From: Swingsia samuiensis
Lineage (GTDB): Bacteria > Pseudomonadota > Alphaproteobacteria > Acetobacterales > Acetobacteraceae
Assembly: GCF_006542355.1 (NCBI RefSeq)
Contig: NZ_CP038141.1
Location: forward strand, 1,181,501 to 1,245,500
Reading direction: 5' to 3'
DNA length: 64,000 nt
Part shown: one piece after another, positions 1 through 64,000 of the stretch
How the letters are laid out: every line of letters starts with the position of its first letter
How positions within the stretch are numbered: position 1 is the first letter of the stretch
Made by a program: the position numbers and the translations under genes
The notes under the pieces: model-generated
Database searches by the model: none
The model's input: only the letters and a program-made list of their open reading frames with translations
Told to the model about the DNA's origin: nothing

Positions 1-1
1 C

Positions 2-136
2 GTGCAGATATCGATGCTTGCTTATAATGAAGTCTTCTGTTGGTTGGGTGTAATTACTCTTTTCACGGTGCCAATCTGCTTTTTGTTATCGCCCAACGAC
101 ACGAAAAATACCACACCTGCTGCTGGAGGGCATTAA
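2..136 (+). CDS. MFS multidrug exporter, DHA2/EmrB-like, C-terminal fragment
   Basis: Only the last 44 codons are inside the window; the frame is open at the left edge and ends at TAA 134-136. The peptide holds one hydrophobic segment (from LAYNEVFCWLGVITLF to the LLSPND region) and a short polar tail. This is the usual end of 14-helix DHA2 (EmrB-type) proton-driven exporters, where a final helix follows a 'MLAYNDVF'-like motif. Its stop overlaps the stop of the convergent TetR gene by a few bases. Together with that repressor and the NodT outer-membrane factor beyond it, it suggests a tripartite drug-efflux locus whose adaptor (EmrA) would lie to the left. The family call rests on a short fragment. 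Confidence 0.6.
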   Translation: MQISMLAYNEVFCWLGVITLFTVPICFLLSPNDTKNTTPAAGGH

Positions 137-798
137 GGGTGGGGAGCATATATTTTCATGAAGGCATCCGTTGTCAGACTAATCAATTGATTAATCGCTT
201 TTTGACTATCATCGACTGGCAGCATGAAACGTTTGCGATGTACGATCCGCGCTTGGCACAGCATAAGCAGTTGCTCAGCAGCAAAAGAGGGGTCTGGAAC
301 AAAAAGATCCCCATTGTGATGTTTTTTACTCAACCATTCCGAGAGAGTGTTCAGAGTGCGTGTATATCCATAGCGCCAGAATGTGTCCGCCAGATTAGGA
401 AACTGTGTAACCTCACTAATCAGGATGCGATACAATGCTTGGGAAATAGGCGATATCATAAGATGTATAATAGCCGCTACAAATTGAGAGATATTTTCCT
501 GTATGCTTTTGTTGTTTTCTTTGGCCAAAGCATCAATCGTCGCGAGTTTCGTTGTGGTTTGCTCTTCAAAGAAAGCAGAAAAAAGGGAGGCTTTCCCATC
601 GAAATGATTATAAAGCGTTCCTTTGGATACGCCCGCCTCTCGTGCAATTTGCGACATGGAGGCGCGCTCATACCCAACGGCCAGAAAAACTTTTTCAGCC
701 CCGCGCAAAATCTGTTCTTTTTTGTTATTCATTTGGCAGGTAATGGCTTGGATTTTTTGTGGCGAAAGATGGGATCGGGCATCGATCGGTTTAATCAT
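133..798 (-). CDS. TetR/AcrR family transcriptional repressor
   Basis: This 221-residue protein has an N-terminal TetR DNA-binding domain at about residues 25-75. The helix-turn-helix motif reads SMSQIAREAGVSKGTLYNHF, followed by the ligand-binding and dimerisation helices. The family represses neighbouring efflux genes until an inducer binds. ATG at 798 is the first start; a second ATG 22 codons in (MNNKKEQIL) would give a more typical length, so the N-terminus is uncertain. The gene faces the exporter fragment tail to tail and diverges from the NodT gene across about 100 bp. That gap is the likely operator region. It contains loosely inverted GAACGAAC / GTTTGTTTC arms (about 850-881), which I regard as weak. 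The inducer cannot be told from the sequence. Confidence 0.88.
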   Translation of the reverse strand: MIKPIDARSHLSPQKIQAITCQMNNKKEQILRGAEKVFLAVGYERASMSQIAREAGVSKGTLYNHFDGKASLFSAFFEEQTTTKLATIDALAKENNKSIQENISQFVAAIIHLMISPISQALYRILISEVTQFPNLADTFWRYGYTRTLNTLSEWLSKKHHNGDLFVPDPSFAAEQLLMLCQARIVHRKRFMLPVDDSQKAINQLISLTTDAFMKIYAPHP

Positions 799-899
799 GG
801 CAACGCAAAATCCTTCATAAATTTTTATTCTTTGTTTTTTTATATTTTGAACGAACTGATCTCTAACAACAAGTTTGTTTCTAATTCAGGAGTTTCTTT

Positions 900-2459
900 G
901 TGAGCGCAACATTTTTTTCTCGCGCATTACTTAGTGGTTGCGCTCTTGTTGTTCTTTCTGGGTGCCTAAAGGTTGGCCCTAAATATCATGAGCCTCATCC
1001 ATGGGCCCCGCAGCATTATGCAGACCATTCAGGTGCGCCGAACAGTGTCATTAGTGAAGAGCATTTGGCAAGCCAATGGTGGAAAATGTTTAAGGACCCA
1101 GAGCTAGCCTCTCTGGAAGACCGTATCATACAGCAGAACTTATCTTTTCGCTTGGCTACAGCTAATTTAGCGCAAAGTCGTGCGCAATTGATGATGGCAG
1201 GCGCAGAACGTTTTCCGGCTTTGAGTGCTTCTGGTTCGTATCAACGCAGTCAGCATAGTACCAAACAATTACAGGAAATTTTGGGACGTGTTGGTGGACA
1301 GGTAGGGCGTAATAACCCCGGTCTATTAGATAATGCCGAGAGCTTGGGAGGAGGAGACGTATCTGTTCCTCTTCTTAATCAGTGGAGGAATTCCATTGAT
1401 GCGTCTTATGAGGTGGATTTATGGGGACGGGTGGCTCATCAATATGATGCAGCAAAAGCAGATTTGCAGGCGACAGATGAAGAGCGGCGATCTGTTTTAA
1501 TTGCGCAGCAAGCCGATATGGCAAAAGGTTATTTGACGTTACGGGGAGATCAGCGTCGATTACATGTTTTGAACGATAGCCTTAATATTTTGCGGAATAT
1601 TGCAGGCCTTTCCCAAGACCGTTATCGCAGCGGCCTCGTAACAGAAGTCGATGTAGACGCAGCTCAAGGGCGTGTACATGATACTGAGGCAGAAGAAGCT
1701 CAGCTTGAACAGAAAGTAGCCCAAGAAGAAAATGCCCTAGCTTTGTTGTTAGGCGCTCCTCCTAGTAGCTTGAATGATGAGCTTGAGAAGACGCAGAATA
1801 ATCCAACCGTTCCACCTGTTGTCCCTGTAGGATTGCCGTCTGAATTGGCGCATCGTCGTCCAGATATTCGAGAAGCTGAGGCTAAATTAAGGGCTGCTGT
1901 TGCTGAGGTTGGTGAAGCAACGGCAGATTTTTATCCTAAGGTTACAATTAACGCTGACTTCGGATTTCAAACCTTGTCTTTTCGTGATTTAGGGTTTTGG
2001 AATGCGCGTGCTTGGAATGTGGGCCCTTCTATTTCTTTGCCGATTTTCCAAGGTGGGCGTTTGCGTGGACAGCTTGAACTGAAGAAATATGCTCAAAAAG
2101 CAGCCGCTATTTCTTATCAACAAACAGTTATTAAAGCATGGCATGATGTAGATAATGCTTTGATTGCTTATCGGGATGAGCAGTTACGCCGCCAAGGGTT
2201 AGAGAAGGGTGTTAATGACGATCGGCGGACTTTGGTCTTAGTACAGAGCCAGTATCGTAGCGGTTTAACAAATTATTTGAATGTGCTGGATGCACAATCA
2301 CGACTACAAAATGATGAATTGACTTTTGTGGATAGTAACGCGGTCGTCGCGACTAATTTGGCGCGTCTATATAATGCATTAGGCGGCGGATGGGAGGAGA
2401 TTCTCCCAGAAGGGGATGTGTCAAAAAAGAGTCTTTCTTCTGCAACTCCCGGGCCATAA
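900..2459 (+). CDS. NodT-family RND/MFS outer-membrane efflux lipoprotein
   Basis: A 519-residue TolC-like outer-membrane channel subunit. The signal peptide ends in a lipobox (L19-S20-G21-C22), so the protein is probably acylated at C22. The mature part has the two homologous OEP halves expected for the family, with motifs such as WWKMFKDPEL, SYEVDLWGRV, ELAHRRPDIREAEA and a final NLARLYNALGGGW. It would complete a tripartite pump that spans both membranes, with an inner-membrane transporter and adaptor. The start is GTG 900, supported by AGGAG at 888-892 with 7-nt spacing. It lies divergent to the TetR gene, so control by that repressor is likely. The length fits the family (about 470-520). 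Confidence 0.9.
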   Translation: MSATFFSRALLSGCALVVLSGCLKVGPKYHEPHPWAPQHYADHSGAPNSVISEEHLASQWWKMFKDPELASLEDRIIQQNLSFRLATANLAQSRAQLMMAGAERFPALSASGSYQRSQHSTKQLQEILGRVGGQVGRNNPGLLDNAESLGGGDVSVPLLNQWRNSIDASYEVDLWGRVAHQYDAAKADLQATDEERRSVLIAQQADMAKGYLTLRGDQRRLHVLNDSLNILRNIAGLSQDRYRSGLVTEVDVDAAQGRVHDTEAEEAQLEQKVAQEENALALLLGAPPSSLNDELEKTQNNPTVPPVVPVGLPSELAHRRPDIREAEAKLRAAVAEVGEATADFYPKVTINADFGFQTLSFRDLGFWNARAWNVGPSISLPIFQGGRLRGQLELKKYAQKAAAISYQQTVIKAWHDVDNALIAYRDEQLRRQGLEKGVNDDRRTLVLVQSQYRSGLTNYLNVLDAQSRLQNDELTFVDSNAVVATNLARLYNALGGGWEEILPEGDVSKKSLSSATPGP

Positions 2460-2523
2460 ACAATATGGTAAGAAGCAGCATTGATTTGTTATAAACCAGA
2501 AACAAAACGACATAATTAATAAA

Positions 2524-2558
2524 AACAATATTCCTCTATTAAATGGAGGGGTATTGTT
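2524..2558. terminator. hairpin downstream of the NodT gene
   Basis: AACAATA (2524-2530) pairs with TATTGTT (2552-2558). The stem continues inward through TTCCTCT/GGAGGGG with a few G-T wobbles, giving about 13 pairs. There is no U-run on the plus side, but AAAAA precedes the stem, so a tail exists only in minus-strand reading. It may still end the NodT transcript. The role is uncertain. Confidence 0.4.
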
Positions 2559-2867
2559 CCTTACAAAGCACTATTTTTAGATAATGATCTAATAATTAAA
2601 AAATTATCTATGTAAATTAAAGTCAAATCAAAAAATTTGGATTGATAAGTATTTATCTTTTATAAGAGATTGTGTTTTGAGATTAATTCGAAAGAATTCG
2701 GTGTTTAAATGGTAAGATTTTTTACTGTGATGTTATTTTTAAAATAAAGAAAAAAACGTTTCTTGATAATAAGAGTTTTACCTTTTGATTATAAACACGC
2801 CATTAGATGAATGTGCAGATAGATTTGTTACTTGTCGTCATTGGCTCATTATGATTATGGGAAAGCT
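2559..2867. other. AT-rich intergenic region without a visible gene
   Basis: About 300 bases between the NodT gene and the response regulator, very rich in A and T and full of stops in all frames. No open frame with a ribosome binding site and no convincing RNA gene was seen. It probably holds the promoter of the two-component operon. The TTG at 2832 is in frame with the regulator but has no ribosome binding site. Confidence 0.5.
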
Positions 2868-3626
2868 ATGCCAAATCTTTCAGACCCTGATCTACCCGCA
2901 CGTATTTTAGTTGTAGAAGATGATGCTGGAATGCGGACTCTTATTTTGCGCGCTCTACAAGGCGGTGGGTTCCGTGCTCGCGGTGTAGCCAGTGGCGAAG
3001 AAATGTGGACTGCACTGGAGGCAGCTCCTGTTGATCTTATTATTTTGGATATTATGCTCCCCGGTGTGAGTGGGGTTGAGCTGTGCCGTGCGATAAGAAG
3101 TGGACGGGGGGCTGTGCACTCAGGTGAACCCTCTCCGGCTGAGCTTCCTATTATTATGGTTTCCGCCCGTGGGGAAGAACGTGATCGTGTCACTGGGTTG
3201 GAGACTGGTGCTGATGATTATGTGCCAAAGCCCTTTGGTCAGCGTGAATTATTGGCGCGTGTGCGGGCTGTATTGCGTCGTGGAGGGGCGGCTTCAGCTG
3301 AAAAAATACGCCGTGAAAAGATACGCTTTGCAGGTTGGACATTAGATTTGCGTCGGCGAGAATTAACAGATCCTAGTGGAGCTTCTGTTGAGATTTCAGG
3401 CGCAGAACATGATTTATTAAATAGTTTTCTAGATAATCCTCAGCGTGTGATTGCGCGTGATCGTCTTTTAGAATTATCACGAACGCGTTTGGGGGATGTA
3501 TCCGATCGGAGTATTGATGTCCTTGTGAGCCGATTAAGGCGTAAGCTCGGATCCGATGCAGATCAACTTATTCGGACAGTTCGTGGGTCTGGTTACATCT
3601 TTGTAGCAGAGGTAGAACGGCTCTGA
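2868..3626 (+). CDS. OmpR-family response regulator
   Basis: A 252-residue two-component regulator. The receiver domain covers about residues 12-130, with the acidic pocket at E17-D18-D19, the phospho-acceptor D61 in LIILDIMLPG and the conserved lysine in VPKPFGQREL. A winged-helix trans_reg_C domain follows (about 155-250), ending RTVRGSGYIFV. Such proteins activate or repress envelope genes once phosphorylated by the partner kinase. I chose ATG 2868; an in-frame TTG at 2832 would add 12 residues but has no ribosome binding site. A short insertion (RSGRGAVHSGEPSPAELP) sits in the receiver before the fourth strand. The kinase gene starts about 30 bp downstream, so the pair forms an operon of OmpR/EnvZ type. 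Confidence 0.9.
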   Translation: MPNLSDPDLPARILVVEDDAGMRTLILRALQGGGFRARGVASGEEMWTALEAAPVDLIILDIMLPGVSGVELCRAIRSGRGAVHSGEPSPAELPIIMVSARGEERDRVTGLETGADDYVPKPFGQRELLARVRAVLRRGGAASAEKIRREKIRFAGWTLDLRRRELTDPSGASVEISGAEHDLLNSFLDNPQRVIARDRLLELSRTRLGDVSDRSIDVLVSRLRRKLGSDADQLIRTVRGSGYIFVAEVERL

Positions 3627-3655
3627 ATATTAAACACCATTTTTCGCTTTGGCCA

Positions 3656-4996
3656 TTGGGACTGGTTGGGCGTATCTGTGTCGTTTTGATTGCTGCGATT
3701 ACGCTTGTCTTTTTTGCAAATGCAATTTTCTACGGTGCAGCCGAGAAATATATCGTAGATGACGTGCGGATCGCTCAACTTGGTGAAGATCTTACAACGA
3801 ATGTGAGGGTTCTCTCAGCGGCTCCAGTATCACAGCGTTCATTCTTGGCTGTTATGCTTTCTGGAGGTGGAATTAGTGTTGCTTGGCAGCCCCTTGCGGG
3901 ATCAATGCCTGATTTGCCAAGTCAACGCTCGGCCTTATTAAGGCGATTAAAAGACAAGCTGACCAAAAATTATCCGATACTTCTGCAGGCAAAACTTGAT
4001 TTATATACACTGACGCCTCGTGCGGTAGATGTCTTTGGATCAGAGTGTTTGCCTGATGGGAGTTATATCCATTTTCGTGTTCCGGATTTGTTAGGCCAGC
4101 GTCACTTCACGCGTGGTTTAGCATCCGCAGGTATTGCAGCGGCCGCGATTGTTGTTGCTGCAATTATGCTTGTCAGGGGCTTAGGGGCACCTTTAAGAGC
4201 GTTGGCAGCGGGTGCAGATCGTATTGGCTCGAATGAGGCTTGGGTCCCATTGGATGAATACGGCCCCCGAGAAGTCCGTGGAGTGGCGCGTGCTATTAAT
4301 GCGGTACAATCTCGTATTCAGAATTTGCTGGATGATCGGACGCAAGCGCTGGCAGCGGTTTCTCATGATCTAAAAACACCGTTAACACGCCTGCGCTTGC
4401 GGAGTGATTTTTTAGAAGATGCAGAAACGCAAGCGGCTATAGCAACAGACCTCGATGAAATGGAAGCGATGATCACCACGCTGCTGGCATATTTTTCTGG
4501 TGTTGATGATCCGGAAAAGCCGCATGCGATTAATATTGTGGCTACATTAAACACATTAATTGATGAACAGGCCGATCGGGGAAGGGATGCTTTATATCAA
4601 GGTCCGTCTCGTTCTTTAATTTTAGTGCGCCCTGTGGCAATGAAGCGCGTTTTATCAAATTTGATCGAAAATGCTTTAAATTATGGCGGCAATGTTCGTG
4701 CGGGTTTGACTGTTTTGCCCGATGAAACGACGGAAATCATTATTGAGGATAATGGTCCTGGAATTCCGGAAAGTGCATATGAGAAAGTTTTAACACCTTT
4801 TTATCGTTTGGAAGGGTCACGCTCCAGAAGTACGGGTGGTATTGGGTTAGGGCTTGCAATCGTGCATCGTGAGATACAACGCGAAGGTGGAACTATTCGT
4901 CTGGAGCGAGGTGAGGCAGGGACAAATTATACCGGGTTAAAGGTCACGATTACGTTACCTGCTTCATGTAAGGTTTGTGATAACACGCCTTTATAA
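3656..4996 (+). CDS. EnvZ-type sensor histidine kinase
   Basis: A complete membrane sensor kinase of about 446 residues. A first membrane helix (about 5-28) precedes a periplasmic sensor of roughly 130 residues. A second helix (about 155-180) leads into a HAMP linker. The H-box is VSHDLKTPLTRLR with H237. The catalytic domain has N-box LIENALNYG, G1 EDNGPGIP, F-box TPFYRLEGSRS and G2 GGIGLGLAI. It would autophosphorylate and pass the phosphate to the regulator upstream. The start is unclear: TTG 3656 is the only obvious start in frame, yet the open frame continues upstream to about 3626, so an atypical start nearer the regulator's stop is possible. The stimulus is unknown. Confidence 0.88.
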   Translation: MGLVGRICVVLIAAITLVFFANAIFYGAAEKYIVDDVRIAQLGEDLTTNVRVLSAAPVSQRSFLAVMLSGGGISVAWQPLAGSMPDLPSQRSALLRRLKDKLTKNYPILLQAKLDLYTLTPRAVDVFGSECLPDGSYIHFRVPDLLGQRHFTRGLASAGIAAAAIVVAAIMLVRGLGAPLRALAAGADRIGSNEAWVPLDEYGPREVRGVARAINAVQSRIQNLLDDRTQALAAVSHDLKTPLTRLRLRSDFLEDAETQAAIATDLDEMEAMITTLLAYFSGVDDPEKPHAINIVATLNTLIDEQADRGRDALYQGPSRSLILVRPVAMKRVLSNLIENALNYGGNVRAGLTVLPDETTEIIIEDNGPGIPESAYEKVLTPFYRLEGSRSRSTGGIGLGLAIVHREIQREGGTIRLERGEAGTNYTGLKVTITLPASCKVCDNTPL

Positions 4997-5094
4997 GTGT
5001 AAAAAATTAAAACTGGACTGAATTAGTCCAAACACTCTTGCATAGAAGGAAGAAGTGGCTCATTTCATGAGAATATTAGAGACGGAGTGATGCC

Positions 5095-5658
5095 ATGTTT
5101 ATTGAGACAGAAGATACACCGAACCCTGAGACACTAAAGTTTATTCCGGGACGGCCTGTTACAGGTGATGCGCGGACTGCGGATTTTGGCGAAATGAGCG
5201 CAGCTGCAGGGCGTTCAGAGTTAGCTGAGGCTTTATTTGGGCTTCCAGATGTAAAACGTGTGTTTTTGGGAGAAGATTTTGTCTCTATTACGAAGTCGTC
5301 TGACGTAACGTGGCATGCGCTTAAACCTGTTGTTCTTGGTGCGTTAACAACGTTTTTCGAAAGTGGCCGGCCAGCACTAAGTGTTGAAGTGCCTGTTCAA
5401 AAAGATGAAGTATCGCCTGAGGATACGGAAGTTGTTGAGCGTATTCGTGAGTTACTTGATACACGAGTACGCCCTGCTGTTGCAGGAGATGGTGGAGATA
5501 TTGCGTTTAAGGGCTATAAAGACGGTGTTGTTTATTTGATGATGCAAGGAGCATGTTCGGGGTGTCCATCATCAAAAGCAACATTAAAGCATGGTGTTGA
5601 AAATATGCTGCGTCACTATGTGCCTGAAGTACAATCTGTTGAACAAGTTGAGGATTGA
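5095..5658 (+). CDS. Nfu-type iron-sulfur cluster scaffold/carrier
   Basis: A 187-residue Nfu protein with two domains: an N-terminal Nfu_N domain (about 1-90, starting MFIETEDTPNPETLKFIPG) and a C-terminal NifU-like domain (about 110-180). The C-terminal domain carries the cluster-binding motif CSGC (C154 and C157), flanked by AGDGGDIAFKGY. It binds a 4Fe-4S cluster between two subunits and delivers it to target enzymes such as aconitase or lipoyl synthase. The start is ATG 5095 with GGAG about 10 bases upstream. It heads a run of translationally linked genes (nitroreductase, tsaB, rimI), though these share no obvious pathway. Confidence 0.92.
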   Translation: MFIETEDTPNPETLKFIPGRPVTGDARTADFGEMSAAAGRSELAEALFGLPDVKRVFLGEDFVSITKSSDVTWHALKPVVLGALTTFFESGRPALSVEVPVQKDEVSPEDTEVVERIRELLDTRVRPAVAGDGGDIAFKGYKDGVVYLMMQGACSGCPSSKATLKHGVENMLRHYVPEVQSVEQVED

Positions 5659-5666
5659 GGCCTTCT

Positions 5667-6293
5667 ATGGAGCAAGGAGATTCTTCTTTAGATAACGAAG
5701 TAAAAGATTTTACTTCAGCTATAGAAGCAGTGTTTATACAAGGCCGAACGCCAAAGATTTTCTCTTCCAAGAAGGTAGAGGAAAGTACTTTAAAGCGTTT
5801 GTATGATCTTGTGAAACTCGGCCCAACATCTGGGAACTCCTCGCCTGGACGGTTTGTATTTTTAACCACGCAGGATGCAAAAGAACGTATCCGCCCTGCG
5901 TTGTCACCGGGAAATGTAGAGCGTGCTATGGCAGCGCCAGTATTGGCGCTTGTCTGCCATGATCCGTTATTTTTTGAGAATTTTTCAAAACTCGGGGGAG
6001 AGGAAGGTTTACGGGATTGGTTTGCGGCGGATGTAGGCTTGTCAGAAGAAACAGCTTTTCGCAACGGGACACTTCAAGGAGGATATTTTCTTTTAGCCGC
6101 TCGGATGCTGGGGATGGCTGTTTTGCCAATGTCAGGGTTTGATTCCTTCATGGTCGAAGAAGCTCTTCTTCAAAATGTCGGTTGGCGAGTGAATTTTCTG
6201 GTTGCATTAGGTTATCCAGATGCGAGCGAAGAAAAAACGCAAGTGGCGAGAGCGCCACGATTGAACTTTGAAGAGGCGTGCTTCTCTCTGTGA
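5667..6293 (+). CDS. RutE-like nitroreductase family protein
   Basis: A 208-residue FMN-dependent nitroreductase-fold protein. The motif KLGPTSGNSSPGRFVF and the ending LGYPDASEEKTQVARAPRL resemble the RutE/HadB branch, which reduces malonic semialdehyde or similar aldehydes with NAD(P)H. No rut operon is in the window, so the pyrimidine-degradation role is not supported by context. ATG 5667 has GAGG at 5657-5660. A TTG at 5655 overlaps the nfu stop and is the alternative start. The last bases overlap tsaB as GTGA, indicating coupled translation. The substrate is unknown. Confidence 0.82.
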   Translation: MEQGDSSLDNEVKDFTSAIEAVFIQGRTPKIFSSKKVEESTLKRLYDLVKLGPTSGNSSPGRFVFLTTQDAKERIRPALSPGNVERAMAAPVLALVCHDPLFFENFSKLGGEEGLRDWFAADVGLSEETAFRNGTLQGGYFLLAARMLGMAVLPMSGFDSFMVEEALLQNVGWRVNFLVALGYPDASEEKTQVARAPRLNFEEACFSL

Positions 6294-6916
6294 AAACGCT
6301 TGTTTTGAATGGTGCTGGTGCGAGTGGTTCTGATACGAATTTGGTTGCTTTAGTTGAAAGTGACCAAGTCGTTGTCCAGAAGATGTTATCAGGGCGAGGG
6401 GCATCCGAACAGTTTGCTCCAGTTGTTCTGAAACTACTGGAAGAAGCGCAATGGGCACAGCCTTTAGATCGCATTGTGGCTGTTATTGGTCCTGGGTCTT
6501 TTACAGGATTGCGTGCTTCTTTATCCTTGGCTGCCGGCCTGTCGGTAGGGTGGGAGTGCCCAACGTTTGGTGTCACACTGGGGGCTGCAATACGGGCGAC
6601 ATTGGAGCAAGAGAATGTAACATGTATTAGTATTGCTCGTAGAGGCCGTTACTTTGTAGATGCGCCTCACGGTGAAGTCTTTGCCGTTCAGAAAGAGAAT
6701 TTAGACTTAGAACAGTATGAGTTGATTGCAGGGGATGCTTTTTCTTCCGAAGAGATGGCGGCTCATAGCGAGCGGTGGGTGAACTGCACTTCTCCTTCGG
6801 CTTTAGGAATTATCAAAGCGGCAATTTTGCAGGAGCCATCTGTTTTAGCTCCGTTATATGTTGACCCGCCAGAAGCAAAGCTTCCTGCTGCTGGCTTGCG
6901 TCCTTCTCCTTTATGA
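6290..6916 (+). CDS. tsaB: tRNA threonylcarbamoyladenosine biosynthesis protein TsaB
   Basis: A TsaB-family protein of about 208 residues, with an ASKHA-type ATPase fold but no catalytic activity of its own. The family hallmark is VIGPGSFTGLRASLSLAAGL at about residues 60-80. TsaB stabilises TsaD in the complex that makes the t6A37 modification on ANN-decoding tRNAs. I place the start at GTG 6290, which overlaps the preceding stop as GTGA and matches where the family begins (VKTLVLNG). A GTG at 6278 would add four residues. The next gene is a RimI-like acetyltransferase, a very common pairing in bacteria. The sequence diverges somewhat from E. coli TsaB in the first strand. Confidence 0.88.
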   Translation: MKTLVLNGAGASGSDTNLVALVESDQVVVQKMLSGRGASEQFAPVVLKLLEEAQWAQPLDRIVAVIGPGSFTGLRASLSLAAGLSVGWECPTFGVTLGAAIRATLEQENVTCISIARRGRYFVDAPHGEVFAVQKENLDLEQYELIAGDAFSSEEMAAHSERWVNCTSPSALGIIKAAILQEPSVLAPLYVDPPEAKLPAAGLRPSPL

Positions 6917-7353
6917 AAAAAGAATTAAAGGATTTGGCCTTTCACACCATGGGGATTGAGAGTGCTGGAGTATTGGCAATGCTTCATAGGCAGTCTTTCC
7001 CAGTGGAAGAGGTATGGGATGAACAGTCTTTCCAGTCCTTGCTGTCGATTAAAGGGACAGAATCTAAAGTTGCTTGTGTAAACTCTGACCCGGTTGGCTT
7101 TGTGTTATTTCGAACCTTTGGAGACGAGACTGAAATCTTAACGATCGGTGTGCTTCCTCATTATAGGCGTTGTGGAATAGGGCGTGCTCTTATTAGGGCT
7201 CTATTCAACAAAGGAAAGGTTATTTTGGAAGTTTCATTTAGTAATTTCTCAGCTATCTATATGTATAAATCCCTTGGTTTCTCTATAATTGGCAAAAGAA
7301 GTAATTATTATAAGGATGGTAGTGATGCGCATGTTATGTATTATGGATCTTAA
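6913..7353 (+). CDS. rimI: RimI-like ribosomal-protein-S18-alanine N-acetyltransferase
   Basis: A 146-residue GNAT enzyme. The acetyl-CoA-binding motif A reads LTIGVLPHYRRCGIGRALI (Q/RxxGxG/A type), and the C-terminal half has the expected NFSAIYMYKSLGF and YYKDGSDAHVM segments. RimI acetylates the N-terminus of ribosomal protein S18 and, in some bacteria, other proteins. ATG 6913 overlaps the tsaB stop (ATGA), so the two are translationally coupled. The 3' end overlaps the convergent TusA-like gene by about 20 bp. Confidence 0.85.
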   Translation: MKKELKDLAFHTMGIESAGVLAMLHRQSFPVEEVWDEQSFQSLLSIKGTESKVACVNSDPVGFVLFRTFGDETEILTIGVLPHYRRCGIGRALIRALFNKGKVILEVSFSNFSAIYMYKSLGFSIIGKRSNYYKDGSDAHVMYYGS

Positions 7354-7585
7354 TTATTGATACCTGGTAGAGGTAGTCTTCTAAGTCTATTGTTTTTTCT
7401 TCAAATATTTTGAAACCGAGATATTCAACACTTTTTTTTACATTGTTTAGGGTTTCTTTTCCTCTCAAAGTAACTATTAACTTCTCTCCATTTTCCATGA
7501 AATCCAGATTGTTTCTCACATATACTGTCGTCATGGGACATACTTTGTTAGAAATATCTAGTAACAATATTTTTTTTTCTTTCAT
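7334..7585 (-). CDS. TusA/SirA-like sulfurtransferase family protein
   Basis: A small 83-residue protein with the TusA beta-alpha-beta-alpha-beta-beta pattern: LLLDISNKVCPMTTVYVRNN, then GEKLIVTLRGKETLNNV. The conserved active-site cysteine is C16 in a CPMT motif, where classical TusA has CPxP. The CPMT variant is known from a TusA-like subfamily of uncertain role. It could relay persulfide sulfur or have another function. The gene runs opposite to rimI and overlaps its end. Its upstream side (7586-7670) is shared with mucR. Locally it is more AT-rich than the genes around it. Confidence 0.7.
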   Translation of the reverse strand: MKEKKILLLDISNKVCPMTTVYVRNNLDFMENGEKLIVTLRGKETLNNVKKSVEYLGFKIFEEKTIDLEDYLYQVSIIKIHNT

Positions 7586-7670
7586 TTGATAATATTTCCT
7601 TGCTTTTTCTTGATATTACTATCATTTCGTCGGTAGAGGTAAATTATATTCTTAACGAAAGGATTTTGAA

Positions 7671-8084
7671 ATGTCGCAAGAGACAACAATCGAACCAGAT
7701 TTGCGCCATCTTACGGCTCAGATTTTGACAGCATATGTATCGAGTCATGATGTCGCTGCTGATGCTCTGCCAGGGCTGATTCGTTCTGTTCATGACACTT
7801 TAAGCAAAGTAAATGTTCAAGAAGATGCTCCATCAGAAAAACTCGTGCCGGCTGTTCCTCCACGTAAATCCGTTTTCCCGGATTATATTATTTGCTTGGA
7901 AGACGGAAAAAAATTGAAGTTATTACGTCGTCACTTGAAAACGTCTTATAACATGACCCCTGAAGAGTATCGGGAACGTTGGAACTTGCCAGCTGAATAC
8001 CCGATGGTTGCTCCTAATTATGCGAATCACCGCTCTTCATTGGCTCGTAAAATTGGTCTAGGCCGTCGGAAAGAAGAGGGGTAG
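7671..8084 (+). CDS. mucR: MucR/Ros-family transcriptional regulator
   Basis: A 137-residue alphaproteobacterial regulator. The MucR domain covers about residues 65-130, with hallmark strings DYIICLEDGKKLKLLRRHL, MTPEEYRERWNLP and YPMVAPNYANHR. MucR proteins bind AT-rich, low-consensus DNA and act like H-NS on surface polysaccharide, motility and cell-cycle genes. The zinc-knuckle positions are partly altered: after RRHLKTSYN the second histidine of Ros is not present, which is also seen in other MucR homologs. The start ATG 7671 has AAAGG just upstream. A hairpin follows the stop. As a possible global regulator of exopolysaccharide it may matter for the glycosyltransferase region at the right end, but that link is a guess. 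Confidence 0.9.
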   Translation: MSQETTIEPDLRHLTAQILTAYVSSHDVAADALPGLIRSVHDTLSKVNVQEDAPSEKLVPAVPPRKSVFPDYIICLEDGKKLKLLRRHLKTSYNMTPEEYRERWNLPAEYPMVAPNYANHRSSLARKIGLGRRKEEG

Positions 8085-8095
8085 TTTTTAAGTAG

Positions 8096-8138
8096 TACCT
8101 GCTCTAATTGTGATATTTCACCAACGAGCAGGTATTTT
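8096..8138 (+). terminator. mucR terminator candidate
   Basis: TACCTGCTC (8096-8104) pairs perfectly with GAGCAGGTA (8126-8134) over 9 bp. The loop is 21 nt and is followed by TTTTATTT. It sits 11 bases after the mucR stop. The GTG at 8110, which opens the longest fur frame, lies in its loop, so that GTG is unlikely to be the fur start. Confidence 0.6.
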
Positions 8139-8190
8139 ATTTGAAAGTCTTATTGGACAAGTGGCACAGTTTTCGGCTACGCCGCAATAT

Positions 8191-8718
8191 ATGGTCGTAG
8201 ATACGAAAGCCACGGACAGACATTCCCATATGCAAAGTCGGAAGCCAGCGAATTCGGCTGTTATAGAAGATTCTCCAATAGCGCGTCTCTGTATAGAGCA
8301 GGGCTTGAAAATGACGGGACAGCGTCGAGTGATTGCTCATGTTCTCTCGGAAGCAAATGATCATCCCGATGTTGAAGAGTTGTATCGGCGTGCTTCAGCT
8401 ATAGATAATCGTATTTCGGTTGCGACTGTATATCGAACGGTACGTTTGCTGGAAGAAAAAGGGATTTTAGAGCGTCGTGATTTTGGTGGCGGGCGCGCTC
8501 GTTATGAAGCCAGTGATCATGGGCATCATTATCATTTGATTGATGTAAATACGGGGCGCGTGATTGAATTTGAAGATGAAGAGACTGTTCGTTTATTAAC
8601 GAGTATAGCTAAACGATTGGGTTTTGATCTTGTCTCACATCGTATAGAATTGTTTGGGAATCGTATTGAGAAAAGTAATTCCAAGCAGGCTTCAGCTAAA
8701 AGTAAGAGCGAAGCATGA
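8191..8718 (+). CDS. fur: Fur family transcriptional regulator (alphaproteobacterial Fur/Mur type)
   Basis: A Fur-fold metal-responsive repressor, about 175 residues from ATG 8191. The winged helix covers the segment MTGQRRVIAHVLSE to YRTVRLLEEKGILERR. A dimerisation domain with metal-binding histidines follows (HGHHYHLIDVNTG). The structural CxxC zinc site of E. coli Fur is replaced by IDVNTG, as in alphaproteobacterial Fur/Mur/Irr-type proteins, so the metal sensed (Fe or Mn) is uncertain. The start is unclear: ATG 8191 and ATG 8230 are both possible, and neither has a strong ribosome binding site. The frame opens at 8110 inside a terminator loop. The stop overlaps the next gene as ATGA, so Fur and OlsB are translationally coupled. 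Confidence 0.85.
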   Translation: MVVDTKATDRHSHMQSRKPANSAVIEDSPIARLCIEQGLKMTGQRRVIAHVLSEANDHPDVEELYRRASAIDNRISVATVYRTVRLLEEKGILERRDFGGGRARYEASDHGHHYHLIDVNTGRVIEFEDEETVRLLTSIAKRLGFDLVSHRIELFGNRIEKSNSKQASAKSKSEA

Positions 8719-9626
8719 AGAAAGAGCCTGATATGGACATGGATTCGTTGCCGCAAACGACGCTTATGAGTAGCGAAGAAACACGTAAACAGATGGAAAC
8801 ACTTTCATCTCTCTCCTTAAATCGAGAGGGTGGGTTTCAAGAGTTGCGTGGTGGGGCATTAGGCGTTCGTATTGCTGAAACGGATGCTGAGCGGGAAGCA
8901 GCGCAAGCCTTACGATATCGTGTCTTCTTTGAAGAACTCGGAGCAAAGCCTGATGAGCGTACGTTCCGTACCAAGAAAGATGCAGACGAATTTGATGAGG
9001 CAGCAGATCATTTGCTTGTCATTGACCATAGCATATCCTCCGGTGCTGAAGGGGTTGTTGGAACGTATCGCTTGTTGCGTTCAGATGCGGCTCAAAAAAT
9101 AGGGCGTTTTTATACGTCTTCAGAATATGATATTTCGCCGTTAACAGAGTTTCCTGGGCGCTTGCTGGAAGTTGGCCGTTCATGTGTTGCTCGTGAATAT
9201 CGTGGCCGTACAGCGATGCAGCTTCTATGGCGCGGCATAGCATCTTATATCTTTTTACATCGGATTGATGTGCTTTTTGGGTGTGGAAGCCTACCAGGAA
9301 CGAATCCTGATGTTTTGGCGGATCAGTTAACCTATTTGCATCATAATCATCTGGCGCCGCCAGCATTGCGGGTTAAAGCTCTGCCAGAGCGTTATGTGGA
9401 GATGTTGAGGGCAGATCCTCACACGCTTGATTATCGAGCATGCCTGAACAAATTACCTCCTCTCATTAAGGGGTATTTAAGGCTCGGGGGATATGTCGGT
9501 GATGGTGCTGTCGTGGATGAGCAGTTTAACACGACGGATGTTGCTGTTCTCGTAAAGAGCGAGTTATTGGCTGATAAGTATTATCGTCATTATGAGCGTC
9601 GTCTAAGAGACGCACTTGATTCTTAA
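8715..9626 (+). CDS. olsB: OlsB-like GNAT N-acyltransferase (ornithine lipid synthesis)
   Basis: A 303-residue member of the acyl-ACP-dependent GNAT family (Acetyltransf_5, once called hemolysin-like). Diagnostic parts are ALRYRVFFEELGA near residue 65, VVGTYRLLR, and LLEVGRSCVAREYRGRTAMQLLW with FGCGSLPG. OlsB attaches a 3-hydroxy fatty acid to ornithine, giving lyso-ornithine lipid, a phosphorus-free membrane lipid common in acetic acid bacteria. Its acylation partner OlsA is not in the window. The length matches the family. It overlaps fur by 4 bp and precedes lnt, so this trio is envelope-directed. The specific substrate is inferred from the family; a related N-acyl amino acid synthase is possible. 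Confidence 0.75.
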   Translation: MKKEPDMDMDSLPQTTLMSSEETRKQMETLSSLSLNREGGFQELRGGALGVRIAETDAEREAAQALRYRVFFEELGAKPDERTFRTKKDADEFDEAADHLLVIDHSISSGAEGVVGTYRLLRSDAAQKIGRFYTSSEYDISPLTEFPGRLLEVGRSCVAREYRGRTAMQLLWRGIASYIFLHRIDVLFGCGSLPGTNPDVLADQLTYLHHNHLAPPALRVKALPERYVEMLRADPHTLDYRACLNKLPPLIKGYLRLGGYVGDGAVVDEQFNTTDVAVLVKSELLADKYYRHYERRLRDALDS

Positions 9627-9658
9627 TTTTCAATATAACAAACTAAGGTAGCCCTACC

Positions 9659-11164
9659 ATGACTTCAAAATTGCCTGTGCATGGTTGGCGGCTGGCGCTT
9701 CTTATGGTGGTGGCTGGGGCTTTAACAGCTCTATCGTTGCCGCCGTTGTATTTTTTATTTGCTCTTCCTGTTGGGTTATTCGTTCTCTATAGGGCCGCTG
9801 AAGATGCCGTATCTTGGAAGCAAGCAGCATGGTGTGGCTTCTTTTTTGGGATGGGGTTTCACACAGCAGGTCTTTATTGGCTGACGAATGCCATTCTAAC
9901 ACGTGTTCATGAGTTTTGGTGGGTGGTGCCTTTTGCAGCTCCTGGCGTTGCGTTGATTATTGCTCCTTTGGTTGCACTTCCCGCGGTAATGTGTCGATGG
10001 GTGCCCGCAGGTTGGCGCCGTGTGTGTATGTTTGCTGGTAGCTGGACGTTAATTGATATGTGTCGCGTCCTCATTTTTTCGGGCTTTCCGTGGAATCCAC
10101 TGGGAAGTGACTTAGAGTTGCCCGGACGTATCGGCGATATATTGGTTCAGCCGGCGTCAGTATTGGGGGTTGATGGATTAACTCTTTGTCTCGTCTTGGC
10201 AGGCCTGTTTTTGTTTTCTGGTCGGCGTGCCGTGGTTTTTGTTTTGCTTGGGATATGCATGTGGATGGGAGCCGGGATGTGGCGCCTTTCTCATGAGCAC
10301 GCTCTGCCGATTATAAATCCACGGGTTGTAATCGTTCAAGGGAATGTACCTGAAGATGAAATTATTAGTTATGCACAAAGAGTAGAACATTTTCGGCGTT
10401 ATTTGGCGTTAACGGCAAAAGGAATGCAACGAGCGCATTTAATGGGAGATGATCGCCCGATTGTTGCGGTATGGCCTGAATCTGGCTTTCCGGGGCTGCT
10501 GGATCAAGATGGTGATGCGCGTAAGATGATTGCTCAGACTACAGGCGGGGCATCGGCTTTAATCGGATCCGATCGTGAAGAGAATGGGCATTGGTTTAAT
10601 AGTTTGGAGATGGTGAATTCTGTAGGTGATATTGCCGCTATTTATGACAAAAGTCGCTTAGTGCCGTTTGGTGAATATCAACCTAGTATTATTCCATTTA
10701 ATATTCTTCCCGGTGTCTTGACCCCTGGGCCGGGGCTAAAAACATGGGACTTTCCGAGTGTCGGTCGTGTGGGACCGATGGTGTGCTATGAAATTATTTT
10801 CTCGGGGTCGGTTGTTAATCGTCATCAAAGGCCAAATTGGCTTTTAACAATTTCTAATGATGCTTGGTTTGGGAATAGTGCAGGGCCACGGCAACATCTT
10901 GCTACAGGAAGAATGAGGGCCGTTGAAGAAGGGCTACCAGTTGTTTTTGCGAATAACACTGGGATTTCGGGGGTTTATGATGCTTTTGGGCATGAAGTGG
11001 TGCGTCTGGGTTGGAATAAAACAGATATTTTAGTGAGTGATGTATCTGCTCCATTACAACCAACGATATTCGCGCAGTATGGACGAATTATTCCAATAAG
11101 TTTGTCTATTTTGTGCGTTATGGTGGCCTTTCTTCCTCGTAGGAAGATAAGTTCAAGATATTAA
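9659..11164 (+). CDS. lnt: Apolipoprotein N-acyltransferase
   Basis: A 501-residue inner-membrane enzyme that adds the third acyl chain to the N-terminal cysteine of lipoproteins. The N-terminal half has about six membrane helices. The periplasmic nitrilase-like domain (about residues 220-470) carries the catalytic Glu in WPESGFPG, Lys in YDKSRLVPFGEY and Cys in MVCYEII, in the order expected for Lnt. A last helix anchors the C-terminus. The start is ATG 9659, which follows olsB after about 30 bp and has AAGGTAG upstream. The substrates include the NodT, MlaA and small lipoproteins found in this window. Confidence 0.95.
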   Translation: MTSKLPVHGWRLALLMVVAGALTALSLPPLYFLFALPVGLFVLYRAAEDAVSWKQAAWCGFFFGMGFHTAGLYWLTNAILTRVHEFWWVVPFAAPGVALIIAPLVALPAVMCRWVPAGWRRVCMFAGSWTLIDMCRVLIFSGFPWNPLGSDLELPGRIGDILVQPASVLGVDGLTLCLVLAGLFLFSGRRAVVFVLLGICMWMGAGMWRLSHEHALPIINPRVVIVQGNVPEDEIISYAQRVEHFRRYLALTAKGMQRAHLMGDDRPIVAVWPESGFPGLLDQDGDARKMIAQTTGGASALIGSDREENGHWFNSLEMVNSVGDIAAIYDKSRLVPFGEYQPSIIPFNILPGVLTPGPGLKTWDFPSVGRVGPMVCYEIIFSGSVVNRHQRPNWLLTISNDAWFGNSAGPRQHLATGRMRAVEEGLPVVFANNTGISGVYDAFGHEVVRLGWNKTDILVSDVSAPLQPTIFAQYGRIIPISLSILCVMVAFLPRRKISSRY

Positions 11165-11183
11165 AAATATTTTATCAAAAAAA

Positions 11184-11212
11184 TTGACAACCTATGGTTG
11201 TGAATTTACGTT
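11184..11212 (+). promoter_or_regulatory. putative promoter with palindromic operator for the XRE gene
   Basis: A perfect -35 box TTGACA (11184-11189) is followed after 17 bp by a weak -10, TACGTT (11207-11212). The inverted repeat ACAACC-TAT-GGTTGT (11187-11201) overlaps the -35 box. A palindrome of this size fits autorepression by the dimeric helix-turn-helix protein encoded just downstream. Confidence 0.5.
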
Positions 11213-11242
11213 TCTTTCACAAATCTGATGGAAGAAACGATT

Positions 11243-11791
11243 ATGAATCGCAGGAAAGGACCTGAAGACGTCAAGAATACTGCGTCGGCAAGCCCGGTCG
11301 ATGTACATGTTGGTAATCGAATTCGTTTACGACGCACGCTTATGGGGCTATCTCAAGAGAAACTTGCCGAGGCGCTGGGGCTGACGTTTCAGCAGGTCCA
11401 AAAATATGAGCGCGGCGCGAATAGGGTTAGCGCCAGCCGATTGCATGATCTTTCTCATATTTTAGATGTTCCAGTGGGTTTCTTTTTTGATGATATGCAA
11501 GATAAGAAACCTACAAGTATTGAGAAAAAAGAGACGTCGATAGAGCCCATGGCTTGGAGTGGTGGTTTCGCAGAGGAGCAGGCTACGTTTAGTGGTCCTA
11601 AGCCACATAGCTCTTCATCATCTTCTTCAGTACCGCGTTTATTTGAAACGCCAGTGGATGAGGCGGCTTTATTTAGTCGGCGTGAAACCGTTGATTTGGT
11701 AAGAGCATATTATCGTATTTCAGATAAAACTGTTCGAAATAAGTTTGTTGATTTGATGAAAAGCTTAGCCTCTGATGAGGCTAAGGGGTAG
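11243..11791 (+). CDS. XRE-family helix-turn-helix regulator
   Basis: About 182 residues. An N-terminal HTH_3 domain (about residues 22-80) includes RIRLRRTLMGLSQEKLAEAL and FQQVQKYERGANRVSASRL, and the phrase DVPVGFFFDDM is shared with the alphaproteobacterial PraR-like/XRE regulators. A low-complexity serine-rich linker (SSSSSS) joins a helical tail with LVRAYYRISDKTVRNKFVDL. I chose ATG 11243, which has GGAAG at 11230-11234; an ATG at 11228 adds five residues. The palindrome at 11187-11201 suggests it controls itself. The targets are unknown; relatives act in stress, adhesion or quorum responses. Confidence 0.83.
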   Translation: MNRRKGPEDVKNTASASPVDVHVGNRIRLRRTLMGLSQEKLAEALGLTFQQVQKYERGANRVSASRLHDLSHILDVPVGFFFDDMQDKKPTSIEKKETSIEPMAWSGGFAEEQATFSGPKPHSSSSSSSVPRLFETPVDEAALFSRRETVDLVRAYYRISDKTVRNKFVDLMKSLASDEAKG

Positions 11792-11792
11792 T

Positions 11793-12455
11793 TTACTCGC
11801 GGTGTAGGATCTGGTCATTTAAAAATGAAGCTAATTTTCCTGCTTTAAAATCAGCGCGGAGACGGTCTTCATCATATTCTGTGCGAACCCAGTCGATGAA
11901 GGAAAGACGACCTTCTGCTTCGGTTTGATAACGCAAAAAGAATGCATCAAGGATCCCGGTGCGTGATCGGTTGAAATGCCCAAAACGCCAATGCAGTTGG
12001 TTAAGAGCTTCTGTTGACGTGCCTCCTTCGAATAACAAAACCAGTCCAGATGCTAAACCAGCTCTATCTGCGCCAGATTTGCAATGCATAAGCATAGGGA
12101 ACTGTAAAGTTCTATACATGTCATAGAAGCGTAGGATACGGTCTTTATGAGGGGCCCCACGGCTTTCGAATGCCATATCCAAATGGGTTAGATTAAGGCG
12201 GTGGCTTGCTTTGCGGGACAAAGCATCCGAACCGCATTGACGTTTTCCTCGTAAATTTACAAGAGTGTGGAGGTTTAAACGACGTTTGAGGCTGCGTAAA
12301 CGCGATGGGGTTGGATGGTTGCAGCGCCACACTTTTCCCGGAACAACCTCTGAAAGGTTGGTCCAGATCAATCTAAAAATAGAGTGGTCTACAAAGAGGC
12401 TATCCCACCATGCACGTCTTAAGTCCGAATTAGACTTGATTGAGCCTTCAAACAT
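11793..12455 (-). CDS. dual-specificity/tyrosine phosphatase-like protein
   Basis: A 220-residue protein with a cysteine phosphatase signature HCKSGADR (C125 and R131, the CX5R loop), preceded by VNLRGKRQ, typical of the DSP/Tyr-phosphatase fold found in many alphaproteobacteria. A possible general acid is D93. There is no signal peptide, so it is presumably cytoplasmic. The fold includes inositol phosphatases, lipid phosphatases and protein phosphatases, so the substrate is not known. It is convergent with the XRE gene with almost no gap and divergent from the small lipoprotein. The N-terminal 40 residues have no recognised motif. Confidence 0.78.
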   Translation of the reverse strand: MFEGSIKSNSDLRRAWWDSLFVDHSIFRLIWTNLSEVVPGKVWRCNHPTPSRLRSLKRRLNLHTLVNLRGKRQCGSDALSRKASHRLNLTHLDMAFESRGAPHKDRILRFYDMYRTLQFPMLMHCKSGADRAGLASGLVLLFEGGTSTEALNQLHWRFGHFNRSRTGILDAFFLRYQTEAEGRLSFIDWVRTEYDEDRLRADFKAGKLASFLNDQILHRE

Positions 12456-12556
12456 ATCAACGGTCCTTAAGATTTAATGTTAGCAGTGTAATGCACAAGC
12501 TGTGTCCCATCTTGATGTGGGATGCGTCAACTCTAGAAAGAAGTGTCGATTAATCT

Positions 12557-12868
12557 ATGCGTAGTATTTCTTGTATTTTCTTATTTTCGTGTGCTGTTTT
12601 GACGGGATGCGGAAGTTCTAAAGCAGATATGACGGTAGGAGGGTCAGGGGATGATGTTCCGAAGAGGCATCATTCATCTGTTATGGCGAACTCAGAGTAT
12701 CTACCGTCTACTCCATCTTATGCAGACGGAGGAGCTAGCAATGGCGAAGGAACTTCGCGTGGCTCAGGGACATTGGGGATGAGCACGACAGGTGCAGATG
12801 GAGACTCCGTAGATGTCACGCCTCATCCGGCTATCCCTGATACAGAAGTATCTTACGGGAAGAAGTAG
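12557..12868 (+). CDS. small putative lipoprotein
   Basis: A 103-residue protein with a short signal peptide ending in a lipobox, LTGC (cysteine 18). It is therefore predicted to be acylated. The remainder is low-complexity and rich in Gly, Ser, Thr and Asp, with no known domain, and is probably disordered. I do not recognise a family. ATG 12557 is the only sensible start. It is transcribed away from the phosphatase-like gene from a shared 100-bp gap. Confidence 0.65.
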   Translation: MRSISCIFLFSCAVLTGCGSSKADMTVGGSGDDVPKRHHSSVMANSEYLPSTPSYADGGASNGEGTSRGSGTLGMSTTGADGDSVDVTPHPAIPDTEVSYGKK

Positions 12869-12905
12869 TTCCCATGCGGGCTCCCATATAAAAGGAAGTA
12901 TTTAT

Positions 12906-13082
12906 CTAGTGTAGTGCGCGTGCTTCTTCTGGGAGCATAATGGGGATGCCATCTCGAATAGGGAAAGCAAGCTTTGCACGAGGGCTGATTAGTTCTTGTT
13001 TTTCTCGATCATAGGTGAGGGGGCCTTTTGTCAGGGGGCATACCAAGAGAGAAAGAAGGCGAGGGTCAAGTTCTGTGTTCAT
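12906..13082 (-). CDS. Trm112-like (YcaR/UPF0434) small protein
   Basis: A 58-residue protein read on the minus strand from ATG 13082 to TAG 12906. The sequence [17 protein letters not shown], then [18 protein letters not shown], matches the Trm112/YcaR family. Bacterial members usually have CPxC; here it reads CPLT, so the zinc site is reduced to one cysteine. YcaR-type proteins are often near lpxK/kdsB or, as here, near thioredoxin-like genes in alphaproteobacteria. The role is unclear; in eukaryotes and archaea Trm112 activates methyltransferases. It lies downstream of cnoX on the same strand, 138 bp away with a hairpin between them. Confidence 0.8.
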
Positions 13083-13183
13083 ATGTCACTCCATACCTTG
13101 ATTGGATCGTTCAGACGTATGCTCAAGGATTAGTTGTATTTTTTTCGATGTTACCTGTTTTAGCGTAGATAAAAAAGGGATGA

Positions 13184-13214
13184 AGAGAAGAAGCCTCGTA
13201 TGGAACCGAGGCTT
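13184..13214 (-). terminator. terminator candidate after cnoX
   Basis: AAGCCTCG (13191-13198) and CGAGGCTT (13207-13214) form an 8-bp stem with an 8-nt loop. In minus-strand reading it is followed by a pyrimidine-rich tail (CTTCTCTTC) and, further on, a T-run. It lies just beyond the cnoX stop. Confidence 0.5.
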
Positions 13215-13220
13215 GAGTAT

Positions 13221-14162
13221 TTATGAGAATAATAGAGACGATAATTTTCGTCTTGCAGAAAGTGTGGTTGGATCTGTGACACCCCAAGCTTCAAAGAAAC
13301 GTAAAAGCTCCGTTTTAGCTGCGCCTTCATTCCACTCCCGATCTTGTTTGATCATATCAAGTAAAACATCAGCAGCTTCTGAACGATTCCCCGCACCATT
13401 GAGGGATAGAGCAAGCTTGAGGCGAAGGTCAAAATTGTTGGGGTTTTGTGCAACCTCCTGTTGGAGGGTTGTTAATTCAGACGCTGCTTGTTCTCCTTCT
13501 TTCCGAAGGCTTAATGCTGCACGTGCTCCTGTGACGTCAGGATGATTTTTGAGCTTCTCTGGAATTTGCTCAGAAGCTTCTTCTGCAGATTCGATTTCAT
13601 TTAAATTTAAAAGAGCACGAACCATGCCTCCCCATGCTTCGGCGGATTCTGGTTCTATATCTAGAACTTGCGCATATGCATCAGCCGCTTCCGCAGGGTT
13701 GTTGGTTAAGGATTCTTTTGCTGATTTTAAAAGATCTTCTGTCGGTAGAGAGCTTCCGGCAGTTTTTAAAAGAGCTTCGATAAAGCGTTTAATTTCGCTA
13801 GCCGGTTGTGCGCCTTGGAAGAGGTCAACCACTTGGCCTTTCCAGAAAGCAACAACGAGAGGGATGGATTGTAACGGCAAACCCATTTGGCTGAGTTGTG
13901 CTGCAAGAGCTTCGTTGGCTTCAACATCCAGTTTTGCCAGTCGAACACGCCCCTCTGCGGATTTAACAGCCTGTTCAAGGATAGGGGTGAGTTGGCGGCA
14001 AGGCCCACACCAAGGTGCCCAGAAATCAACTAAAACGGGTGTGGTTTTACTGGTTTCAATGACCTCTTTCATAAAAGAGGCTTGATCAACATCAATGATC
14101 ATCGACGTATTATTCGAAGACGTGGATTGACCGATTAAGGGTTCGTTTAAGCTGTTGTCCAT
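13221..14162 (-). CDS. CnoX/YbbN-type thioredoxin-TPR co-chaperone
   Basis: A 313-residue fusion of a thioredoxin domain (about 22-130) and a TPR-like helical region (about 140-313). The active site is WCGPC (C52, C55) with a downstream SIP cis-proline loop, so it keeps a redox-active pair, unlike E. coli CnoX. The family protects proteins from overoxidation and passes them to GroEL or DnaK. There is no signal peptide, so it is cytoplasmic. ATG 14162 is used; an internal ATG at residue 21 would start directly at the thioredoxin fold. The Trm112-like gene lies downstream on the same strand, a pairing common in alphaproteobacteria. Confidence 0.87.
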   Translation of the reverse strand: MDNSLNEPLIGQSTSSNNTSMIIDVDQASFMKEVIETSKTTPVLVDFWAPWCGPCRQLTPILEQAVKSAEGRVRLAKLDVEANEALAAQLSQMGLPLQSIPLVVAFWKGQVVDLFQGAQPASEIKRFIEALLKTAGSSLPTEDLLKSAKESLTNNPAEAADAYAQVLDIEPESAEAWGGMVRALLNLNEIESAEEASEQIPEKLKNHPDVTGARAALSLRKEGEQAASELTTLQQEVAQNPNNFDLRLKLALSLNGAGNRSEAADVLLDMIKQDREWNEGAAKTELLRFFEAWGVTDPTTLSARRKLSSLLFS

Positions 14163-14331
14163 CGGATTACTTTATCGCTCTTATTATGGAGTCTGTTATG
14201 AATGAAGATTGTCTTTGTTGTGTTTGAGTGCAAGTGGGCAGTTTTTTGAGGATATATTATAAAAAGAAACAAAAATTTTAAAATCCTCTTGTCTTTACGT
14301 TCGATTTCGTTTTATAAGCGCCACATGGAAT

Positions 14332-14406
14332 GCGGGTGTAGCTCAGGGGTAGAGCACAACCTTGCCAAGGTTGGGGTCGTGGGTTCGAATCCCATCACCC
14401 GCTCCA
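14332..14406 (+). tRNA. tRNA-Gly (GCC), copy 1
   Basis: A full cloverleaf. The acceptor GCGGGTG pairs with CACCCGC, the D-stem is GCTC/GAGC, the anticodon stem CAACC/GGTTG carries the loop TTGCCAA (anticodon GCC), and the T-arm is GTGGG-TTCGAAT-CCCAT. CCA is encoded. It reads GGC and GGU codons. A rho-independent terminator follows after 4 bases. Confidence 0.97.
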
Positions 14407-14410
14407 GTTA

Positions 14411-14437
14411 AAAAGGACGCTTTAGGCGTCTTTTTTT
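14411..14437 (+). terminator. terminator of tRNA-Gly copy 1
   Basis: GACGC (14416-14420) and GCGTC (14426-14430) with loop TTTAG, flanked by an A-run and a run of seven T. Confidence 0.85.
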
Positions 14438-14517
14438 GTATTTGAAGATAATTGCATGTGAATGATTATTTTAGCTTGTCGGTTAAAATATTTTCGTTCA
14501 TAAGCGGCATACGGAAT

Positions 14518-14592
14518 GCGGGTGTAGCTCAGGGGTAGAGCACAACCTTGCCAAGGTTGGGGTCGTGGGTTCGAATCCCATCACCCGCTCCA
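14518..14592 (+). tRNA. tRNA-Gly (GCC), copy 2
   Basis: Identical to the first copy over all 75 bases, including the encoded CCA. It lies 186 bp downstream and has its own upstream element and terminator, so the two are likely transcribed separately. Confidence 0.97.
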
Positions 14593-14595
14593 GTT

Positions 14596-14621
14596 AAAAA
14601 AGACGCTTTAGGCGTCTTTTT
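14596..14621. terminator. bidirectional terminator, tRNA-Gly copy 2 / oprB
   Basis: AAAAAA-GACGC-TTTAG-GCGTC-TTTTT. The symmetric A and T runs let it end both the tRNA on the plus strand and the oprB-like gene on the minus strand, whose stop is at 14633. Confidence 0.85.
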
Positions 14622-14632
14622 CTATTTTAGCC

Positions 14633-16150
14633 TTAAAAGAACTGAATATGGCTTCTAAAGCCTAGCATTGCCGCGTCACGTAGTGTTTTTTGTGCGCCTG
14701 GTCTAAAATAATATTGGAAATCAGGATAAAATGTGACCCCGCGCATAACGTGGATCATATAAGCAGCTTCCAAAACTTCTCCTGTTGTTTGAATACCGTA
14801 GGAGCCATTCAGCAAAGGCATTTTGTTTTGAAGCTGTAGCCGTTGGGTATCTGTGACGTTTTTTGCGACGCGAACAACACTGAAATTGATGCCAAAGCCA
14901 TCCAGAGGCCGTGCTTTCCAAAACCCACTATCTAGAATGCCGATGGAATATTGCTGTGCGCGTGTTTGAGTTCTGGGGCTATTAGCGTAAAATCCGGCAA
15001 TCATCGTAAAGCCGGCAGCCGGGTTTTGATGGTTCCCATGATGGCGAAAAAGCATTTGATCAGCGAGTACCCACGTTGACCATGAGTTATGAAGTTTGCG
15101 TGGCTGTAGCCCTGACAAAACGTATGGTTGGCTGTTTACATCATAGTAATTGTCTGTGTGAGGGGCTGTATCGACGGCATAGCCCACTTTGTAATGACCG
15201 GGTAAGTGATCAGGCCCAAAGACTGGCTCCCACCCAGCTTCCATTGGAATAGCTTCCCCGTGAATGTCGGATCCGTTCCATTTGAAGCCCGTTCGGTACT
15301 GAACGTTATTGTAAATTCCAGCTTGAGCGAAATAAACACCAGTTTGAATATACGTTGATTTTGTAGGACGAACACGGATACGGGCTGCCCAACTGGCATC
15401 TGGGTAAGATGAGTGTGTTGTATTATCTGAGGAGGCTTTTGGGTTTCCGCAAAAAGCATTGTTCATAAAGTTACAGTAAAGTGGGCTTTGGGAGAAGTCA
15501 CTTAAGAGAGGGATACGCCCAGCCGCCATATCAACCCGTCCATGAGCGAGGGTTTCTTCCCCGTATAAATACACAAAGTGCACGACAACATTACCGCCCC
15601 CACCATAAATTTCGGTGCTGGGGTTAAGGTTGTCGCCAAACATACGACTAGCTGGGATTCCATAACGGCCAACAACGACACCATGAGTAGAGAAGCCTGT
15701 AATCCCGGCTAGTTTTTCCCAATCGATATCATTTTCAAGGCTGTATTGGCCTGCGTTGCTGCTGCCTTGGCGGAGACCATATCCAGGCGTTGGTTTGGTA
15801 ATAGCGCCAGTAAACTCGTTGGTTGTGTCCATCAAGACCGCTATTCCGCGGTGTCGTAGCCATGATTTCCACCCGAAAGGATCTGTCAGCAAGGCTTCAG
15901 GTTGAGGCAAAGGAGGCGTTTGTTCTTTGTGGAAGTTTACTTCACCTAAAGGCGTATCTACGCGGACAGCCGGATTTATGGCGTTTTGATCCAACCAAGG
16001 AACAGAATCCTCTGAATTACTGCTCCTCCAAATATCTCCCAGTGTAGAGATTTTTGGTGGGGTATAGGGGGGGATTGCTGTTTTTGCTATGGCGCAAAAA
16101 GGAGTTATCGAGGCAACACAAAATGTTGCGTAAGCAAAAAATCGAGACAA
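14633..16150 (-). CDS. OprB-family carbohydrate-selective porin
   Basis: A 505-residue outer-membrane protein. A signal peptide of about 22 residues (MSRFFAYATFCVASITPFCA, then IAK) precedes a beta-barrel. OprB hallmarks include WLRHRGIAVLMDTTNEFTGA, GRIPLLSDFSQSP and a long series of alternating strands, ending with a C-terminal aromatic (HIQFF) as expected for BAM-assembled barrels. OprB proteins let sugars cross the outer membrane; acetic acid bacteria carry many paralogs that feed periplasmic dehydrogenases. Family members average 420-500 residues. It is a single gene between the tRNA terminator and an AT-rich upstream region. The sugar specificity cannot be read from the sequence. Confidence 0.9.
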   Translation of the reverse strand: MSRFFAYATFCVASITPFCAIAKTAIPPYTPPKISTLGDIWRSSNSEDSVPWLDQNAINPAVRVDTPLGEVNFHKEQTPPLPQPEALLTDPFGWKSWLRHRGIAVLMDTTNEFTGAITKPTPGYGLRQGSSNAGQYSLENDIDWEKLAGITGFSTHGVVVGRYGIPASRMFGDNLNPSTEIYGGGGNVVVHFVYLYGEETLAHGRVDMAAGRIPLLSDFSQSPLYCNFMNNAFCGNPKASSDNTTHSSYPDASWAARIRVRPTKSTYIQTGVYFAQAGIYNNVQYRTGFKWNGSDIHGEAIPMEAGWEPVFGPDHLPGHYKVGYAVDTAPHTDNYYDVNSQPYVLSGLQPRKLHNSWSTWVLADQMLFRHHGNHQNPAAGFTMIAGFYANSPRTQTRAQQYSIGILDSGFWKARPLDGFGINFSVVRVAKNVTDTQRLQLQNKMPLLNGSYGIQTTGEVLEAAYMIHVMRGVTFYPDFQYYFRPGAQKTLRDAAMLGFRSHIQFF

Positions 16151-16265
16151 CGGAGCCGTTCCTTTACTAAAAGGAAAGCAGACGCAACCATTTTGCGTAG
16201 CTCGATATTAATAAACTTTATTTTAAAATAAAAATAATAAAATAATTGCGAATTGAAGCTCAAGG

Positions 16266-16298
16266 TTTCTGGTATCTCTTATGTAGAGATACCAGAAA
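16266..16298 (-). terminator. strong hairpin downstream of ppa
   Basis: A perfect 14-bp stem (16266-16279 with 16285-16298) and a 5-nt loop, 6 bases beyond the ppa stop. There is no U-run on the minus side; T-richness is on the plus side (16300-16314). It probably stabilises or ends the ppa mRNA. Confidence 0.55.
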
Positions 16299-16304
16299 TT
16301 CAAA

Positions 16305-16829
16305 TTATTTTTTTGCAGCCTCAAGAGATGCTTCAATTACTTTTTCAGCTTCTTCTTTTGAAGCCCATCCTGTGACTTTAACCCATTTATTAGGCTCAAG
16401 GTCTTTATAGCGCTCAAAGAAATGTTCGATCGCTTTGCGAGTAATTTCTGGCAAATCATCAATGGAGTGTACGTTTGTGAATTGCGGATGAATTTTATCG
16501 TTAGGAACACAGATAATTTTTTCGTCCTGTCCGCTTTCATCTTCCATTTTCAACATGCCAATGGGACGGGAGCGAATAACGGCACCAGGGACAACAGCCG
16601 CAGGAGCAAGAACCAGAGCGTCCGCTGGATCACCATCAGCGGCTAGGGTGCCGGGGATGAAGCCGTATGCAGCAGGGTAGGCCATTGGCGTAAAAAGGAA
16701 GCGGTCAACAAAAATAGCACCACTTTCTTTATCGACTTCGTACTTTACCTGTGAGCCTTGAGGGATTTCGATAACGACATTGATATCGCTCGGAACCTTT
16801 TTTCCTGCGGCAATTTTTGAAACGTCCAT
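16305..16829 (-). CDS. ppa: Inorganic pyrophosphatase (family I)
   Basis: A 174-residue soluble enzyme that splits pyrophosphate and so drives biosynthetic reactions. The family I signature is DGDPADALVL, with the metal-binding aspartates in place; other active-site stretches are EVDKESGAIFVDRF, YPAAYGFIPGTL and DEKIICVPNDKI. The length is typical of bacterial hexameric PPases. ATG 16829 has GAAGGGT upstream on the minus strand. It is a single-gene unit ended by a strong hairpin. Confidence 0.96.
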   Translation of the reverse strand: MDVSKIAAGKKVPSDINVVIEIPQGSQVKYEVDKESGAIFVDRFLFTPMAYPAAYGFIPGTLAADGDPADALVLAPAAVVPGAVIRSRPIGMLKMEDESGQDEKIICVPNDKIHPQFTNVHSIDDLPEITRKAIEHFFERYKDLEPNKWVKVTGWASKEEAEKVIEASLEAAKK

Positions 16830-16985
16830 GATTTTACCCTTCAGATAGTGGATGGTGGTGAGATACTATCTTTTAAGGGGCTTTCTGCACAGTCTGGATA
16901 AGCAGGAATGAGTTTAAAATCAAAAAGAAAATAAAATTATCATGATAAGTCATATTTTTTCATGTTTGCTCTTGCAAAAATATAG

Positions 16986-16999
16986 GAATTACGTAATTC
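16986..16999. promoter_or_regulatory. 14-bp perfect palindrome before a tRNA gene
   Basis: GAATTAC-GTAATTC sits 14 bases upstream of the CAT-anticodon tRNA. It lies just after a possible -10 (TATAGG, 16981-16986) and so would cover the transcription start. Another palindrome, TTATCATGATAA, lies at 16937-16948. The function is unknown; these could be operators or chance in AT-rich DNA. Confidence 0.3.
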
Positions 17000-17013
17000 G
17001 TGGGGCCAACCGC

Positions 17014-17087
17014 GCGCCTGTAGCTCAATTGGTTAGAGCCATCCGCTCATAACGGATTGGTTGGGGGTTCAAGTCCCTCCGGGCGCA
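17014..17087 (+). tRNA. tRNA with CAT anticodon (Met, or Ile2 read after lysidine change)
   Basis: A cloverleaf with acceptor GCGCCTG/CGGGCGC (one G-T pair), D-stem GCTC/GAGC, anticodon stem ATCCG/CGGAT, loop CTCATAA (anticodon CAT), and T-arm GGGGG-TTCAAGT-CCCTC. It is not an initiator by its first pair (G-C). Elongator Met and lysidine-modified Ile2 share this loop, and I cannot separate them by eye. CCA is not encoded: CGG follows the discriminator A. The ettA gene begins 65 bp downstream. Confidence 0.9.
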
Positions 17088-17152
17088 CGGTTCGTTTTTT
17101 GCGCGCATGTGCCGCTTTTATTTCACGCCTTTTCCGTTCCAGGAGACCTGTT

Positions 17153-18832
17153 ATGGCCGCCTATCAGTATGTCTACGTCATGAAAGATTTGACGAAAGCT
17201 TATCCCGGTGGGCGGGAAGTCTTTAAAGGGATCACCCTTTCTTTTCTTCCAGGCGTCAAGATTGGTGTCTTAGGTGTTAACGGTGCCGGTAAATCAACCT
17301 TGCTTAAGGTAATGGCGGGGATTGAAAAAGAGTTCGGCGGTGAAGCTTGGGCGGCTGATGGCGTAAAAATTGGTTATTTGGAACAAGAACCAAAGCTTGA
17401 TGAAAGCTTGACCGTTGGCGAGAATGTTGCCCAAGGCTTTGGTGAGTTAAAGACGGCAGTAGATCGCTTTAACGAAATTTCCATGAAATTTGCAGAGCCA
17501 ATGTCAGATGATGAAATGACAGCGCTTCTTGCAGAACAGGCCGAATTACAAGAAAAAATAGATGCTGGAGATGGTTGGGAGCTTGATCGTAAGCTAGAGA
17601 TCGCTCTGGATGCGTTGCGTTGCCCGCCAGCGGATAGTGCTGTTACGCAGCTTTCTGGGGGTGAAAAGCGCCGTGTTGCTTTGTGCCGTCTATTGCTTGA
17701 AAAACCAGATATTTTGCTGCTCGATGAGCCGACAAACCATTTGGATGCAGAAAGTGTTGCGTGGTTAGAAAAGACACTGCGTGATTATACGGGAACGGTT
17801 ATGGTTATCACCCATGATCGTTACTTCCTTGATAATGTCACAAACTGGATTCTTGAGCTTGAAAGAGGCCGTGGTTATCCGTTTGAAGGAAATTATTCCT
17901 CATGGCTAACACAAAAACGTAAACGTTTGGCTCAGGAAGAGAAAGAAGAAAGTGCTCGTCAGCGTGCATTGGCCGCTGAGCAGGAGTGGATTAACAGTTC
18001 ACCAAAAGCACGTCAGGCGAAGAGTAAAGCACGTATTACAAAATACGAAGAAATGCTGGCAGCAAATTCTGAAAGAGCCGGCGGCACTGCTGATATCGTG
18101 ATTACACCGGGCCCTCGCTTGGGAAGCACGGTTATTGAAGCCGAAAATCTAAGCAAAGGCTTTGGCGATCAACTCCTGATTGAGAATTTGAACTTCAAGC
18201 TGCCGCCTGGTGGTATTGTGGGCGTTATTGGGCCAAATGGTGCTGGTAAATCAACACTCTTTAAAATGATTACCGGTATGGAAAAACCTGACGGTGGTTC
18301 TTTGAAGATTGGTGATACGGTAAAGCTTGGCTATGTCGATCAGTCTCGTAACACCTTGGATGATAATAAAACTGTCTGGGAAGAGATTTCTGGCGGAACA
18401 GATGTGATCCAATTAGGAAAGCGTACGGTTCCTTCTCGTGCATATGTTGGAGCGTTTAACTTCAAAGGCTCAGATCAACAAAAACGTGTCGGTGTTCTTT
18501 CAGGTGGTGAGCGTAATCGTGTGCATCTTGCGAAGATGTTAAAGCAAGATAGTAACGTTATTCTTCTCGACGAACCAACAAACGACTTGGATGTTGATAC
18601 TCTACGTGCGTTGGAAGATGCTTTGGCTGAATTCGCAGGCTGTGCTGTGGTCATCTCCCATGATCGTTGGTTCCTTGATCGTCTGGCCACACATATTCTT
18701 GCTTTTGAAGGGGATAGCCACGTTGAGTGGTTTGAAGGTAACTTCCAAGCCTATGAAGAAGATAAAAGACGTCGTCTTGGCCCAGATGCTACCGAACCAA
18801 GCCGGATTAAATATCGTCCTTTAGCACGTTAA
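17153..18832 (+). CDS. ettA: Energy-dependent translational throttle protein EttA (ABC-F)
   Basis: A 559-residue ABC-F protein with two nucleotide-binding domains and no membrane part. Walker A motifs are GVNGAGKST and GPNGAGKST, signatures LSGGEKRR and LSGGERNR, and Walker B LLLDEPTNHLD and ILLDEPTNDLD. The linker between the domains holds the arm and the P-site-tRNA-interacting region (NSSPKARQAKSKARI), as in EttA. EttA binds the ribosomal E site and gates the first elongation step according to the ATP/ADP ratio. The start is ATG 17153, with AGGAGA at 17141-17146. The open frame extends upstream into the tRNA and should not be used. Confidence 0.94.
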   Translation: MAAYQYVYVMKDLTKAYPGGREVFKGITLSFLPGVKIGVLGVNGAGKSTLLKVMAGIEKEFGGEAWAADGVKIGYLEQEPKLDESLTVGENVAQGFGELKTAVDRFNEISMKFAEPMSDDEMTALLAEQAELQEKIDAGDGWELDRKLEIALDALRCPPADSAVTQLSGGEKRRVALCRLLLEKPDILLLDEPTNHLDAESVAWLEKTLRDYTGTVMVITHDRYFLDNVTNWILELERGRGYPFEGNYSSWLTQKRKRLAQEEKEESARQRALAAEQEWINSSPKARQAKSKARITKYEEMLAANSERAGGTADIVITPGPRLGSTVIEAENLSKGFGDQLLIENLNFKLPPGGIVGVIGPNGAGKSTLFKMITGMEKPDGGSLKIGDTVKLGYVDQSRNTLDDNKTVWEEISGGTDVIQLGKRTVPSRAYVGAFNFKGSDQQKRVGVLSGGERNRVHLAKMLKQDSNVILLDEPTNDLDVDTLRALEDALAEFAGCAVVISHDRWFLDRLATHILAFEGDSHVEWFEGNFQAYEEDKRRRLGPDATEPSRIKYRPLAR

Positions 18833-18907
18833 TTTGTAATTTCTGGTTTACTTCCTGAGAGCAGTATGGTTTTCGGGAAGTATAAAAGAGAAGAGGCGTG
18901 TAATTAA

Positions 18908-19402
18908 TTGTTAGGGCGGGGAATACGAACAACTCGTCTTTCTCTAAAGCCTGTTGAATGGCAGGATTTAGAGGATATGATTGCCTTAAAAACAAATGCT
19001 GGTGCATTTGGTCGCATGTTGGGCGGAGTGCGGAGCCGTCACACTGTTGAGAAAGAAATGGCAGAAGATATTTCTTTCTGGGCAGAACGAAAAATTGGTA
19101 TCTTTACAATTAGAGAGAATGACCAGTTTGTTGGTATGACAGGCGTTCACGAGCGACCTGATGGTCGTGGCCTTGGGCTTCGTTTTTCAATTTTTCCATG
19201 GGCATCTGGGCGTGGAATTGCACGCGAAGCGGCTAATGCAGCCGTTCAATATGTATTTAATACGGGGGAAAAGCGAATTATTGCTGTTGCAAGAGAGGAT
19301 AATCTTGCATCGCGGATTGTTTTAGGTGGAATTGGTTTCCATCAGATTGATACATTCGAGCGCGATGGATATGTAATGTATCTTTATGAAATTATTGCGT
19401 AA
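18908..19402 (+). CDS. GNAT family N-acetyltransferase (RimJ/RimL-like)
   Basis: A 164-residue protein of the Acetyltransf_3 type. It begins TTRLSLKPVEWQDLEDMIAL, the usual 'TERLxLRP' opening of RimJ/RimL relatives. Motif A is LGLRFSIFPWASGRGIAREAANA, followed by KRIIAVAREDNLASRIVLGGIGF. The substrate is unknown; the family acetylates ribosomal proteins, amino acids or antibiotics. The start is TTG 18908, with AGAGG 11 bases upstream; no ATG occurs near the family start. It follows ettA by about 75 bp and may be cotranscribed. The stop codon lies within the A-run of a strong terminator. Confidence 0.8.
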   Translation: MLGRGIRTTRLSLKPVEWQDLEDMIALKTNAGAFGRMLGGVRSRHTVEKEMAEDISFWAERKIGIFTIRENDQFVGMTGVHERPDGRGLGLRFSIFPWASGRGIAREAANAAVQYVFNTGEKRIIAVAREDNLASRIVLGGIGFHQIDTFERDGYVMYLYEIIA

Positions 19403-19434
19403 AAAAACGAGAGTAAATGTACTCTCGTTTTTTT
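19401..19434. terminator. bidirectional terminator between GNAT and mlaC
   Basis: AAAAAAA-CGAGAGTA-AATG-TACTCTCG-TTTTTTT: an 8-bp GC-containing stem extended by A-T pairs, with a loop of 4. The symmetric tails serve both convergent genes. Confidence 0.93.
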
Positions 19435-19443
19435 ATTAAGGTA

Positions 19444-20040
19444 TTAGTGGTGGCCGTTAACTTGGCGTTCTAGTGCAGAAATAAGTGAATCTACATTTCC
19501 ACCATGATGAGCAAGGTAAGAGCTGTAGTCACCGCGTTGGTTCATGCGTAGGCTAGCACCTTCACCATACATATCGATGATTTTTGGTGGCTGACCGTTT
19601 ACGATAAGTTGTAGAGTAACCGTTGGCTGATTAGGGCGGTCAATAACGGTGTCAACGCGCTCACCATCAGGTGTCTGTACAGAACCAGTGACGTGGAATT
19701 TGACGCCTTGGTAATTGCCAATTTGCCCTGTTACTGTGTTCATAAGAACTTGACTGAAAAGGCCAACATATTTTTGGCGTTGTTCAGGAGTAGCGGTACG
19801 CCAGTAACGGCCGAGGCAGTAACGAGCAATTCCTTGAATATCAACGTTAGACTGTAAAAGTGGAAGAACAGCCTGCTGTTTTGCCTCAAGTGATTGTGAG
19901 GAGTTAACGATATTGAGAAGTTTGCTTCCGAAAGAATTTACAAAGTCAGTAGCTGGGGATGCTTGAGCAACACCAGAGCCAAAAGCAAGTGAAAGGGTGA
20001 ATGCACCGAGAAGAGCGCGGCGCGAAAAAACTTTAATCAT
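19444..20040 (-). CDS. mlaC: MlaC-type periplasmic phospholipid-binding protein
   Basis: A 198-residue secreted protein of the Ttg2D/MlaC family, with a signal peptide (MIKVFSRRALLGAFTLSLAF, with AQA before the mature part). Family features are the SLEAKQQAVLPLLQSNVDI segment, ARYCLGRYWRTATPEQRQKY, and DMYGEGASLRMNQRGDYSSYL. MlaC shuttles phospholipids between MlaA at the outer membrane and the MlaFEDB ABC transporter inside. ATG 20040 has AAGGA 8 bases upstream. It follows mlaA with 11 bp between, so the two are cotranscribed. The MlaFEDB genes are not in this window. Confidence 0.9.
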   Translation of the reverse strand: MIKVFSRRALLGAFTLSLAFGSGVAQASPATDFVNSFGSKLLNIVNSSQSLEAKQQAVLPLLQSNVDIQGIARYCLGRYWRTATPEQRQKYVGLFSQVLMNTVTGQIGNYQGVKFHVTGSVQTPDGERVDTVIDRPNQPTVTLQLIVNGQPPKIIDMYGEGASLRMNQRGDYSSYLAHHGGNVDSLISALERQVNGHH

Positions 20041-20051
20041 TTCGTGTATCC

Positions 20052-20858
20052 TTAGTTGTACCAATCAGGGGTCGTTGCTCGGTGATCTGCTTTTAGGGCG
20101 TCTATCTGGCTCTGGCGGCTTTGCTGCCAAGCACTACGAATATAAGAATATGGATCTAAGCTAGAATGCTCCAGCTGATCTATTTGGTCAACGCTATCTG
20201 CAAAACCATTTAAAGTGCCGAGAATATTGTAAGCCCAGTTGAAGGTGAGCAAACCATACCCGCGTGGAACATAGTTAAGCGGTAGCATTGCCTGACCTAT
20301 AGCATATCCAGCCGTATCACGGAAGTTGCTTGGGCCAAGGAAGGGGAGGAAGAGGTAAGGACCACTTTTAACGCCCCATGAGCCCATGGTCATTCCTGGG
20401 TCGGTTTCATGCTGTTTGTAGCCGACTAAGCTTGCTACATCAAAAAGACCACCGACACCTGCGCTCATATTGATGACGAAGCGCATGAAGGTATCGCCTG
20501 CTCGGCGTGGTTTGCCGGCCCCTACGTCTGAGAAGAAGACAATAGGCTCACGCCATGTTTCGTTCAGGTTTGAGATAGAATGTCTGACAGGTTGTGGAAC
20601 CGCCCATATCCAAGCTTTTCCAATCGGACGTAGGGCATGTTTGTATGCCCACATCTGAACGTTATACATTTTCCTGTTGAGTGGTTCGTAAGGATCGTTA
20701 GCAGCTTTGTAGTCAGCAAGATCATCTGGATCTTTTGGCGGTGGATTACGTAAAGAGCTACAAGCGCCAAGCATCAACAAAGCCAAAACGCCGGCCGTGG
20801 CTCTGTAGCGGCGTGAGTATACTACGCCGGAATTGTTCTTATCCTGCTGAGAGTTCAT
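20052..20858 (-). CDS. mlaA: MlaA/VacJ-family lipoprotein
   Basis: A 268-residue outer-membrane lipoprotein with signal peptide and lipobox LGAC (C33). The core motifs NDPYEPLNRKMYNVQMW, FGVGAG-like VFFSDVGAGKPRRAG and KSGPYLFLPFLGPSNFRDT identify VacJ/MlaA. The protein removes misplaced phospholipids from the outer leaflet and hands them to MlaC, encoded directly downstream. ATG 20858 has GAGG 7 bases before it; a TTG two codons upstream is unlikely. Loss of Mla usually weakens barrier function against detergents and bile-like agents. Confidence 0.92.
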   Translation of the reverse strand: MNSQQDKNNSGVVYSRRYRATAGVLALLMLGACSSLRNPPPKDPDDLADYKAANDPYEPLNRKMYNVQMWAYKHALRPIGKAWIWAVPQPVRHSISNLNETWREPIVFFSDVGAGKPRRAGDTFMRFVINMSAGVGGLFDVASLVGYKQHETDPGMTMGSWGVKSGPYLFLPFLGPSNFRDTAGYAIGQAMLPLNYVPRGYGLLTFNWAYNILGTLNGFADSVDQIDQLEHSSLDPYSYIRSAWQQSRQSQIDALKADHRATTPDWYN

Positions 20859-21190
20859 AACCAATCCTCAAAAACCCCTTTTCGCATATATCTTTCACGA
20901 AAACGTTACAGCGCTGATGAGATGAACTCGACAGCAACAACCTCGCTACGGTTTAGGCGAATAAGGCCGTAAGTCAATCTTACGCCAAAAACTGCGAAAT
21001 TAAATTAATCATAGCCTATTCTTTCCTTTCCTGCACCCCTCTGAATCATTTCTTTGAAAAGTAGATTTTATAGCAGAAAAGATGAGAATATGAGGGAATA
21101 AGTGATGTTTAGTTTCAAAATATACTTTGACTTGATCAATATTTCTGTAGCACTGTGATGAAAATTCAACACTAAGGGAATTATCCAGCG
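20859..21190. other. divergent intergenic region mlaA / galM
   Basis: 332 bases with no credible gene. An imperfect hairpin GGCCGTAAG-TCAAT-CTTACGCC lies at 20965-20986. Towards galM there is a TTGACTTGATCAATA stretch near 21129 with a TTGACT -35-like box but a poor -10. It presumably holds the two divergent promoters. Confidence 0.45.
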
Positions 21191-22348
21191 ATGAAGTTAT
21201 TTACTCGCAAAGCATCACTTTTGGCGACTGTGGGATTAATTAGTTTGTCATTGGGTGTTGCTCAAGCCCGACCAACCGTTTTGTCTCAGCCTTGGGGCGC
21301 TACTCCTGATGGCCAAGCGGTACGTATTGTCACGTTAAAGAATGACCATAACGTTACAGCACGTGTGATTACATATGGTGGAATTATTCAGTCTGTAGAG
21401 ACCCCGAACCGAGAAGGTAAATTACAAGACGTTGTTTTGGGCTTTAATAATTTAAACGGATATACTCAGGATAGCGCCAAGGGTGGGCTTTATTTTGGTG
21501 CAATCATTGGTCGTTATGCAAACCGTATTGCTAAAGGAACCTATTCTATAGACGGAAAGGTTTATCACGCAGCTATTACGGCCGGCCCGAATGCGATGCA
21601 CGGTGGTAAAAAAGGGTTTGATAAAAACGTTTGGACTATTGAAAAAACGGGTGTTACGGAAGATGGCGCTTTCGTAACATTAAAGCTTGTTAGCCCAAAT
21701 GGCGATCAGGGCTTCCCTGGTACACTGACAACGCATGTCACATATAGTCTTAATAATGATAATGCATTTTCGCTTCATTATGTTGCGACAACTGATGCTC
21801 CGACCGTTCTTAATTTGACCAATCATAGTTATTGGAACTTAAACGGTGAAGGTTCTGGTACGATTGAGCCAGAAATTCTTCAGGTTAATGCCGATAGATT
21901 TACGCCCACAGACAGCACATCTATTCCGACTGGTGAAATTGCACCGGTGGCTGGAACCCCGCTCGACTTTACGAAGCCAACAGCTATTGGCGATCGTTTG
22001 CGTAGTAATAACCAGCAGATGCTTTATGCCCGTGGGTATGACATGAACTGGGTAGTCAATGGTGAGTATGGTAAAGAACCACGCTTGGCAGGTAAGGTCT
22101 ACGACCCACGTTCAGGCCGTGGAATGGAGATCTTAACAAACCAACCTGGCTTGCAAGTTTACACATCAAACTCTTTAGATGGTACATATGCAGGTGTCTC
22201 AGGACATACATACCGCCAGACGGATGCTGTTGCATTCGAGGCAGAGCATTATCCTGACAGCCCTAACCACCCATCATTCCCAACAACAGAGCTTAAACCT
22301 GGTCAGACATTTGACTATACGACGACCTATCGTTTCACAAATAAATAA
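21191..22348 (+). CDS. galM: Periplasmic aldose 1-epimerase (galactose mutarotase)
   Basis: A 385-residue GalM-type enzyme that interconverts alpha and beta anomers of aldoses. A signal peptide (MKLFTRKASLLATVGLISLS to AQA) points to the periplasm, as is common in acetic acid bacteria, where sugars are oxidised outside the cytoplasm. Active-site parts are GRYANRIA, the His in NHSYWNL, and the Glu in FEAEHYPDSPNHPSFP. The family length without a signal is about 350. ATG 21191 has AAGGGA upstream. The gene has its own strong terminator. It might supply the right anomer to membrane sugar dehydrogenases; this is inference. Confidence 0.93.
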   Translation: MKLFTRKASLLATVGLISLSLGVAQARPTVLSQPWGATPDGQAVRIVTLKNDHNVTARVITYGGIIQSVETPNREGKLQDVVLGFNNLNGYTQDSAKGGLYFGAIIGRYANRIAKGTYSIDGKVYHAAITAGPNAMHGGKKGFDKNVWTIEKTGVTEDGAFVTLKLVSPNGDQGFPGTLTTHVTYSLNNDNAFSLHYVATTDAPTVLNLTNHSYWNLNGEGSGTIEPEILQVNADRFTPTDSTSIPTGEIAPVAGTPLDFTKPTAIGDRLRSNNQQMLYARGYDMNWVVNGEYGKEPRLAGKVYDPRSGRGMEILTNQPGLQVYTSNSLDGTYAGVSGHTYRQTDAVAFEAEHYPDSPNHPSFPTTELKPGQTFDYTTTYRFTNK

Positions 22349-22365
22349 GTTGATGGGTTTATAAT

Positions 22366-22396
22366 AAAAAGGGCGGCTTATGTGCCGCCCTTTTTT
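22366..22396. terminator. bidirectional terminator galM / cysE
   Basis: AAAAA-GGGCGGC-TTATGT-GCCGCCC-TTTTTT: a 7-bp GC stem with symmetric tails between the convergent galM and cysE genes. Confidence 0.93.
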
Positions 22397-22409
22397 GTGA
22401 CCGCATATT

Positions 22410-23177
22410 TTATATGTCAATTCTTTCTTTGTTATTTTCATTCGGCAGGATAATTCTGGCTGGATTTCCAACTGCCGTAGCCCCATCGGGCACATCTGAT
22501 AAAATAACAGAACCTGCACCAATTCGTGCTTTTTTACCGACTGTCAGTCGGCCCAACACTTTTGCCCCTGCGCCAACCATAGCGCCTTGACGTAAAATCG
22601 GGTGCCTCTCCCCGGATAGTTTACCCGTTCCTCCAAGCGTTACGCCTTGGAAGAGAGAAACATCATCTTCAATGATGCATGTTTCACCAATAACAATACC
22701 TGTTCCGTGATCAAGACTAATACGCTTGCCGATTTGAGCTGCCGGGTGGATATCAATTGAAAAAAGCTCATTCATGCGGCTTTGAATGTGGTATGCGAGC
22801 TGCCGCCTGTTATGATGCCATAGTGAATGGGCCACACGATAGGCCTGTAAAGCCTGCCAACCTTTAAAAAAAAGAAATGGTGTGACGAGATCAGGGCATG
22901 CTGGGTCTCGGTCATAGATGGCTAGAATATCTTCAGCTGCTGCTTCTGCGACATGCGGATTTTTTGTTAATATATCTGTAACCAACCGTGTGATAGATGT
23001 TGCAGATATGGCTCTATCCGTGAGTTTTGTCCCCATGAGAGAGGCAAGGGCAGACGAAAAAGTAGGATGATCTCCAATATTGGTAGCAAAAACATCCTGT
23101 ATCAGTGGGTCGTGGCAGCTGCATGCTTGAGATTTTAAGGTGTTCCAGAAAGTATCGGAGTGTAGGGAAAGACTCAT
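22410..23177 (-). CDS. cysE: Serine O-acetyltransferase
   Basis: A 255-residue CysE. The N-terminal helical SATase domain covers about residues 10-130. A left-handed beta-helix of hexapeptide repeats follows (IDIHPAAQIGKRISLDHGTG, VIGETCIIEDDVSLFQGVTL), ending in GNPARII. It makes O-acetylserine from serine and acetyl-CoA, the first step of cysteine synthesis. The catalytic His/Asp pair lies in DIHPAA and LDHGTG. Its start overlaps the ubiH-like stop (ATGA), so it is translationally coupled to a gene of unrelated pathway. The short C-terminal tail ends NKERIDI; the terminal Ile is what CysK needs to bind in other species. Confidence 0.93.
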   Translation of the reverse strand: MSLSLHSDTFWNTLKSQACSCHDPLIQDVFATNIGDHPTFSSALASLMGTKLTDRAISATSITRLVTDILTKNPHVAEAAAEDILAIYDRDPACPDLVTPFLFFKGWQALQAYRVAHSLWHHNRRQLAYHIQSRMNELFSIDIHPAAQIGKRISLDHGTGIVIGETCIIEDDVSLFQGVTLGGTGKLSGERHPILRQGAMVGAGAKVLGRLTVGKKARIGAGSVILSDVPDGATAVGNPARIILPNENNKERIDI

Positions 23178-24382
23178 AGACCCATAGCTCGTTTTACAAA
23201 GGCACGGCGGAGAGGTGGAAGGCGATGTACACCGGCTATTCCGAGATCGCGAATACGACGTAGGATAGGGTTATCGTTTCCAAACAGGCGTTCAAGAGTA
23301 TCTGTTGCGGCTAACATAGCCATATTGGATGGCCGTGTTTGACGTTGATACTGAGTAAGGAGCGTTTTATCTCCAAAATCTTTGTGCTGAGTGTGTGCTT
23401 GGATCAGAATGTTGGACAAAACGGCGATATCTCTAAAGCCAATATTCAGTCCTTGTCCGGCAATAGGGTGTATGCCGTGCGCAGAATCTCCTGCTAGAGC
23501 AAGACGGTGGGAGATGTAGGTTTGAGCATATTGGGCTGAGAGAGGATAAACCCACCGTCTTCCAATAGGGGTGATTTCGCCTAAATCTTCATCGCCCATG
23601 CGTGCGCGGATTTCACGGGCAAAAATATGGTCAGGAAGGTCATAAAAGCGATGCGCCCTGCCGGTTCCTTCGGCCCAAACAATAGCAGAGCGATGTGGGT
23701 GTTCTGGTGTTCCCGGCATAGGGAGGCGAGCGAAAGGACCTTCTGGAAGGAAATGTTCAAGTGCTACGCCGTCATGGGGGCGCTCATGCGCGATAGTAGC
23801 GACGATTCCAAATTGATTATAAGGGATTTTGGTAATACCAATTCTGGCTTGGTCGCGTAAGGGCGAGCGACGGCCTTCAGCCGCCACGACGAGCTGGGCC
23901 GTTGCGGTTTTTCCTGATTTAAGATGAATGGCGACATGATCCGGGTGGAAAGTAAATTCTCCCATATCAGGCGCGTGAATATCGAGTGTTTTATAGTGGT
24001 GAAGGGTGGTGTTGATAGCAAGCCGTAGATCACGTGCTTCTACCATCCAACCAAAGTTCTGTCCTTGTGGAGCATCTTCAGATTCAAAATGAAGAAAGAG
24101 GGGGGACGCTGCTTCATGAGGGCGCCCATCCGAAACTCTGATTTCACGGATCCCTTGGGGTGAGGCTGGTAAGTTATCCCATATACCCGCAGCGACAAGA
24201 AGTCTTTTAGACCCTTCTGAAATAGCATAAGCGCGCCCATCGAGGGAAGGGTCTTCCATAACAGGGAGTGCAGCTTTATCGACGAGGAGAACGCGTATTC
24301 CAGCTGCCGCAAGTCGGCATGCAAGAGTAGCACCAACAGGCCCGGCTCCATTGATGCATAGATCATAGTGTGTCGTTTTCAT
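23174..24382 (-). CDS. UbiH/UbiF-family FAD-dependent ubiquinone hydroxylase
   Basis: A 402-residue flavin monooxygenase. It has the dinucleotide motif NGAGPVGATLACRLA (GxGxxG), the DG motif near VAAEGRRSPLRD, and the second FAD motif LALAGDSAHGIHPIAGQGLNIGF. Together with AYAISEGSKRLL these place it in the UbiH/UbiF/UbiM/COQ6 family, which hydroxylates the aromatic ring during ubiquinone synthesis; ubiquinone is essential to acetic acid bacteria respiration. The position hydroxylated cannot be told by eye. ATG 24382 has AAGGAG at 9-nt spacing; an ATG three codons earlier touches that element and is less likely. cysE follows with a 4-bp overlap. Confidence 0.88.
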   Translation of the reverse strand: MKTTHYDLCINGAGPVGATLACRLAAAGIRVLLVDKAALPVMEDPSLDGRAYAISEGSKRLLVAAGIWDNLPASPQGIREIRVSDGRPHEAASPLFLHFESEDAPQGQNFGWMVEARDLRLAINTTLHHYKTLDIHAPDMGEFTFHPDHVAIHLKSGKTATAQLVVAAEGRRSPLRDQARIGITKIPYNQFGIVATIAHERPHDGVALEHFLPEGPFARLPMPGTPEHPHRSAIVWAEGTGRAHRFYDLPDHIFAREIRARMGDEDLGEITPIGRRWVYPLSAQYAQTYISHRLALAGDSAHGIHPIAGQGLNIGFRDIAVLSNILIQAHTQHKDFGDKTLLTQYQRQTRPSNMAMLAATDTLERLFGNDNPILRRIRDLGIAGVHRLPPLRRAFVKRAMGL

Positions 24383-24559
24383 CGCGCTCATCTCCTTAAA
24401 TAGTCCCTACTCCTGTCGAGGTGTGAGTGGAAGGGGGCAAGAAAAAAAACCCCTTTAAACCGTGAGAAATACAAAATGCGGAAACAAATATTGATAAAAA
24501 TATTCTTCAATGTCAGTTTGATAGTAACTGTTGTTATTCTTTGTTAGGATTTGAAGGAT

Positions 24560-25780
24560 ATGCCAGATAAATATTATGTCAGAAAGACCGTTTCTGGGAT
24601 GTCAAATTATTTTAGTTGGCTTCCTGCTCCGTTGGGGTCAATTATAATTATCCTAATTGCGGCTTTAATCGCGCAGTTATTTAGCCGTGTTATTACGGCA
24701 AGCTTACTGAGACTCCCATGGATGCGCAAAATCCAGTGGATTCATGGGATAGTCGAACGGCTTGAATGGAATATCCGTTATTTTTTAATGTTATTGGCAG
24801 CAATGATTGTTCTGCCTGCAACGAATGGCTTCGAACATAGTACGGAGCAATTCTTAGAACATCTTCTTGCATGCTTTTTCATATTAAATGTTGGGTTCAG
24901 TATAATCCGCATTTTTCATTTCATGACGGATAAATATTTAACGAAGCTGACTTTCCAAGATAATATTGATAATATTACGGTTCGTTCTCACCAAACACAG
25001 ATCCGGGTTCTGCGCCGTCTGGCAGAAATTTCGTTTGGTGTTTTCACGGTTGCCGCCGGGCTGATGACCTTTAATGCGGTTCAGCAGTTCGGGATTTCGC
25101 TTTTTGCCTCAGCGGGTGCTGCTTCGCTGGTGGTTGGTTTGTCTGCAAAGCCTGCTATTTCGAATTTGATTGCGGGGATTCAAATCGCGATTACACAACC
25201 TATCCGTATGGAAGATATGCTCATCTTGAATGGGGATTGGGTATATGTTGAAGAAATTAATGCAACATATGTTGTGTTGAGAACATGGGATAGACGCCGT
25301 TATATTGTGCCGATTACGTACTTCCTTGAAAACCCGTTTCAAAATTGGACGCACAGTTCTCCCGCTCTAACCGGATCAGTTTTTTTGTGGCTTGATTACA
25401 GAACGCCTGTAGCCAAGGTTAGAGAGATGTATTTTGAGGAACTGGCTAAGTGTTCGCAATGGGATGGTGACAAGAAGGCAACGGGGTTTCAGGTCGTTGA
25501 TAGCGACATGAATGTCATCAAACTTCGTATGATTGCAGGTGCGATTAATGCGGATGAAATGTGGGATTTGTGTTGTAATGTGAGAGAGAGGATGTTGCAG
25601 CGGATACAGGCAGAGCTTCCTGAATGTCTTCCACGTGGCCGTACTGCGATTGTACCAGATGCACCACAAGAACCCGCTTGGCCTGAAGCTTTGATGTCTC
25701 CTCCTATTAATCGTCCGGCTCCGGGGGTGAGTTATAATGGGCCGGATATTCCGTCCAAACCGACGGAGACTCAGTCCTAA
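24560..25780 (+). CDS. MscS-family mechanosensitive channel
   Basis: About 406 residues with four predicted membrane helices. The pore-lining TM3 reads GAASLVVGLSAKPAISNLIA, then GIQIAITQPIRMEDML, which is the MscS core. A cytoplasmic beta/alpha domain follows (about 230-370) and a proline-rich tail. Such channels open on hypo-osmotic shock to release solutes. Longer N-terminal helices than E. coli MscS suggest the YbdG/YnaI-like branch. The start is ambiguous: ATG 24560 or TTG 24551, both near AGGA stretches. It is a single gene with its own terminator. Confidence 0.88.
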   Translation: MPDKYYVRKTVSGMSNYFSWLPAPLGSIIIILIAALIAQLFSRVITASLLRLPWMRKIQWIHGIVERLEWNIRYFLMLLAAMIVLPATNGFEHSTEQFLEHLLACFFILNVGFSIIRIFHFMTDKYLTKLTFQDNIDNITVRSHQTQIRVLRRLAEISFGVFTVAAGLMTFNAVQQFGISLFASAGAASLVVGLSAKPAISNLIAGIQIAITQPIRMEDMLILNGDWVYVEEINATYVVLRTWDRRRYIVPITYFLENPFQNWTHSSPALTGSVFLWLDYRTPVAKVREMYFEELAKCSQWDGDKKATGFQVVDSDMNVIKLRMIAGAINADEMWDLCCNVRERMLQRIQAELPECLPRGRTAIVPDAPQEPAWPEALMSPPINRPAPGVSYNGPDIPSKPTETQS

Positions 25781-25790
25781 GTTGTTTTGA

Positions 25791-25829
25791 AATAAAGCCA
25801 TCGTAACAATCGATGGCTTTATTTTTTTT
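25791..25829. terminator. terminator of the MscS gene
   Basis: AATAAAGCCATCG (25791-25803) pairs with CGATGGCTTTATT (25811-25823), loop TAACAAT, followed by a run of T. Nothing on the minus strand needs it. Confidence 0.92.
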
Positions 25830-25900
25830 AGGTCTGATTTTCCCTGTATGATTTGGGGTTTAAAAAAAATCTTGGTTGCGGCGTATAGATTGTTGCTAAA

Positions 25901-25917
25901 CTGGCACGATTTAAGCA
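25901..25917 (+). promoter_or_regulatory. sigma-54-like promoter for glnK-amtB
   Basis: CTGGCACG (25901-25908), 4 bases, then AAGCA (25913-25917). The -24 half matches the sigma-54 consensus YTGGCACG fully. The -12 half keeps the GC but has AA in place of TT. The spacing is right. It lies about 40 bp before the glnK start, where NtrC-activated promoters of glnK-amtB are often found. Confidence 0.55.
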
Positions 25918-25929
25918 TATTGAAATTAA

Positions 25930-27638
<1,709 letters not shown>

Positions 27639-27713
27639 TTTACGAATAGCGGGTATATTTTCATAATGAAGTGCCGGCTGTCGTACGCTGAGCCAGATTA
27701 AAGGATGGTTTTG

Positions 27714-28262
27714 ATGTTATTTCATCGTTCGTTTTTCACGTTATCTTTAGCGGCTGTTATGGCTGCTGGTGTTTCTATTGCTCCAGCACAGGCTATGACC
27801 GGTAAAGAATGCCACGCTGCATTTCTTTCTGCTAAAAAAGGCGGAACGCTGAATGGGCAGAATTATACAGCTTTTAAAGCTGCAAACTGCGCAAAAGATG
27901 CAAAGACAGCTAAGGCTACAGACGTGACCACGGCATCGACAGCGTCTTCTCCATCAGCTGCCAAAACAATTGATTCAAAGGTAGAAAATAATAAGACTAA
28001 TCCTGAAACGCCAAATACGGCTACTCAAGCATTAACACCTGTTTCAAAAACAGCATCTTCTCCTGTAACAAGCGGAAATGTAGTTTTTCCTAAAGCTGTT
28101 GCTCCAGAATTTGCAAAATTATCAGCAGGAAAAGCACGTATGAAGACGTGTGTTGCGCAATATAATGCGAATAAAGAGAATGGTGGGAATGGTAATTTGA
28201 AGTGGATTCAGAAAGGTGGCGGGTATTGGTCTCAGTGCAATAGCCGTTTAAAAGCAAACTAA
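27714..28262 (+). CDS. secreted hypothetical protein with paired cysteine motifs
   Basis: 182 residues with a signal peptide (ends APAQA). The mature protein has two small cysteine-containing ends joined by a long Ala/Thr/Ser/Lys-rich, probably disordered linker (about residues 65-125). The N-terminal unit has TGKECHAAFLSAKKGG with a second Cys after ANC. The C-terminal unit has MKTCVAQYNANKENGG and GGGYWSQCNSRLK. The ends look like two copies of one small disulfide-bonded fold, though weakly. I know similar proteins in acetic acid bacteria but no function. ATG 27714 is placed 9 bases after AAGG; ATG 27705 touches it. Confidence 0.6.
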   Translation: MLFHRSFFTLSLAAVMAAGVSIAPAQAMTGKECHAAFLSAKKGGTLNGQNYTAFKAANCAKDAKTAKATDVTTASTASSPSAAKTIDSKVENNKTNPETPNTATQALTPVSKTASSPVTSGNVVFPKAVAPEFAKLSAGKARMKTCVAQYNANKENGGNGNLKWIQKGGGYWSQCNSRLKAN

Positions 28263-28276
28263 TGATTTGAGTTTGG

Positions 28277-28306
28277 GGCCTTCAATGTGAATTGAAGGCC
28301 TTTTTT
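28277..28306. terminator. terminator after the secreted protein gene
   Basis: GGCCTTCAA (28277-28285) pairs with TTGAAGGCC (28292-28300), followed by six T. It is shared with the end of the convergent retropepsin-like gene at 28313. Confidence 0.9.
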
Positions 28307-28312
28307 AATGCT

Positions 28313-29239
28313 TCATTGAACAAAAACCTGTCCTGAACTGTAAGACAACCAGATATCGTGTTTGGAAAACCAATCTGAACCGAGAAGCATATCCGCTTGA
28401 TCATGAACTGGCGCAACTGTGAGAACTGGGTTGAGCCATACCGTGCCTCCCATCGTAAAACGGTGGAAACGATGCCAATGGTAGCGACGTTGATGTAAGT
28501 CTACCCCTGCAGAGACCCCTCCCGGATCAAGCGCTAACAGCTCATCATTTAATCCAAGGCGGTAGGTGAATGCCGTATTGATAATATGAGAACGTGCTCC
28601 ACTATCAAGCAGTGCAATGCCACGAGTGCCGTCAAGAATGAAAGGCACCATTAATCGGCCATCTGTTTCGCGCGCAAGAATAGTGTTCCACTTGCCTTTC
28701 CACAAAGGGCGAATAGTACAAGCTGGAGAAGAGGGTGTGGCTTTCCAAAAGGTGAGTTGATGATGTGGAATATTAAATTCCAGATCATATCCATCAATGG
28801 CATCAGCTCCTAACAGCCCAAGGATCGGGGGGTGAAGGATAGGGGCTCCAGGCAGGTTACCGGTTGGCATAGATCCGGGTCCTAAATTCAAATGGCCAAA
28901 GCTTAGATTATGAATGCTGATATTCGGGACAAGGCGAGGAGTTCCATTAGGGCCTTGCATGATGGTGTGATGATTAGGGTCGGTTGGAAGATGTAATAAA
29001 TGAACACCCTCAGGGGTCATTAAGCTGCCTTGGGATCCAGTATCAATAATCATGGATACTTCAGACCCATTAATTTTGACAGGGATGCTTAAATATCCCC
29101 CCGTATCCTTAATGGATAATGTGATGGCACGTTTGAGGGTACATGGCGCTGCTAGGGCGTGTGTGCCGAGTAGTAGGGTATAGGTGAGCAAGAGGCATGC
29201 ACATACAAAGAAGCCATTATATATTTTTGCGAATGTCAT
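28313..29239 (-). CDS. two-lobed retropepsin-like aspartic protease homolog, exported
   Basis: 308 residues with a hydrophobic N-terminal export or anchor segment (about 8-30). Two retropepsin-like halves follow. The first has SMIIDTGSQGSLMTP (DTG at 66-68) and GLLGADAIDGYDLEF. The second has GIALLDSGARSHIIN (DSG at 212-214) and MLLGSDWFSKHDIWL. Each half therefore has both the catalytic Asp and the later GxD motif. Bacterial retropepsin-like proteins usually carry one lobe and dimerise; a single chain with both lobes resembles the layout of pepsins. It may be a periplasmic protease. The start overlaps the xerC stop (ATGA). Activity is not proven by sequence. Confidence 0.72.
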   Translation of the reverse strand: MTFAKIYNGFFVCACLLLTYTLLLGTHALAAPCTLKRAITLSIKDTGGYLSIPVKINGSEVSMIIDTGSQGSLMTPEGVHLLHLPTDPNHHTIMQGPNGTPRLVPNISIHNLSFGHLNLGPGSMPTGNLPGAPILHPPILGLLGADAIDGYDLEFNIPHHQLTFWKATPSSPACTIRPLWKGKWNTILARETDGRLMVPFILDGTRGIALLDSGARSHIINTAFTYRLGLNDELLALDPGGVSAGVDLHQRRYHWHRFHRFTMGGTVWLNPVLTVAPVHDQADMLLGSDWFSKHDIWLSYSSGQVFVQ

Positions 29240-30186
29240 TTTTTATCAGCCCTTGGATGTGCTTTGCGCCATACATCCAGCAAATACTTTTCATCGGCAA
29301 GTGTATAAATCTGTGTGGAGGACAGGCTGGCATGTCCCATAAGCTCTTGGATGGCGCGTAAGTCAGCACCAGATTCCATCATATGGGTAGCAAAAGAGTG
29401 CCGTAAGGCATGAGGGGTGGCAGAGGCAGGTAGACCTTCTCCTTTGCGCCATTCACGCATGGCTTTTTGAGCAACCGCGGGGTTAAGCCGCCCTCCGCGG
29501 GCTCCACAAAAAAGAGGTGCATCAGGTGTGGGAGCGGGGTGAGATTTTTGCCATGCTTCGAGAGCTGTTAGAACCGCGGGGAGTAAAGGGACTAAGCGTT
29601 CTTTCCCCCCTTTTCCTGTTACGCGGAGCATGTGATCGCCTGCTTGGCTTAAGTCTCGAATATTAAGCGAGAGCGCTTCACCAATTCGCAAGCCAGTGCC
29701 GTAGAGGAGTGTGAATAAGGCTTTATCCCGAATGGCAGCTTTATGCGTTATGGCATCATCTGCAATGCCTTCGGGCGCTAGAATGGCATCTTCTCGAGCA
29801 AGGGGGCGAGGGAGTCTTTTCTTTAAACGAGGAGTGGAAAGAAGTTTGGGAGCTGGGTTTGATAGATTAAACTTTAAGCCCAGAAAGTGATAAAAAGAGC
29901 GTAATGCCGAAACGCGGCGTGCCCGTGAACGTGCGCGCGCATCATTATTGCTTTGACGGCGTGTTGGTTTTTCCCCTCGGGCTGTTTCATGGGCAACCCA
30001 TGCGCGTAAATCGGCTAAAGAGAGTTCTTTAAGAGTATTGAGGGTGACTTCATTTCCAAAATGTTTTTCAAAAAACGAAATTGCGAGGACAAGGTCATGA
30101 CGATAAGCTTCGATTGTTCTGGGACTGGAGCGTTTTTCATGTTCCAACCAGTTGATCCATTCGCGTAAAGCGTCATAAGCAATCAT
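29236..30186 (-). CDS. xerC: Tyrosine recombinase XerC
   Basis: A 316-residue site-specific recombinase. The N-terminal SAM-like core-binding domain covers about residues 5-110. The catalytic domain shows the full set of R (GTGLRIGEAL), K (GKGGKER), HxxR (HALRHSFATH), H (LMGHASLSSTQIY) and the terminal nucleophile Tyr. With XerD it resolves chromosome dimers at dif. It contains a somewhat long arginine-rich stretch (RARSRARRVSA). It diverges from priA with a gap of only 33 bp, as is typical in alphaproteobacteria. The protease-like gene follows with a 4-bp overlap. Confidence 0.92.
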   Translation of the reverse strand: MIAYDALREWINWLEHEKRSSPRTIEAYRHDLVLAISFFEKHFGNEVTLNTLKELSLADLRAWVAHETARGEKPTRRQSNNDARARSRARRVSALRSFYHFLGLKFNLSNPAPKLLSTPRLKKRLPRPLAREDAILAPEGIADDAITHKAAIRDKALFTLLYGTGLRIGEALSLNIRDLSQAGDHMLRVTGKGGKERLVPLLPAVLTALEAWQKSHPAPTPDAPLFCGARGGRLNPAVAQKAMREWRKGEGLPASATPHALRHSFATHMMESGADLRAIQELMGHASLSSTQIYTLADEKYLLDVWRKAHPRADKK

Positions 30187-30219
30187 AGTATTTCGGGCCG
30201 AGGAAAGTTAGAACCTGTC

Positions 30220-32457
30220 ATGACGACTCATACTCTAACCAATCCGAAAGATAATGGGAAATCTTCTTCAGGGCATCGGGTTTCTGTCCTTGTTCCTCTG
30301 CCATTTCCGGGACCACTTGATTATTTATCACATGAAGCATTATCGCCCGGAGAACTTGTTGCTGTCCCTTTGGGTAAAAGAGAAGTGGTGGGATGTGTGT
30401 GGGAGGCGACGACACACCTTCCACCAGACTTTCAGCGCCCTGTCGGAAAAACTGTCCCTTTATCTCGTTTGCGAACGATAGGGCACAAGTTAGAGGTGCA
30501 GCCTTTACCGCCAAGTTTACGGCATTTTATTGATTGGGTAGCCGCTTATACGTTAACCCCGCCGGGCTTGGTTTTGGCCATGGCGATGCGTGTGCATCTT
30601 GGGGATACACCCAAACCTGCTTTGGGCTGGGTGAGGACGCAAAAACCGGAAGAAAAAATACGGATTACACCTTCTAGGCGTGCGGTATTGGATGCTGCTT
30701 CTCATATTCCAATGACCACATCGGACTTAGCTGAAGCGAGTAGTACAAGCTCTGCTGTTGTTCGGGGCTTAGCGACGGCTGGTTTGTTAGAACAGGTTGT
30801 AATATCAGCCTCATCGCCGTTTCATCCTCCAAACCCTGATTATGGGACGCCACGTCTTTCAGAAGAACAAGAAGAAGTTTCTAAAAAACTAACCAATTTA
30901 GTGGAAGCGCATCATTTTGATGTATTGCTTTTGGAAGGGGTAACGGGCTCTGGAAAAACAGAGGTCTATTTTGAAGCGATAGCAGCCTGTTTGCGTCAAC
31001 AGAAGCAAGTGTTGGTTTTGTTGCCAGAAATAGCACTTTCCACTCAATGGACGGATCGATTTGCGCGTCGTTTTGGAGTGGAGCCCGCAATATGGCATTC
31101 TGATTTGGGAGCAAAGCGCCGCCGCGAAACATGGCATGCCGTGGCTAAAGGAGAGGCTCAGGTGGTGGTAGGGGCGCGTTCAGCTCTCTTTTTACCTTTT
31201 GAAACGCTTGGTTTAATTATTGTTGATGAAGAGCATGAGAGCGCCTTTAAGCAGGAAGAAGGCGTGATGTATCATGGCCGTGATATGGCTATTGTACGGG
31301 GGAGATTGGTTAACGCTCCGGTTATTCTTGTTTCAGCAACCCCCTCTCTTGAGACGCTGGCCAATGTTGAGAGTGGTCGATACCAGCATGAGCTGTTAAC
31401 AAGCCGGCACGGGGGCGCAACAATGCCGTCCGTTTCCTTGGTGGATATGAAAGAGAATTCGCCGGAGAGAGGTTTTTTCCTTTCTCCAAAGTTATGTACA
31501 GCGATTGATGAAACCTTGGCGAATGGTGAGCAGGCGATGCTTTTCCTGAATAGGAGAGGTTATGCTCCGCTCACTCTTTGTCGTGCGTGTGGTTATAGAG
31601 CCCAGTGTCCGAATTGTTCTGCTTGGCTTGTGGAACATAGGGCTAGAGGTGTTTTAACATGCCACCATTGTGGGCATATTGAACGTATTCCCAAAGAATG
31701 CCCTCAGTGCCATGCGGAAAATTCATTGGTGCCAATTGGACCTGGGATTGAGCGCATTACAGAAGAGGCAAAACAGCGTTTTCTGGATGCAAAAATTTTA
31801 GTGATGTCTTCTGATACGTTGGCTTCTCCTTCTGCGACAGCCGAGGCCATAAGGCAGATAGCAGATGAGGAGGTAAACCTGATTATTGGAACGCAGATTG
31901 TTGCAAAAGGATGGCATTTCCCCAAACTCACATTGGTTGGTGTTGTAGATGCTGATTTGGGACTGGGAGGGGGAGATTTAAGAGCGGCGGAGAGGACTGT
32001 GCAGCTTCTTCATCAAGTGGCTGGCCGTGCGGGAAGAGCCGCCCACGCCGGGCAAGTATATTTGCAGAGTTATGTGGGTGAGCACCCTGTTATGAAAGCC
32101 TTGATCGCGAATGATTTCCAATCTTTTATGGAGCAGGAAGCAGCACAGAGACGACCTTCATTTTGGCCTCCATATGGACGGCTGGCAGCGCTTATCATTA
32201 GTGCTGCTACGGCAGAGGCCGCAGATGCATTGGCAAAAGAAATAGCGCTCTATGCGCCTGAGCGTGAAGGGGTTCAGATCCTCGGCCCTGCTCCAGCGCC
32301 TTTGGCGGTATTACGAGGCCGTCATCGCAGGCGTTTGTTATTACGAACAATGCGCGGAATTGCCGTTCAACCTATTTTGAGGGATTGGTTGAAAGATATA
32401 AAAGTAAAAGGGACAACTAAAATCGAAATAGATATTGATCCAATTTCTTTCTTATAG
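30220..32457 (+). CDS. priA: Primosomal protein N' (replication restart helicase PriA)
   Basis: A 745-residue SF2 helicase. The N-terminal 3'-DNA-binding domain (about 20-110) is followed by the helicase core, with Walker A GVTGSGKTEVYFEA, DEEH box IIVDEEHESAFKQEE and motif VAGRAGRAAHAGQV. The eight cysteines of the zinc-binding insert (CRACGYRAQCPNCSAW, CHHCGHIERIPKECPQC) are all present. PriA reloads the replisome at stalled forks. ATG 30220 is the first start and matches the family. The divergent xerC gap is very short, so the promoters must overlap the coding ends. Confidence 0.95.
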   Translation: MTTHTLTNPKDNGKSSSGHRVSVLVPLPFPGPLDYLSHEALSPGELVAVPLGKREVVGCVWEATTHLPPDFQRPVGKTVPLSRLRTIGHKLEVQPLPPSLRHFIDWVAAYTLTPPGLVLAMAMRVHLGDTPKPALGWVRTQKPEEKIRITPSRRAVLDAASHIPMTTSDLAEASSTSSAVVRGLATAGLLEQVVISASSPFHPPNPDYGTPRLSEEQEEVSKKLTNLVEAHHFDVLLLEGVTGSGKTEVYFEAIAACLRQQKQVLVLLPEIALSTQWTDRFARRFGVEPAIWHSDLGAKRRRETWHAVAKGEAQVVVGARSALFLPFETLGLIIVDEEHESAFKQEEGVMYHGRDMAIVRGRLVNAPVILVSATPSLETLANVESGRYQHELLTSRHGGATMPSVSLVDMKENSPERGFFLSPKLCTAIDETLANGEQAMLFLNRRGYAPLTLCRACGYRAQCPNCSAWLVEHRARGVLTCHHCGHIERIPKECPQCHAENSLVPIGPGIERITEEAKQRFLDAKILVMSSDTLASPSATAEAIRQIADEEVNLIIGTQIVAKGWHFPKLTLVGVVDADLGLGGGDLRAAERTVQLLHQVAGRAGRAAHAGQVYLQSYVGEHPVMKALIANDFQSFMEQEAAQRRPSFWPPYGRLAALIISAATAEAADALAKEIALYAPEREGVQILGPAPAPLAVLRGRHRRRLLLRTMRGIAVQPILRDWLKDIKVKGTTKIEIDIDPISFL

Positions 32458-32469
32458 ATCATTGGATCA

Positions 32470-32502
32470 AATAAACCCCATAATGTGAATATGAGGTTTA
32501 TT
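32470..32502. terminator. hairpin after priA
   Basis: AATAAACCCCAT (32470-32481) and ATGAGGTTTATT (32491-32502) pair with one mismatch; a T-rich stretch follows at 32509-32519. It lies between the convergent priA and small-protein genes. Confidence 0.55.
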
Positions 32503-32509
32503 ATGCGTA

Positions 32510-32743
32510 TTATTTTTTTCTACGGCTACGGAAGAACTCAATGCTTGCTGTTGCAACCGTAATCACAGAAAGAATTTGTTGAAAGTGTGGACGAAAGCGC
32601 TTTGGCCCAAACGTTGCTAGACCTGTCAAAATGGCAAGCCCAACTTCGCGAGAGCGTTGCGCTTTTTGAACGCCAGATTTAATTTTGCCACAACATCCAA
32701 TTTTTTTTTCAGTTTTTTCTACCGCTTCAACTTTGTTTTTCAT
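32510..32743 (-). CDS. small hypothetical basic protein
   Basis: From ATG 32743 (GGAG at 7-nt spacing on the minus strand) this is 77 residues. It starts with a lysine/glutamate-rich stretch and CCGKIKSG. A moderately hydrophobic segment follows (REVGLAILTGLATFG) and another (ILSVITVATASIEFF), with a basic end, RSRRKK. It might sit in or on the membrane. I do not recognise a family. The open frame extends upstream, but the ribosome binding site favours the shorter start. Confidence 0.5.
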   Translation of the reverse strand: MKNKVEAVEKTEKKIGCCGKIKSGVQKAQRSREVGLAILTGLATFGPKRFRPHFQQILSVITVATASIEFFRSRRKK

Positions 32744-32833
32744 GTTCCGTCTCCGATATCTTGATAAGTACTCAACGTATTCAATGTAATTAAGTTGAGG
32801 CAATATAAAAGATAGAGATTAGATTAAAGGACT

Positions 32834-33457
32834 TTAATCTTCTTGCCCGGCTTTTGCTTTCTCAAACTTTTTCAGATTTTCTTTTGCTTGAGGCGTATAG
32901 GGGTTTAAGGAGATGACTTTTTGATACGCCCGCAAAGCAGCGTCTGGTTCATGGCGGAGTTGCTCTGCTTGAGCCAATACTCCCCACGCAATAGGGTCCT
33001 GCGGGTCAGATTGAAGTTCAACCCCTAAATCAGCGATAGCGCCATCCATGTCGCCTGCGGCAAGGCGTATTTCTGCACGGTCTCGTCTTAAAATCGCTTT
33101 GTCTGGCTGAAGGGTGAGTGCTGAGGTAATATCGTCTACGGCAGTTTGGAAATCATGTTTAGAGAGAGCATCCTGCGAATCACGGAGGAGTAGTTTGGTT
33201 GCGCCTGTTAAACCACGGATACGTAAATTTTCAGCGGCATTTGTAAGCTCTTGAGCTTTTTGCTCATTCCCAGCAAGGGCAAGAGCCTTTTCAAGCTGTA
33301 ATAAGCGCTCTTGTACTGTCTTGTGAGGAGGGTGTTTTGCCGTGCTTGGTAAGTGAGCAGACTGATCTGGTGCAGGGGCAGAAAATGCAGGTATAGAAAG
33401 AAAAAAGGCGCCAATCGTGAGAAGATGGCGCCATAGAACTGCTTTTCTGCTCGTCAA
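32834..33457 (-). CDS. exported tetratricopeptide repeat protein
   Basis: 207 residues with a signal peptide (MTSRKAVLWRHLLTIGAFFL to FSA). Mature sequence: a proline-rich start, a helical pair (about 50-90), then three TPR units (LSKHDFQTAVDDITSALTLQ; AAGDMDGAIADLGVELQSDP; HEPDAALRAYQKVISLNPYT) spaced 34 residues apart. TPRs mediate protein contacts; the periplasmic location is inferred. The gene follows rpmJ by 5 bp on the same strand and is probably cotranscribed, a pairing seen in other alphaproteobacteria. Confidence 0.78.
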   Translation of the reverse strand: MTSRKAVLWRHLLTIGAFFLSIPAFSAPAPDQSAHLPSTAKHPPHKTVQERLLQLEKALALAGNEQKAQELTNAAENLRIRGLTGATKLLLRDSQDALSKHDFQTAVDDITSALTLQPDKAILRRDRAEIRLAAGDMDGAIADLGVELQSDPQDPIAWGVLAQAEQLRHEPDAALRAYQKVISLNPYTPQAKENLKKFEKAKAGQED

Positions 33458-33462
33458 AGGGA

Positions 33463-33588
33463 TTAGCCCTGACGTGCTTTCATGCGAGGATTCTTTTTGT
33501 TAATGACGTAAACGCGACCACGACGGCGTACAACGCGGCAGTCTTTATCGCGAACCTTTGCAGACTTTAAGCTATTGCGGATCTTCAT
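33463..33588 (-). CDS. rpmJ: 50S ribosomal protein L36
   Basis: A 41-residue protein starting [20 protein letters not shown] and rich in Lys and Arg. It is the longer, zinc-free L36 form (C-) with the [10 protein letters not shown] tail; only one cysteine remains, so the CxxC/CxH zinc ribbon is absent. This form is the normal one in many alphaproteobacteria. ATG 33588 is right for the family; the frame upstream is non-coding and contains a structured region. Confidence 0.95.
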
Positions 33589-33618
33589 GATAGTTCCAGG
33601 CTCTCTATATGGTGTGTT

Positions 33619-33678
33619 CCCGTTAAGGAACGGTAGAACGGGCCCGAATGCCCGCGAAAGATGATTTCGCTTAACGGG
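33619..33678 (-). promoter_or_regulatory. putative structured leader of rpmJ
   Basis: In minus-strand reading, CCCGTTAAG (33678-33670) pairs with CTTAACGGG (33627-33619) as a perfect 9-bp closing stem. It encloses two hairpins: CGAAA-TCATC-TTTCG and CGGGC-ATTCGG-GCCCG. This is a three-way junction 31 bases upstream of the start codon. A TTGACC/TTGACT -35-like box lies just before, so transcription may start too late to include the first arm; then the repeats would be DNA operators instead. Confidence 0.35.
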
Positions 33679-33809
33679 ATGCAGGTTTTGAGTCAAGGTC
33701 AAACAGCGCTTTTATGCGAATAAAGAGGAGGAAAATCGTTCATTAGACCAGTATGCGATACTAAAAAGACTTGTTTTATCATGAATTTTTTTCAATCATG
33801 CTGAGTATG

Positions 33810-34217
33810 ATGAAACTGTTCATACGTGCTAGTTTGACGCTGGCTTTTTGTGCTGGGTTTGTGACGCCTCTTTATGCCAATGATGGAGGGGCAAAGACAA
33901 ACGATGAAGACCCAATGATCAATGCCCAAGGGTTGGTCGTTAATAATGTGCTTAAGGTGCTGCAAATTCACCCTGATGCAGCGGGCGATTCGTGTGTGAA
34001 TGCTTTAAAAGAAATGCACAAAGCACAAGACCAGCTGACTAAAGAAGAAGAAAGCGACGAGACGCAGGATCTTGGGGTGGCTAGAGATGTTGTTTCATCA
34101 TCGATGGAAGATGTAACAACCATCTGTGGTGCGGATGCTCATTCATTGTGTCGGCAGAGCGCTGCTTCTAATCCAAAGCTTCAGGCCGCTTGTAAAGCAC
34201 TTCCATTGAATGATTAG
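33810..34217 (+). CDS. secreted hypothetical protein
   Basis: About 135 residues with a signal peptide (MKLFIRASLTLAFCAGFVTP, then LYA). The mature part is mostly helical and acidic and has four cysteines (DSCVNAL, TTICGADAHSLC, AACKAL) that could form two disulfides. I do not recognise a family. Several in-frame ATGs precede the signal peptide (33798, 33807, 33810); the last is used because the basic n-region begins there. It stands alone upstream of the FUSC efflux operon. Confidence 0.6.
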   Translation: MKLFIRASLTLAFCAGFVTPLYANDGGAKTNDEDPMINAQGLVVNNVLKVLQIHPDAAGDSCVNALKEMHKAQDQLTKEEESDETQDLGVARDVVSSSMEDVTTICGADAHSLCRQSAASNPKLQAACKALPLND

Positions 34218-34352
34218 TCACATATTGGTGAAATCCAGAGAGAGATCTAATCTTTAAATTTAATTTAGAGTAATCCTATTGGGGTAAATTATGACCCGAC
34301 GAAAATAGGATACGAAGCAATGATAGGCTTGTTGATCGAAAGGGAAATATAG

Positions 34353-36362
34353 GTGTCCCTTTCATGGCAAGCTATACTGCGGCCGGGTTGGGTGTCTTTT
34401 ACCCTTCGGACGTGGGTGGCCTTTGTATTAGCGCTTCTTATTGCTTTTTGGGCCCAAGTTGATTCTCCTGCTGGCGCAGGGGTAACGGTGATGATTTTGG
34501 CGCAGCCCTTGCGCGGTCAGGCCTTATCTAAGGCTTTCTATAGAATGTTGGGCACTCTCATTGGGGTGGGTGTTTCAATTGTTCTCGTGGCTTTGTTTAA
34601 TCAAAACAGACGTCTATTTTTGGGAACAACTGCGCTCTGGTTGGGGGCGTGTGCTTTTGTCGGGACGTTAGAGCGCAACTTTAGAGCGTATGCAGCCTTG
34701 CTTGCCGGGTATGTAGTAGCCTTGGTTGCGGTTGCCACTATTGATGCCCCACAAAATGTATTTCAGGTTGGTATTGCCCGCGCTACAACAGTTACAATAG
34801 GCATCGCTGCAGTTGCGATCGTGAACCTCATGTCTGGATCGCCACAGGCGTGGCGTAGTCTTGCGCGGGGGTTGCAGTATTCTGGGCAAAGAATACGCCA
34901 AATTAGTCAGGCGGCTTTGATGGGAGACATCATTCCCTCTAACGAAGAACTGACAGCCATTAGCACTGAAATTTTATCGTTGGTTACGCATATTAGCTAT
35001 GCGCGAACTGAGTTGTCATATGGGCGTCGGCGGATGGCAGGGGCACGTCTCAGTCTTGTGGGAATGCTTACGGTTTTAACGTGCAGTCGTTCTATCGCAG
35101 TTCTTTTAAAAGAAGGAGATATTTCTGATATCGTCATTCGTCATGTGCGGTCATGGCATGAACGTGTGGTGGATGGTTCTAACCGGCATGAAACTATGAG
35201 GGAAATTCTGTCGGGGATTAATGAAGAAGATCCAGACTATATTGTTTCGCCTCGGGATGCGTGGTTTTTAGAACGCGCTTCTACATTAATTAGTAATCGG
35301 CTGCATATTCGAACCGGATTAAACACGCTCCTGAAGGCGGCTCCAGCAGGAGAAGCTTTAAAGTTAGCAAAGCTGGCCGATAACCCAGATTATATTACAG
35401 CATTTATTAATGCTATGCGTGTCATTCTGGGGTTCAGCATTGTTGCGGCTGTTTGCATCGGAACGGGGATTCCTGCTTCGTCTATTATTTTGTCTCAGTC
35501 AGCACTTGTTTTAACGTTGGCGACTGTCACTCTGGATTTAGCTCAGTTTGGTAAAGGGGTGATAATCGGAACGCCATTAGGGATTCTTGCCGCTGCTATA
35601 ATGTCTTTTGGAGTGTTGCCATGGGTTTACACACCTCAGACATTAGCACTTGTGATGTTGCCACAAACAATTATCGCATGTCTTCTTATCATGAACCCGA
35701 AGACAAGTGCTATCGGGTTTCATTACGGCACTTTTTTTCTCGTATTTATGAATTTAGGGAACCCTCATGTGTATGATGTAGGGTCTTTTATAACGAGAAA
35801 TGTATTCTATCTGGCTGCAGCCGCGCTTTCTTTCGTACTTCTTGTTTTAGTATGGCCCCCCACTGTCCGGAGATATCGGTTTCGCTTAGCGGTCGGTATT
35901 GCTCGTGACTTGGAAAGACAGCTTGATGGACATGGTGAAGCTATGGGGCCAGCATTGCTAAGTCGAAAATATGATCGGCTTAGCCAGTTCCTGCTTTTAA
36001 CCCGAAAGTTGGACTCTGCCGGTAAGGTAACATTGAATGTTTTTGAACGGTTTGTTGGTTTAGAGGATCTGGCGAGTACAATTGCCCGGGTGAGGTTGTA
36101 TCTGAGACAAGCTTCAAAGGTTGCTGCGTTGAGGGAATATACAAGCCCTGCTCAGAAGGCTTTGTCTCAAGATAATTTAACAGTCGTTGAGCAGGATTTA
36201 GATCAGTTAAATCAACGTTTTCTAGAGCGTTTTCAAAAAGATATAGCTGGTGAGGATGTTTTCATTCTCAATTGTGTTGCCGGCCTGGAAGCTGTGCGTG
36301 TGATGCTTCTTCGGAATAAGACGGCGATTCACCATTATGGAATTGGGCGCAGAAGATGGTGA
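34353..36362 (+). CDS. FUSC-family aromatic acid/fusaric acid exporter subunit
   Basis: A 669-residue inner-membrane protein of the FUSC/AaeB family (PF04632). It has two blocks of five to six helices (about residues 15-165 and 350-500), each followed by a cytoplasmic domain. It starts WVSFTLRTWVAFVLALLIAF and has ADSPAG-like VDSPAGAGVTVMILAQP. Such proteins export p-hydroxybenzoate, fusaric acid and related aromatic acids, with an HlyD-like adaptor. The start is GTG 34353, with AGGG upstream. It is followed by the small DUF1656 gene (7-bp overlap) and the adaptor gene, which is the standard order of this pump. Confidence 0.88.
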   Translation: MSLSWQAILRPGWVSFTLRTWVAFVLALLIAFWAQVDSPAGAGVTVMILAQPLRGQALSKAFYRMLGTLIGVGVSIVLVALFNQNRRLFLGTTALWLGACAFVGTLERNFRAYAALLAGYVVALVAVATIDAPQNVFQVGIARATTVTIGIAAVAIVNLMSGSPQAWRSLARGLQYSGQRIRQISQAALMGDIIPSNEELTAISTEILSLVTHISYARTELSYGRRRMAGARLSLVGMLTVLTCSRSIAVLLKEGDISDIVIRHVRSWHERVVDGSNRHETMREILSGINEEDPDYIVSPRDAWFLERASTLISNRLHIRTGLNTLLKAAPAGEALKLAKLADNPDYITAFINAMRVILGFSIVAAVCIGTGIPASSIILSQSALVLTLATVTLDLAQFGKGVIIGTPLGILAAAIMSFGVLPWVYTPQTLALVMLPQTIIACLLIMNPKTSAIGFHYGTFFLVFMNLGNPHVYDVGSFITRNVFYLAAAALSFVLLVLVWPPTVRRYRFRLAVGIARDLERQLDGHGEAMGPALLSRKYDRLSQFLLLTRKLDSAGKVTLNVFERFVGLEDLASTIARVRLYLRQASKVAALREYTSPAQKALSQDNLTVVEQDLDQLNQRFLERFQKDIAGEDVFILNCVAGLEAVRVMLLRNKTAIHHYGIGRRRW

Positions 36363-36556
36363 TACGGCAGGTTATAGATATAGACGGGTTGCTCGTCTCG
36401 GCTTTTGTTATTGATGTGGCCTTGTCGTTGATGACGCTAGGGCTGGTGAGATGGCTGTTCGGTGTTCTGAATTTATGGCGATATGTCTGGAACCCGCCTT
36501 TGGCACAATTTGGGCTTTTGGTCTGTTTCCTTGGAATTTACACATTATTTCTGTGA
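36356..36556 (+). CDS. DUF1656 (AaeX-like) small membrane protein
   Basis: 66 residues, two membrane helices (about 12-33 and 45-65), ending LLVCFLGIYTLFL. The family (DUF1656, YtcA/AaeX-like) is almost always encoded between the FUSC pump and its HlyD adaptor; its exact role is not known. ATG 36356 overlaps the end of the FUSC gene, so translation is coupled. Confidence 0.85.
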   Translation: MVIRQVIDIDGLLVSAFVIDVALSLMTLGLVRWLFGVLNLWRYVWNPPLAQFGLLVCFLGIYTLFL

Positions 36557-36572
36557 CATAAGGTTTTTGGCA

Positions 36573-37523
36573 GTGCTGGATAACGCTCATCGTTTAATAC
36601 GAATTTTGATTACCGCTTCGATCCTGATTGTCGCGGCTATTGTGATGATTATTTTGTGGGATTATTACACGGCTTCACCATGGACACGGAATGGGCAGGT
36701 CCGTGTTCAGGTGGCGAATATAGCCCCTCGTGTTTCCGGGCAGATTATTGATGTAAAAGTGACGGATAACCAAAAGGTTCATAAAGGCGATATTTTGTAC
36801 GTCATCGATCCGTTTGATTTTCAGGTTGCGGTTGATATGGCAAAGGCGAATGTATCACAGCGCAAAGCGGACCTTGATTTTAAAAATAACCAAGCAGAAT
36901 GGAGGCGCGTGATTCCGGGTGTTGCCGTGTCGAAAGAGGAAAAGCGGCAATATGTTGCTTTGGCTCAGCAGGCTCAAGCCGCGTATGACTCGGCACAGGC
37001 ACAACTTCATCAAGCTGAGATTAATTTACAGCGGACCCAAATTAGAAGTTCTATTGATGGGACGGTTACAAATCTGATTATGAGACCGGGGGATTATGCA
37101 TCCGCTGGTGTGGTGAATATGCATGTTATTGATACCCATTCTTTTTGGGTAGATGGGTATTTTGAAGAAACAAAAATACATGATCTTGATCTTGGAGATT
37201 ATGTTCGGATGGATTTGATGGGATATCATCAACCTTTATTTGGACATGTTCAAAGTATTACACGAGGAATTGCCAGTAATAATGCCCTCGTTAATGAGCA
37301 AGGGCTTCCTGTTGTTGACCCGGTTTATACATGGGTGCGTTTGGCGCAACGTATTCCTGTTCGGGTGAGTATTGATAAAATACCAGATGATTTGACATTA
37401 GCTGCGGGGATGACTGTTACCGTTACGATTGTCTCGGAAAGAGGTAATCGTCAACATCGTTCTCCGTATGATGCGTTACAGCATTTTGGAGATGATATGC
37501 GGCATCTTTTTGGATATAAATAG
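36573..37523 (+). CDS. HlyD/AaeA-like membrane fusion protein
   Basis: About 316 residues: one N-terminal membrane helix (residues 8-30), then a biotinyl-lipoyl-like half (VANIAPRVSGQIIDVKVTDN), an alpha-hairpin (about 75-135), the second lipoyl half (TQIRSSIDGTVTNLIMRPGD) and a beta-barrel (DTHSFWVDGYFEETKI). This is the AaeA/EmrA layout. It bridges the FUSC pump to an outer-membrane channel. GTG 36573 has AAGG 9 bases upstream; the frame stays open into the previous gene but that part is not expected to be translated. The TolC-like partner could be the NodT protein at the left end or another one. Confidence 0.87.
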   Translation: MLDNAHRLIRILITASILIVAAIVMIILWDYYTASPWTRNGQVRVQVANIAPRVSGQIIDVKVTDNQKVHKGDILYVIDPFDFQVAVDMAKANVSQRKADLDFKNNQAEWRRVIPGVAVSKEEKRQYVALAQQAQAAYDSAQAQLHQAEINLQRTQIRSSIDGTVTNLIMRPGDYASAGVVNMHVIDTHSFWVDGYFEETKIHDLDLGDYVRMDLMGYHQPLFGHVQSITRGIASNNALVNEQGLPVVDPVYTWVRLAQRIPVRVSIDKIPDDLTLAAGMTVTVTIVSERGNRQHRSPYDALQHFGDDMRHLFGYK

Positions 37524-37585
37524 TTTGATTTGTTAAGTGGTTTTTCTAAAAATATGCGTTGAAAACTCCCCAATTCTCACATTTG

Positions 37586-37625
37586 GTGCCGTGCTCTAGG
37601 GGATGGATTTAAAAGAGCACGGCAT
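37586..37625. terminator. hairpin between convergent efflux and ptrB genes
   Basis: GCCGTGCTCT (37588-37597) and AGAGCACGGC (37614-37623) form a perfect 10-bp stem that extends by two more pairs. The loop is 16 nt. There is no clear T-run, so it may be factor-dependent or act as an mRNA end stabiliser. Confidence 0.55.
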
Positions 37626-37630
37626 GGAGT

Positions 37631-39733
37631 TTAGTTCGTTTTTGCTTTTTGAATAGACCAAAGAGCAAAAGCCTGAACAAGCGCGACTTCTTCTAGGCGT
37701 TTGAAACGCCCTGATGACCCGCCGTGTCCTGCATCCATATTAATGCGGCAAAGGAAAGGGCCTCCAGAAGCAATTTCTCTAAGTTTGGCAATCCACTTGG
37801 CTGGTTCCCAATAGGTTACACGGGGGTCTGAAAGGCCACCCATGGCCAGAATAGGGGGATATGGGCAAGCCTGAATATTATCGTATGGGGAATAACTTTC
37901 AATTAAATCGTACGCTTCAGGATCTTCCAGTGGGTTTCCCCATTCGGGCCATTCTGGTGGGGTTAAAGGGAGGGATACGTCAGACATGGTGTTTAACATA
38001 TCAACAAACGGGACCTGAGCAGCAATACCTGCGAAGAGGTCTGGTGCCATATTGGCAATCGCTCCCATAAGGAGGCCGCCGGCTGACCCGCCATGAGCAA
38101 CGATATGGCCGGCTCGTGTATAGCCCTGAGAAATCAGATAATGTGCAGATGCGATAAAGTCCGTAAAAGTATTGGGTTTTGTTTTGCCGCGGCCTTGTAA
38201 AAACCAGTTCCAGCCTTTCTCGGTTCCCCCTCGGATGTGGGCGATGGCATAAATCCACCCTCGGTCAACCAAACTGAAAGCTGTGGTTGAGAAACTGGCA
38301 TCCATGGGAATACCATAAGAGCCATATCCATAAAGAAGTAAGGGAGCGGTTGAGTTAAGGGGCTGTCCTTTTTTCATCAGAACTGTGATGGGGATTGTTT
38401 CTCCATTCGTAGCTGTCGCAAAAAGACGGCGTGTTTCATATTGATCAGGATTATGACCAGATGGAACCTCACGAACTTTCATTAATTGGCGCGTGTTGTT
38501 GGACAGGTCGTAATCATACCAGTGAGCGGGTGTTGTAGGAGACTGATAGACGTAACGCAGGATGGGCGAGTTATACTCAAGCATTCCAAGCAGCGTTAGA
38601 TCATAGGCAGGTTCGTCCATTGCAATGGTGGTAGCTTGAGAGCGAATGTCCCCTGTGACTCCAAACTTTGTAACCCGAATATGAATGTTCCCGTCTTTAC
38701 GTTCAGCCCATGCAAAATAATCACGGGAGGCTGTGGCATCTAATAGGAAGTGGCCTTCTTTGTAAGGAAGAAACGCTTTCCAATGCTCCCGTCCCGTTTG
38801 GTGATCTGGAGTTTGCATGAACTGGAAGTCGATAGCACCATTGATATTGGTCAGAATAATGAAACGATCGTTCCAGTGCGTAAGGGAGTAACGTTCACCA
38901 CGGACAAGAGGTGCTGCGACAAAAGGTATCGCTGTGGGGTTGGATGCGGGAATGAGAAGTGTTTCATTTGTATCATGATCACCTCGTTCAATCATGATCC
39001 ATTTACGTGAGGCGGACGTTGTAATGCTTAGAAAAAATCCTGGATCAGTCTCGTCAAAAACAAGAACGTCTTCCCCTCCGGTTAATGGTCTGCGGTAAAT
39101 ACGAGATGGGCGGCCATTATCATCACGGTAAATCCAGAACAGCCATTCGCTGTCAGGAGAGATTGTAAAGCTACCGGTTGTACTCTCGACAGGAGAGGGG
39201 CACAGGGCACCTGTTTTGAGATCTTTGACTTGGATACGATAGATCTCTGAGCCTTGAACGTCTTCTGAATATATAAAGTAGTTATGATTGGCTGAGTGAG
39301 CGGTATGGCCAAGGGCATAATATTCAAAATTCTTCGCGAGAGCATCTACGTCCAGAAGAATTTCTTCTTGCCCTTCGGTGCGTAGCCGCCGTGCGTATAG
39401 TGGGTGTTGGGCTTTTTCTTTAAAACGTGTGTAGTAATCCCATGGGCCGTCTGGAACAGGAACAGACTCCTCAGCGGGAGGGATCCGCCCGATCATTTCC
39501 TTGAGGAGTTCTGCCTGAAGGGGAGCCACCTCAGCAAGGACGGCTTCAGCGTATGAGTTTTCTTCTTTGAGATGCGTTGCAATATCAGACCGTAAGGTGG
39601 CAGGGTTACGTAGGACCTGTTGCCAGTTCTCATCCTTCATCCAAGCATAAGAATCTGAACGAGTGCGCCCAAGCTGGGTGATCGTGATGGGTTCTTGACG
39701 AGGATTAGGGGGTAAAATTTTTGTATAAGACAT
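37631..39733 (-). CDS. ptrB: Oligopeptidase B (S9A prolyl oligopeptidase family)
   Basis: A 700-residue serine peptidase that cuts short peptides after Arg or Lys. A seven-bladed propeller (about residues 60-400) shields the alpha/beta hydrolase domain. The nucleophile is in AHGGSAGGLLMGAIAN, the Asp in LSDPRVTYWEPAKW and the His in MDAGHGGSSGRFKRLEE. The phrase KDENWQQVLRNPATL at the start and YGSYGIPMDASFS are typical of PtrB. There is no signal peptide; it is cytoplasmic or periplasm-independent. It is a single gene. Confidence 0.94.
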   Translation of the reverse strand: MSYTKILPPNPRQEPITITQLGRTRSDSYAWMKDENWQQVLRNPATLRSDIATHLKEENSYAEAVLAEVAPLQAELLKEMIGRIPPAEESVPVPDGPWDYYTRFKEKAQHPLYARRLRTEGQEEILLDVDALAKNFEYYALGHTAHSANHNYFIYSEDVQGSEIYRIQVKDLKTGALCPSPVESTTGSFTISPDSEWLFWIYRDDNGRPSRIYRRPLTGGEDVLVFDETDPGFFLSITTSASRKWIMIERGDHDTNETLLIPASNPTAIPFVAAPLVRGERYSLTHWNDRFIILTNINGAIDFQFMQTPDHQTGREHWKAFLPYKEGHFLLDATASRDYFAWAERKDGNIHIRVTKFGVTGDIRSQATTIAMDEPAYDLTLLGMLEYNSPILRYVYQSPTTPAHWYDYDLSNNTRQLMKVREVPSGHNPDQYETRRLFATATNGETIPITVLMKKGQPLNSTAPLLLYGYGSYGIPMDASFSTTAFSLVDRGWIYAIAHIRGGTEKGWNWFLQGRGKTKPNTFTDFIASAHYLISQGYTRAGHIVAHGGSAGGLLMGAIANMAPDLFAGIAAQVPFVDMLNTMSDVSLPLTPPEWPEWGNPLEDPEAYDLIESYSPYDNIQACPYPPILAMGGLSDPRVTYWEPAKWIAKLREIASGGPFLCRINMDAGHGGSSGRFKRLEEVALVQAFALWSIQKAKTN

Positions 39734-39943
39734 ATTAAGAGCATGGTTCAGAAAAGGAATTATTTCAATCCTGTTCAGTAATTTGAAGAGGTAACAGGAA
39801 ATTGATCAAATATTTTTGAATTGTAAGAAAACTTATTGTTGAATTATACTTTTAATGCAGAGGGGTGTCTTGCGTTTAGCAGGTTTATGCTTTGCTTATT
39901 GCTAAAACTCTTTAGGCACCCATGTAATTGGAGAATTATTCTT

Positions 39944-40471
39944 ATGAATAAGTATTATGCTCTTGTAGCCGCTCTTGGATTTGCTGTTTCTGGTGCAGCA
40001 TATGCTCAGACAGCTTCTGTGCCAGCTGGAGTTGTACAGAAAACTGTAAATGGGAATGGACCAGCAATTCTTGTTCCTGAAACAGGACATGTTGTTGCGG
40101 CTGGTTCTCAGGCTGTTGTTAATGGCCAACAAAAAGTACAAGCTGTTTCTATTAATGGTGTAGCAACAGCAGCAACACCAGGTGCTTTAGGGAATGATGG
40201 TCTTCCATCAATTGCAAATGCACAAGTTGGTAACGTTGCAGGTCTGACAGCATACTGTGTCCACAAGAAATTGGTACATGGTACAGCTCCACGCGTTGCA
40301 TCTCGTAAGCTTGCCCATCGCCCAGATGTTATTGCTGATCAGTACTACTCTCTTGGTGGTCGTGGTCTTCTTCAGACAGCAACGAACACACCTTTTGATA
40401 TCTCAAGCTTGCCAAAAGACAAAAAAGTTCTTCTTTGCGTAAGCTTAGTTCAGAAAGCACAAGGTCTTTAA
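39944..40471 (+). CDS. secreted hypothetical protein
   Basis: 175 residues from ATG 39944 (GGAG 10 bases upstream). The signal peptide is MNKYYALVAALGFAVSGAAY, then AQ. The first part of the mature protein is Val/Ala/Gly-rich with beta-like repeats (GHVVAAGSQAVVNGQQKVQA). The second has two cysteines (LTAYCVHKKLVHG; KKVLLCVSLVQKA), probably bridged. The family is unknown to me. A 210-bp gap before it and a strong terminator after it suggest an independently controlled, perhaps abundant, exported protein. Confidence 0.65.
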   Translation: MNKYYALVAALGFAVSGAAYAQTASVPAGVVQKTVNGNGPAILVPETGHVVAAGSQAVVNGQQKVQAVSINGVATAATPGALGNDGLPSIANAQVGNVAGLTAYCVHKKLVHGTAPRVASRKLAHRPDVIADQYYSLGGRGLLQTATNTPFDISSLPKDKKVLLCVSLVQKAQGL

Positions 40472-40494
40472 TTCTCTTAGAGAATGAAGACAAG

Positions 40495-40526
40495 AGCCCC
40501 GCCCTTTAAGGAGCGGGGCTTTTTTT
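40495..40526. terminator. terminator between secreted protein and opgH
   Basis: AGCCCCGC (40495-40502) and GCGGGGCT (40513-40520), loop of 10, then six more T. The stop codon of opgH on the minus strand lies in the T-run. Confidence 0.92.
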
Positions 40527-42678
40527 ATTTATGGAACTGTTTAAGAAGAGATATGCCTTCGGCTGTTTCTAGAACAGCTGATTTTTCTTGGCGTGTTAAA
40601 GAGCTGATCGCTTGTTGAAGCGAGGAGGCTTCCTTTAGTTTTAATAACCCTACAAGTTGATGAGAATTAATTTCTTCACCTGCTTTGCGAGCCGGTGGGA
40701 GAGCTGCAGTGTGCGCTTCGACCAGTTCATCACTTTCGAGCAATATTTTAAACGCTTCGCTGGGTTTGTGTGGAGCTGCGTGTTGTGCTTTTCGACGAAG
40801 ACGATCATTCGTTGCGGCAAGTTGTAAAATCGGCGGAGGAGAGGTTTCTTCTGGAATCAAAAGAAGCCCAGCTTTCCGTAAGGCTAAACCAACATCTCGG
40901 CTCGCGGTAAGAGCCGCAAGAGGAATAGCGAGCGCTAAACCGATAAGAACAGGTGTCATCCATAGGAAAAGAGCTTTAGAAACAGACCAAGCTGCAATGG
41001 CAAGTAGAATACCAAAAACGGTATATAGCCAGTATCCATGGACAACTTCTTTTAAAGAAACACGTCCATCCTCACGGTTCTGAGCGTTCCAGCCAGAGTC
41101 TCTGCCAAGCAAGATGGACAGAACGCCAGAGGTTTGGATGAGCATGGCGATCGGCGCAATCAGGCCGCCGATAATGGTTTCAATGATAATGGAAAGGAAT
41201 AAGCGGATGACACCGCCTGTTCCCTTTAATGTTTCCCGATTGAAGAGGGCTGCAATAAAAGAAAGCAGTTTGGGGGCTAAAAGAATAGCCATTGTTCCTA
41301 TGAAGACGTGTTTCGCTCCAATGGGATCCACTTTCGGCCAATGAGGGAAAAGTGTTGGTGTCGATCCAAAATATTCAGGGTGATAAAAGCGTGCTTGTAG
41401 AGAAATCAATATCCCAAAAAGAAGGAAAAGCAGCCATAGAGGTGACATGACATAGGAGCCAATGCCCATGAGCATGTGAACGCGGCTAACCCAGTGCATT
41501 CCTTTAGTATTTAAAATCTTGGCATGTTGGAGGTTACCTTGGCTCCAACGACGGTCCCGAATAGCTACATCTGTTAGGGAAGGGGGGCTTTCCTCGTAAG
41601 AACCGAAGAGGCCAGGGATCATATGGACAGCCCATCCACCCCGTCGAATAAGCGCTGCTTCGACAAAGTCATGGCTAAGAATATGCCCACCAAAAGGAGG
41701 TTTTCCTTTGAGGTGAGGCAGGCCGGCTTGTTCAGCAAACGCGCGGGTTCGTATAACGGCGTTATGGCCCCAATAATTCCCTTCTGAACCATGCCACCAA
41801 GCAACCCCATGAGCAATGAGAGGGCCATATACACGCCCTGCAAATTGTTGCATGCGAGCAAATAAGGTTTTCCCATCGATGATGACGGGGAGTGTTTGTA
41901 TGAGACCAACACCAGCATGATTTTCCATCGCCGAGACGACGCGAATAATCAGGTTTCCATCCATAACGCTGTCTGCATCAAGCGTGAGCATTTGCTCATA
42001 GGCTGCACCAAAGCGCTTCACCCATTCACCTAGATTTCCAGCTTTTCGATCTATATTTTTGTGGCGTCTACGGTAGAAAATGCGGGTTGTATCTTGAGTG
42101 CTTTGACGAAAAGCAAGAAAAGCACGTTCTTCTTGGATCCATACATCAGGGTTCGTGGTGTCAGATAGAATAAAGAAGTCAAAGGCATCAATTTGCCCTG
42201 TTTGTAAAATGCTATCGTAAATGGCTTTTAAGCCAGCCAATACCCGCTCTGGATCCTCATTATATGTGGGCATCAAGACGGCTGTTTTAGTTTTTAGCTG
42301 TGGTAGAGGACCCGAGCGATGGACGCCGAGGCCTAATCCACCACGAAAAAGAAGTGAAAAAAAGCCACCGATAGAGGATGTAAAAGAGAGAGCAATCCAA
42401 AAAGCAAGAATTGCAAATAAGATAAGGATAATAACACCCAGCGTGGACACACCCAGTGAGTTAAAAACCTTATTGATGCGATAGACACCAAAAACAGTTA
42501 GTAAAAGAGCTGACCCGAAAACGAATAACCGTCTTAACCATAACGTTGATGGTGTCGTTGGCAAAATACGAAAAGGCCGCCCATGCCGATCTGGCATATG
42601 GTGTAAACGCTGAGGCTCCATTTTAAGGGGAGCATCAGCTGGTAGAAAGGGGGCTTGAGAAGAGAACGTGTCTTTCAT
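40525..42678 (-). CDS. opgH: Osmoregulated periplasmic glucan glucosyltransferase OpgH/MdoH
   Basis: A roughly 717-residue membrane GT2 enzyme that polymerises glucose from UDP-glucose and moves it across the inner membrane. Two N-terminal helices lead to the catalytic domain (about 115-360), with TAVLMPTYNEDPERV, DFFILSDTTNPD, the DxD in LTLDADSVMDG, HDFVEAALIRRGGW and the final RDRRWSQGNLQH motif. Several more helices follow. I chose ATG 42678, overlapping the opgG stop as ATGA; an in-frame ATG at 42699 adds seven residues but has no ribosome binding site. Together with the preceding gene it makes periplasmic glucans that adjust the envelope to low osmolarity. Confidence 0.93.
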   Translation of the reverse strand: MKDTFSSQAPFLPADAPLKMEPQRLHHMPDRHGRPFRILPTTPSTLWLRRLFVFGSALLLTVFGVYRINKVFNSLGVSTLGVIILILFAILAFWIALSFTSSIGGFFSLLFRGGLGLGVHRSGPLPQLKTKTAVLMPTYNEDPERVLAGLKAIYDSILQTGQIDAFDFFILSDTTNPDVWIQEERAFLAFRQSTQDTTRIFYRRRHKNIDRKAGNLGEWVKRFGAAYEQMLTLDADSVMDGNLIIRVVSAMENHAGVGLIQTLPVIIDGKTLFARMQQFAGRVYGPLIAHGVAWWHGSEGNYWGHNAVIRTRAFAEQAGLPHLKGKPPFGGHILSHDFVEAALIRRGGWAVHMIPGLFGSYEESPPSLTDVAIRDRRWSQGNLQHAKILNTKGMHWVSRVHMLMGIGSYVMSPLWLLFLLFGILISLQARFYHPEYFGSTPTLFPHWPKVDPIGAKHVFIGTMAILLAPKLLSFIAALFNRETLKGTGGVIRLFLSIIIETIIGGLIAPIAMLIQTSGVLSILLGRDSGWNAQNREDGRVSLKEVVHGYWLYTVFGILLAIAAWSVSKALFLWMTPVLIGLALAIPLAALTASRDVGLALRKAGLLLIPEETSPPPILQLAATNDRLRRKAQHAAPHKPSEAFKILLESDELVEAHTAALPPARKAGEEINSHQLVGLLKLKEASSLQQAISSLTRQEKSAVLETAEGISLLKQFHK

Positions 42679-44225
42679 GGCGTCCAACGGTACATCCATT
42701 TTTCAGAAATTGCGCCTTGATCATTTGTAAGCTGGGCTTGCAGTTCAGCTATTTTTGCATCGCCGGGAGAGAATTTGAAAGTAGCTCTCCAACCTTTGAT
42801 GCTTGGATTGTCTTGAATTACGACATCTTGAATTGTGCCTTGAGAGACTTGTGTCATCAGGTGAAGCTGGTTGTTTTGAGGAGGCTTCTGAACGGAATCC
42901 CCTGAGAAATCAATCACAAAGAAACGTTGATCCGAATGATCAGGTACGGCCCCAATACGCGTTGCACTCACACGCGCAAGTTCTGTTGGCCACGGCGTAT
43001 CCCATCCCCAATACATACGATAAACGAAGTTATATTCTTTACCTGCTTGGAGAGAGGCCTGAGGTCGCCAGAATGCAATGATGTTATCATTAACCTCGTT
43101 TGGTGTGGGTATTTCAACAAGATCAATACTGCCATTGCCCCAATTCCCTATGGGCTCAATCCATAAGGAAGGGCGTTTTTCGTAATGTAGAGATAAATCC
43201 TGATAATTTTGAAAATTGCGTTTACGCTGCATAAGACCGAAGCCGTGAGGACTATCGTCAACAAAAGCAGAGAATTGCAAGTCTGTTGGATTTACAAGCG
43301 GACGATAAAGCTGTTGGCCAGAGCCCGTCCATACTTGGAGTGCCTCACTATCGTGTGCTGCTGGGCGCCAATCATCGACGTGATTACGTTCGTTCGTATC
43401 AAAGAAGAACATTCCAGCTAATGCGGCAATTCCAGCCTGATGGATTTCCTCACGTGGAAAGAGAGAGGACTGGACATCAAAAATAGTCGTATCGCCCGGA
43501 CGGATGGTAAAGCGGAAAGCCCCCGTGACGGAAGGGCTGTCCAAGAGGGCATGAATAACGATTGTTTCGACGCCTAAGGCAGGTTTTTCAAGCCAGAATT
43601 CGCGGAATATTGCGAATTCTTCTCCCTTGGGGTCGCCTGTGCCGTTAGAGAAGCCTCGTGCAGAAAGGCCATATGTTTGGCCCTTGGCAACGGCTTTAAA
43701 GTAAGATGCACCTAAGAAGACGGCGCATTCTTCCATGATACCAGGAGTATTGATGGAGTAGCGAAGGCGTAAGCCTCCAAATCCCAAGTCATCGGATACG
43801 CGGAACACCGGGTTAGTATAGGAGAACAAATCTGCATTATAATTAATGCGCGAAGAGTGACCGTCTACAACTTCATTCATTTCGATACGGGGTTTATATA
43901 GGAACCCCCGTGGGAAAAATTCGACATCGAAAGAAAGATTTTGCCCATGCCACAAAGCATAATCAGAATTGTAGGTAATACCTTTATACTGATCCGCATC
44001 AAGATTGGCGATTTCAGAGGGTAAGCTCTGGGGAGGGGCATTATAGGGTGATTTTGCTAGTTTTTGCGCAATCAAACGTACCGTATTGTTATCAAAAGGT
44101 GTCGGTGAAGACGTTTGGGGCATAGAGGGTGCAGGTGTGGATTGAGCGAGTGCAACCCGGGCAGAACTTCCTAATAAGGACAATCCTGCTCCAAGCTTCA
44201 CTAAATCACGACGCCGTACGCTCAT
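42675..44225 (-). CDS. OpgG/OpgD-family periplasmic glucan biosynthesis protein
   Basis: 516 residues. The N-terminus MSVRRRDLVKLGAGLSLLGS has a twin-arginine signal, like E. coli OpgD, while OpgG uses Sec. The mature protein is the two-domain MdoG/OpgG fold: a beta-sandwich (from IAQKLAKSPY to about 400) with YKGITYNSDYALW and FFPRGFLYKPRIEMNEVVDG, then an Ig-like part. These proteins shape or release the nascent beta-glucan made by OpgH. OpgG- and OpgD-type glucanase activities differ in where they act; by export signal I lean to OpgD-like, by operon to OpgG. It is directly upstream of opgH with a 4-bp overlap. Confidence 0.88.
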   Translation of the reverse strand: MSVRRRDLVKLGAGLSLLGSSARVALAQSTPAPSMPQTSSPTPFDNNTVRLIAQKLAKSPYNAPPQSLPSEIANLDADQYKGITYNSDYALWHGQNLSFDVEFFPRGFLYKPRIEMNEVVDGHSSRINYNADLFSYTNPVFRVSDDLGFGGLRLRYSINTPGIMEECAVFLGASYFKAVAKGQTYGLSARGFSNGTGDPKGEEFAIFREFWLEKPALGVETIVIHALLDSPSVTGAFRFTIRPGDTTIFDVQSSLFPREEIHQAGIAALAGMFFFDTNERNHVDDWRPAAHDSEALQVWTGSGQQLYRPLVNPTDLQFSAFVDDSPHGFGLMQRKRNFQNYQDLSLHYEKRPSLWIEPIGNWGNGSIDLVEIPTPNEVNDNIIAFWRPQASLQAGKEYNFVYRMYWGWDTPWPTELARVSATRIGAVPDHSDQRFFVIDFSGDSVQKPPQNNQLHLMTQVSQGTIQDVVIQDNPSIKGWRATFKFSPGDAKIAELQAQLTNDQGAISEKWMYRWTP

Positions 44226-44395
44226 ACTGTTTCCTATAATCTAAAAAAATCGTCACTGATTATGCCAACAAAGAAGGTAAAGAATATGGCACATTAAACT
44301 TTATTAATAGCATAGAAATTATTTATGCAGAAAAAATAATTAATAATATTGGCAATCACGTAAAAAAAATAAATCTCACGAAGGTTTGTTGTTTG

Positions 44396-45028
44396 TTAAA
44401 TATCCCGTAGATCAGGGACTTCTTGTGCAAGAGATGTAACAATTGTTGGATTAACTACGTCCAGATGAGGAATTTGCAAGATAACTTTCGTGTTTCCGAA
44501 CTCTTCAATGGTTTTTTTATTTTCTGTATTTAACGGGCCACTCAACACTACGCCAAGAATATGAATATTGCGTCTGGTGAGAGCTTCTAGGCTGAGTAAT
44601 GTGTGGTTGATGGTTCCAAGACCACTTCGTGCAACGAGTATCGTGGGAAGATCAAGCTTATTAATGAGGTCAATCATTAAAAGGTCTTTACGGATAGGAA
44701 CCATGAGGCCCCCCGCGCCTTCGACAAGAATGGGGTTTGACAGTTGAGGCAGAACCAGCCGGCCGGGGTTAATGGTTGTATGTTCTTTGGAGGCTGCCGC
44801 CATAGGCGATAAGGGAGCTTTGAAAGAGTAAGCTGGAGGAATAATTTTCTTGGGAGGGAGTTGAGCAAGGGAGGCCACGGTTGGGCTATCTCCTTGCTCG
44901 GTTTCAAGTCCTGTTTGGAGAGGTTTCCAGTAATATGTATTCCATGCTTTGGTTAAGATGGCCGATGTAAGAGTTTTGCCAATTTCTGTGTCTGTTCCAG
45001 TAATAAACACACCACGTGAATTAGTCAT
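44396..45028 (-). CDS. bioD: Dethiobiotin synthetase BioD
   Basis: A 210-residue ATP-dependent ligase that closes the ureido ring of dethiobiotin from DAPA and CO2. The P-loop is ITGTDTEIGKT; other motifs are YWKPLQTGLE and ILVEGAGGLMVPI. The last gene of the biotin operon, it starts inside the end of bioC (8-bp overlap). The family length is about 210-240. The bioB gene for the final step is not in the window. Confidence 0.93.
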   Translation of the reverse strand: MTNSRGVFITGTDTEIGKTLTSAILTKAWNTYYWKPLQTGLETEQGDSPTVASLAQLPPKKIIPPAYSFKAPLSPMAAASKEHTTINPGRLVLPQLSNPILVEGAGGLMVPIRKDLLMIDLINKLDLPTILVARSGLGTINHTLLSLEALTRRNIHILGVVLSGPLNTENKKTIEEFGNTKVILQIPHLDVVNPTIVTSLAQEVPDLRDI

Positions 45029-45803
45029 GAGAGTGCTTCCTAAAAATCCCTAAGCCAATGTGATATGTGACTTTCGTATAGTGCTGATCAAAGTAACGCA
45101 TAGCACGCCTTAAGGTCGCAGCTGATGTGGGAGCGCTTCCTGAGTGAGGAAGAGAAGCGCCGATGCTGTGTAGATTACGAAGGAAAGAGAGCGAATTAGG
45201 AACAGGGTCATAGAGAGGTATCTCCAACCATGCTCCTTGCCCATTTAAAGGCCACTCAGACTGGATGGTGGTTACGGTAGGGTAGAGGGGAACTCCACAA
45301 GGGACATTTTCGTGTACGCATGATTCTTGCCATTCGTGTAGAGTGTTGCGTAGCAGTGTTGTGAAAATGAGATAACCGCCTGAGGCAAGTTTATGAGAAA
45401 GCTCTTCTAATGCTTTGGTACGGTTTTCAATCCACTGGAAGCATAAATTAGATGTGATGAGATCAAACATACCGGTGGGAGAAGGGTTTTCGGCATCCAT
45501 CAGGTCAAAAGAAACATTCTTGTAAGAAGAAAGCTTCGCTTGAGACTGAGCAACCATATTGGGGGCTATATCTGTTGCAAGAAGAGGGGTGTGGGGAAAA
45601 GAAGAGGCGATATTTTGGGTCATGTACCCGGTGCCACACCCAAATTCGAGGATAGAAGTTGGATGGTAGGATGAGTATTGTTCTCGGATATGTTTCATTA
45701 ACACATCAGCAGTTTGACGCTGAATTGAAGCAGCGGCGTCATAGTGATGAGCTGCATTATTAAATCGTGCAGAAATAAGCTTTTTACGGGATGTTTGGGT
45801 CAT
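45021..45803 (-). CDS. bioC: Malonyl-ACP O-methyltransferase BioC
   Basis: About 260 residues with a class I SAM methyltransferase core: ILEFGCGTGYMTQNIA (motif I), LLATDIAPNMV, DLITSNLCFQWI and LASGGYLIFTTL. The N-terminus ISARFNNAAHHYDAAASIQR is the BioC-specific opening. It methylates malonyl-ACP to disguise it as a fatty-acid primer and so begins pimelate synthesis. ATG 45803 is used; TTG 45812 adds three residues. Neither has a clear ribosome binding site, in keeping with translational coupling from the gene upstream, whose stop is inside the bioC start region. Confidence 0.92.
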   Translation of the reverse strand: MTQTSRKKLISARFNNAAHHYDAAASIQRQTADVLMKHIREQYSSYHPTSILEFGCGTGYMTQNIASSFPHTPLLATDIAPNMVAQSQAKLSSYKNVSFDLMDAENPSPTGMFDLITSNLCFQWIENRTKALEELSHKLASGGYLIFTTLLRNTLHEWQESCVHENVPCGVPLYPTVTTIQSEWPLNGQGAWLEIPLYDPVPNSLSFLRNLHSIGASLPHSGSAPTSAATLRRAMRYFDQHYTKVTYHIGLGIFRKHSHD

Positions 45804-46425
45804 TATTAGCAATAACGTTGCGGATAAAGGACGCGCATAATTCAGGGCGTTCGAGAGGCAGAAGATGTCCTCCTTCTACGATTTTTCCTGCTTTTGTGAA
45901 ACTGTTTTGTGTGACGCTAAAAGGATCATCTTTTCCAGTCATCCAATGAGTTTTGTCGAGCCAATGTTCTGCTTGAGGGCGGTAATCTTTTTCGGCGAGA
46001 TCTGCCAGACCTTGGGAGAGATTATGGACATTTAGCGTTGGAGGGATGGCTGTATGATCTCCACAGCGTTGACGAAAGCTGTGTAAAACTTCTTGTGGGT
46101 TGTGTAGAAGCTGCTTTTGCATGCGTGTTAAAACACGAGGTGAAACCCCGTGTGGGAAGGTGCCATCGGATGAAAAACGGCTGAATCCATTGAAAAGAAT
46201 AATGCCCGCACATTGAGGGGGGATATGTTCAAAAAGGAAAAAGCTTCCCGCAGAGTGACCAATTGCGAAGAATACCTCATCTGGAAAAGCTGGATATTCC
46301 TTGGAGGATTTAAAATACCCTTCGTCTGTATATAAAGCTGAAAAATCAGAAAGGTGTTTCATTACAGGGTGCCAGAAACTGGCCTCAAAGCTCCAACCAT
46401 GAGCAAAGTATAGTTTTGGCGTCAT
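45784..46425 (-). CDS. alpha/beta-hydrolase, candidate pimeloyl-ACP methyl ester esterase
   Basis: 213 residues with an alpha/beta-hydrolase fold: oxyanion loop FAHGWSFEASFW, nucleophile elbow GHSAGS (S58), acid at about D166/D167 (TGKDDPF) and base H187 (EGGHLLP). It lies between bioF and bioC with short overlaps at both ends, just where an esterase is needed to end the BioC-primed cycle by freeing pimeloyl-ACP. BioH, BioG, BioK, BioJ and BioV are unrelated-looking enzymes that fill this step in other bacteria; this one opens like a BioG/BioH relative but does not match either clearly by eye. The function is inferred from position. Confidence 0.78.
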   Translation of the reverse strand: MTPKLYFAHGWSFEASFWHPVMKHLSDFSALYTDEGYFKSSKEYPAFPDEVFFAIGHSAGSFFLFEHIPPQCAGIILFNGFSRFSSDGTFPHGVSPRVLTRMQKQLLHNPQEVLHSFRQRCGDHTAIPPTLNVHNLSQGLADLAEKDYRPQAEHWLDKTHWMTGKDDPFSVTQNSFTKAGKIVEGGHLLPLERPELCASFIRNVIANNDPNIP

Positions 46426-47597
46426 GATTTTTTTTCCGTCATAAGCTGAATAATGGCGTGAGCTAATTGAGTGATGTTATTTTCTGTTAGGTTGGAGTGT
46501 AGAGCAAGGCGCAAACGTGCTGTCCCAGTTGGAACGGTAGGGGGACGAATGGCAATACTCATGAAGCCTTTTTGGTGAAGACCGCGGGCAACCGAGAGAG
46601 CATGCTCAGAGTCCCCAATGATGACAGGAACAATTTGCGTTGTTGAAAGGCCTGTTGATATATCAGCTTCGTTAAGAAGGCGTCTTAATAAGTCTGCATT
46701 TTTATGAAGGTTATGACGTTCTTTATGCATATGGGGGATAAGATCAAGTGCTGCATCGATAGCGCCTAAAAGAGCGGGCGGAACGGCAGTGCTGTAGATA
46801 AACCCAGATGCATAATTAATAATATAATCACATAAGAGCTTTGAGCCGGCAATATAAGCTCCCATACTTCCCAAAGCCTTACTAAATGTTCCCATTGTGA
46901 GATCGGCAACACCTTGAGAGAGGCCCGCGCCATTTTCTCCTAATACTCCTGTCGCATGTGCTTCATCTAAATAGAGAAATGCCTGATAGTCATGTGCAAT
47001 TTTGCGCAGTGCGAGAATGTCTGCCCGGTCGCCATCCATAGAGAAAACGCTCTCGGTAATGATCATGCGTAATCCCGGTTTGGAGGCTTCTCTTTTGAGA
47101 AGGCTTTCTAGGTGGGATAAATCATTATGTCGAAAACGAATTTGCCGCACGCCAGCGGCGGCACATCCATGGTGAATGCTGGCATGGTTCAATTTGTCTG
47201 AAAAAACCAGCATAGGCGCGTGTGTTTGAGTTAAAGAGAGTTTGCATAAGGCGGGTATCACAGAAGCATTGGCCTGCCACCCAGAAGCGAAAAGAAGAGC
47301 AGCTTCATGCTTTTTGAAAAGTGCTATTTTGGCTTCAATATTTTGATGTTGAATGAGTGTGCCGCTTACAAGCCTGGAAGAACGCGCACCGGCGCCATAT
47401 TTAAGCGCCCATTCAGAAGCCCGTTGTTTTAAAAGAGGGTGACAAGAGAGGTTCAGATAATCATTGGAAGAGACATCAATGAAGGGGGTGGCCTGTTTGT
47501 CTGCACTATGATTGTGTGTGGAGTGGAGGGTTCTAAGCGTTCCCTCTTGAGATCGTTTTTGGAGTATTTCTGCGAAGTAGGAATCAAATAAAGTCAT
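46422..47597 (-). CDS. bioF: 8-amino-7-oxononanoate synthase BioF
   Basis: A 391-residue PLP enzyme of the alpha-oxoamine synthase family that condenses pimeloyl-ACP and alanine. Motifs include NDYLNLSCHPLL, GAGARSSRLVSGT, YLDEAHATGVLGENGAG and the PLP lysine in MGTFSKALGSMGAYI. The length is as expected. It overlaps bioA upstream and the esterase gene downstream by 4 bp each, so the operon is translated as a tightly coupled string. Confidence 0.95.
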   Translation of the reverse strand: MTLFDSYFAEILQKRSQEGTLRTLHSTHNHSADKQATPFIDVSSNDYLNLSCHPLLKQRASEWALKYGAGARSSRLVSGTLIQHQNIEAKIALFKKHEAALLFASGWQANASVIPALCKLSLTQTHAPMLVFSDKLNHASIHHGCAAAGVRQIRFRHNDLSHLESLLKREASKPGLRMIITESVFSMDGDRADILALRKIAHDYQAFLYLDEAHATGVLGENGAGLSQGVADLTMGTFSKALGSMGAYIAGSKLLCDYIINYASGFIYSTAVPPALLGAIDAALDLIPHMHKERHNLHKNADLLRRLLNEADISTGLSTTQIVPVIIGDSEHALSVARGLHQKGFMSIAIRPPTVPTGTARLRLALHSNLTENNITQLAHAIIQLMTEKKS

Positions 47598-48853
47598 ATG
47601 TTGTTTCGGCAGACATCCACAATCGCGGAGGTAAGAAGAGAAAGGTCAGATGGAGTAATTGTAAAAGCGGGTGTTAAGTAAATAATATTGCGGAAAGGTC
47701 GTATCCAGACACCTTTATCAATAAAGAGACGGCGTAAAGTATCTGGGTCTTTTATTTTGTCTAATTCAACAACTCCAATGGCCCCTAAAACACGGACATC
47801 TTTTACGCCAGAGAAAGAACGGCAGGGTTCAAGTTCTTTTTGGAGTTGTCGTTCGATATTTTGAACTTGTTCTAGGCGGGGGAGTTGCTCAAAAAGGTCC
47901 AATGATGCGTTGGCGACCGCACAAGCGAGGGGATTAGCCATAAAGGTTGGTCCGTGCATTAAGGCTTTTTCTGCTGTATTGGAGAGGAAAGCATTAAAGA
48001 TACTTTCTCTAGCAACGGTGGCAGCTAACGGCATGGTTCCGCCGGTGAGGGCTTTGGAGAGAGCAATAATATCCGGTGTTATATTAGCCTGCTCGCAGGC
48101 AAACATCGTACCGGTTCGTCCGAACCCTGTAAAAATCTCATCCATAATAAAGAGTATATTATATTTGTCGCATAACGACCGTAGTGTTTTTAAAATATTT
48201 GCTGAATGGAAAAGCATCCCTCCTGCACCTTGAACAAGAGGCTCGGTTACGAGTGCTGCAATAGATTGATGGTGCTGTTCCAGAATCTGCTCGAGTTGTT
48301 GTGTGCTTTTTTCGTCAATTGGTAGGTCAGCTAATATTTGGGGGGGAAGAATATCTGCAAAGAGATGATGCATACCTTCTTCAGGGTCACAAATAGACAT
48401 CATACCCAAGGTGTCACCATGATACCCCCCACGGAAAGAGAGAATTTTGGTGCGCCCTTGATGGCCGATATTGAGATGATATTGGATGGCGATCTTAACC
48501 GCGACTTCCATAGCAACGGAGCCGGAATCAGTAAAAAAGACTCGATTCAAATTATCTGGAAGGAGCTGGGCTAGCCGCGATGCTAATTTTTGAGCCGGGT
48601 CATGCACCATGCCGCCAAACATAACATGGGGCATGGTTTTTGCTTGATGAATGAGAGCTTCCAATATGTGAGGGTGATTATACCCATGGCAAGCCGTCCA
48701 CCATGCCGCAACACCATCGATTAAGGTTCTGCGATCTTCCAGAGTAATGCGGCTTCCTGAAGTTTCTATGGCTTTAATAGGGTAGGGAGCCGTTTTCATT
48801 TGAGTATAGGGTAACCAGATATGCGCTAAATCTGCTGCTGTGTGGGCTGTCAT
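47594..48853 (-). CDS. bioA: Adenosylmethionine-8-amino-7-oxononanoate aminotransferase BioA
   Basis: A 419-residue class III aminotransferase that forms DAPA with SAM as amino donor. BioA-specific features are WLPYTQMKTAPYPIKAIETS at the start, WWTACHGYNHPHI and SFRGGYHGDTLGMMSICDPE; the PLP lysine is in IALSKALTGGTMPLAAT. It is the first gene of the bioA-bioF-esterase-bioC-bioD operon. A promoter-like sequence with a palindrome lies about 50 bp before the start. Confidence 0.95.
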   Translation of the reverse strand: MTAHTAADLAHIWLPYTQMKTAPYPIKAIETSGSRITLEDRRTLIDGVAAWWTACHGYNHPHILEALIHQAKTMPHVMFGGMVHDPAQKLASRLAQLLPDNLNRVFFTDSGSVAMEVAVKIAIQYHLNIGHQGRTKILSFRGGYHGDTLGMMSICDPEEGMHHLFADILPPQILADLPIDEKSTQQLEQILEQHHQSIAALVTEPLVQGAGGMLFHSANILKTLRSLCDKYNILFIMDEIFTGFGRTGTMFACEQANITPDIIALSKALTGGTMPLAATVARESIFNAFLSNTAEKALMHGPTFMANPLACAVANASLDLFEQLPRLEQVQNIERQLQKELEPCRSFSGVKDVRVLGAIGVVELDKIKDPDTLRRLFIDKGVWIRPFRNIIYLTPAFTITPSDLSLLTSAIVDVCRNNI

Positions 48854-48901
48854 GGTATTGTTCTTATGAATTTAGAGTGAATGATTGGTAATGTTAAAAA
48901 G

Positions 48902-48919
48902 ATGATACGTTAATATCAT
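48902..48919 (-). promoter_or_regulatory. palindrome over putative bio promoter
   Basis: ATGATA-N6-TATCAT is a perfect 6-6-6 inverted repeat 49 bp upstream of bioA. In minus-strand reading its left arm overlaps a -10-like TATGAT (48920-48915), with TTCATA 17 bp further up as a weak -35. This position suits a repressor site. It does not look like the BioR site described in other alphaproteobacteria (TTATCTATAA type). Confidence 0.45.
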
Positions 48920-49049
48920 AAAAAGGTCATGATTTCTTATGAAGTATTGTGTCATAGAGTGCCACTATACCTTTGTGGACACACTTTTTTAGGAACTATG
49001 TGAGATAGAGTGTGCTTCTAAAGGATAGGAACCGTTTGAGGTTATAAAG

Positions 49050-49253
49050 ATGTTAAAGTCTAAGGTTATTCATATTGATGGTGTGTTTTTGGGCACCGCC
49101 ATCGAAGGGGCGAATGAACAGGCTATTCGTTTCTACGCAGCGCATGAAAGTGTGAAGGCTCTTCACAATACATATATGCCTGATCTGCTTGCTCTATATT
49201 GCCAAGTGAAACTTCTGTTCAAAAGGAGCCAAAAATTCTTGGCTCCCGTTTAA
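49050..49253 (+). CDS. small hypothetical protein
   Basis: 67 residues starting MLKSKVIHIDGVFLGTAIEG, with GAGG 9 bases before ATG 49050. No signal peptide; mixed alpha/beta with a basic C-terminal part (VKLLFKRSQKF). I do not recognise a family. It is transcribed divergently from the biotin operon and ends against selO, whose terminator hairpin lies in its last codons. The ribosome binding site and clean position make it more than a chance frame. Confidence 0.5.
   Translation: MLKSKVIHIDGVFLGTAIEGANEQAIRFYAAHESVKALHNTYMPDLLALYCQVKLLFKRSQKFLAPV
49221..49246 (-). terminator. selO terminator inside the small gene's 3' end
   Basis: GGAGCCAA (49225-49232) and TTGGCTCC (49239-49246) form an 8-bp stem. 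In minus-strand reading TTTT follows, 10 bases after the selO stop. In plus reading it occupies the last codons of the small gene. Confidence 0.65.
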
Positions 49254-49256
49254 GGA

Positions 49257-50714
49257 CTATGTGCCACAAAAAGTGTTTTGTACTGTCTCTTCGTATGTGG
49301 GAGGCGCTTCGAGTTCATCCTCTGGCTCCTCGGAGAAAGGAGAAGACAGTTTGTCGCGCATAACGTTGAAGGGGTGGTAGTCGCCTTTGAGGGCAGATGA
49401 TATCATTTCTTCAATCTTGTGGTTGCGTGGAATAATACGAGGGTTGCTCTTCAACATTACGTCATAACGGTGAGATTCGGATAGTTCATCCTCTGCGCAG
49501 CGCTGTCTCCAGTCAGACAACCATGATTGGATGTGGTCTGGAGTTTTAAAAAGACTAACAAAACCCTGAGTGCGATCTGTATGAGCCAGTGTGGATAGTC
49601 TTCTAAAGGTTAATGTAAAGTCCGCCTCGTTTTGATACATAAGCGTAAGCAGCGCTGAGATAAGCTTGGGATCTGATGGGTTATGTGAGGAAAGGCCCAA
49701 CTTCCTCTTCCACCCGCTCAGATAGGTTTGAGAAAAAAGAGTATTGAAATTTTCAAGGCTTTTGGTTGCAAGTGTAATAGCGGTGTTGGTGTCAGGATCA
49801 ATGAGGGGCAGAAGAGCCTCGGCTAAGCGTTGTAAATTCCACAAAGCTATATTGGGCTGCTGGTCATAAGCATAGCGCCCATTTTTATCGATAAAACTGA
49901 ATGTTTTGTCGGGATTATATTCATCCAGAAAGGCGCAAGGCCCAAAGTCGAGCGTTTCACCCGCGATTGAAGTATTATCCGTGTTCATCACGCCATGAAT
50001 AAAACCAACATGCATCCATTGGGCGATGAGTTTGGCTTGTCGAGCGATCACATTATCGAGAAGGGTTAGGGCTGGGTTTTGGGTGTCGCTATGCTCTGGG
50101 TACAAACGGTGCAGAGTATACTGCATGAGTTTCTTTAGACTTGTGAGGTCTTTTTGAGCCGCGAAATATTGAAATGTCCCTACCCGTATGTGGCTTAACG
50201 AGATACGTGCTAATACCGCACCTGGCATAGGTGCTTCGCGGTATACCTTCTCACCTGTTGTGATGGCAGCAAGAGAGCGAGTGGTTGGAATGCCTAAGGC
50301 ATGCATTGCTTCACTTATAATATATTCTCGTAGTACAGGACCTAAAGCGGCTAGGCCGTCTCCGTGTCGAGAAAAAGGCGTAGGGCCAGAGCCTTTGAGG
50401 TGCAGATCATATAAGACACCATTCGTATCTTTTAACTCACCGACCAACATGGCGCGGCCATCTCCCAAACTTGGGACAAAATGACCAAATTGATGCCCGG
50501 CATAGGCCATTGCGACAGGTGGGTCTCCATCTTGTCGTTGTCCGTGCGAAAGCATTTGTAAGCCGGGTTCGCTTTTTAGCCACTCAGGATCGAGATTGAA
50601 ATTTTTTACTAAGGATGTGTTGAGGGCAAGGAGGTGGGGAGCGTGGAACGGTTTTGGCTGTAGGGGCTGTGTGAAAGTATCATGATGTGAGGCGTATTCG
50701 TGCAGAAGGAACAT
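49257..50714 (-). CDS. selO: Protein adenylyltransferase SelO (YdiU)
   Basis: A 485-residue pseudokinase-fold enzyme that transfers AMP to Ser/Thr/Tyr residues of target proteins. Family motifs are YAGHQFGHFVPSLGDGRAML, DLHLKGSGPTPFSRHGDG, VLREYIISEAMHALGIPTTR, GFIHGVMNTDNTSI and DFGPCAFLDEYNP. The conserved cysteine near the C-terminus (TFCGT), where eukaryotes have selenocysteine, is present. E. coli SelO AMPylates enzymes of central metabolism under oxidative stress. The length matches bacterial SelO. It is a single gene. Confidence 0.95.
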   Translation of the reverse strand: MFLLHEYASHHDTFTQPLQPKPFHAPHLLALNTSLVKNFNLDPEWLKSEPGLQMLSHGQRQDGDPPVAMAYAGHQFGHFVPSLGDGRAMLVGELKDTNGVLYDLHLKGSGPTPFSRHGDGLAALGPVLREYIISEAMHALGIPTTRSLAAITTGEKVYREAPMPGAVLARISLSHIRVGTFQYFAAQKDLTSLKKLMQYTLHRLYPEHSDTQNPALTLLDNVIARQAKLIAQWMHVGFIHGVMNTDNTSIAGETLDFGPCAFLDEYNPDKTFSFIDKNGRYAYDQQPNIALWNLQRLAEALLPLIDPDTNTAITLATKSLENFNTLFSQTYLSGWKRKLGLSSHNPSDPKLISALLTLMYQNEADFTLTFRRLSTLAHTDRTQGFVSLFKTPDHIQSWLSDWRQRCAEDELSESHRYDVMLKSNPRIIPRNHKIEEMISSALKGDYHPFNVMRDKLSSPFSEEPEDELEAPPTYEETVQNTFCGT

Positions 50715-51013
50715 TAATTGAGGCTCGTTGGAGGTTTAGAGATGTTTATTTAAATGGTGTTTTGGGATGATAATGGAAGAAAGAATTTTATGATGAAAGG
50801 GCAGAATATAATGGTTGAATAAACCTCACGTAAATATTCTATAGACAGATGTGAACAAAAAGGCAGTTTAATCGTTTTGTAGACAAAGTTTTTATCTTCG
50901 CGTGATTAGATAGGTGACGTTAAGGAAACTATTCTTTATTAGAGGCTTATAAGAAGGCATTCCGCTCGTACGATGTAAGCCAGTGTAGAACAACACAGTA
51001 AAAAGGACATTTC
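50715..51013. other. divergent intergenic region selO / type I secretion operon
   Basis: 299 bases, AT-rich, no gene seen. It should hold the promoter of the 51-62 kb operon and that of selO. AAAAGGA at 51001-51007 is the ribosome binding site of the transporter gene. No convincing -35/-10 pair was found. Confidence 0.45.
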
Positions 51014-53233
51014 GTGGAGAATACCCAGCGCGTGTCTGGCCCCGGGGAGAAAGTAAGCCCGGCAGTCATCCGACTTTATGCCGCAATGGCTGCCGCCCGT
51101 TTTCACGGGGTGGAGCTTGATATTCGTGACTTTGCAGCAGAACCCAATGAAGAAACACCTTCCCCAGCAACGCTTGCACGTTGGCTAAACGAGCAAGGTG
51201 CTGTTGCAAAGGGAATGCGCTTAAAGTGGCGTTATCTGATTCGGATGCATAATACGCCACCGATCGTTCTTATGTTTAAGGACGGTTCAGCAGGTCTGAT
51301 GGTGGCTGCAAATGCAGATAAAGGGATTGTTTGGCTCCGTGATCCCCTTGGAGGCGAGGGGGACCCTCCTGTTCCTGTTGATGAGCTTCGCCTTTCACAG
51401 GTTTGGACAGGCGATGTGTTGTTGGTTAAGCGTCGTCGTGATGAATCGGAAGCAGACGCGCGTTTTGACATGCTCTGGTTTGTCAAAATGGTGGGAAGAG
51501 AAGGTAAGATCTTAAGAGATATTGCCTTTGCATCTCTTGTATTAAGTATTCTACAGATTTTCCCTGCTTTAATTGTGATGCAGGTTTTGGATAGGGTCGT
51601 AAACTATCACTCCATGGCCACTCTGGTGACCATGACGTCCTTTGTAGTCATCTTCTCTTTCTATGAAATTCTTTTGACTTACGCGCGTCGCGAGTTGTCT
51701 CTGATTTTGTCAACGCGGTTAGATGCACGTATTTCGATGCATGCCTTCAACCGCTTGTTGGCGCTCCCTCTTGAGTTTTATGAGCGGGAACAGACGGGTG
51801 AGGTTCTCGGACGGTTTTTAGCGATTTTTAAGGTCCGCGACTTCCTTACCGGCCAATTGATGACGACAATGTTAGATTTATTTACGCTTGTCGTTGTGTT
51901 ACCCGTCCTGTTTTTAATGAGCCCCACTCTTGCGTGGATGACGTTGGCGAGTGCTGGGTGTATCGGTTTGATCGTTGTTATTTTCTTGCCTGCAGTGACC
52001 CGTACGATGGGAAAACAGATTCAAGCGGAAATGCGCCGTAGTTCTGTTTTGTATGAGACCGTTGCCGGGATTAGGACTGTTAAAACATTGGCTTTAGAGC
52101 CAACGCGCCGTGAAGAGTGGGACCAAAAAACAGCCGAGGTGGTGCGCTGGAAACTAGCTGCAGGCCGTATGGCAAATTGGCCTCAAACGTTAGTGATGCC
52201 ATTTGATGCGTTTATTAATCGAGGCATTATTTTGGTAGGTGCCTATCTTGTGTTGACGAGTTCGAGCCACCTGCAGGCGGGAGCTCTCGCTGGATTTATG
52301 ATGTTGGGTGGGCGTGTAGCTAGTCCTCTTGTTGGGTTGGCTCGGCTTATGGAAAGCTTTAATGAAGTAACCGTGTCATTATCAGAGGCGGGGATGGTTC
52401 TGAACCAACCGACAGAAACTAAAGCCATGACCACGGGTATGCGCCCTGTCATTAAAGGGGCTTTGTCATTTAATAGCGTTAACTTTGTTTATCCAGGTGG
52501 AACCACAAAAGCATTGAATGATGTGAATTTTGATGTTCCAGCTGGAACAATGTTAGGCCTTGTTGGTCGTTCAGGATCTGGAAAGTCTACCGTTACTCGA
52601 TTGTTGCAAGGTGTTAGCCGTAATTATTCTGGTTATTTGCGTTTAGATGGTGTTGACCTTCGTGAGATCAACTTAACTCATTTAAGACGCTCTTTCGGTG
52701 TTGTTCTACAGGATAACTTCTTATTTCGAGGGACTGTGCAGGATAACATTACGGCTGGTCGCCCGGGGTATACAATTGATGATGTTGTGCGCGCGGCTCG
52801 TTTGGCTGGTGCGGAAGAGTTTATTGAGCGGATGCCAGCAGGCTACGATACGTGGATTGAAGAAGGGTCAACGAATATCTCTGGTGGGCAAAGGCAGCGT
52901 CTTGCGATTGCTCGTGCGGTGATTAGTGATCCGAAGTTAATGATTTTGGATGAAGCAACCTCTGCTCTTGATCCTGAATCAGAAGCCTTGGTGAATGCGA
53001 ATCTTCAAAGAATTGGTAAGGGGCGGACGATGGTGATCGTTTCTCACCGATTGTCATCTCTTGTTGATTGTCATCAGATTGCTGTTATGGATCAAGGTAA
53101 ACTGATTGATATTGCTCCCCATCCTATTTTGCTAGAGCGATGCGAGATTTATCGCACATTGTGGTTGCAGCAGAATCGACACATGCAGTCTTCCGGCGCG
53201 TCTGATGCCGGTCAATTGAGTGAAGGAGAGTAA
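51014..53233 (+). CDS. Type I secretion ABC transporter (HlyB-like) with C39-like domain
   Basis: A 739-residue exporter half-transporter. Residues about 12-140 form a peptidase C39-like domain, but the catalytic cysteine is absent (LYAAMAAARFHGVELD where proteases have DCG), so it should bind the substrate and not cut it, as in HlyB. Six membrane helices follow (about 165-440). The ABC domain has Walker A GRSGSGKST (518-526), signature ISGGQRQR (about 622), Walker B LMILDEATSALD and the H-loop VSHRLSSL. GTG 51014 has AAAAGGA 6 bases upstream. The adaptor gene follows after 2 bp. A long repeat-containing RTX-type substrate is not in the window, so the cargo is unknown. Confidence 0.92.
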   Translation: MENTQRVSGPGEKVSPAVIRLYAAMAAARFHGVELDIRDFAAEPNEETPSPATLARWLNEQGAVAKGMRLKWRYLIRMHNTPPIVLMFKDGSAGLMVAANADKGIVWLRDPLGGEGDPPVPVDELRLSQVWTGDVLLVKRRRDESEADARFDMLWFVKMVGREGKILRDIAFASLVLSILQIFPALIVMQVLDRVVNYHSMATLVTMTSFVVIFSFYEILLTYARRELSLILSTRLDARISMHAFNRLLALPLEFYEREQTGEVLGRFLAIFKVRDFLTGQLMTTMLDLFTLVVVLPVLFLMSPTLAWMTLASAGCIGLIVVIFLPAVTRTMGKQIQAEMRRSSVLYETVAGIRTVKTLALEPTRREEWDQKTAEVVRWKLAAGRMANWPQTLVMPFDAFINRGIILVGAYLVLTSSSHLQAGALAGFMMLGGRVASPLVGLARLMESFNEVTVSLSEAGMVLNQPTETKAMTTGMRPVIKGALSFNSVNFVYPGGTTKALNDVNFDVPAGTMLGLVGRSGSGKSTVTRLLQGVSRNYSGYLRLDGVDLREINLTHLRRSFGVVLQDNFLFRGTVQDNITAGRPGYTIDDVVRAARLAGAEEFIERMPAGYDTWIEEGSTNISGGQRQRLAIARAVISDPKLMILDEATSALDPESEALVNANLQRIGKGRTMVIVSHRLSSLVDCHQIAVMDQGKLIDIAPHPILLERCEIYRTLWLQQNRHMQSSGASDAGQLSEGE

Positions 53234-53235
53234 TC

Positions 53236-54699
53236 ATGAGCTCTTCCGGTATTGTTCCTCAGGGCGATCATAATCAATCTTCTGAAAATGAAGATATCGA
53301 GAACGCAAATGGACATGTTATTCGTCCTGCGACGGACCCCTATGCTCCGCAGGGGATGCCTATTGCGCTGTTGGAGTTTCATTCTCCGACTACGGCGATG
53401 GTTAATTTGCCCGCAACAGCTTCGGCGCGTTACGTTATATGGGTTATTGGTTGTCTGTTTCTCGCTTGTTTGGCTGGGATGACCTTCTTCCCTTTAAACC
53501 GAGTTGTCAGCACAACAGGGCGTTTAGTTTCTACTCAACCGAATTTGATCGTTCAGCCTTTAGAAACGTCCATAGTCCGCTCGATCGATGTGCATGTTGG
53601 TGATTTTGTAAAAAAAGGTCAGGTGTTGGCTCATCTGGATCCAACGATTACAGAAGCCGATATTACCAATATGAAATTGCAACGGAATGGTTACCAAGCA
53701 CAGGTTGATCGGTTGAGGGCGGAAGCGGCTAATCAAGAGTATCGTGCCAATACGAAAAATCCGGCGTCTGTTGAACAAGCAGCTGCATTTTTGCGTCGTC
53801 GGAGTGAGTACCGTGCCCGCTTGCAAAATTATGATCAGCAGATAGCGGCTTTGAAGAATGATATTCAAGGCTATCGTGCAAATGCGGCAATGTATGCTGG
53901 GAAAATGCGTGTTGCGTCTGAGGTGTTGAAAATGCGTCAACGTGAGCAGGCTGACCAGATTGGTTCGCGTTTGTCTACGCTCGCGGCTCAGAATGATTTA
54001 ATGGAAACAGAAAGATCAGAAATTTCTTCTCAGCAAAGCGCTAATTCAGCAGTTAATAAGTTGGCCGCAATGCAAGCTGAACGGCAAAGCTATATTGAAA
54101 ATTGGCAAAGTAAAATTTATTCAGAATTAACAGAGACACAACATCATCTAGATGAGTACCGTAGTTCATATGCTAAGGCTCAATTGCGTCAGGATTTAAT
54201 TATTCTGAGGGCACCTGAAGATGGTATTGTATTAACAATCGCGAAGGCTTCGATTGGGTCCGTTATTCCGTCCGCAACACAGTTTATGACATTGGTTCCA
54301 ACCGGATATGGTGTTGAAATGGAAGCTGTGATGCGTGCGAGTGATGCCGCTTTTGTGAAAATGGGAGATCATGCTTTAGTTAAGTTTGTGGCTTTCCCCT
54401 ACACACAATATGGTGGTGCAGAAGGAACAGTTCGTGTGATTAGTGCTGACTCGTTCTCTAAGGCTGCAGGTGCTGCCGATGCAGATGGTAGCGCGGCGGC
54501 ACCAGGGAATATTGATGGGCTTTATTACCGTGTCCGTGTGCGGATAGACCGTTATACGTTGCATGGGCAGCCTTCCTTCTTCCACCCAGCTCCTGGTGTT
54601 CCGACGCAGGCCGATATTGATGTGGGTCAGAGAACGATTATGCAGTATTTCTTTAGCCGGATTACCCCCACCCTTTCAGAGGGTATGAGAGAGCCATAA
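53236..54699 (+). CDS. HlyD-family type I secretion adaptor
   Basis: 487 residues: a cytoplasmic N-terminal tail of about 70, a single membrane helix (about 73-93), then a lipoyl-like half (LIVQPLETSIVRSIDVHVGD), a long coiled coil (about 135-320) and the second half (LRQDLIILRAPEDGIVLTIA), with a beta-barrel and the C-terminal DVGQRTIMQYFFSRITPTLSEGMREP. This ending is typical of HlyD/PrsE-type adaptors. It pairs with the ABC protein upstream and recruits a TolC-like outer channel; none is encoded beside it. A terminator follows at once. Confidence 0.93.
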   Translation: MSSSGIVPQGDHNQSSENEDIENANGHVIRPATDPYAPQGMPIALLEFHSPTTAMVNLPATASARYVIWVIGCLFLACLAGMTFFPLNRVVSTTGRLVSTQPNLIVQPLETSIVRSIDVHVGDFVKKGQVLAHLDPTITEADITNMKLQRNGYQAQVDRLRAEAANQEYRANTKNPASVEQAAAFLRRRSEYRARLQNYDQQIAALKNDIQGYRANAAMYAGKMRVASEVLKMRQREQADQIGSRLSTLAAQNDLMETERSEISSQQSANSAVNKLAAMQAERQSYIENWQSKIYSELTETQHHLDEYRSSYAKAQLRQDLIILRAPEDGIVLTIAKASIGSVIPSATQFMTLVPTGYGVEMEAVMRASDAAFVKMGDHALVKFVAFPYTQYGGAEGTVRVISADSFSKAAGAADADGSAAAPGNIDGLYYRVRVRIDRYTLHGQPSFFHPAPGVPTQADIDVGQRTIMQYFFSRITPTLSEGMREP

Positions 54700-54708
54700 G
54701 GGAAAGGA

Positions 54709-54735
54709 AACGCTCGGTTCGTCCGGGCGTTTTTT
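54709..54735 (+). terminator. terminator after the hlyD-like gene
   Basis: AACGCTCGG (54709-54717) and CCGGGCGTT (54723-54731) with a TTCGT loop and a T-run to 54735. Only 29 bases separate it from the next start, leaving no room for a full promoter in between. Confidence 0.85.
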
Positions 54736-54764
54736 CTTTGGAGTCCGTTCAAGGTTTTGAGATT

Positions 54765-56513
54765 ATGACATTTAAGCGCCGTGTTACGTCTCTTGTTTCT
54801 TCAAAAGGGAAGCTAGAGCAAGCAATTCACTATATGGAAACAGGTGAAGCTGTTCGCGGCTTTGCTATATTGAGTCGTCTCGCTGCGCAGGGGGATAAGG
54901 AAGCTCAGTTTCGGGTTGGGCGTGCATATTTAAATGGCCAAGGAGTACCGCCAAGCCTAGAGGATGGAGCCCGGTGGTTGTTTACCGCTGCTGAAAAGCA
55001 CCACCGAGAGGCTATGTTTGTCTTGGCAACTTTGTATGTTGTCGGGCTTCCGGAAGATTTTGAAATAAAAACGATGGATGCAGGGTTAGACCTTGCGCCG
55101 AAACCTGTGAGCGGGCCCCGCAAACCCGATTTTCATCAAGGCTTACATTGGGCTAAGATTGCTGCCGACCATGGCTCAGCTGATGCACAGGCTCTTTTAG
55201 GGTATATTTTAACAAATGGCCCAGAAGATATAAAAAATATTGAGCAAGCGCGTTATTGGTATGAAAAATCTGCGGCAGCCGACTGTTCTCAAGGGCATTT
55301 GGGGGTCGCTTTAGATCTGTTGCAAAACAACCCGACGGATGAGCAAGGTAAAATAGCAGCGGACCATCTCAAAAAAGCAACGGAAGGTGGTTTGGGAACG
55401 GCGTTTGAATTGCTTGGGCGGATGAGTGAAAATGGGATTATTTTACCGCATGATATGAAGGCGGCAGCACATTATTATCATGAAGCCGCTGAAAGAAATG
55501 TTGTTTTTGCTCAAGCTCGCTATGGACTGATGCTGTTAGAAGGTGTCGGTGTTGAGCAGCATTATGGGCGTGCGGAAACATGGTTAAGGCGAGCAGCCCT
55601 CAACGCAGATGCAGAATCGGCAGCACTTCTTGGAGACCTTTATGCCAATGGAGGAGAGCTGCCACCTAATATCGTAGAGGCCGCGAAATGGTATCGCTTA
55701 GCCGCAGAACAAAATCATAGTGGTGCTGCACGTGCTTTGGGTATTTTATTTTTGACAGGCAAGGGTGTCCATCGTGACCCTGACGCAGCGACACATTGGT
55801 TTCAAGTGGCGGCTGCAGCAGGAGATGTAAAGGCTGCTGCTGATTTTGGTAATTTATTGTTAACGGGCGCAGGGGCGTCTGAGGAAGAAAAAAATGCTTT
55901 AAAGAAAAGTTTTGAAGAAGCTGCTGCCAAAGGAGATTTGGTTGGCGCTTTTAATTTGGGTGTTTGTCTTTCTGAGGGGGTTGGTAGCTCGTCAGATGAG
56001 CGTGAAGCCGTTGAGTGGATGAAAAAAGCTGCTGAAGGGGTTGTGAATGCTCAATACTGGTATGGCCGCATGTTGCTTGAAGGACGCGGGGTAGAACCTG
56101 ACCCGAAAGAGGCCTTTCTGTGGATCGAAAAGGCTGCAGAAGCCGGTATGGACGAAGCGCAGGTGGCTCTTGCACAACTGTTGGTTACAGGACAGGTGGA
56201 TGGAATTAAGGATCATGTGCGTGCGTTTGGTTATTACAGGCGTGCAGCGGAAGTCGGTAATGTAAACGCGATGTTCTCTTTGGCGGCGATGTACGGTGGA
56301 GGCCATGAAGTGCCAGAAAATCGTATAGAAGCTCAAAAATGGTTTCGTAAGGCTGCTGAGGAAGGCCATAGTTTATCACAATTGATGCTTGGGCGATATT
56401 TGGTCCGAGGGTTAGCCGGCGTTACAGATAAGGCCGAAGGGCGGAAATGGCTTTTGCTTGCCAAGGAGCAGGGTATAGAGGATGGCGAGATAGATTTAGA
56501 CACCCTCAATTGA
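54765..56513 (+). CDS. long Sel1-repeat protein
   Basis: About 582 residues made almost entirely of Sel1-like repeats (36-44 residues each, about 13 of them). Each has the A...G...A.(Y/L)GxxYxxGxGVxxD pattern, for example FRVGRAYLNGQGVPPSLEDG, YGLMLLEGVGVEQHYGRAET and YGRMLLEGRGVEPDPKEAFL. There is no signal peptide or membrane helix, so it is probably cytoplasmic, forming a curved scaffold for protein contacts. ATG 54765 is used, with AAGG 10 bases upstream; a TTG at 54738 lies just behind the terminator. It sits between the secretion genes and the glycosyltransferases and may organise them; this is inference. Confidence 0.85.
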   Translation: MTFKRRVTSLVSSKGKLEQAIHYMETGEAVRGFAILSRLAAQGDKEAQFRVGRAYLNGQGVPPSLEDGARWLFTAAEKHHREAMFVLATLYVVGLPEDFEIKTMDAGLDLAPKPVSGPRKPDFHQGLHWAKIAADHGSADAQALLGYILTNGPEDIKNIEQARYWYEKSAAADCSQGHLGVALDLLQNNPTDEQGKIAADHLKKATEGGLGTAFELLGRMSENGIILPHDMKAAAHYYHEAAERNVVFAQARYGLMLLEGVGVEQHYGRAETWLRRAALNADAESAALLGDLYANGGELPPNIVEAAKWYRLAAEQNHSGAARALGILFLTGKGVHRDPDAATHWFQVAAAAGDVKAAADFGNLLLTGAGASEEEKNALKKSFEEAAAKGDLVGAFNLGVCLSEGVGSSSDEREAVEWMKKAAEGVVNAQYWYGRMLLEGRGVEPDPKEAFLWIEKAAEAGMDEAQVALAQLLVTGQVDGIKDHVRAFGYYRRAAEVGNVNAMFSLAAMYGGGHEVPENRIEAQKWFRKAAEEGHSLSQLMLGRYLVRGLAGVTDKAEGRKWLLLAKEQGIEDGEIDLDTLN

Positions 56514-56537
56514 AGGCTGAGTTGAAGAAGAGAGTGA

Positions 56538-59489
56538 ATGAGAGAAAAAGGATCTGATCAACCAGACCTGACGGGAACAACTTCTCGCGTTAATTTTAGT
56601 GGGTATGGCCATAAGGTTACGGATGCCGACAGAGCGCAGTGGCGCGATGTAATGAATGCTCGTGCTCAAGAGGCATTTCATCGAGGGCAGGAGTTTGTAA
56701 AAAAAGGGAACTTAGAAGACGGTATTTTTTGGTTAGAGCGTGCTCATCGTATGGCGCGTAAAAGTCCCAATGTAACATGGGCCTTAGCCTTAGCGTATTT
56801 GAGCGCAGGTCATTTAGATGAAAGCTTAGTAAAGCTAGAGAGCCTTCACCAACAGTATGATTTACGAGAAGCCGCTTTTTTGGAAGCGGTTTGTTTAGTA
56901 AATATAAACCAAAAAAAGGAAGCATTAAACCGTTTGGGCTGTGCTTTAGGGCGTTTTCATGTTGTCCCGGAAATGACGTCACTTATTGAGGATTTAGTTA
57001 AACAGTTTAAGCGTGATGGATGGTGCACGCTTTCGAATAGCGGGGTCTTAGCGATCCATACACAAAAAGATATTCAGATTATATGTGATGGTAAGGAGGT
57101 TTTCTCCGGTAAAGCTGATGGATTATACTCTTTGCCGAAAGGCTGGAGTTCTGCACGTTGTTTGGAAGTAAAAAGAGGGCAGAAGCATCTTTTAGGAAGT
57201 CCTATAAATATAGCTTCAATTACGCGCTGTGAATCTTTGGTTCGGGCGACGGCCTCTGGTTTAGAGGGGTGGTTGTGGTATCCTGCTGACCCAGATCATG
57301 TACCAACAATTCACATTGGACCACAAGAAACACCACAGATTGTGTCAGAGTATGCGAAAGATGTTGATAGCGATCAACCTTTGCCGCGACCTCGGATATT
57401 TCGTATTGAATTAAGAAAAATCCCAGCACGAACTAAGCAGGTTATGATACGGGACGAGCATGGTCGCCCGCTGGTCGGTGCGCCTCTTAATCCAGATATT
57501 GGAGCCTTATTTAGTCGCAAGCGAAAAACACCCGCTTATCTCAGGCCACAGCCTGTTGAGGAATGGCCTGTGCGGCCCGCTATAGATCGTAAAAGCCGCG
57601 GTTGGGCCGTTATTATTCCAGTTTATAAAGACGAAGTAAAAACCTTGGCCTGCCTAAGGAGTGTTTTTGCAACGGTCGGGCCAGATGTTTCGATTATTGT
57701 TATAGATGATGCAACCCCTGAGCCGGCTTTGGCAAAAAAGTTGGATGATCTAAGGGTAGAAAAACGTATCACCTTAATAAGACATAAGGAAAATTTAGGA
57801 TATCCGGCTTCAGTTAATGACGGTTTGCGTTTGGCAAAAGGTCGAGATGTTGTTTTGTTAAATAGTGATACTTTGGTTTTTCCCAAGTGGTTAGAACGCT
57901 TGGAAAAGCGCATGAAGACGACCGATGTGGGAACGTTAACGCCGTTTTCCAATGACGCCAGTATTCTTTCATATCCATCTGTGAAAGAGAGAAATCCTAT
58001 TCCTTCTTCTAAGCAAGCTAAAGCTATAGATCGGCTTTGCTCTCGGTTATTTAAAAGCGAAGAGGCGAGGATAGAACTGCCAACAGCCAATGGTTTTTGT
58101 ATGGCGATTTCAGCGGAGTGCTTGGAAGAAACGGGGCTTTTTCGAGAGGATGTTTTTAGCCTTGGATACGGAGAAGAAAATGATTTTTGCTTGCGAGCAT
58201 CTGCCTTAGGGTTCCGACACTATCCTGCACCGGATGTATTTGTTGCTCATTTTGGGTCTGTTTCTTTTGGGAGTAGCCGCAAGGCACTCATCACGCGCAA
58301 TTTGTCAGTTTTGGAGGCGTTGCATCCCGGTTACCATGCTCTTGTGGGACGTTTTATTCGTTCAGATGCCTTGGGAGGTTTAAGAAGAGCAATAGATGCC
58401 GCCAGAGTAGAAAAGCTAAGGGGGTCTCGTCCGTCTATTTTGTTGATTCAGCATGATGCTGGAGGCGGAGTGGGGAAAGCTGTCTCTGAAAGAGCTGCGG
58501 ATTGGGAAGAAAAAGGTTATTTTGTATTATCGTTGCGTCCGACTGAAGATGGGTGTTGGATTGAACCGTTACAAAAAGAGAGTTCTTCAACGCCCAATAT
58601 GACTTTTGTTTTGCCGCAAGAAACATCAACGTTTGTTGCCTTATTAAAAGATTTAAAACTAGCTCAAATAGAATGGCATCATTTAGTGGGCCATGCGCCT
58701 ATGATTAGACAGCTCCATGAGAAAGTTGGTGTTCCGTATAGTGTATTTGTCCATGATTATATGTCTTTTTGCCCGCGGATATCTTTGTTGAATGGTGAAG
58801 GGCATTATTGTGGTGAGCCAGAACTTTCTGAATGTGAGAATTGTATTAACACGTCGGGAAGTTATTTGGATGAATCGATAACGGTTTCTAAATTGTTGGA
58901 TCGCTCTCAAAAGGAATTTCAAAAAGCAAAGAATATTATGGTGCCGTCCAATGATACGGCACGTCGCATGAAGCGGCATTTCCCTTTTATTGAGCCTGAA
59001 GTTCACTTTTTAGAACAGGATATTCTTGAAAAGAATAGGGCGGGAGAAAAGGGACAGTTAGGGGCAGATGGTATTTTGCGGATTTGTGTTGTCGGAGGAA
59101 TAAGCCGTTGGAAAGGGTATGATGTTCTTTTGCAGATGGCTTCTGAAATAAAAAAACACTCCTTGCCAATTGAAATTGTTCTTGTGGGGCATACACCAGA
59201 TGATGAAGGTCTTATTGCGCAAGGAGTAAAAGTAACAGGGCATTACCAAGAGGAAGAAGCGGTTTCTTTAATCAAACAACAAAAGGCAACGATTGGCTTT
59301 ATACCATCCATTTCTCCAGAAACATGGTGCTACGCTTTAACATTATTATGGAAAAGTGACTTGAGAGTGTTGTGTTTTAATATTGGAGCACAAGCAGAAC
59401 GTATCCAGAGAACAGGACGGGGGATGGTTTTGCCGTTAGGAATGCCGATAGAAATGCTGCTTAGGTTTCTTTTAAGAGAAATCAATTAA
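56538..59489 (+). CDS. multidomain glycosyltransferase: TPR-like, GT2 and GT4-like
   Basis: 983 residues in several parts. Residues about 35-140 form TPR-like helices (GNLEDGIFWLERAHRMARKS; AGHLDESLVKLESLH). Residues about 160-300 look beta-rich and are unrecognised. A GT2 domain covers about 352-610: GWAVIIPVYKDEVKTLACLR, IIVIDDATPEP, DVVLLNSDTLVFPKWLERL and SLGYGEENDFCLRA. From about 630 a GT4/GT-B-like part begins SILLIQHDAGGGVGKAV and has VVGGISRWKGYDVLLQMASE and a weak GIGFIPSISPETWCY end. It is predicted to be cytoplasmic. Two transferases in one chain suggest two successive sugars on one acceptor. It follows the Sel1 gene by 24 bp. Confidence 0.85.
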   Translation: MREKGSDQPDLTGTTSRVNFSGYGHKVTDADRAQWRDVMNARAQEAFHRGQEFVKKGNLEDGIFWLERAHRMARKSPNVTWALALAYLSAGHLDESLVKLESLHQQYDLREAAFLEAVCLVNINQKKEALNRLGCALGRFHVVPEMTSLIEDLVKQFKRDGWCTLSNSGVLAIHTQKDIQIICDGKEVFSGKADGLYSLPKGWSSARCLEVKRGQKHLLGSPINIASITRCESLVRATASGLEGWLWYPADPDHVPTIHIGPQETPQIVSEYAKDVDSDQPLPRPRIFRIELRKIPARTKQVMIRDEHGRPLVGAPLNPDIGALFSRKRKTPAYLRPQPVEEWPVRPAIDRKSRGWAVIIPVYKDEVKTLACLRSVFATVGPDVSIIVIDDATPEPALAKKLDDLRVEKRITLIRHKENLGYPASVNDGLRLAKGRDVVLLNSDTLVFPKWLERLEKRMKTTDVGTLTPFSNDASILSYPSVKERNPIPSSKQAKAIDRLCSRLFKSEEARIELPTANGFCMAISAECLEETGLFREDVFSLGYGEENDFCLRASALGFRHYPAPDVFVAHFGSVSFGSSRKALITRNLSVLEALHPGYHALVGRFIRSDALGGLRRAIDAARVEKLRGSRPSILLIQHDAGGGVGKAVSERAADWEEKGYFVLSLRPTEDGCWIEPLQKESSSTPNMTFVLPQETSTFVALLKDLKLAQIEWHHLVGHAPMIRQLHEKVGVPYSVFVHDYMSFCPRISLLNGEGHYCGEPELSECENCINTSGSYLDESITVSKLLDRSQKEFQKAKNIMVPSNDTARRMKRHFPFIEPEVHFLEQDILEKNRAGEKGQLGADGILRICVVGGISRWKGYDVLLQMASEIKKHSLPIEIVLVGHTPDDEGLIAQGVKVTGHYQEEEAVSLIKQQKATIGFIPSISPETWCYALTLLWKSDLRVLCFNIGAQAERIQRTGRGMVLPLGMPIEMLLRFLLREIN

Positions 59490-59646
59490 ATATTTTTGAT
59501 AGTTATAGAAAGAAACTCTTATGCTTCTTATTGGTTTGTGTTGTGTCTGAATGCTTAATGATTGAAAACTAGGCAATTTTCAGCATTGATGGTAGAGTTG
59601 CTAAAGTTATTTATTTGATTTTTTTGAAGTAAAGCGGGAGTAGGGA

Positions 59647-60546
59647 ATGGAAAAGAAGTCAGAAGAGTCGGCACAGCAGACCCGTATTATAGATTTAAAA
59701 GCTGGGGCTCATATGATGGTGTTAGATGCAGGTGTTTTCTGCATTTTCCATACTTTGGGTCAGCAGCCTCCTGGACCAGCAGGTCTGCCTGGAGTTCGTA
59801 TTTCAAAAGCGCCTGGTACGCCACCTGGTATCGTGAGTGTCAGTACATTTGAAGAAGATGGTTGGATCGGCGGTATTAACGGAGCAGCTCTGGTTCGAGT
59901 TCTTCGTGGTCCGGCAGCTATTTTGGTAACAACCTATCAAGAGCCAGACAGCACCCATGAAGCTCCGAAGCTTCAAGTCGCTCAGCTTGCGGGGCCTGCT
60001 GTTGCACCATCACAACCAGCATCTTCACAGTCTAGCGGTGAAGTTGTTAGTGCTGAAGATATTGAAATCTCAGCTCATATTCAGCGTCTGGGTGATGTTG
60101 GTGGTGTTATTGGTAAATGGATGGGTGAGCCAGGAAGCCAAGCGTGGATTGAAGGCTTTAGTATTGAATCTAAAAACTCAGTACCATCAGAAGATATTGA
60201 ATATCAGGCTGTACTCGGAAAAGGTTGGCTTTCTCCTTGGGCTGAAGGCGGGCAGTATTGCGGATCTCGTGGAATGGCTCTGCCTATCCTCGGTTTGCGT
60301 GTCCGTTTGAAGGGGGAAGCTGAAAAGACGCATAAAATACGTTTGACGGCATCATTTACAGATGGCACCCGTTTAGGACCAGTTGATGGCTCTGAGGCTT
60401 TAGAAGCAGAAAGTCTTGCTCCATTAGAGGCATTCTTGCTTGAGGTTGTTGATCAGTCTGAAGCTGGTGAGACAACAAAAACAACAAAAAAGCCTGCACG
60501 TAGTAAAACAACAAAGACGACTACTAAGCGTAAAGCTGCAGAGTAA
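59647..60546 (+). CDS. protein with three ChW (hydrophobic W)-like repeats and basic tail
   Basis: 299 residues without a signal peptide. Residues about 11-97 are a beta-rich N-terminal domain, then a Pro/Ser/Ala linker (about 101-135). Three tandem units of about 38 residues follow (138-174, 183-222, 229-267). The second, IEYQAVLGKGWLSPWAEGGQ followed by YCGSRGMALPILGLRVRL, closely fits the clostridial hydrophobic-W pattern (GW..W...G..CG..G...-x-I-L). The first and third are looser, with FTDGTRLGPVDGSEAL in the third. The tail from 277 is Lys/Thr/Ala-rich (TTKTTKKPARSKTTKTTT). ChW domains are linked to cell-surface binding in Firmicutes. Its own promoter region of 157 bp precedes it. It could be cargo of the type I system or a cytoplasmic binding protein. 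Confidence 0.7.
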   Translation: MEKKSEESAQQTRIIDLKAGAHMMVLDAGVFCIFHTLGQQPPGPAGLPGVRISKAPGTPPGIVSVSTFEEDGWIGGINGAALVRVLRGPAAILVTTYQEPDSTHEAPKLQVAQLAGPAVAPSQPASSQSSGEVVSAEDIEISAHIQRLGDVGGVIGKWMGEPGSQAWIEGFSIESKNSVPSEDIEYQAVLGKGWLSPWAEGGQYCGSRGMALPILGLRVRLKGEAEKTHKIRLTASFTDGTRLGPVDGSEALEAESLAPLEAFLLEVVDQSEAGETTKTTKKPARSKTTKTTTKRKAAE

Positions 60547-60646
60547 TATGAAGTGTGTGCCCAGTCCTATATATGGGGCTGGGTATATTTCCTGATAAGA
60601 ATTGTTGTCAGGGTTGGTTGTTCTCTTTTAGATGCCGGGATTTGGT

Positions 60647-61885
60647 GTGCGTTATCTATTTGTTCATCAGAATTTTCCGGGACAATTTTTACATTTTGTC
60701 CGATATTTACACGAGCAAGGTGGACACGAAATTGTTTTCATCTCAGAAGCTAATGAAGGGAATATACCCGGGGTAAGACGTGTTATTTACCGTGTTCCCC
60801 GTCTTCCTTCGACCGCGACACATCCTCATGTACGTGAATTTGAATATGGCATTTTGCGTGCAGAAGCTGTGGCTACAGCAGCAAAAACTCTTAAAAATTT
60901 AGGTTATGAACCAGATATTATCATCGGCCACCATGGGTGGGGTGAATTATTGAATTTGGTTGATGTGTTTCCGACTTGTCCTATTTTAGGATATTATGAA
61001 TTCTTTTATCACACCAATCAAAATGATGTTGGGTTTGACCCAGAATTTCCATTGCGGCCAGACTTTACGCCTGTCATCCGCACAAAAAACGCGATTAACC
61101 TTCAAGCGCTTTGTTTAGAGCGTGGTTACGGGCAAACCCCTACCGAGTTTCAAAAGTCAACATATCCAGATTGGGCTCAAAGGAAAATTTCTCTTTTGCG
61201 AGAAGGAGTTAATCTCGATCTTTGCAAGCCTGATGCTAAGGCGCATAAACGTAATTTGGTAATTAATGGTGTTAAAATCACACCTAAAGATGCTTTGATT
61301 ACGTATGTTGCGCGTAATCTGGAGCCATATCGTGGCTTCCATAGCATGATGCGTGCTCTACCTAAAATTTTAGATGAAAGAAAAGACGCTCAGGTTATTT
61401 TAGTGGGCGGCGATAAAGTAAGCTATGGGTCCCCTCCTGCAAAGCATGGAAGCTGGAGTAATTTCATGCTTGAAGAATTAAAAGGTAAATTGGATTTAGA
61501 TCGTGTTCATTTGGTGGGTAAAGTCGCATATGATGATTTTAGAGCGCTTTTAAAAAGATCTGATGTGCATGTTTATTTGAGCTATCCTTTTGTCGCTTCG
61601 TGGTCCTTGCGTGAAGCTATGGCAACGGGGTGTACGATTGTTGGAAGCGATACAGCATCCGTTGAAGAGTTTATCCATGACCGTTCGACAGGGCGTATAG
61701 TTCCGTTTTTACAGCCTGATAAAATCGCAGATACGATTTTGGAACTTCTGGAAGATCGGAAGCAAGCTCGTCATTTGGGGCAAAAAGCTCGACGATATGC
61801 TGAAAAAGAACTTGATCTCCAAGAGTATTTAAGAAGATATGATGACCTTGTTCAGAATGTAATTGAGAAGAATTCGTTCAAATAA
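60647..61885 (+). CDS. GT4-family glycosyltransferase
   Basis: About 412 residues with a GT-B fold. The N-terminal domain begins RYLFVHQNFPGQFLHFVRYL and has IIIGHHGWGELLNLVDVFP and ILGYYEFFYHTNQNDVGFDP. The C-terminal donor-binding domain has ITYVARNLEPYRGFHSMMRA, AQVILVGGDKVSYG and the acidic/arginine motif SYPFVASWSLREAMATGCTI. This type uses nucleotide sugars in capsule, O-antigen or protein-glycan synthesis. GTG 60647 is chosen, since family members start (M/V)RYLFVHQNFPGQF and GGGA lies 6 bases before it; ATG 60632 adds five residues. Sugar and acceptor are unknown. Confidence 0.85.
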   Translation: MRYLFVHQNFPGQFLHFVRYLHEQGGHEIVFISEANEGNIPGVRRVIYRVPRLPSTATHPHVREFEYGILRAEAVATAAKTLKNLGYEPDIIIGHHGWGELLNLVDVFPTCPILGYYEFFYHTNQNDVGFDPEFPLRPDFTPVIRTKNAINLQALCLERGYGQTPTEFQKSTYPDWAQRKISLLREGVNLDLCKPDAKAHKRNLVINGVKITPKDALITYVARNLEPYRGFHSMMRALPKILDERKDAQVILVGGDKVSYGSPPAKHGSWSNFMLEELKGKLDLDRVHLVGKVAYDDFRALLKRSDVHVYLSYPFVASWSLREAMATGCTIVGSDTASVEEFIHDRSTGRIVPFLQPDKIADTILELLEDRKQARHLGQKARRYAEKELDLQEYLRRYDDLVQNVIEKNSFK

Positions 61886-61901
61886 TTAAAGGGGCATTGG
61901 C

Positions 61902-62327
61902 ATGACGAGTAAAATTCTTCCCGGATTTGATAGCATCGTTCATGAATGGGTTGTAAAAAAAAGCTCAGCAGAACGTCCAATGCGTTTGAACGAACAAGAG
62001 ATCGAGGATTTAGCCAAAGCCTCGCTTGAGGCTCTTAAACATCGTGTTTTTGGAACAGGGTGGGGGCGGCTGCAGGAATTAACTGCTGGCTGGGTTGTTC
62101 AAAAGCAACAAGGCATTATGCCTCAACCTTTGCACGAAGAGGATTTGCAGGTATTCGCTAGCTTTGCTTTGGAGTCCTTGACGCGTAGCCCTTATGCATT
62201 GCAGGAGGGAAATACTCCATTGCAAAATAACAATGAAGTTGAGAGTGTTGCAGAGGAGCTGGAAGCCCCCAATAATGAAGGTGATATTTATAAATATGCA
62301 CGTGCTCATTTAGCTTCTTGCTTATAA
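61902..62327 (+). CDS. small protein with an internal duplication
   Basis: 141 residues made of two diverged repeats. Repeat A, about 7-50, contains FDSIVHEWVVKKSSAERPMR and LNEQEIEDLAKASLEALKHR. Repeat B, about 53-98, contains WGRLQELTAGWVVQKQQGIM and PLHEEDLQVFASFALESL. Both share WVV(K/Q)K, a proline, then an acidic helix ending in A..SL..L. An acidic Asn/Glu-rich tail follows. There is no signal peptide. I do not know the family. It follows the glycosyltransferase by 16 bp with GGGGC upstream, so it belongs to the same operon and may be an accessory or small adaptor. Confidence 0.65.
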   Translation: MTSKILPGFDSIVHEWVVKKSSAERPMRLNEQEIEDLAKASLEALKHRVFGTGWGRLQELTAGWVVQKQQGIMPQPLHEEDLQVFASFALESLTRSPYALQEGNTPLQNNNEVESVAEELEAPNNEGDIYKYARAHLASCL

Positions 62328-62364
62328 CTGCAATAAACGAGCGCTCTATTTTCGTGTTTCTGTG

Positions 62365-62387
62365 ACGGCTCTTTAATAGAGCCGTTT
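62365..62387. terminator. hairpin between the operon end and the minus-strand GT2 gene
   Basis: ACGGCTCT (62365-62372) and AGAGCCGT (62378-62385), loop TTAAT, followed by TTTAAAGTTTTT on the plus strand. It touches the stop codon of the GT2 gene on the minus strand and probably ends both. Confidence 0.7.
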
Positions 62388-63999
62388 AAAGTTTTTCAGG
62401 GTCAATCAAGTCAAAAAAAGGCTGCTGGTCTACTGTGAAGTAGCGCGGATAAGCAGGGTCTCTCTCGAAGAGAGGGTTATTGCTCCACCGAGTGAGCATG
62501 GTTTGTGTTTCGTGGAAGAAGCGGGTTTCGTGCTCTGGCCGATCATCGCTACCACGGGAAAGGCTTTCATGGTGGTAGGCGATGACTTCAGCACTAAAAA
62601 TAATTCGATAGCCAGCGCTCCGGATTTTTAAACAGAGATCGACGTCATTATAGGCAACGGTGAGTTCTTGTTCGTCAAATCCTCCCACCTCGTGAAAGAC
62701 ACTAGATTTAACAAGCATAGCCGCAGCAGTGACGGCTGTAACATCATGCGTGAGCATTGTACGACCAATATAGCCATATTCTGATAACGGATCTCCCCGA
62801 TGCACGTGAGCGCCAATACCTGCGGGGCCAACGGCTACGCCTGCGTGTTGGATTGTATCATTCGGATAAAGAAGTTTTGCTCCGACAGCTGCAACATCTG
62901 GGGCTGCTAATGCCTCACCTATCGCAATATTCAGCCAATCATTATGTGAAACGAAGACATCGTTATTCATAAAGAAGAGATAATCGGCCTTTGTAGAAGC
63001 GGCGGCTAGGTTGTTGAGGCGGGAATAATTGAAAGGCTCTTCAACCGTAAGGACTGAAACTTTTGGATGCTTTTCAATGTCTTTAATAAAGGAAAGAGTT
63101 TCTTCTTCTATCGACCAATTATTGACCAGTAAGATATCAAAGGCTTTATATTTGGTTCTCTCAAAAAGAGTCTCAACGCATTGGCGTGTAGTATCAACCT
63201 GATCTTTAAAAGGAATAATAATGGTTACTTTAGGCGTTTTACGCGTGAGCCATTGCACGCCGTAAAGAGTTAAGCCTCGAATGGATGAGACTTTTGATTT
63301 AACTTTGCAACGATCTAAATGGTCCTGAACACAGCGAATACCGGCTTCAATAGCATATGTTTTATTTGAAACATTTACGGCAGTGGAATTAGGTGTCTTG
63401 CGCCAGTGATAGAGAATTTCTGGAACGTGATGGATTTCTTCAGGTTTTAGAATTTCAACAGCACGCAACACAAAATCATGGTCTTGAGCACCATCATATT
63501 TAGATCTCAGGCTACCAATTTGGCGCATAAGCTTTGTTTCAACCATGGTAATGTGACAAATATAATTGCAACCCAGCAGGTAACGATAATTATAGTCTGG
63601 TTTTAAATTGGGCTCGAGAAAGTAACCTGCTTGATCAATTTTATCTTCATCGGAATACAGCAACTTAGCGCCGGTTTCGAGAGCCGCATTCACCATTGTT
63701 TCTAGCGCGACATCCACGAGAAGGTCATCATGATCGAAGAAGACAACATAATCACCTTTGGCTGCATCCATGCCTGCGTTGGTTGCGCCTGAAATTCCCT
63801 CATTTTTTTCTAAGATAATGGCACGGATACGTTTGTCTTCTTTAGTGAATTTTTTGATAATATCTGTAGTTTCTTTGCTTTTGCCTGCATCATCAATGAT
63901 GATGAGCTCCCAGTTCGTATATGTTTGAGAAACAACAGAGTTGATAGCCGCAATAAAATCACTGCTAAGAGGCCTATAGGTAGGGCAGAGAACAGAAAC
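62386..63999 (-). CDS. two-domain GT2 glycosyltransferase, 5' end outside window
   Basis: At least 537 codons on the minus strand, open at the right edge; the ATG at 63771 is internal, since coding continues past it (VSVLCPTYRPLSSDFIAAIN, then IIIDDAGKSKETT up to GISGATNAGMDAAKGDY). The first GT2 domain has the DxD in FFDHDDLL. The second starts PKVTIIIPFKDQVDTTRQCV, with DILLVNNWSIEE, FFMNNDVFV and VAYNDVDLCLKIRSAGYRII. Tandem GT2 domains of this kind are common in O-antigen and rhamnan or surface-glycan synthesis. It is convergent with the preceding operon. A membrane or extra N-terminal part may lie beyond the window. Confidence 0.88.
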   Translation of the reverse strand, partial: VSVLCPTYRPLSSDFIAAINSVVSQTYTNWELIIIDDAGKSKETTDIIKKFTKEDKRIRAIILEKNEGISGATNAGMDAAKGDYVVFFDHDDLLVDVALETMVNAALETGAKLLYSDEDKIDQAGYFLEPNLKPDYNYRYLLGCNYICHITMVETKLMRQIGSLRSKYDGAQDHDFVLRAVEILKPEEIHHVPEILYHWRKTPNSTAVNVSNKTYAIEAGIRCVQDHLDRCKVKSKVSSIRGLTLYGVQWLTRKTPKVTIIIPFKDQVDTTRQCVETLFERTKYKAFDILLVNNWSIEEETLSFIKDIEKHPKVSVLTVEEPFNYSRLNNLAAASTKADYLFFMNNDVFVSHNDWLNIAIGEALAAPDVAAVGAKLLYPNDTIQHAGVAVGPAGIGAHVHRGDPLSEYGYIGRTMLTHDVTAVTAAAMLVKSSVFHEVGGFDEQELTVAYNDVDLCLKIRSAGYRIIFSAEVIAYHHESLSRGSDDRPEHETRFFHETQTMLTRWSNNPLFERDPAYPRYFTVDQQPFFDLIDPEKL

Positions 64000-64000
64000 G

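What the first reader, a model, noticed from the sequence alone, without database searches (positions are those of the whole stretch)
59647..60546. ChW-like triple repeat in a Gram-negative secretion locus
Residues 183-222 fit the hydrophobic-W repeat pattern well, and the flanking units at 138-174 and 229-267 fit loosely. ChW domains are best known from clostridial surface proteins. Finding them next to type I secretion genes in an alphaproteobacterium, without a Sec signal, raises the possibility of a non-classical cargo or a new carbohydrate or protein binding module.
Basis: partly seen in the sequence, partly recalled or inferred. Interest (0 to 1): 0.72.

Follow-up and report, generated by a model that had tools for sequence, protein, structure and literature searches.

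The report
ChW repeat protein partnering sugar-transfer enzymes
A repeat best known from the outer surface of Clostridium and its relatives has become, in acetic acid bacteria and their kin, an apparently intracellular partner of sugar-attaching enzymes, in a gene set that also holds a protein exporter and, in related bacteria, a likely exported protein.

Summary
ORF 59647-60546 (299 aa, genus Neokomagataea) matches Pfam ChW above its cut-off (26.6 v 22 bits). All three units align in register with genuine ChW triplets (hhalign 98.7%, E 4e-16; N-domain control 4.2%). AlphaFold gives a confident domain with three like strand sets (pLDDT 95).

The protein is no oddity (relatives in 104 of 150 Acetobacteraceae genomes) and is unlikely to be the secretion cargo. 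It lies in a conserved operon ABC-HlyD-Sel1-TPR/GT2/GT4-ChW-GT4. In Azospirillum and two unnamed alphaproteobacteria the neighbouring glycosyltransferase and the ChW protein are one polypeptide. The module is also fused to GT61 and GT90 enzymes. In 9 of 12 loci outside the canonical operon an RTX gene sits beside it or one gene away; it was not seen by eight GT61/GT90 fusions or six weak matches.

Best reading: a cytoplasmic glycosyltransferase accessory module in a system that probably glycosylates an RTX protein before type I export. Cargo and binding steps are inferred.

The parts
59647..60546 (+). ChW-triplet protein, 299 aa: N-terminal beta domain (res. ~15-116), low-confidence linker, ChW triplet (res. 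~138-271), low-confidence Lys-rich tail
   Evidence: Pfam ChW 26.6 bits; family alignment; AF2
60055..60165 (+). ChW unit 1 (res. ~137-173)
   Evidence: in register with ChW triplets; strands 141-145, 149-153, 168-173
60193..60315 (+). ChW unit 2 (res. ~183-223), the one Pfam sees
60331..60453 (+). ChW unit 3 (res. ~229-269)
   Evidence: strands 229-237, 242-246, 260-269
56538..59489 (+). TPR-like + GT2 + GT4 glycosyltransferase, 983 aa (its TPR-like part matches a repeat model, PF12895, below cut-off); homologue fused to the ChW protein in Azospirillum, G699 and G671
   Evidence: Pfam; fusions
60632..61885 (+). GT4 glycosyltransferase (PF12000 + PF00534)
   Evidence: synteny
51014..53233 (+). 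type I secretion ABC transporter; no Cys in its first 150 residues, so a degenerate C39-like N-domain is inferred
53236..54699 (+). HlyD adaptor
   Evidence: TIGR01843 331 bits over cut-off 208.65
54738..56513 (+). Sel1-repeat protein
   Evidence: PF08238 260 bits
61902..62327 (+). 141-aa protein without Pfam match; relatives (25-42% identity) in all 24 Gluconobacter and Neokomagataea loci; possible last gene
   Evidence: terminator-like site 62364-62386

Best explanation
The protein is a cytoplasmic accessory subunit of the neighbouring glycosyltransferases: a split counterpart of the C-terminal part of a TPR-GT2-GT4-N-domain-ChW enzyme. Its ChW triplet most likely holds the glycosyltransferase on its acceptor, by binding the growing glycan or the acceptor protein, so that an RTX protein is glycosylated in the cytoplasm and then exported by the operon's ABC-HlyD type I system. 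Shown: ChW membership, the operon, the fusions, RTX adjacency in relatives. Inferred: cytoplasmic location, the RTX protein as acceptor and cargo, glycan or acceptor binding.
For: ChW homology over all three units. Operon kept together: 49 of 97 loci with a ChW hit show ABC, HlyD, Sel1, TPR-GT2-GT4, ChW and GT4 together; of the other 48, 31 are stretches under 4 kb. TPR-GT2-GT4 and ChW module on one polypeptide in four loci: L112 and L119 (Azospirillum), L149, L150. Module in GT61 enzymes at five loci and GT90 at three; Pfam's ChW model is over its cut-off in two of these eight, and all eight match the window protein by BLAST. An RTX gene (PF00353 over cut-off) next to or one gene from ChW in 9 of 12 non-canonical loci; L151 holds Sel1, GT4, RTX, ChW, TPR-GT2-GT4, HlyD and ABC in about 15 kb. 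The own genome's one RTX protein over the Pfam cut-off (472 aa, about 205 kb away, beside two glycosyltransferases and an RgpF-domain gene) resembles the Azospirillum one including the C-terminal end: 33% over 241 aa, E 2e-19. RTX C-terminus and ChW co-occur in the family sample: 64 both, 40 ChW only, 5 RTX only, 41 neither of 150; Fisher p 4e-9.
Against: In the 49 canonical loci no ORF with >=3 RTX motifs lies in the stretch held, so the cargo link rests on other loci and on a co-occurrence not corrected for phylogeny. 40 of 104 ChW-positive genomes have no RTX C-terminus match at E<=1e-6. Counting every non-canonical locus held, RTX adjacency is 9 of 26: none at the eight GT61/GT90 fusions or the six weak matches L071-L075 and L078. 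Of the 12 closer loci, L114 (Bradyrhizobium) and L118 (A. aceti plasmid) have none and L150 is cut by its contig end. The own genome has a second HlyD/ABC pair with a Cys-containing C39-type motif, which could export the RTX protein. Nothing here shows glycosylation or sugar binding.
Confidence: 0.6

Rival explanations
1. The ChW protein is a GT accessory module, but the operon makes an exopolysaccharide or another surface glycan, with the type I system exporting an unrelated protein.
For: Fusions to several GT families; the loci L112, L114 and L119 hold sugar-nucleotide or LPS-type genes; no RTX-motif ORF in the canonical operon stretches or at the GT61/GT90 fusions.
Against: RTX adjacency in 9 of 12 closer non-canonical loci; ABC-HlyD kept next to the GT genes.
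Confidence: 0.25
2. The ChW protein is itself exported by the type I system as a surface adhesin or lectin.
For: Adjacent ABC-HlyD; ChW proteins elsewhere are described as surface proteins (passages of PMC5817068); no evident Sec signal.
Against: Module is part of GT polypeptides; no RTX match in the window protein; C-terminal tail basic and variable among relatives.
Confidence: 0.08
3. The ChW domain is a scaffold that binds the Sel1-repeat protein or the RTX protein rather than sugar (protein-protein role). This is compatible with the accessory-module reading and differs only in the ligand.
For: Sel1 protein in the same operon; ChW was also predicted to act in protein-protein interaction (passage of PMC5817068).
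Against: None decisive; the invariant Trp194, Trp198 and CGSRG stretch would suit either role.
Confidence: 0.35

Closest known systems
ChW repeat (PF07538) triplets of Bacillota surface proteins and endolysins, and a cyanobacterial triplet (Nostoc, L115)
   Same: Three units in register; hhalign 98.7% over 134 columns. The passage read in PMC5817068 reports suggested association in triplets.
   Different: The Nostoc, E. faecalis, Lactococcus and viral-contig reference proteins start with hydrophobic, signal-like N-termini (read by eye); here no such start, and the module is tied to glycosyltransferases. Unit 3 is strongly diverged.
Lectin (ricin-type) domains at the C-terminus of polypeptide GalNAc-transferases (recalled, not tested)
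   Same: Three-unit accessory domain at the C-terminus of a glycosyltransferase in the fused forms.
   Different: No convincing PDB fold match was found for our model, so a shared fold is not shown; those enzymes belong to the eukaryotic secretory pathway (recalled).
RTX type I secretion operons (HlyB/HlyD type)
   Same: ABC and HlyD components; RTX genes next to the module in relatives.
   Different: Glycosyltransferase, Sel1 and ChW genes in the operon; the candidate cargo is unlinked in the window's genome.

Membership tests
ChW (PF07538) | Match to the curated profile above its cut-off | tested here: met
   26.6 v 22 bits; 63 of 64 family members, the window protein included, match at E<=0.01
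ChW (PF07538) | Tandem units in the register of known ChW triplets | tested here: met
   134 of 138 columns, prob 98.7, E 4e-16; N-domain control 4.2
ChW (PF07538) | Three-fold repeated structure | tested here: inconclusive
   Strand pattern repeats three times in a confident model, but coordinates could not be superposed here; unit-unit comparison gave no clear signal; three of the four best BFVD hits are named lysin, lysozyme or endolysin, their ChW content not checked
Clostridial-type surface ChW proteins | Export signal / extracellular location | tested here: not met
   No hydrophobic N-terminal segment (no dedicated predictor); module fused to TPR-GT enzymes. Not filed as a surface ChW protein
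RTX type I secretion cargo (the ChW protein itself) | RTX nonapeptide repeats | tested here: not met
   No PF00353 match listed at E<=10
RTX type I secretion cargo (the ChW protein itself) | C-terminal secretion signal of non-RTX kind | not testable with these tools
   Tail is Lys-rich and variable
Glycosyltransferase accessory domain | Same polypeptide as a glycosyltransferase in relatives | tested here: met
   Four TPR-GT2-GT4 fusions and eight GT61/GT90 fusions
Carbohydrate-binding module | Sugar binding | not testable with these tools
   No assay; no convincing fold match

The most novel reading that the evidence does not exclude
A conserved alphaproteobacterial pathway in which a ChW-guided TPR-GT2-GT4 enzyme glycosylates RTX proteins in the cytoplasm and a coupled type I exporter secretes the glycoprotein, the ChW triplet having moved from a surface-binding role to intracellular acceptor recognition.
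Probability: 0.45. Interest if true: 0.78.

Novelty: new variant of a known kind. Interest (0 to 1): 0.6.

Why it matters
It would give a function to a domain whose cell-wall ligand is called unknown in the passage read in PMC5817068, and would link protein glycosylation to type I secretion in a widespread group that includes Gluconobacter, Acetobacter and, outside the family, Azospirillum. The fusions give a direct, testable prediction of who binds whom. No paper joining these was found in the library searched; that library lacks most subscription journals.

Tried and rejected

Dropped or uneven rows: A1 holds the window protein and 63 relatives, out of 90 non-redundant sequences listed (one of the 90 is the window's own copy). 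The six weak-match loci L071-L075 and L078 were only scanned for RTX motifs; L074 gave a 27% ChW hit. Some loci are the same record under two handles (for example L049 and the G054 contig, L060 and L080), so locus counts are not independent. Of 17 plasmid records matching the window protein I fetched six (H27, H28, H33, H38, H40, H43). Two of the eight GT61/GT90 matches (L066, L067) have a stop inside the matched stretch; the ORFs used are stop-free.

Full report
WHAT IS THERE. ORF 59647-60546 (+) encodes 299 residues. The genus is Neokomagataea: two genomes that the tool calls same-genus (G054, G131) have contigs of the lengths of the named Neokomagataea records L049 and L053. Pfam finds ChW at residues 191-223, 26.6 bits over a cut-off of 22. 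Of the 64 members of the family alignment, the window protein included, 63 match ChW at E<=0.01 and no other Pfam family was listed for them. AlphaFold2 gives two beta domains (about 15-116 and 138-271), with a low-confidence linker and Lys-rich tail (mean pLDDT 87.4).

THE TRIPLE REPEAT. I assembled six ChW triplets: one from a Nostoc plasmid (L115), three from an E. faecalis protein annotated as C39 peptidase (L116), one from a Lactococcus C47-peptidase protein (L117) and one from a viral contig (L111). Pfam confirms ChW in L115 (96.4 bits, 3 stretches), L117 (87.6 bits, 2 stretches) and L111 (155.6 bits, 3 stretches); L116 was not run through Pfam and rests on tblastn with a ChW query. Profile-profile alignment with the C-terminal domain family is 98.7% probable, E 4e-16, and runs through all three units. 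The N-terminal domain as control gives 4.2%. The domain predicted alone has pLDDT 95.3 and three like strand sets. The best viral matches of the full model are four phage proteins, three of them named lysin, lysozyme or PlyB-like endolysin and one 'putative cytoplasmic protein', E 5.7e-5 to 9.2e-4; I did not check that these hold ChW, and the output does not give the aligned range.

NEIGHBOURHOOD. The order is ABC (51014), HlyD (53236), Sel1 (54738), TPR-like/GT2/GT4 (56538), ChW (59647), GT4 (60632) and a 141-aa unknown (61902), all on the + strand with gaps of 2, 38, 24, 157, 85 and 16 bases. A terminator-like site follows at 62364-62386; the scan also lists weaker matches, one of them at 60590-60613 between ChW and GT4, and shuffles give 11.5 on average against 18 found. 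The ABC protein scores best with the HlyB-type model but below that model's cut-off (520 v 725.55 bits), and its first 150 residues hold no Cys. Relatives of the ChW protein are in 104 of 150 Acetobacteraceae genomes at E<=0.001, paralogues included. Of 97 loci with a ChW hit, 49 show ABC, HlyD, Sel1, TPR-GT2-GT4, ChW and GT4 together, 48 of them with ABC at 50% identity or more. Of the other 48, 31 are stretches under 4 kb (L001-L031); the rest are paralogue loci or cut stretches.

THE KEY EVIDENCE. In Azospirillum brasilense Sp 7 (L112) one 1396-aa protein carries TPR, GT2, GT4 and, at its end, a region matching window residues 5-280, ChW included; its ChW score of 18.7 bits is below Pfam's cut-off, and the relation rests on BLAST E 9e-29. 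The same arrangement occurs in A. argentinense (L119) and in two unnamed alphaproteobacterial genomes (L149, L150) by BLAST, with Pfam run on L149 (ChW 21.5 bits, just below cut-off). In Acetobacteraceae paralogues the module is fused to GT61 (L064, L065, L066, L069, L070) or GT90 (L063, L067, L068) enzymes; Pfam's ChW model passes its cut-off in L064 and L069 only, and all eight match the window protein by BLAST, E 4e-10 or better. A domain that recurs in glycosyltransferases, next to a glycosyltransferase gene to whose homologue it is fused elsewhere, is best read as their accessory module. That speaks for the cytoplasm and against the ChW protein being the exported cargo; the location itself is inferred.

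THE LIKELY CARGO. Of 12 closer loci outside the canonical operon, eight have an RTX gene (PF00353 over cut-off) immediately beside the ChW or fused gene (L077, L112, L113, L119, L149, L151, L152, L153) and one has it one gene away (L076); L114 and L118 have none by motif scan, and L150 is cut by the contig end. The eight GT61/GT90 fusion loci and six weak-match loci have none either, so over all 26 non-canonical loci held the count is 9 of 26. L151 has Sel1, GT4, RTX, ChW, TPR-GT2-GT4, HlyD and ABC in about 15 kb, with other ORFs between. The own genome has one RTX protein over the Pfam cut-off, at G000:C1 about 1,035,070-1,036,488, flanked by two large glycosyltransferases and an RgpF-domain gene; it resembles the Azospirillum RTX protein, C-terminal end included (33% over 241, E 2e-19; part of this is repeat composition). 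RTX C-terminus and ChW co-occur (64/40/5/41 of 150, p 4e-9), without correction for shared ancestry.

RESULTS AGAINST. None of the 49 canonical loci has an ORF with three or more RTX motifs in the stretch held. Forty ChW-positive genomes lack the RTX C-terminus at E<=1e-6, and five have it without ChW. A second HlyD/ABC pair in the own genome, whose ABC protein has a Cys-containing C39-type motif, could serve the RTX protein instead. There is no direct evidence of glycosylation, of glycan binding or of the RTX protein's export route.

MECHANISM. Most likely: ChW protein plus TPR-GT2-GT4 form one enzyme unit (strong); it works in the cytoplasm (good); it glycosylates an RTX protein (moderate); ABC-HlyD exports that protein (moderate); the ChW triplet binds the glycan or acceptor (open, about even between sugar and protein).

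KNOWN OR NEW. The ChW family is known. The passages read in PMC5817068 describe it as a domain for cell-surface anchoring or protein-protein interaction, of unknown ligand, mostly in endolysins; passages read in PMC8794177 name a cyanobacterial protein with 3 ChW repeats; a passage read in PMC8078820 lists ChW in a table of modelled repeat families, with dashes in the later columns. The other papers were seen only in the listing. The searches listed no paper on ChW modules with glycosyltransferases or on this operon; the one listing for 'ChW domain' plus 'glycosyltransferase' was the same surface-protein review, and the one listing was an Acinetobacter genome paper that I did not open. I file it as a new variant of a known kind.

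Recounting changed RTX adjacency from 9 of 11 to 9 of 12 (L118 had been left out) and added the 9 of 26 figure.

Noticed in passing
L120:7071-8489 (own genome C1 about 1035070-1036488): Only RTX protein over the Pfam cut-off in the own genome; flanked by 906-aa and 968-aa glycosyltransferases and near an RgpF-domain gene.
   Followed up: partly
L164:6419-9863 and 10641-12203 (own genome C1 about 742.4-748.2 kb): A second HlyD/ABC pair, the ABC protein with a Cys-containing C39-type motif, followed by a 520-aa ORF that looks Hint-domain-like by eye; not run against a profile.
   Followed up: partly
L063-L070: ChW-like module in GT61 and GT90 enzymes of Acetobacteraceae, with no RTX-motif ORF nearby.
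   Followed up: partly
window 61902-62327: 141-aa protein without Pfam match, with relatives in all 24 Gluconobacter and Neokomagataea loci.
   Followed up: no
L115:7737-8288: Nostoc plasmid protein of 183 aa with three ChW units and a twin-arginine-like N-terminus (by eye); it matches both the window protein and a phage-type ChW query.
   Followed up: partly
L153:7272-8330: RTX protein with a Hint_2 domain next to the ChW gene.
   Followed up: no
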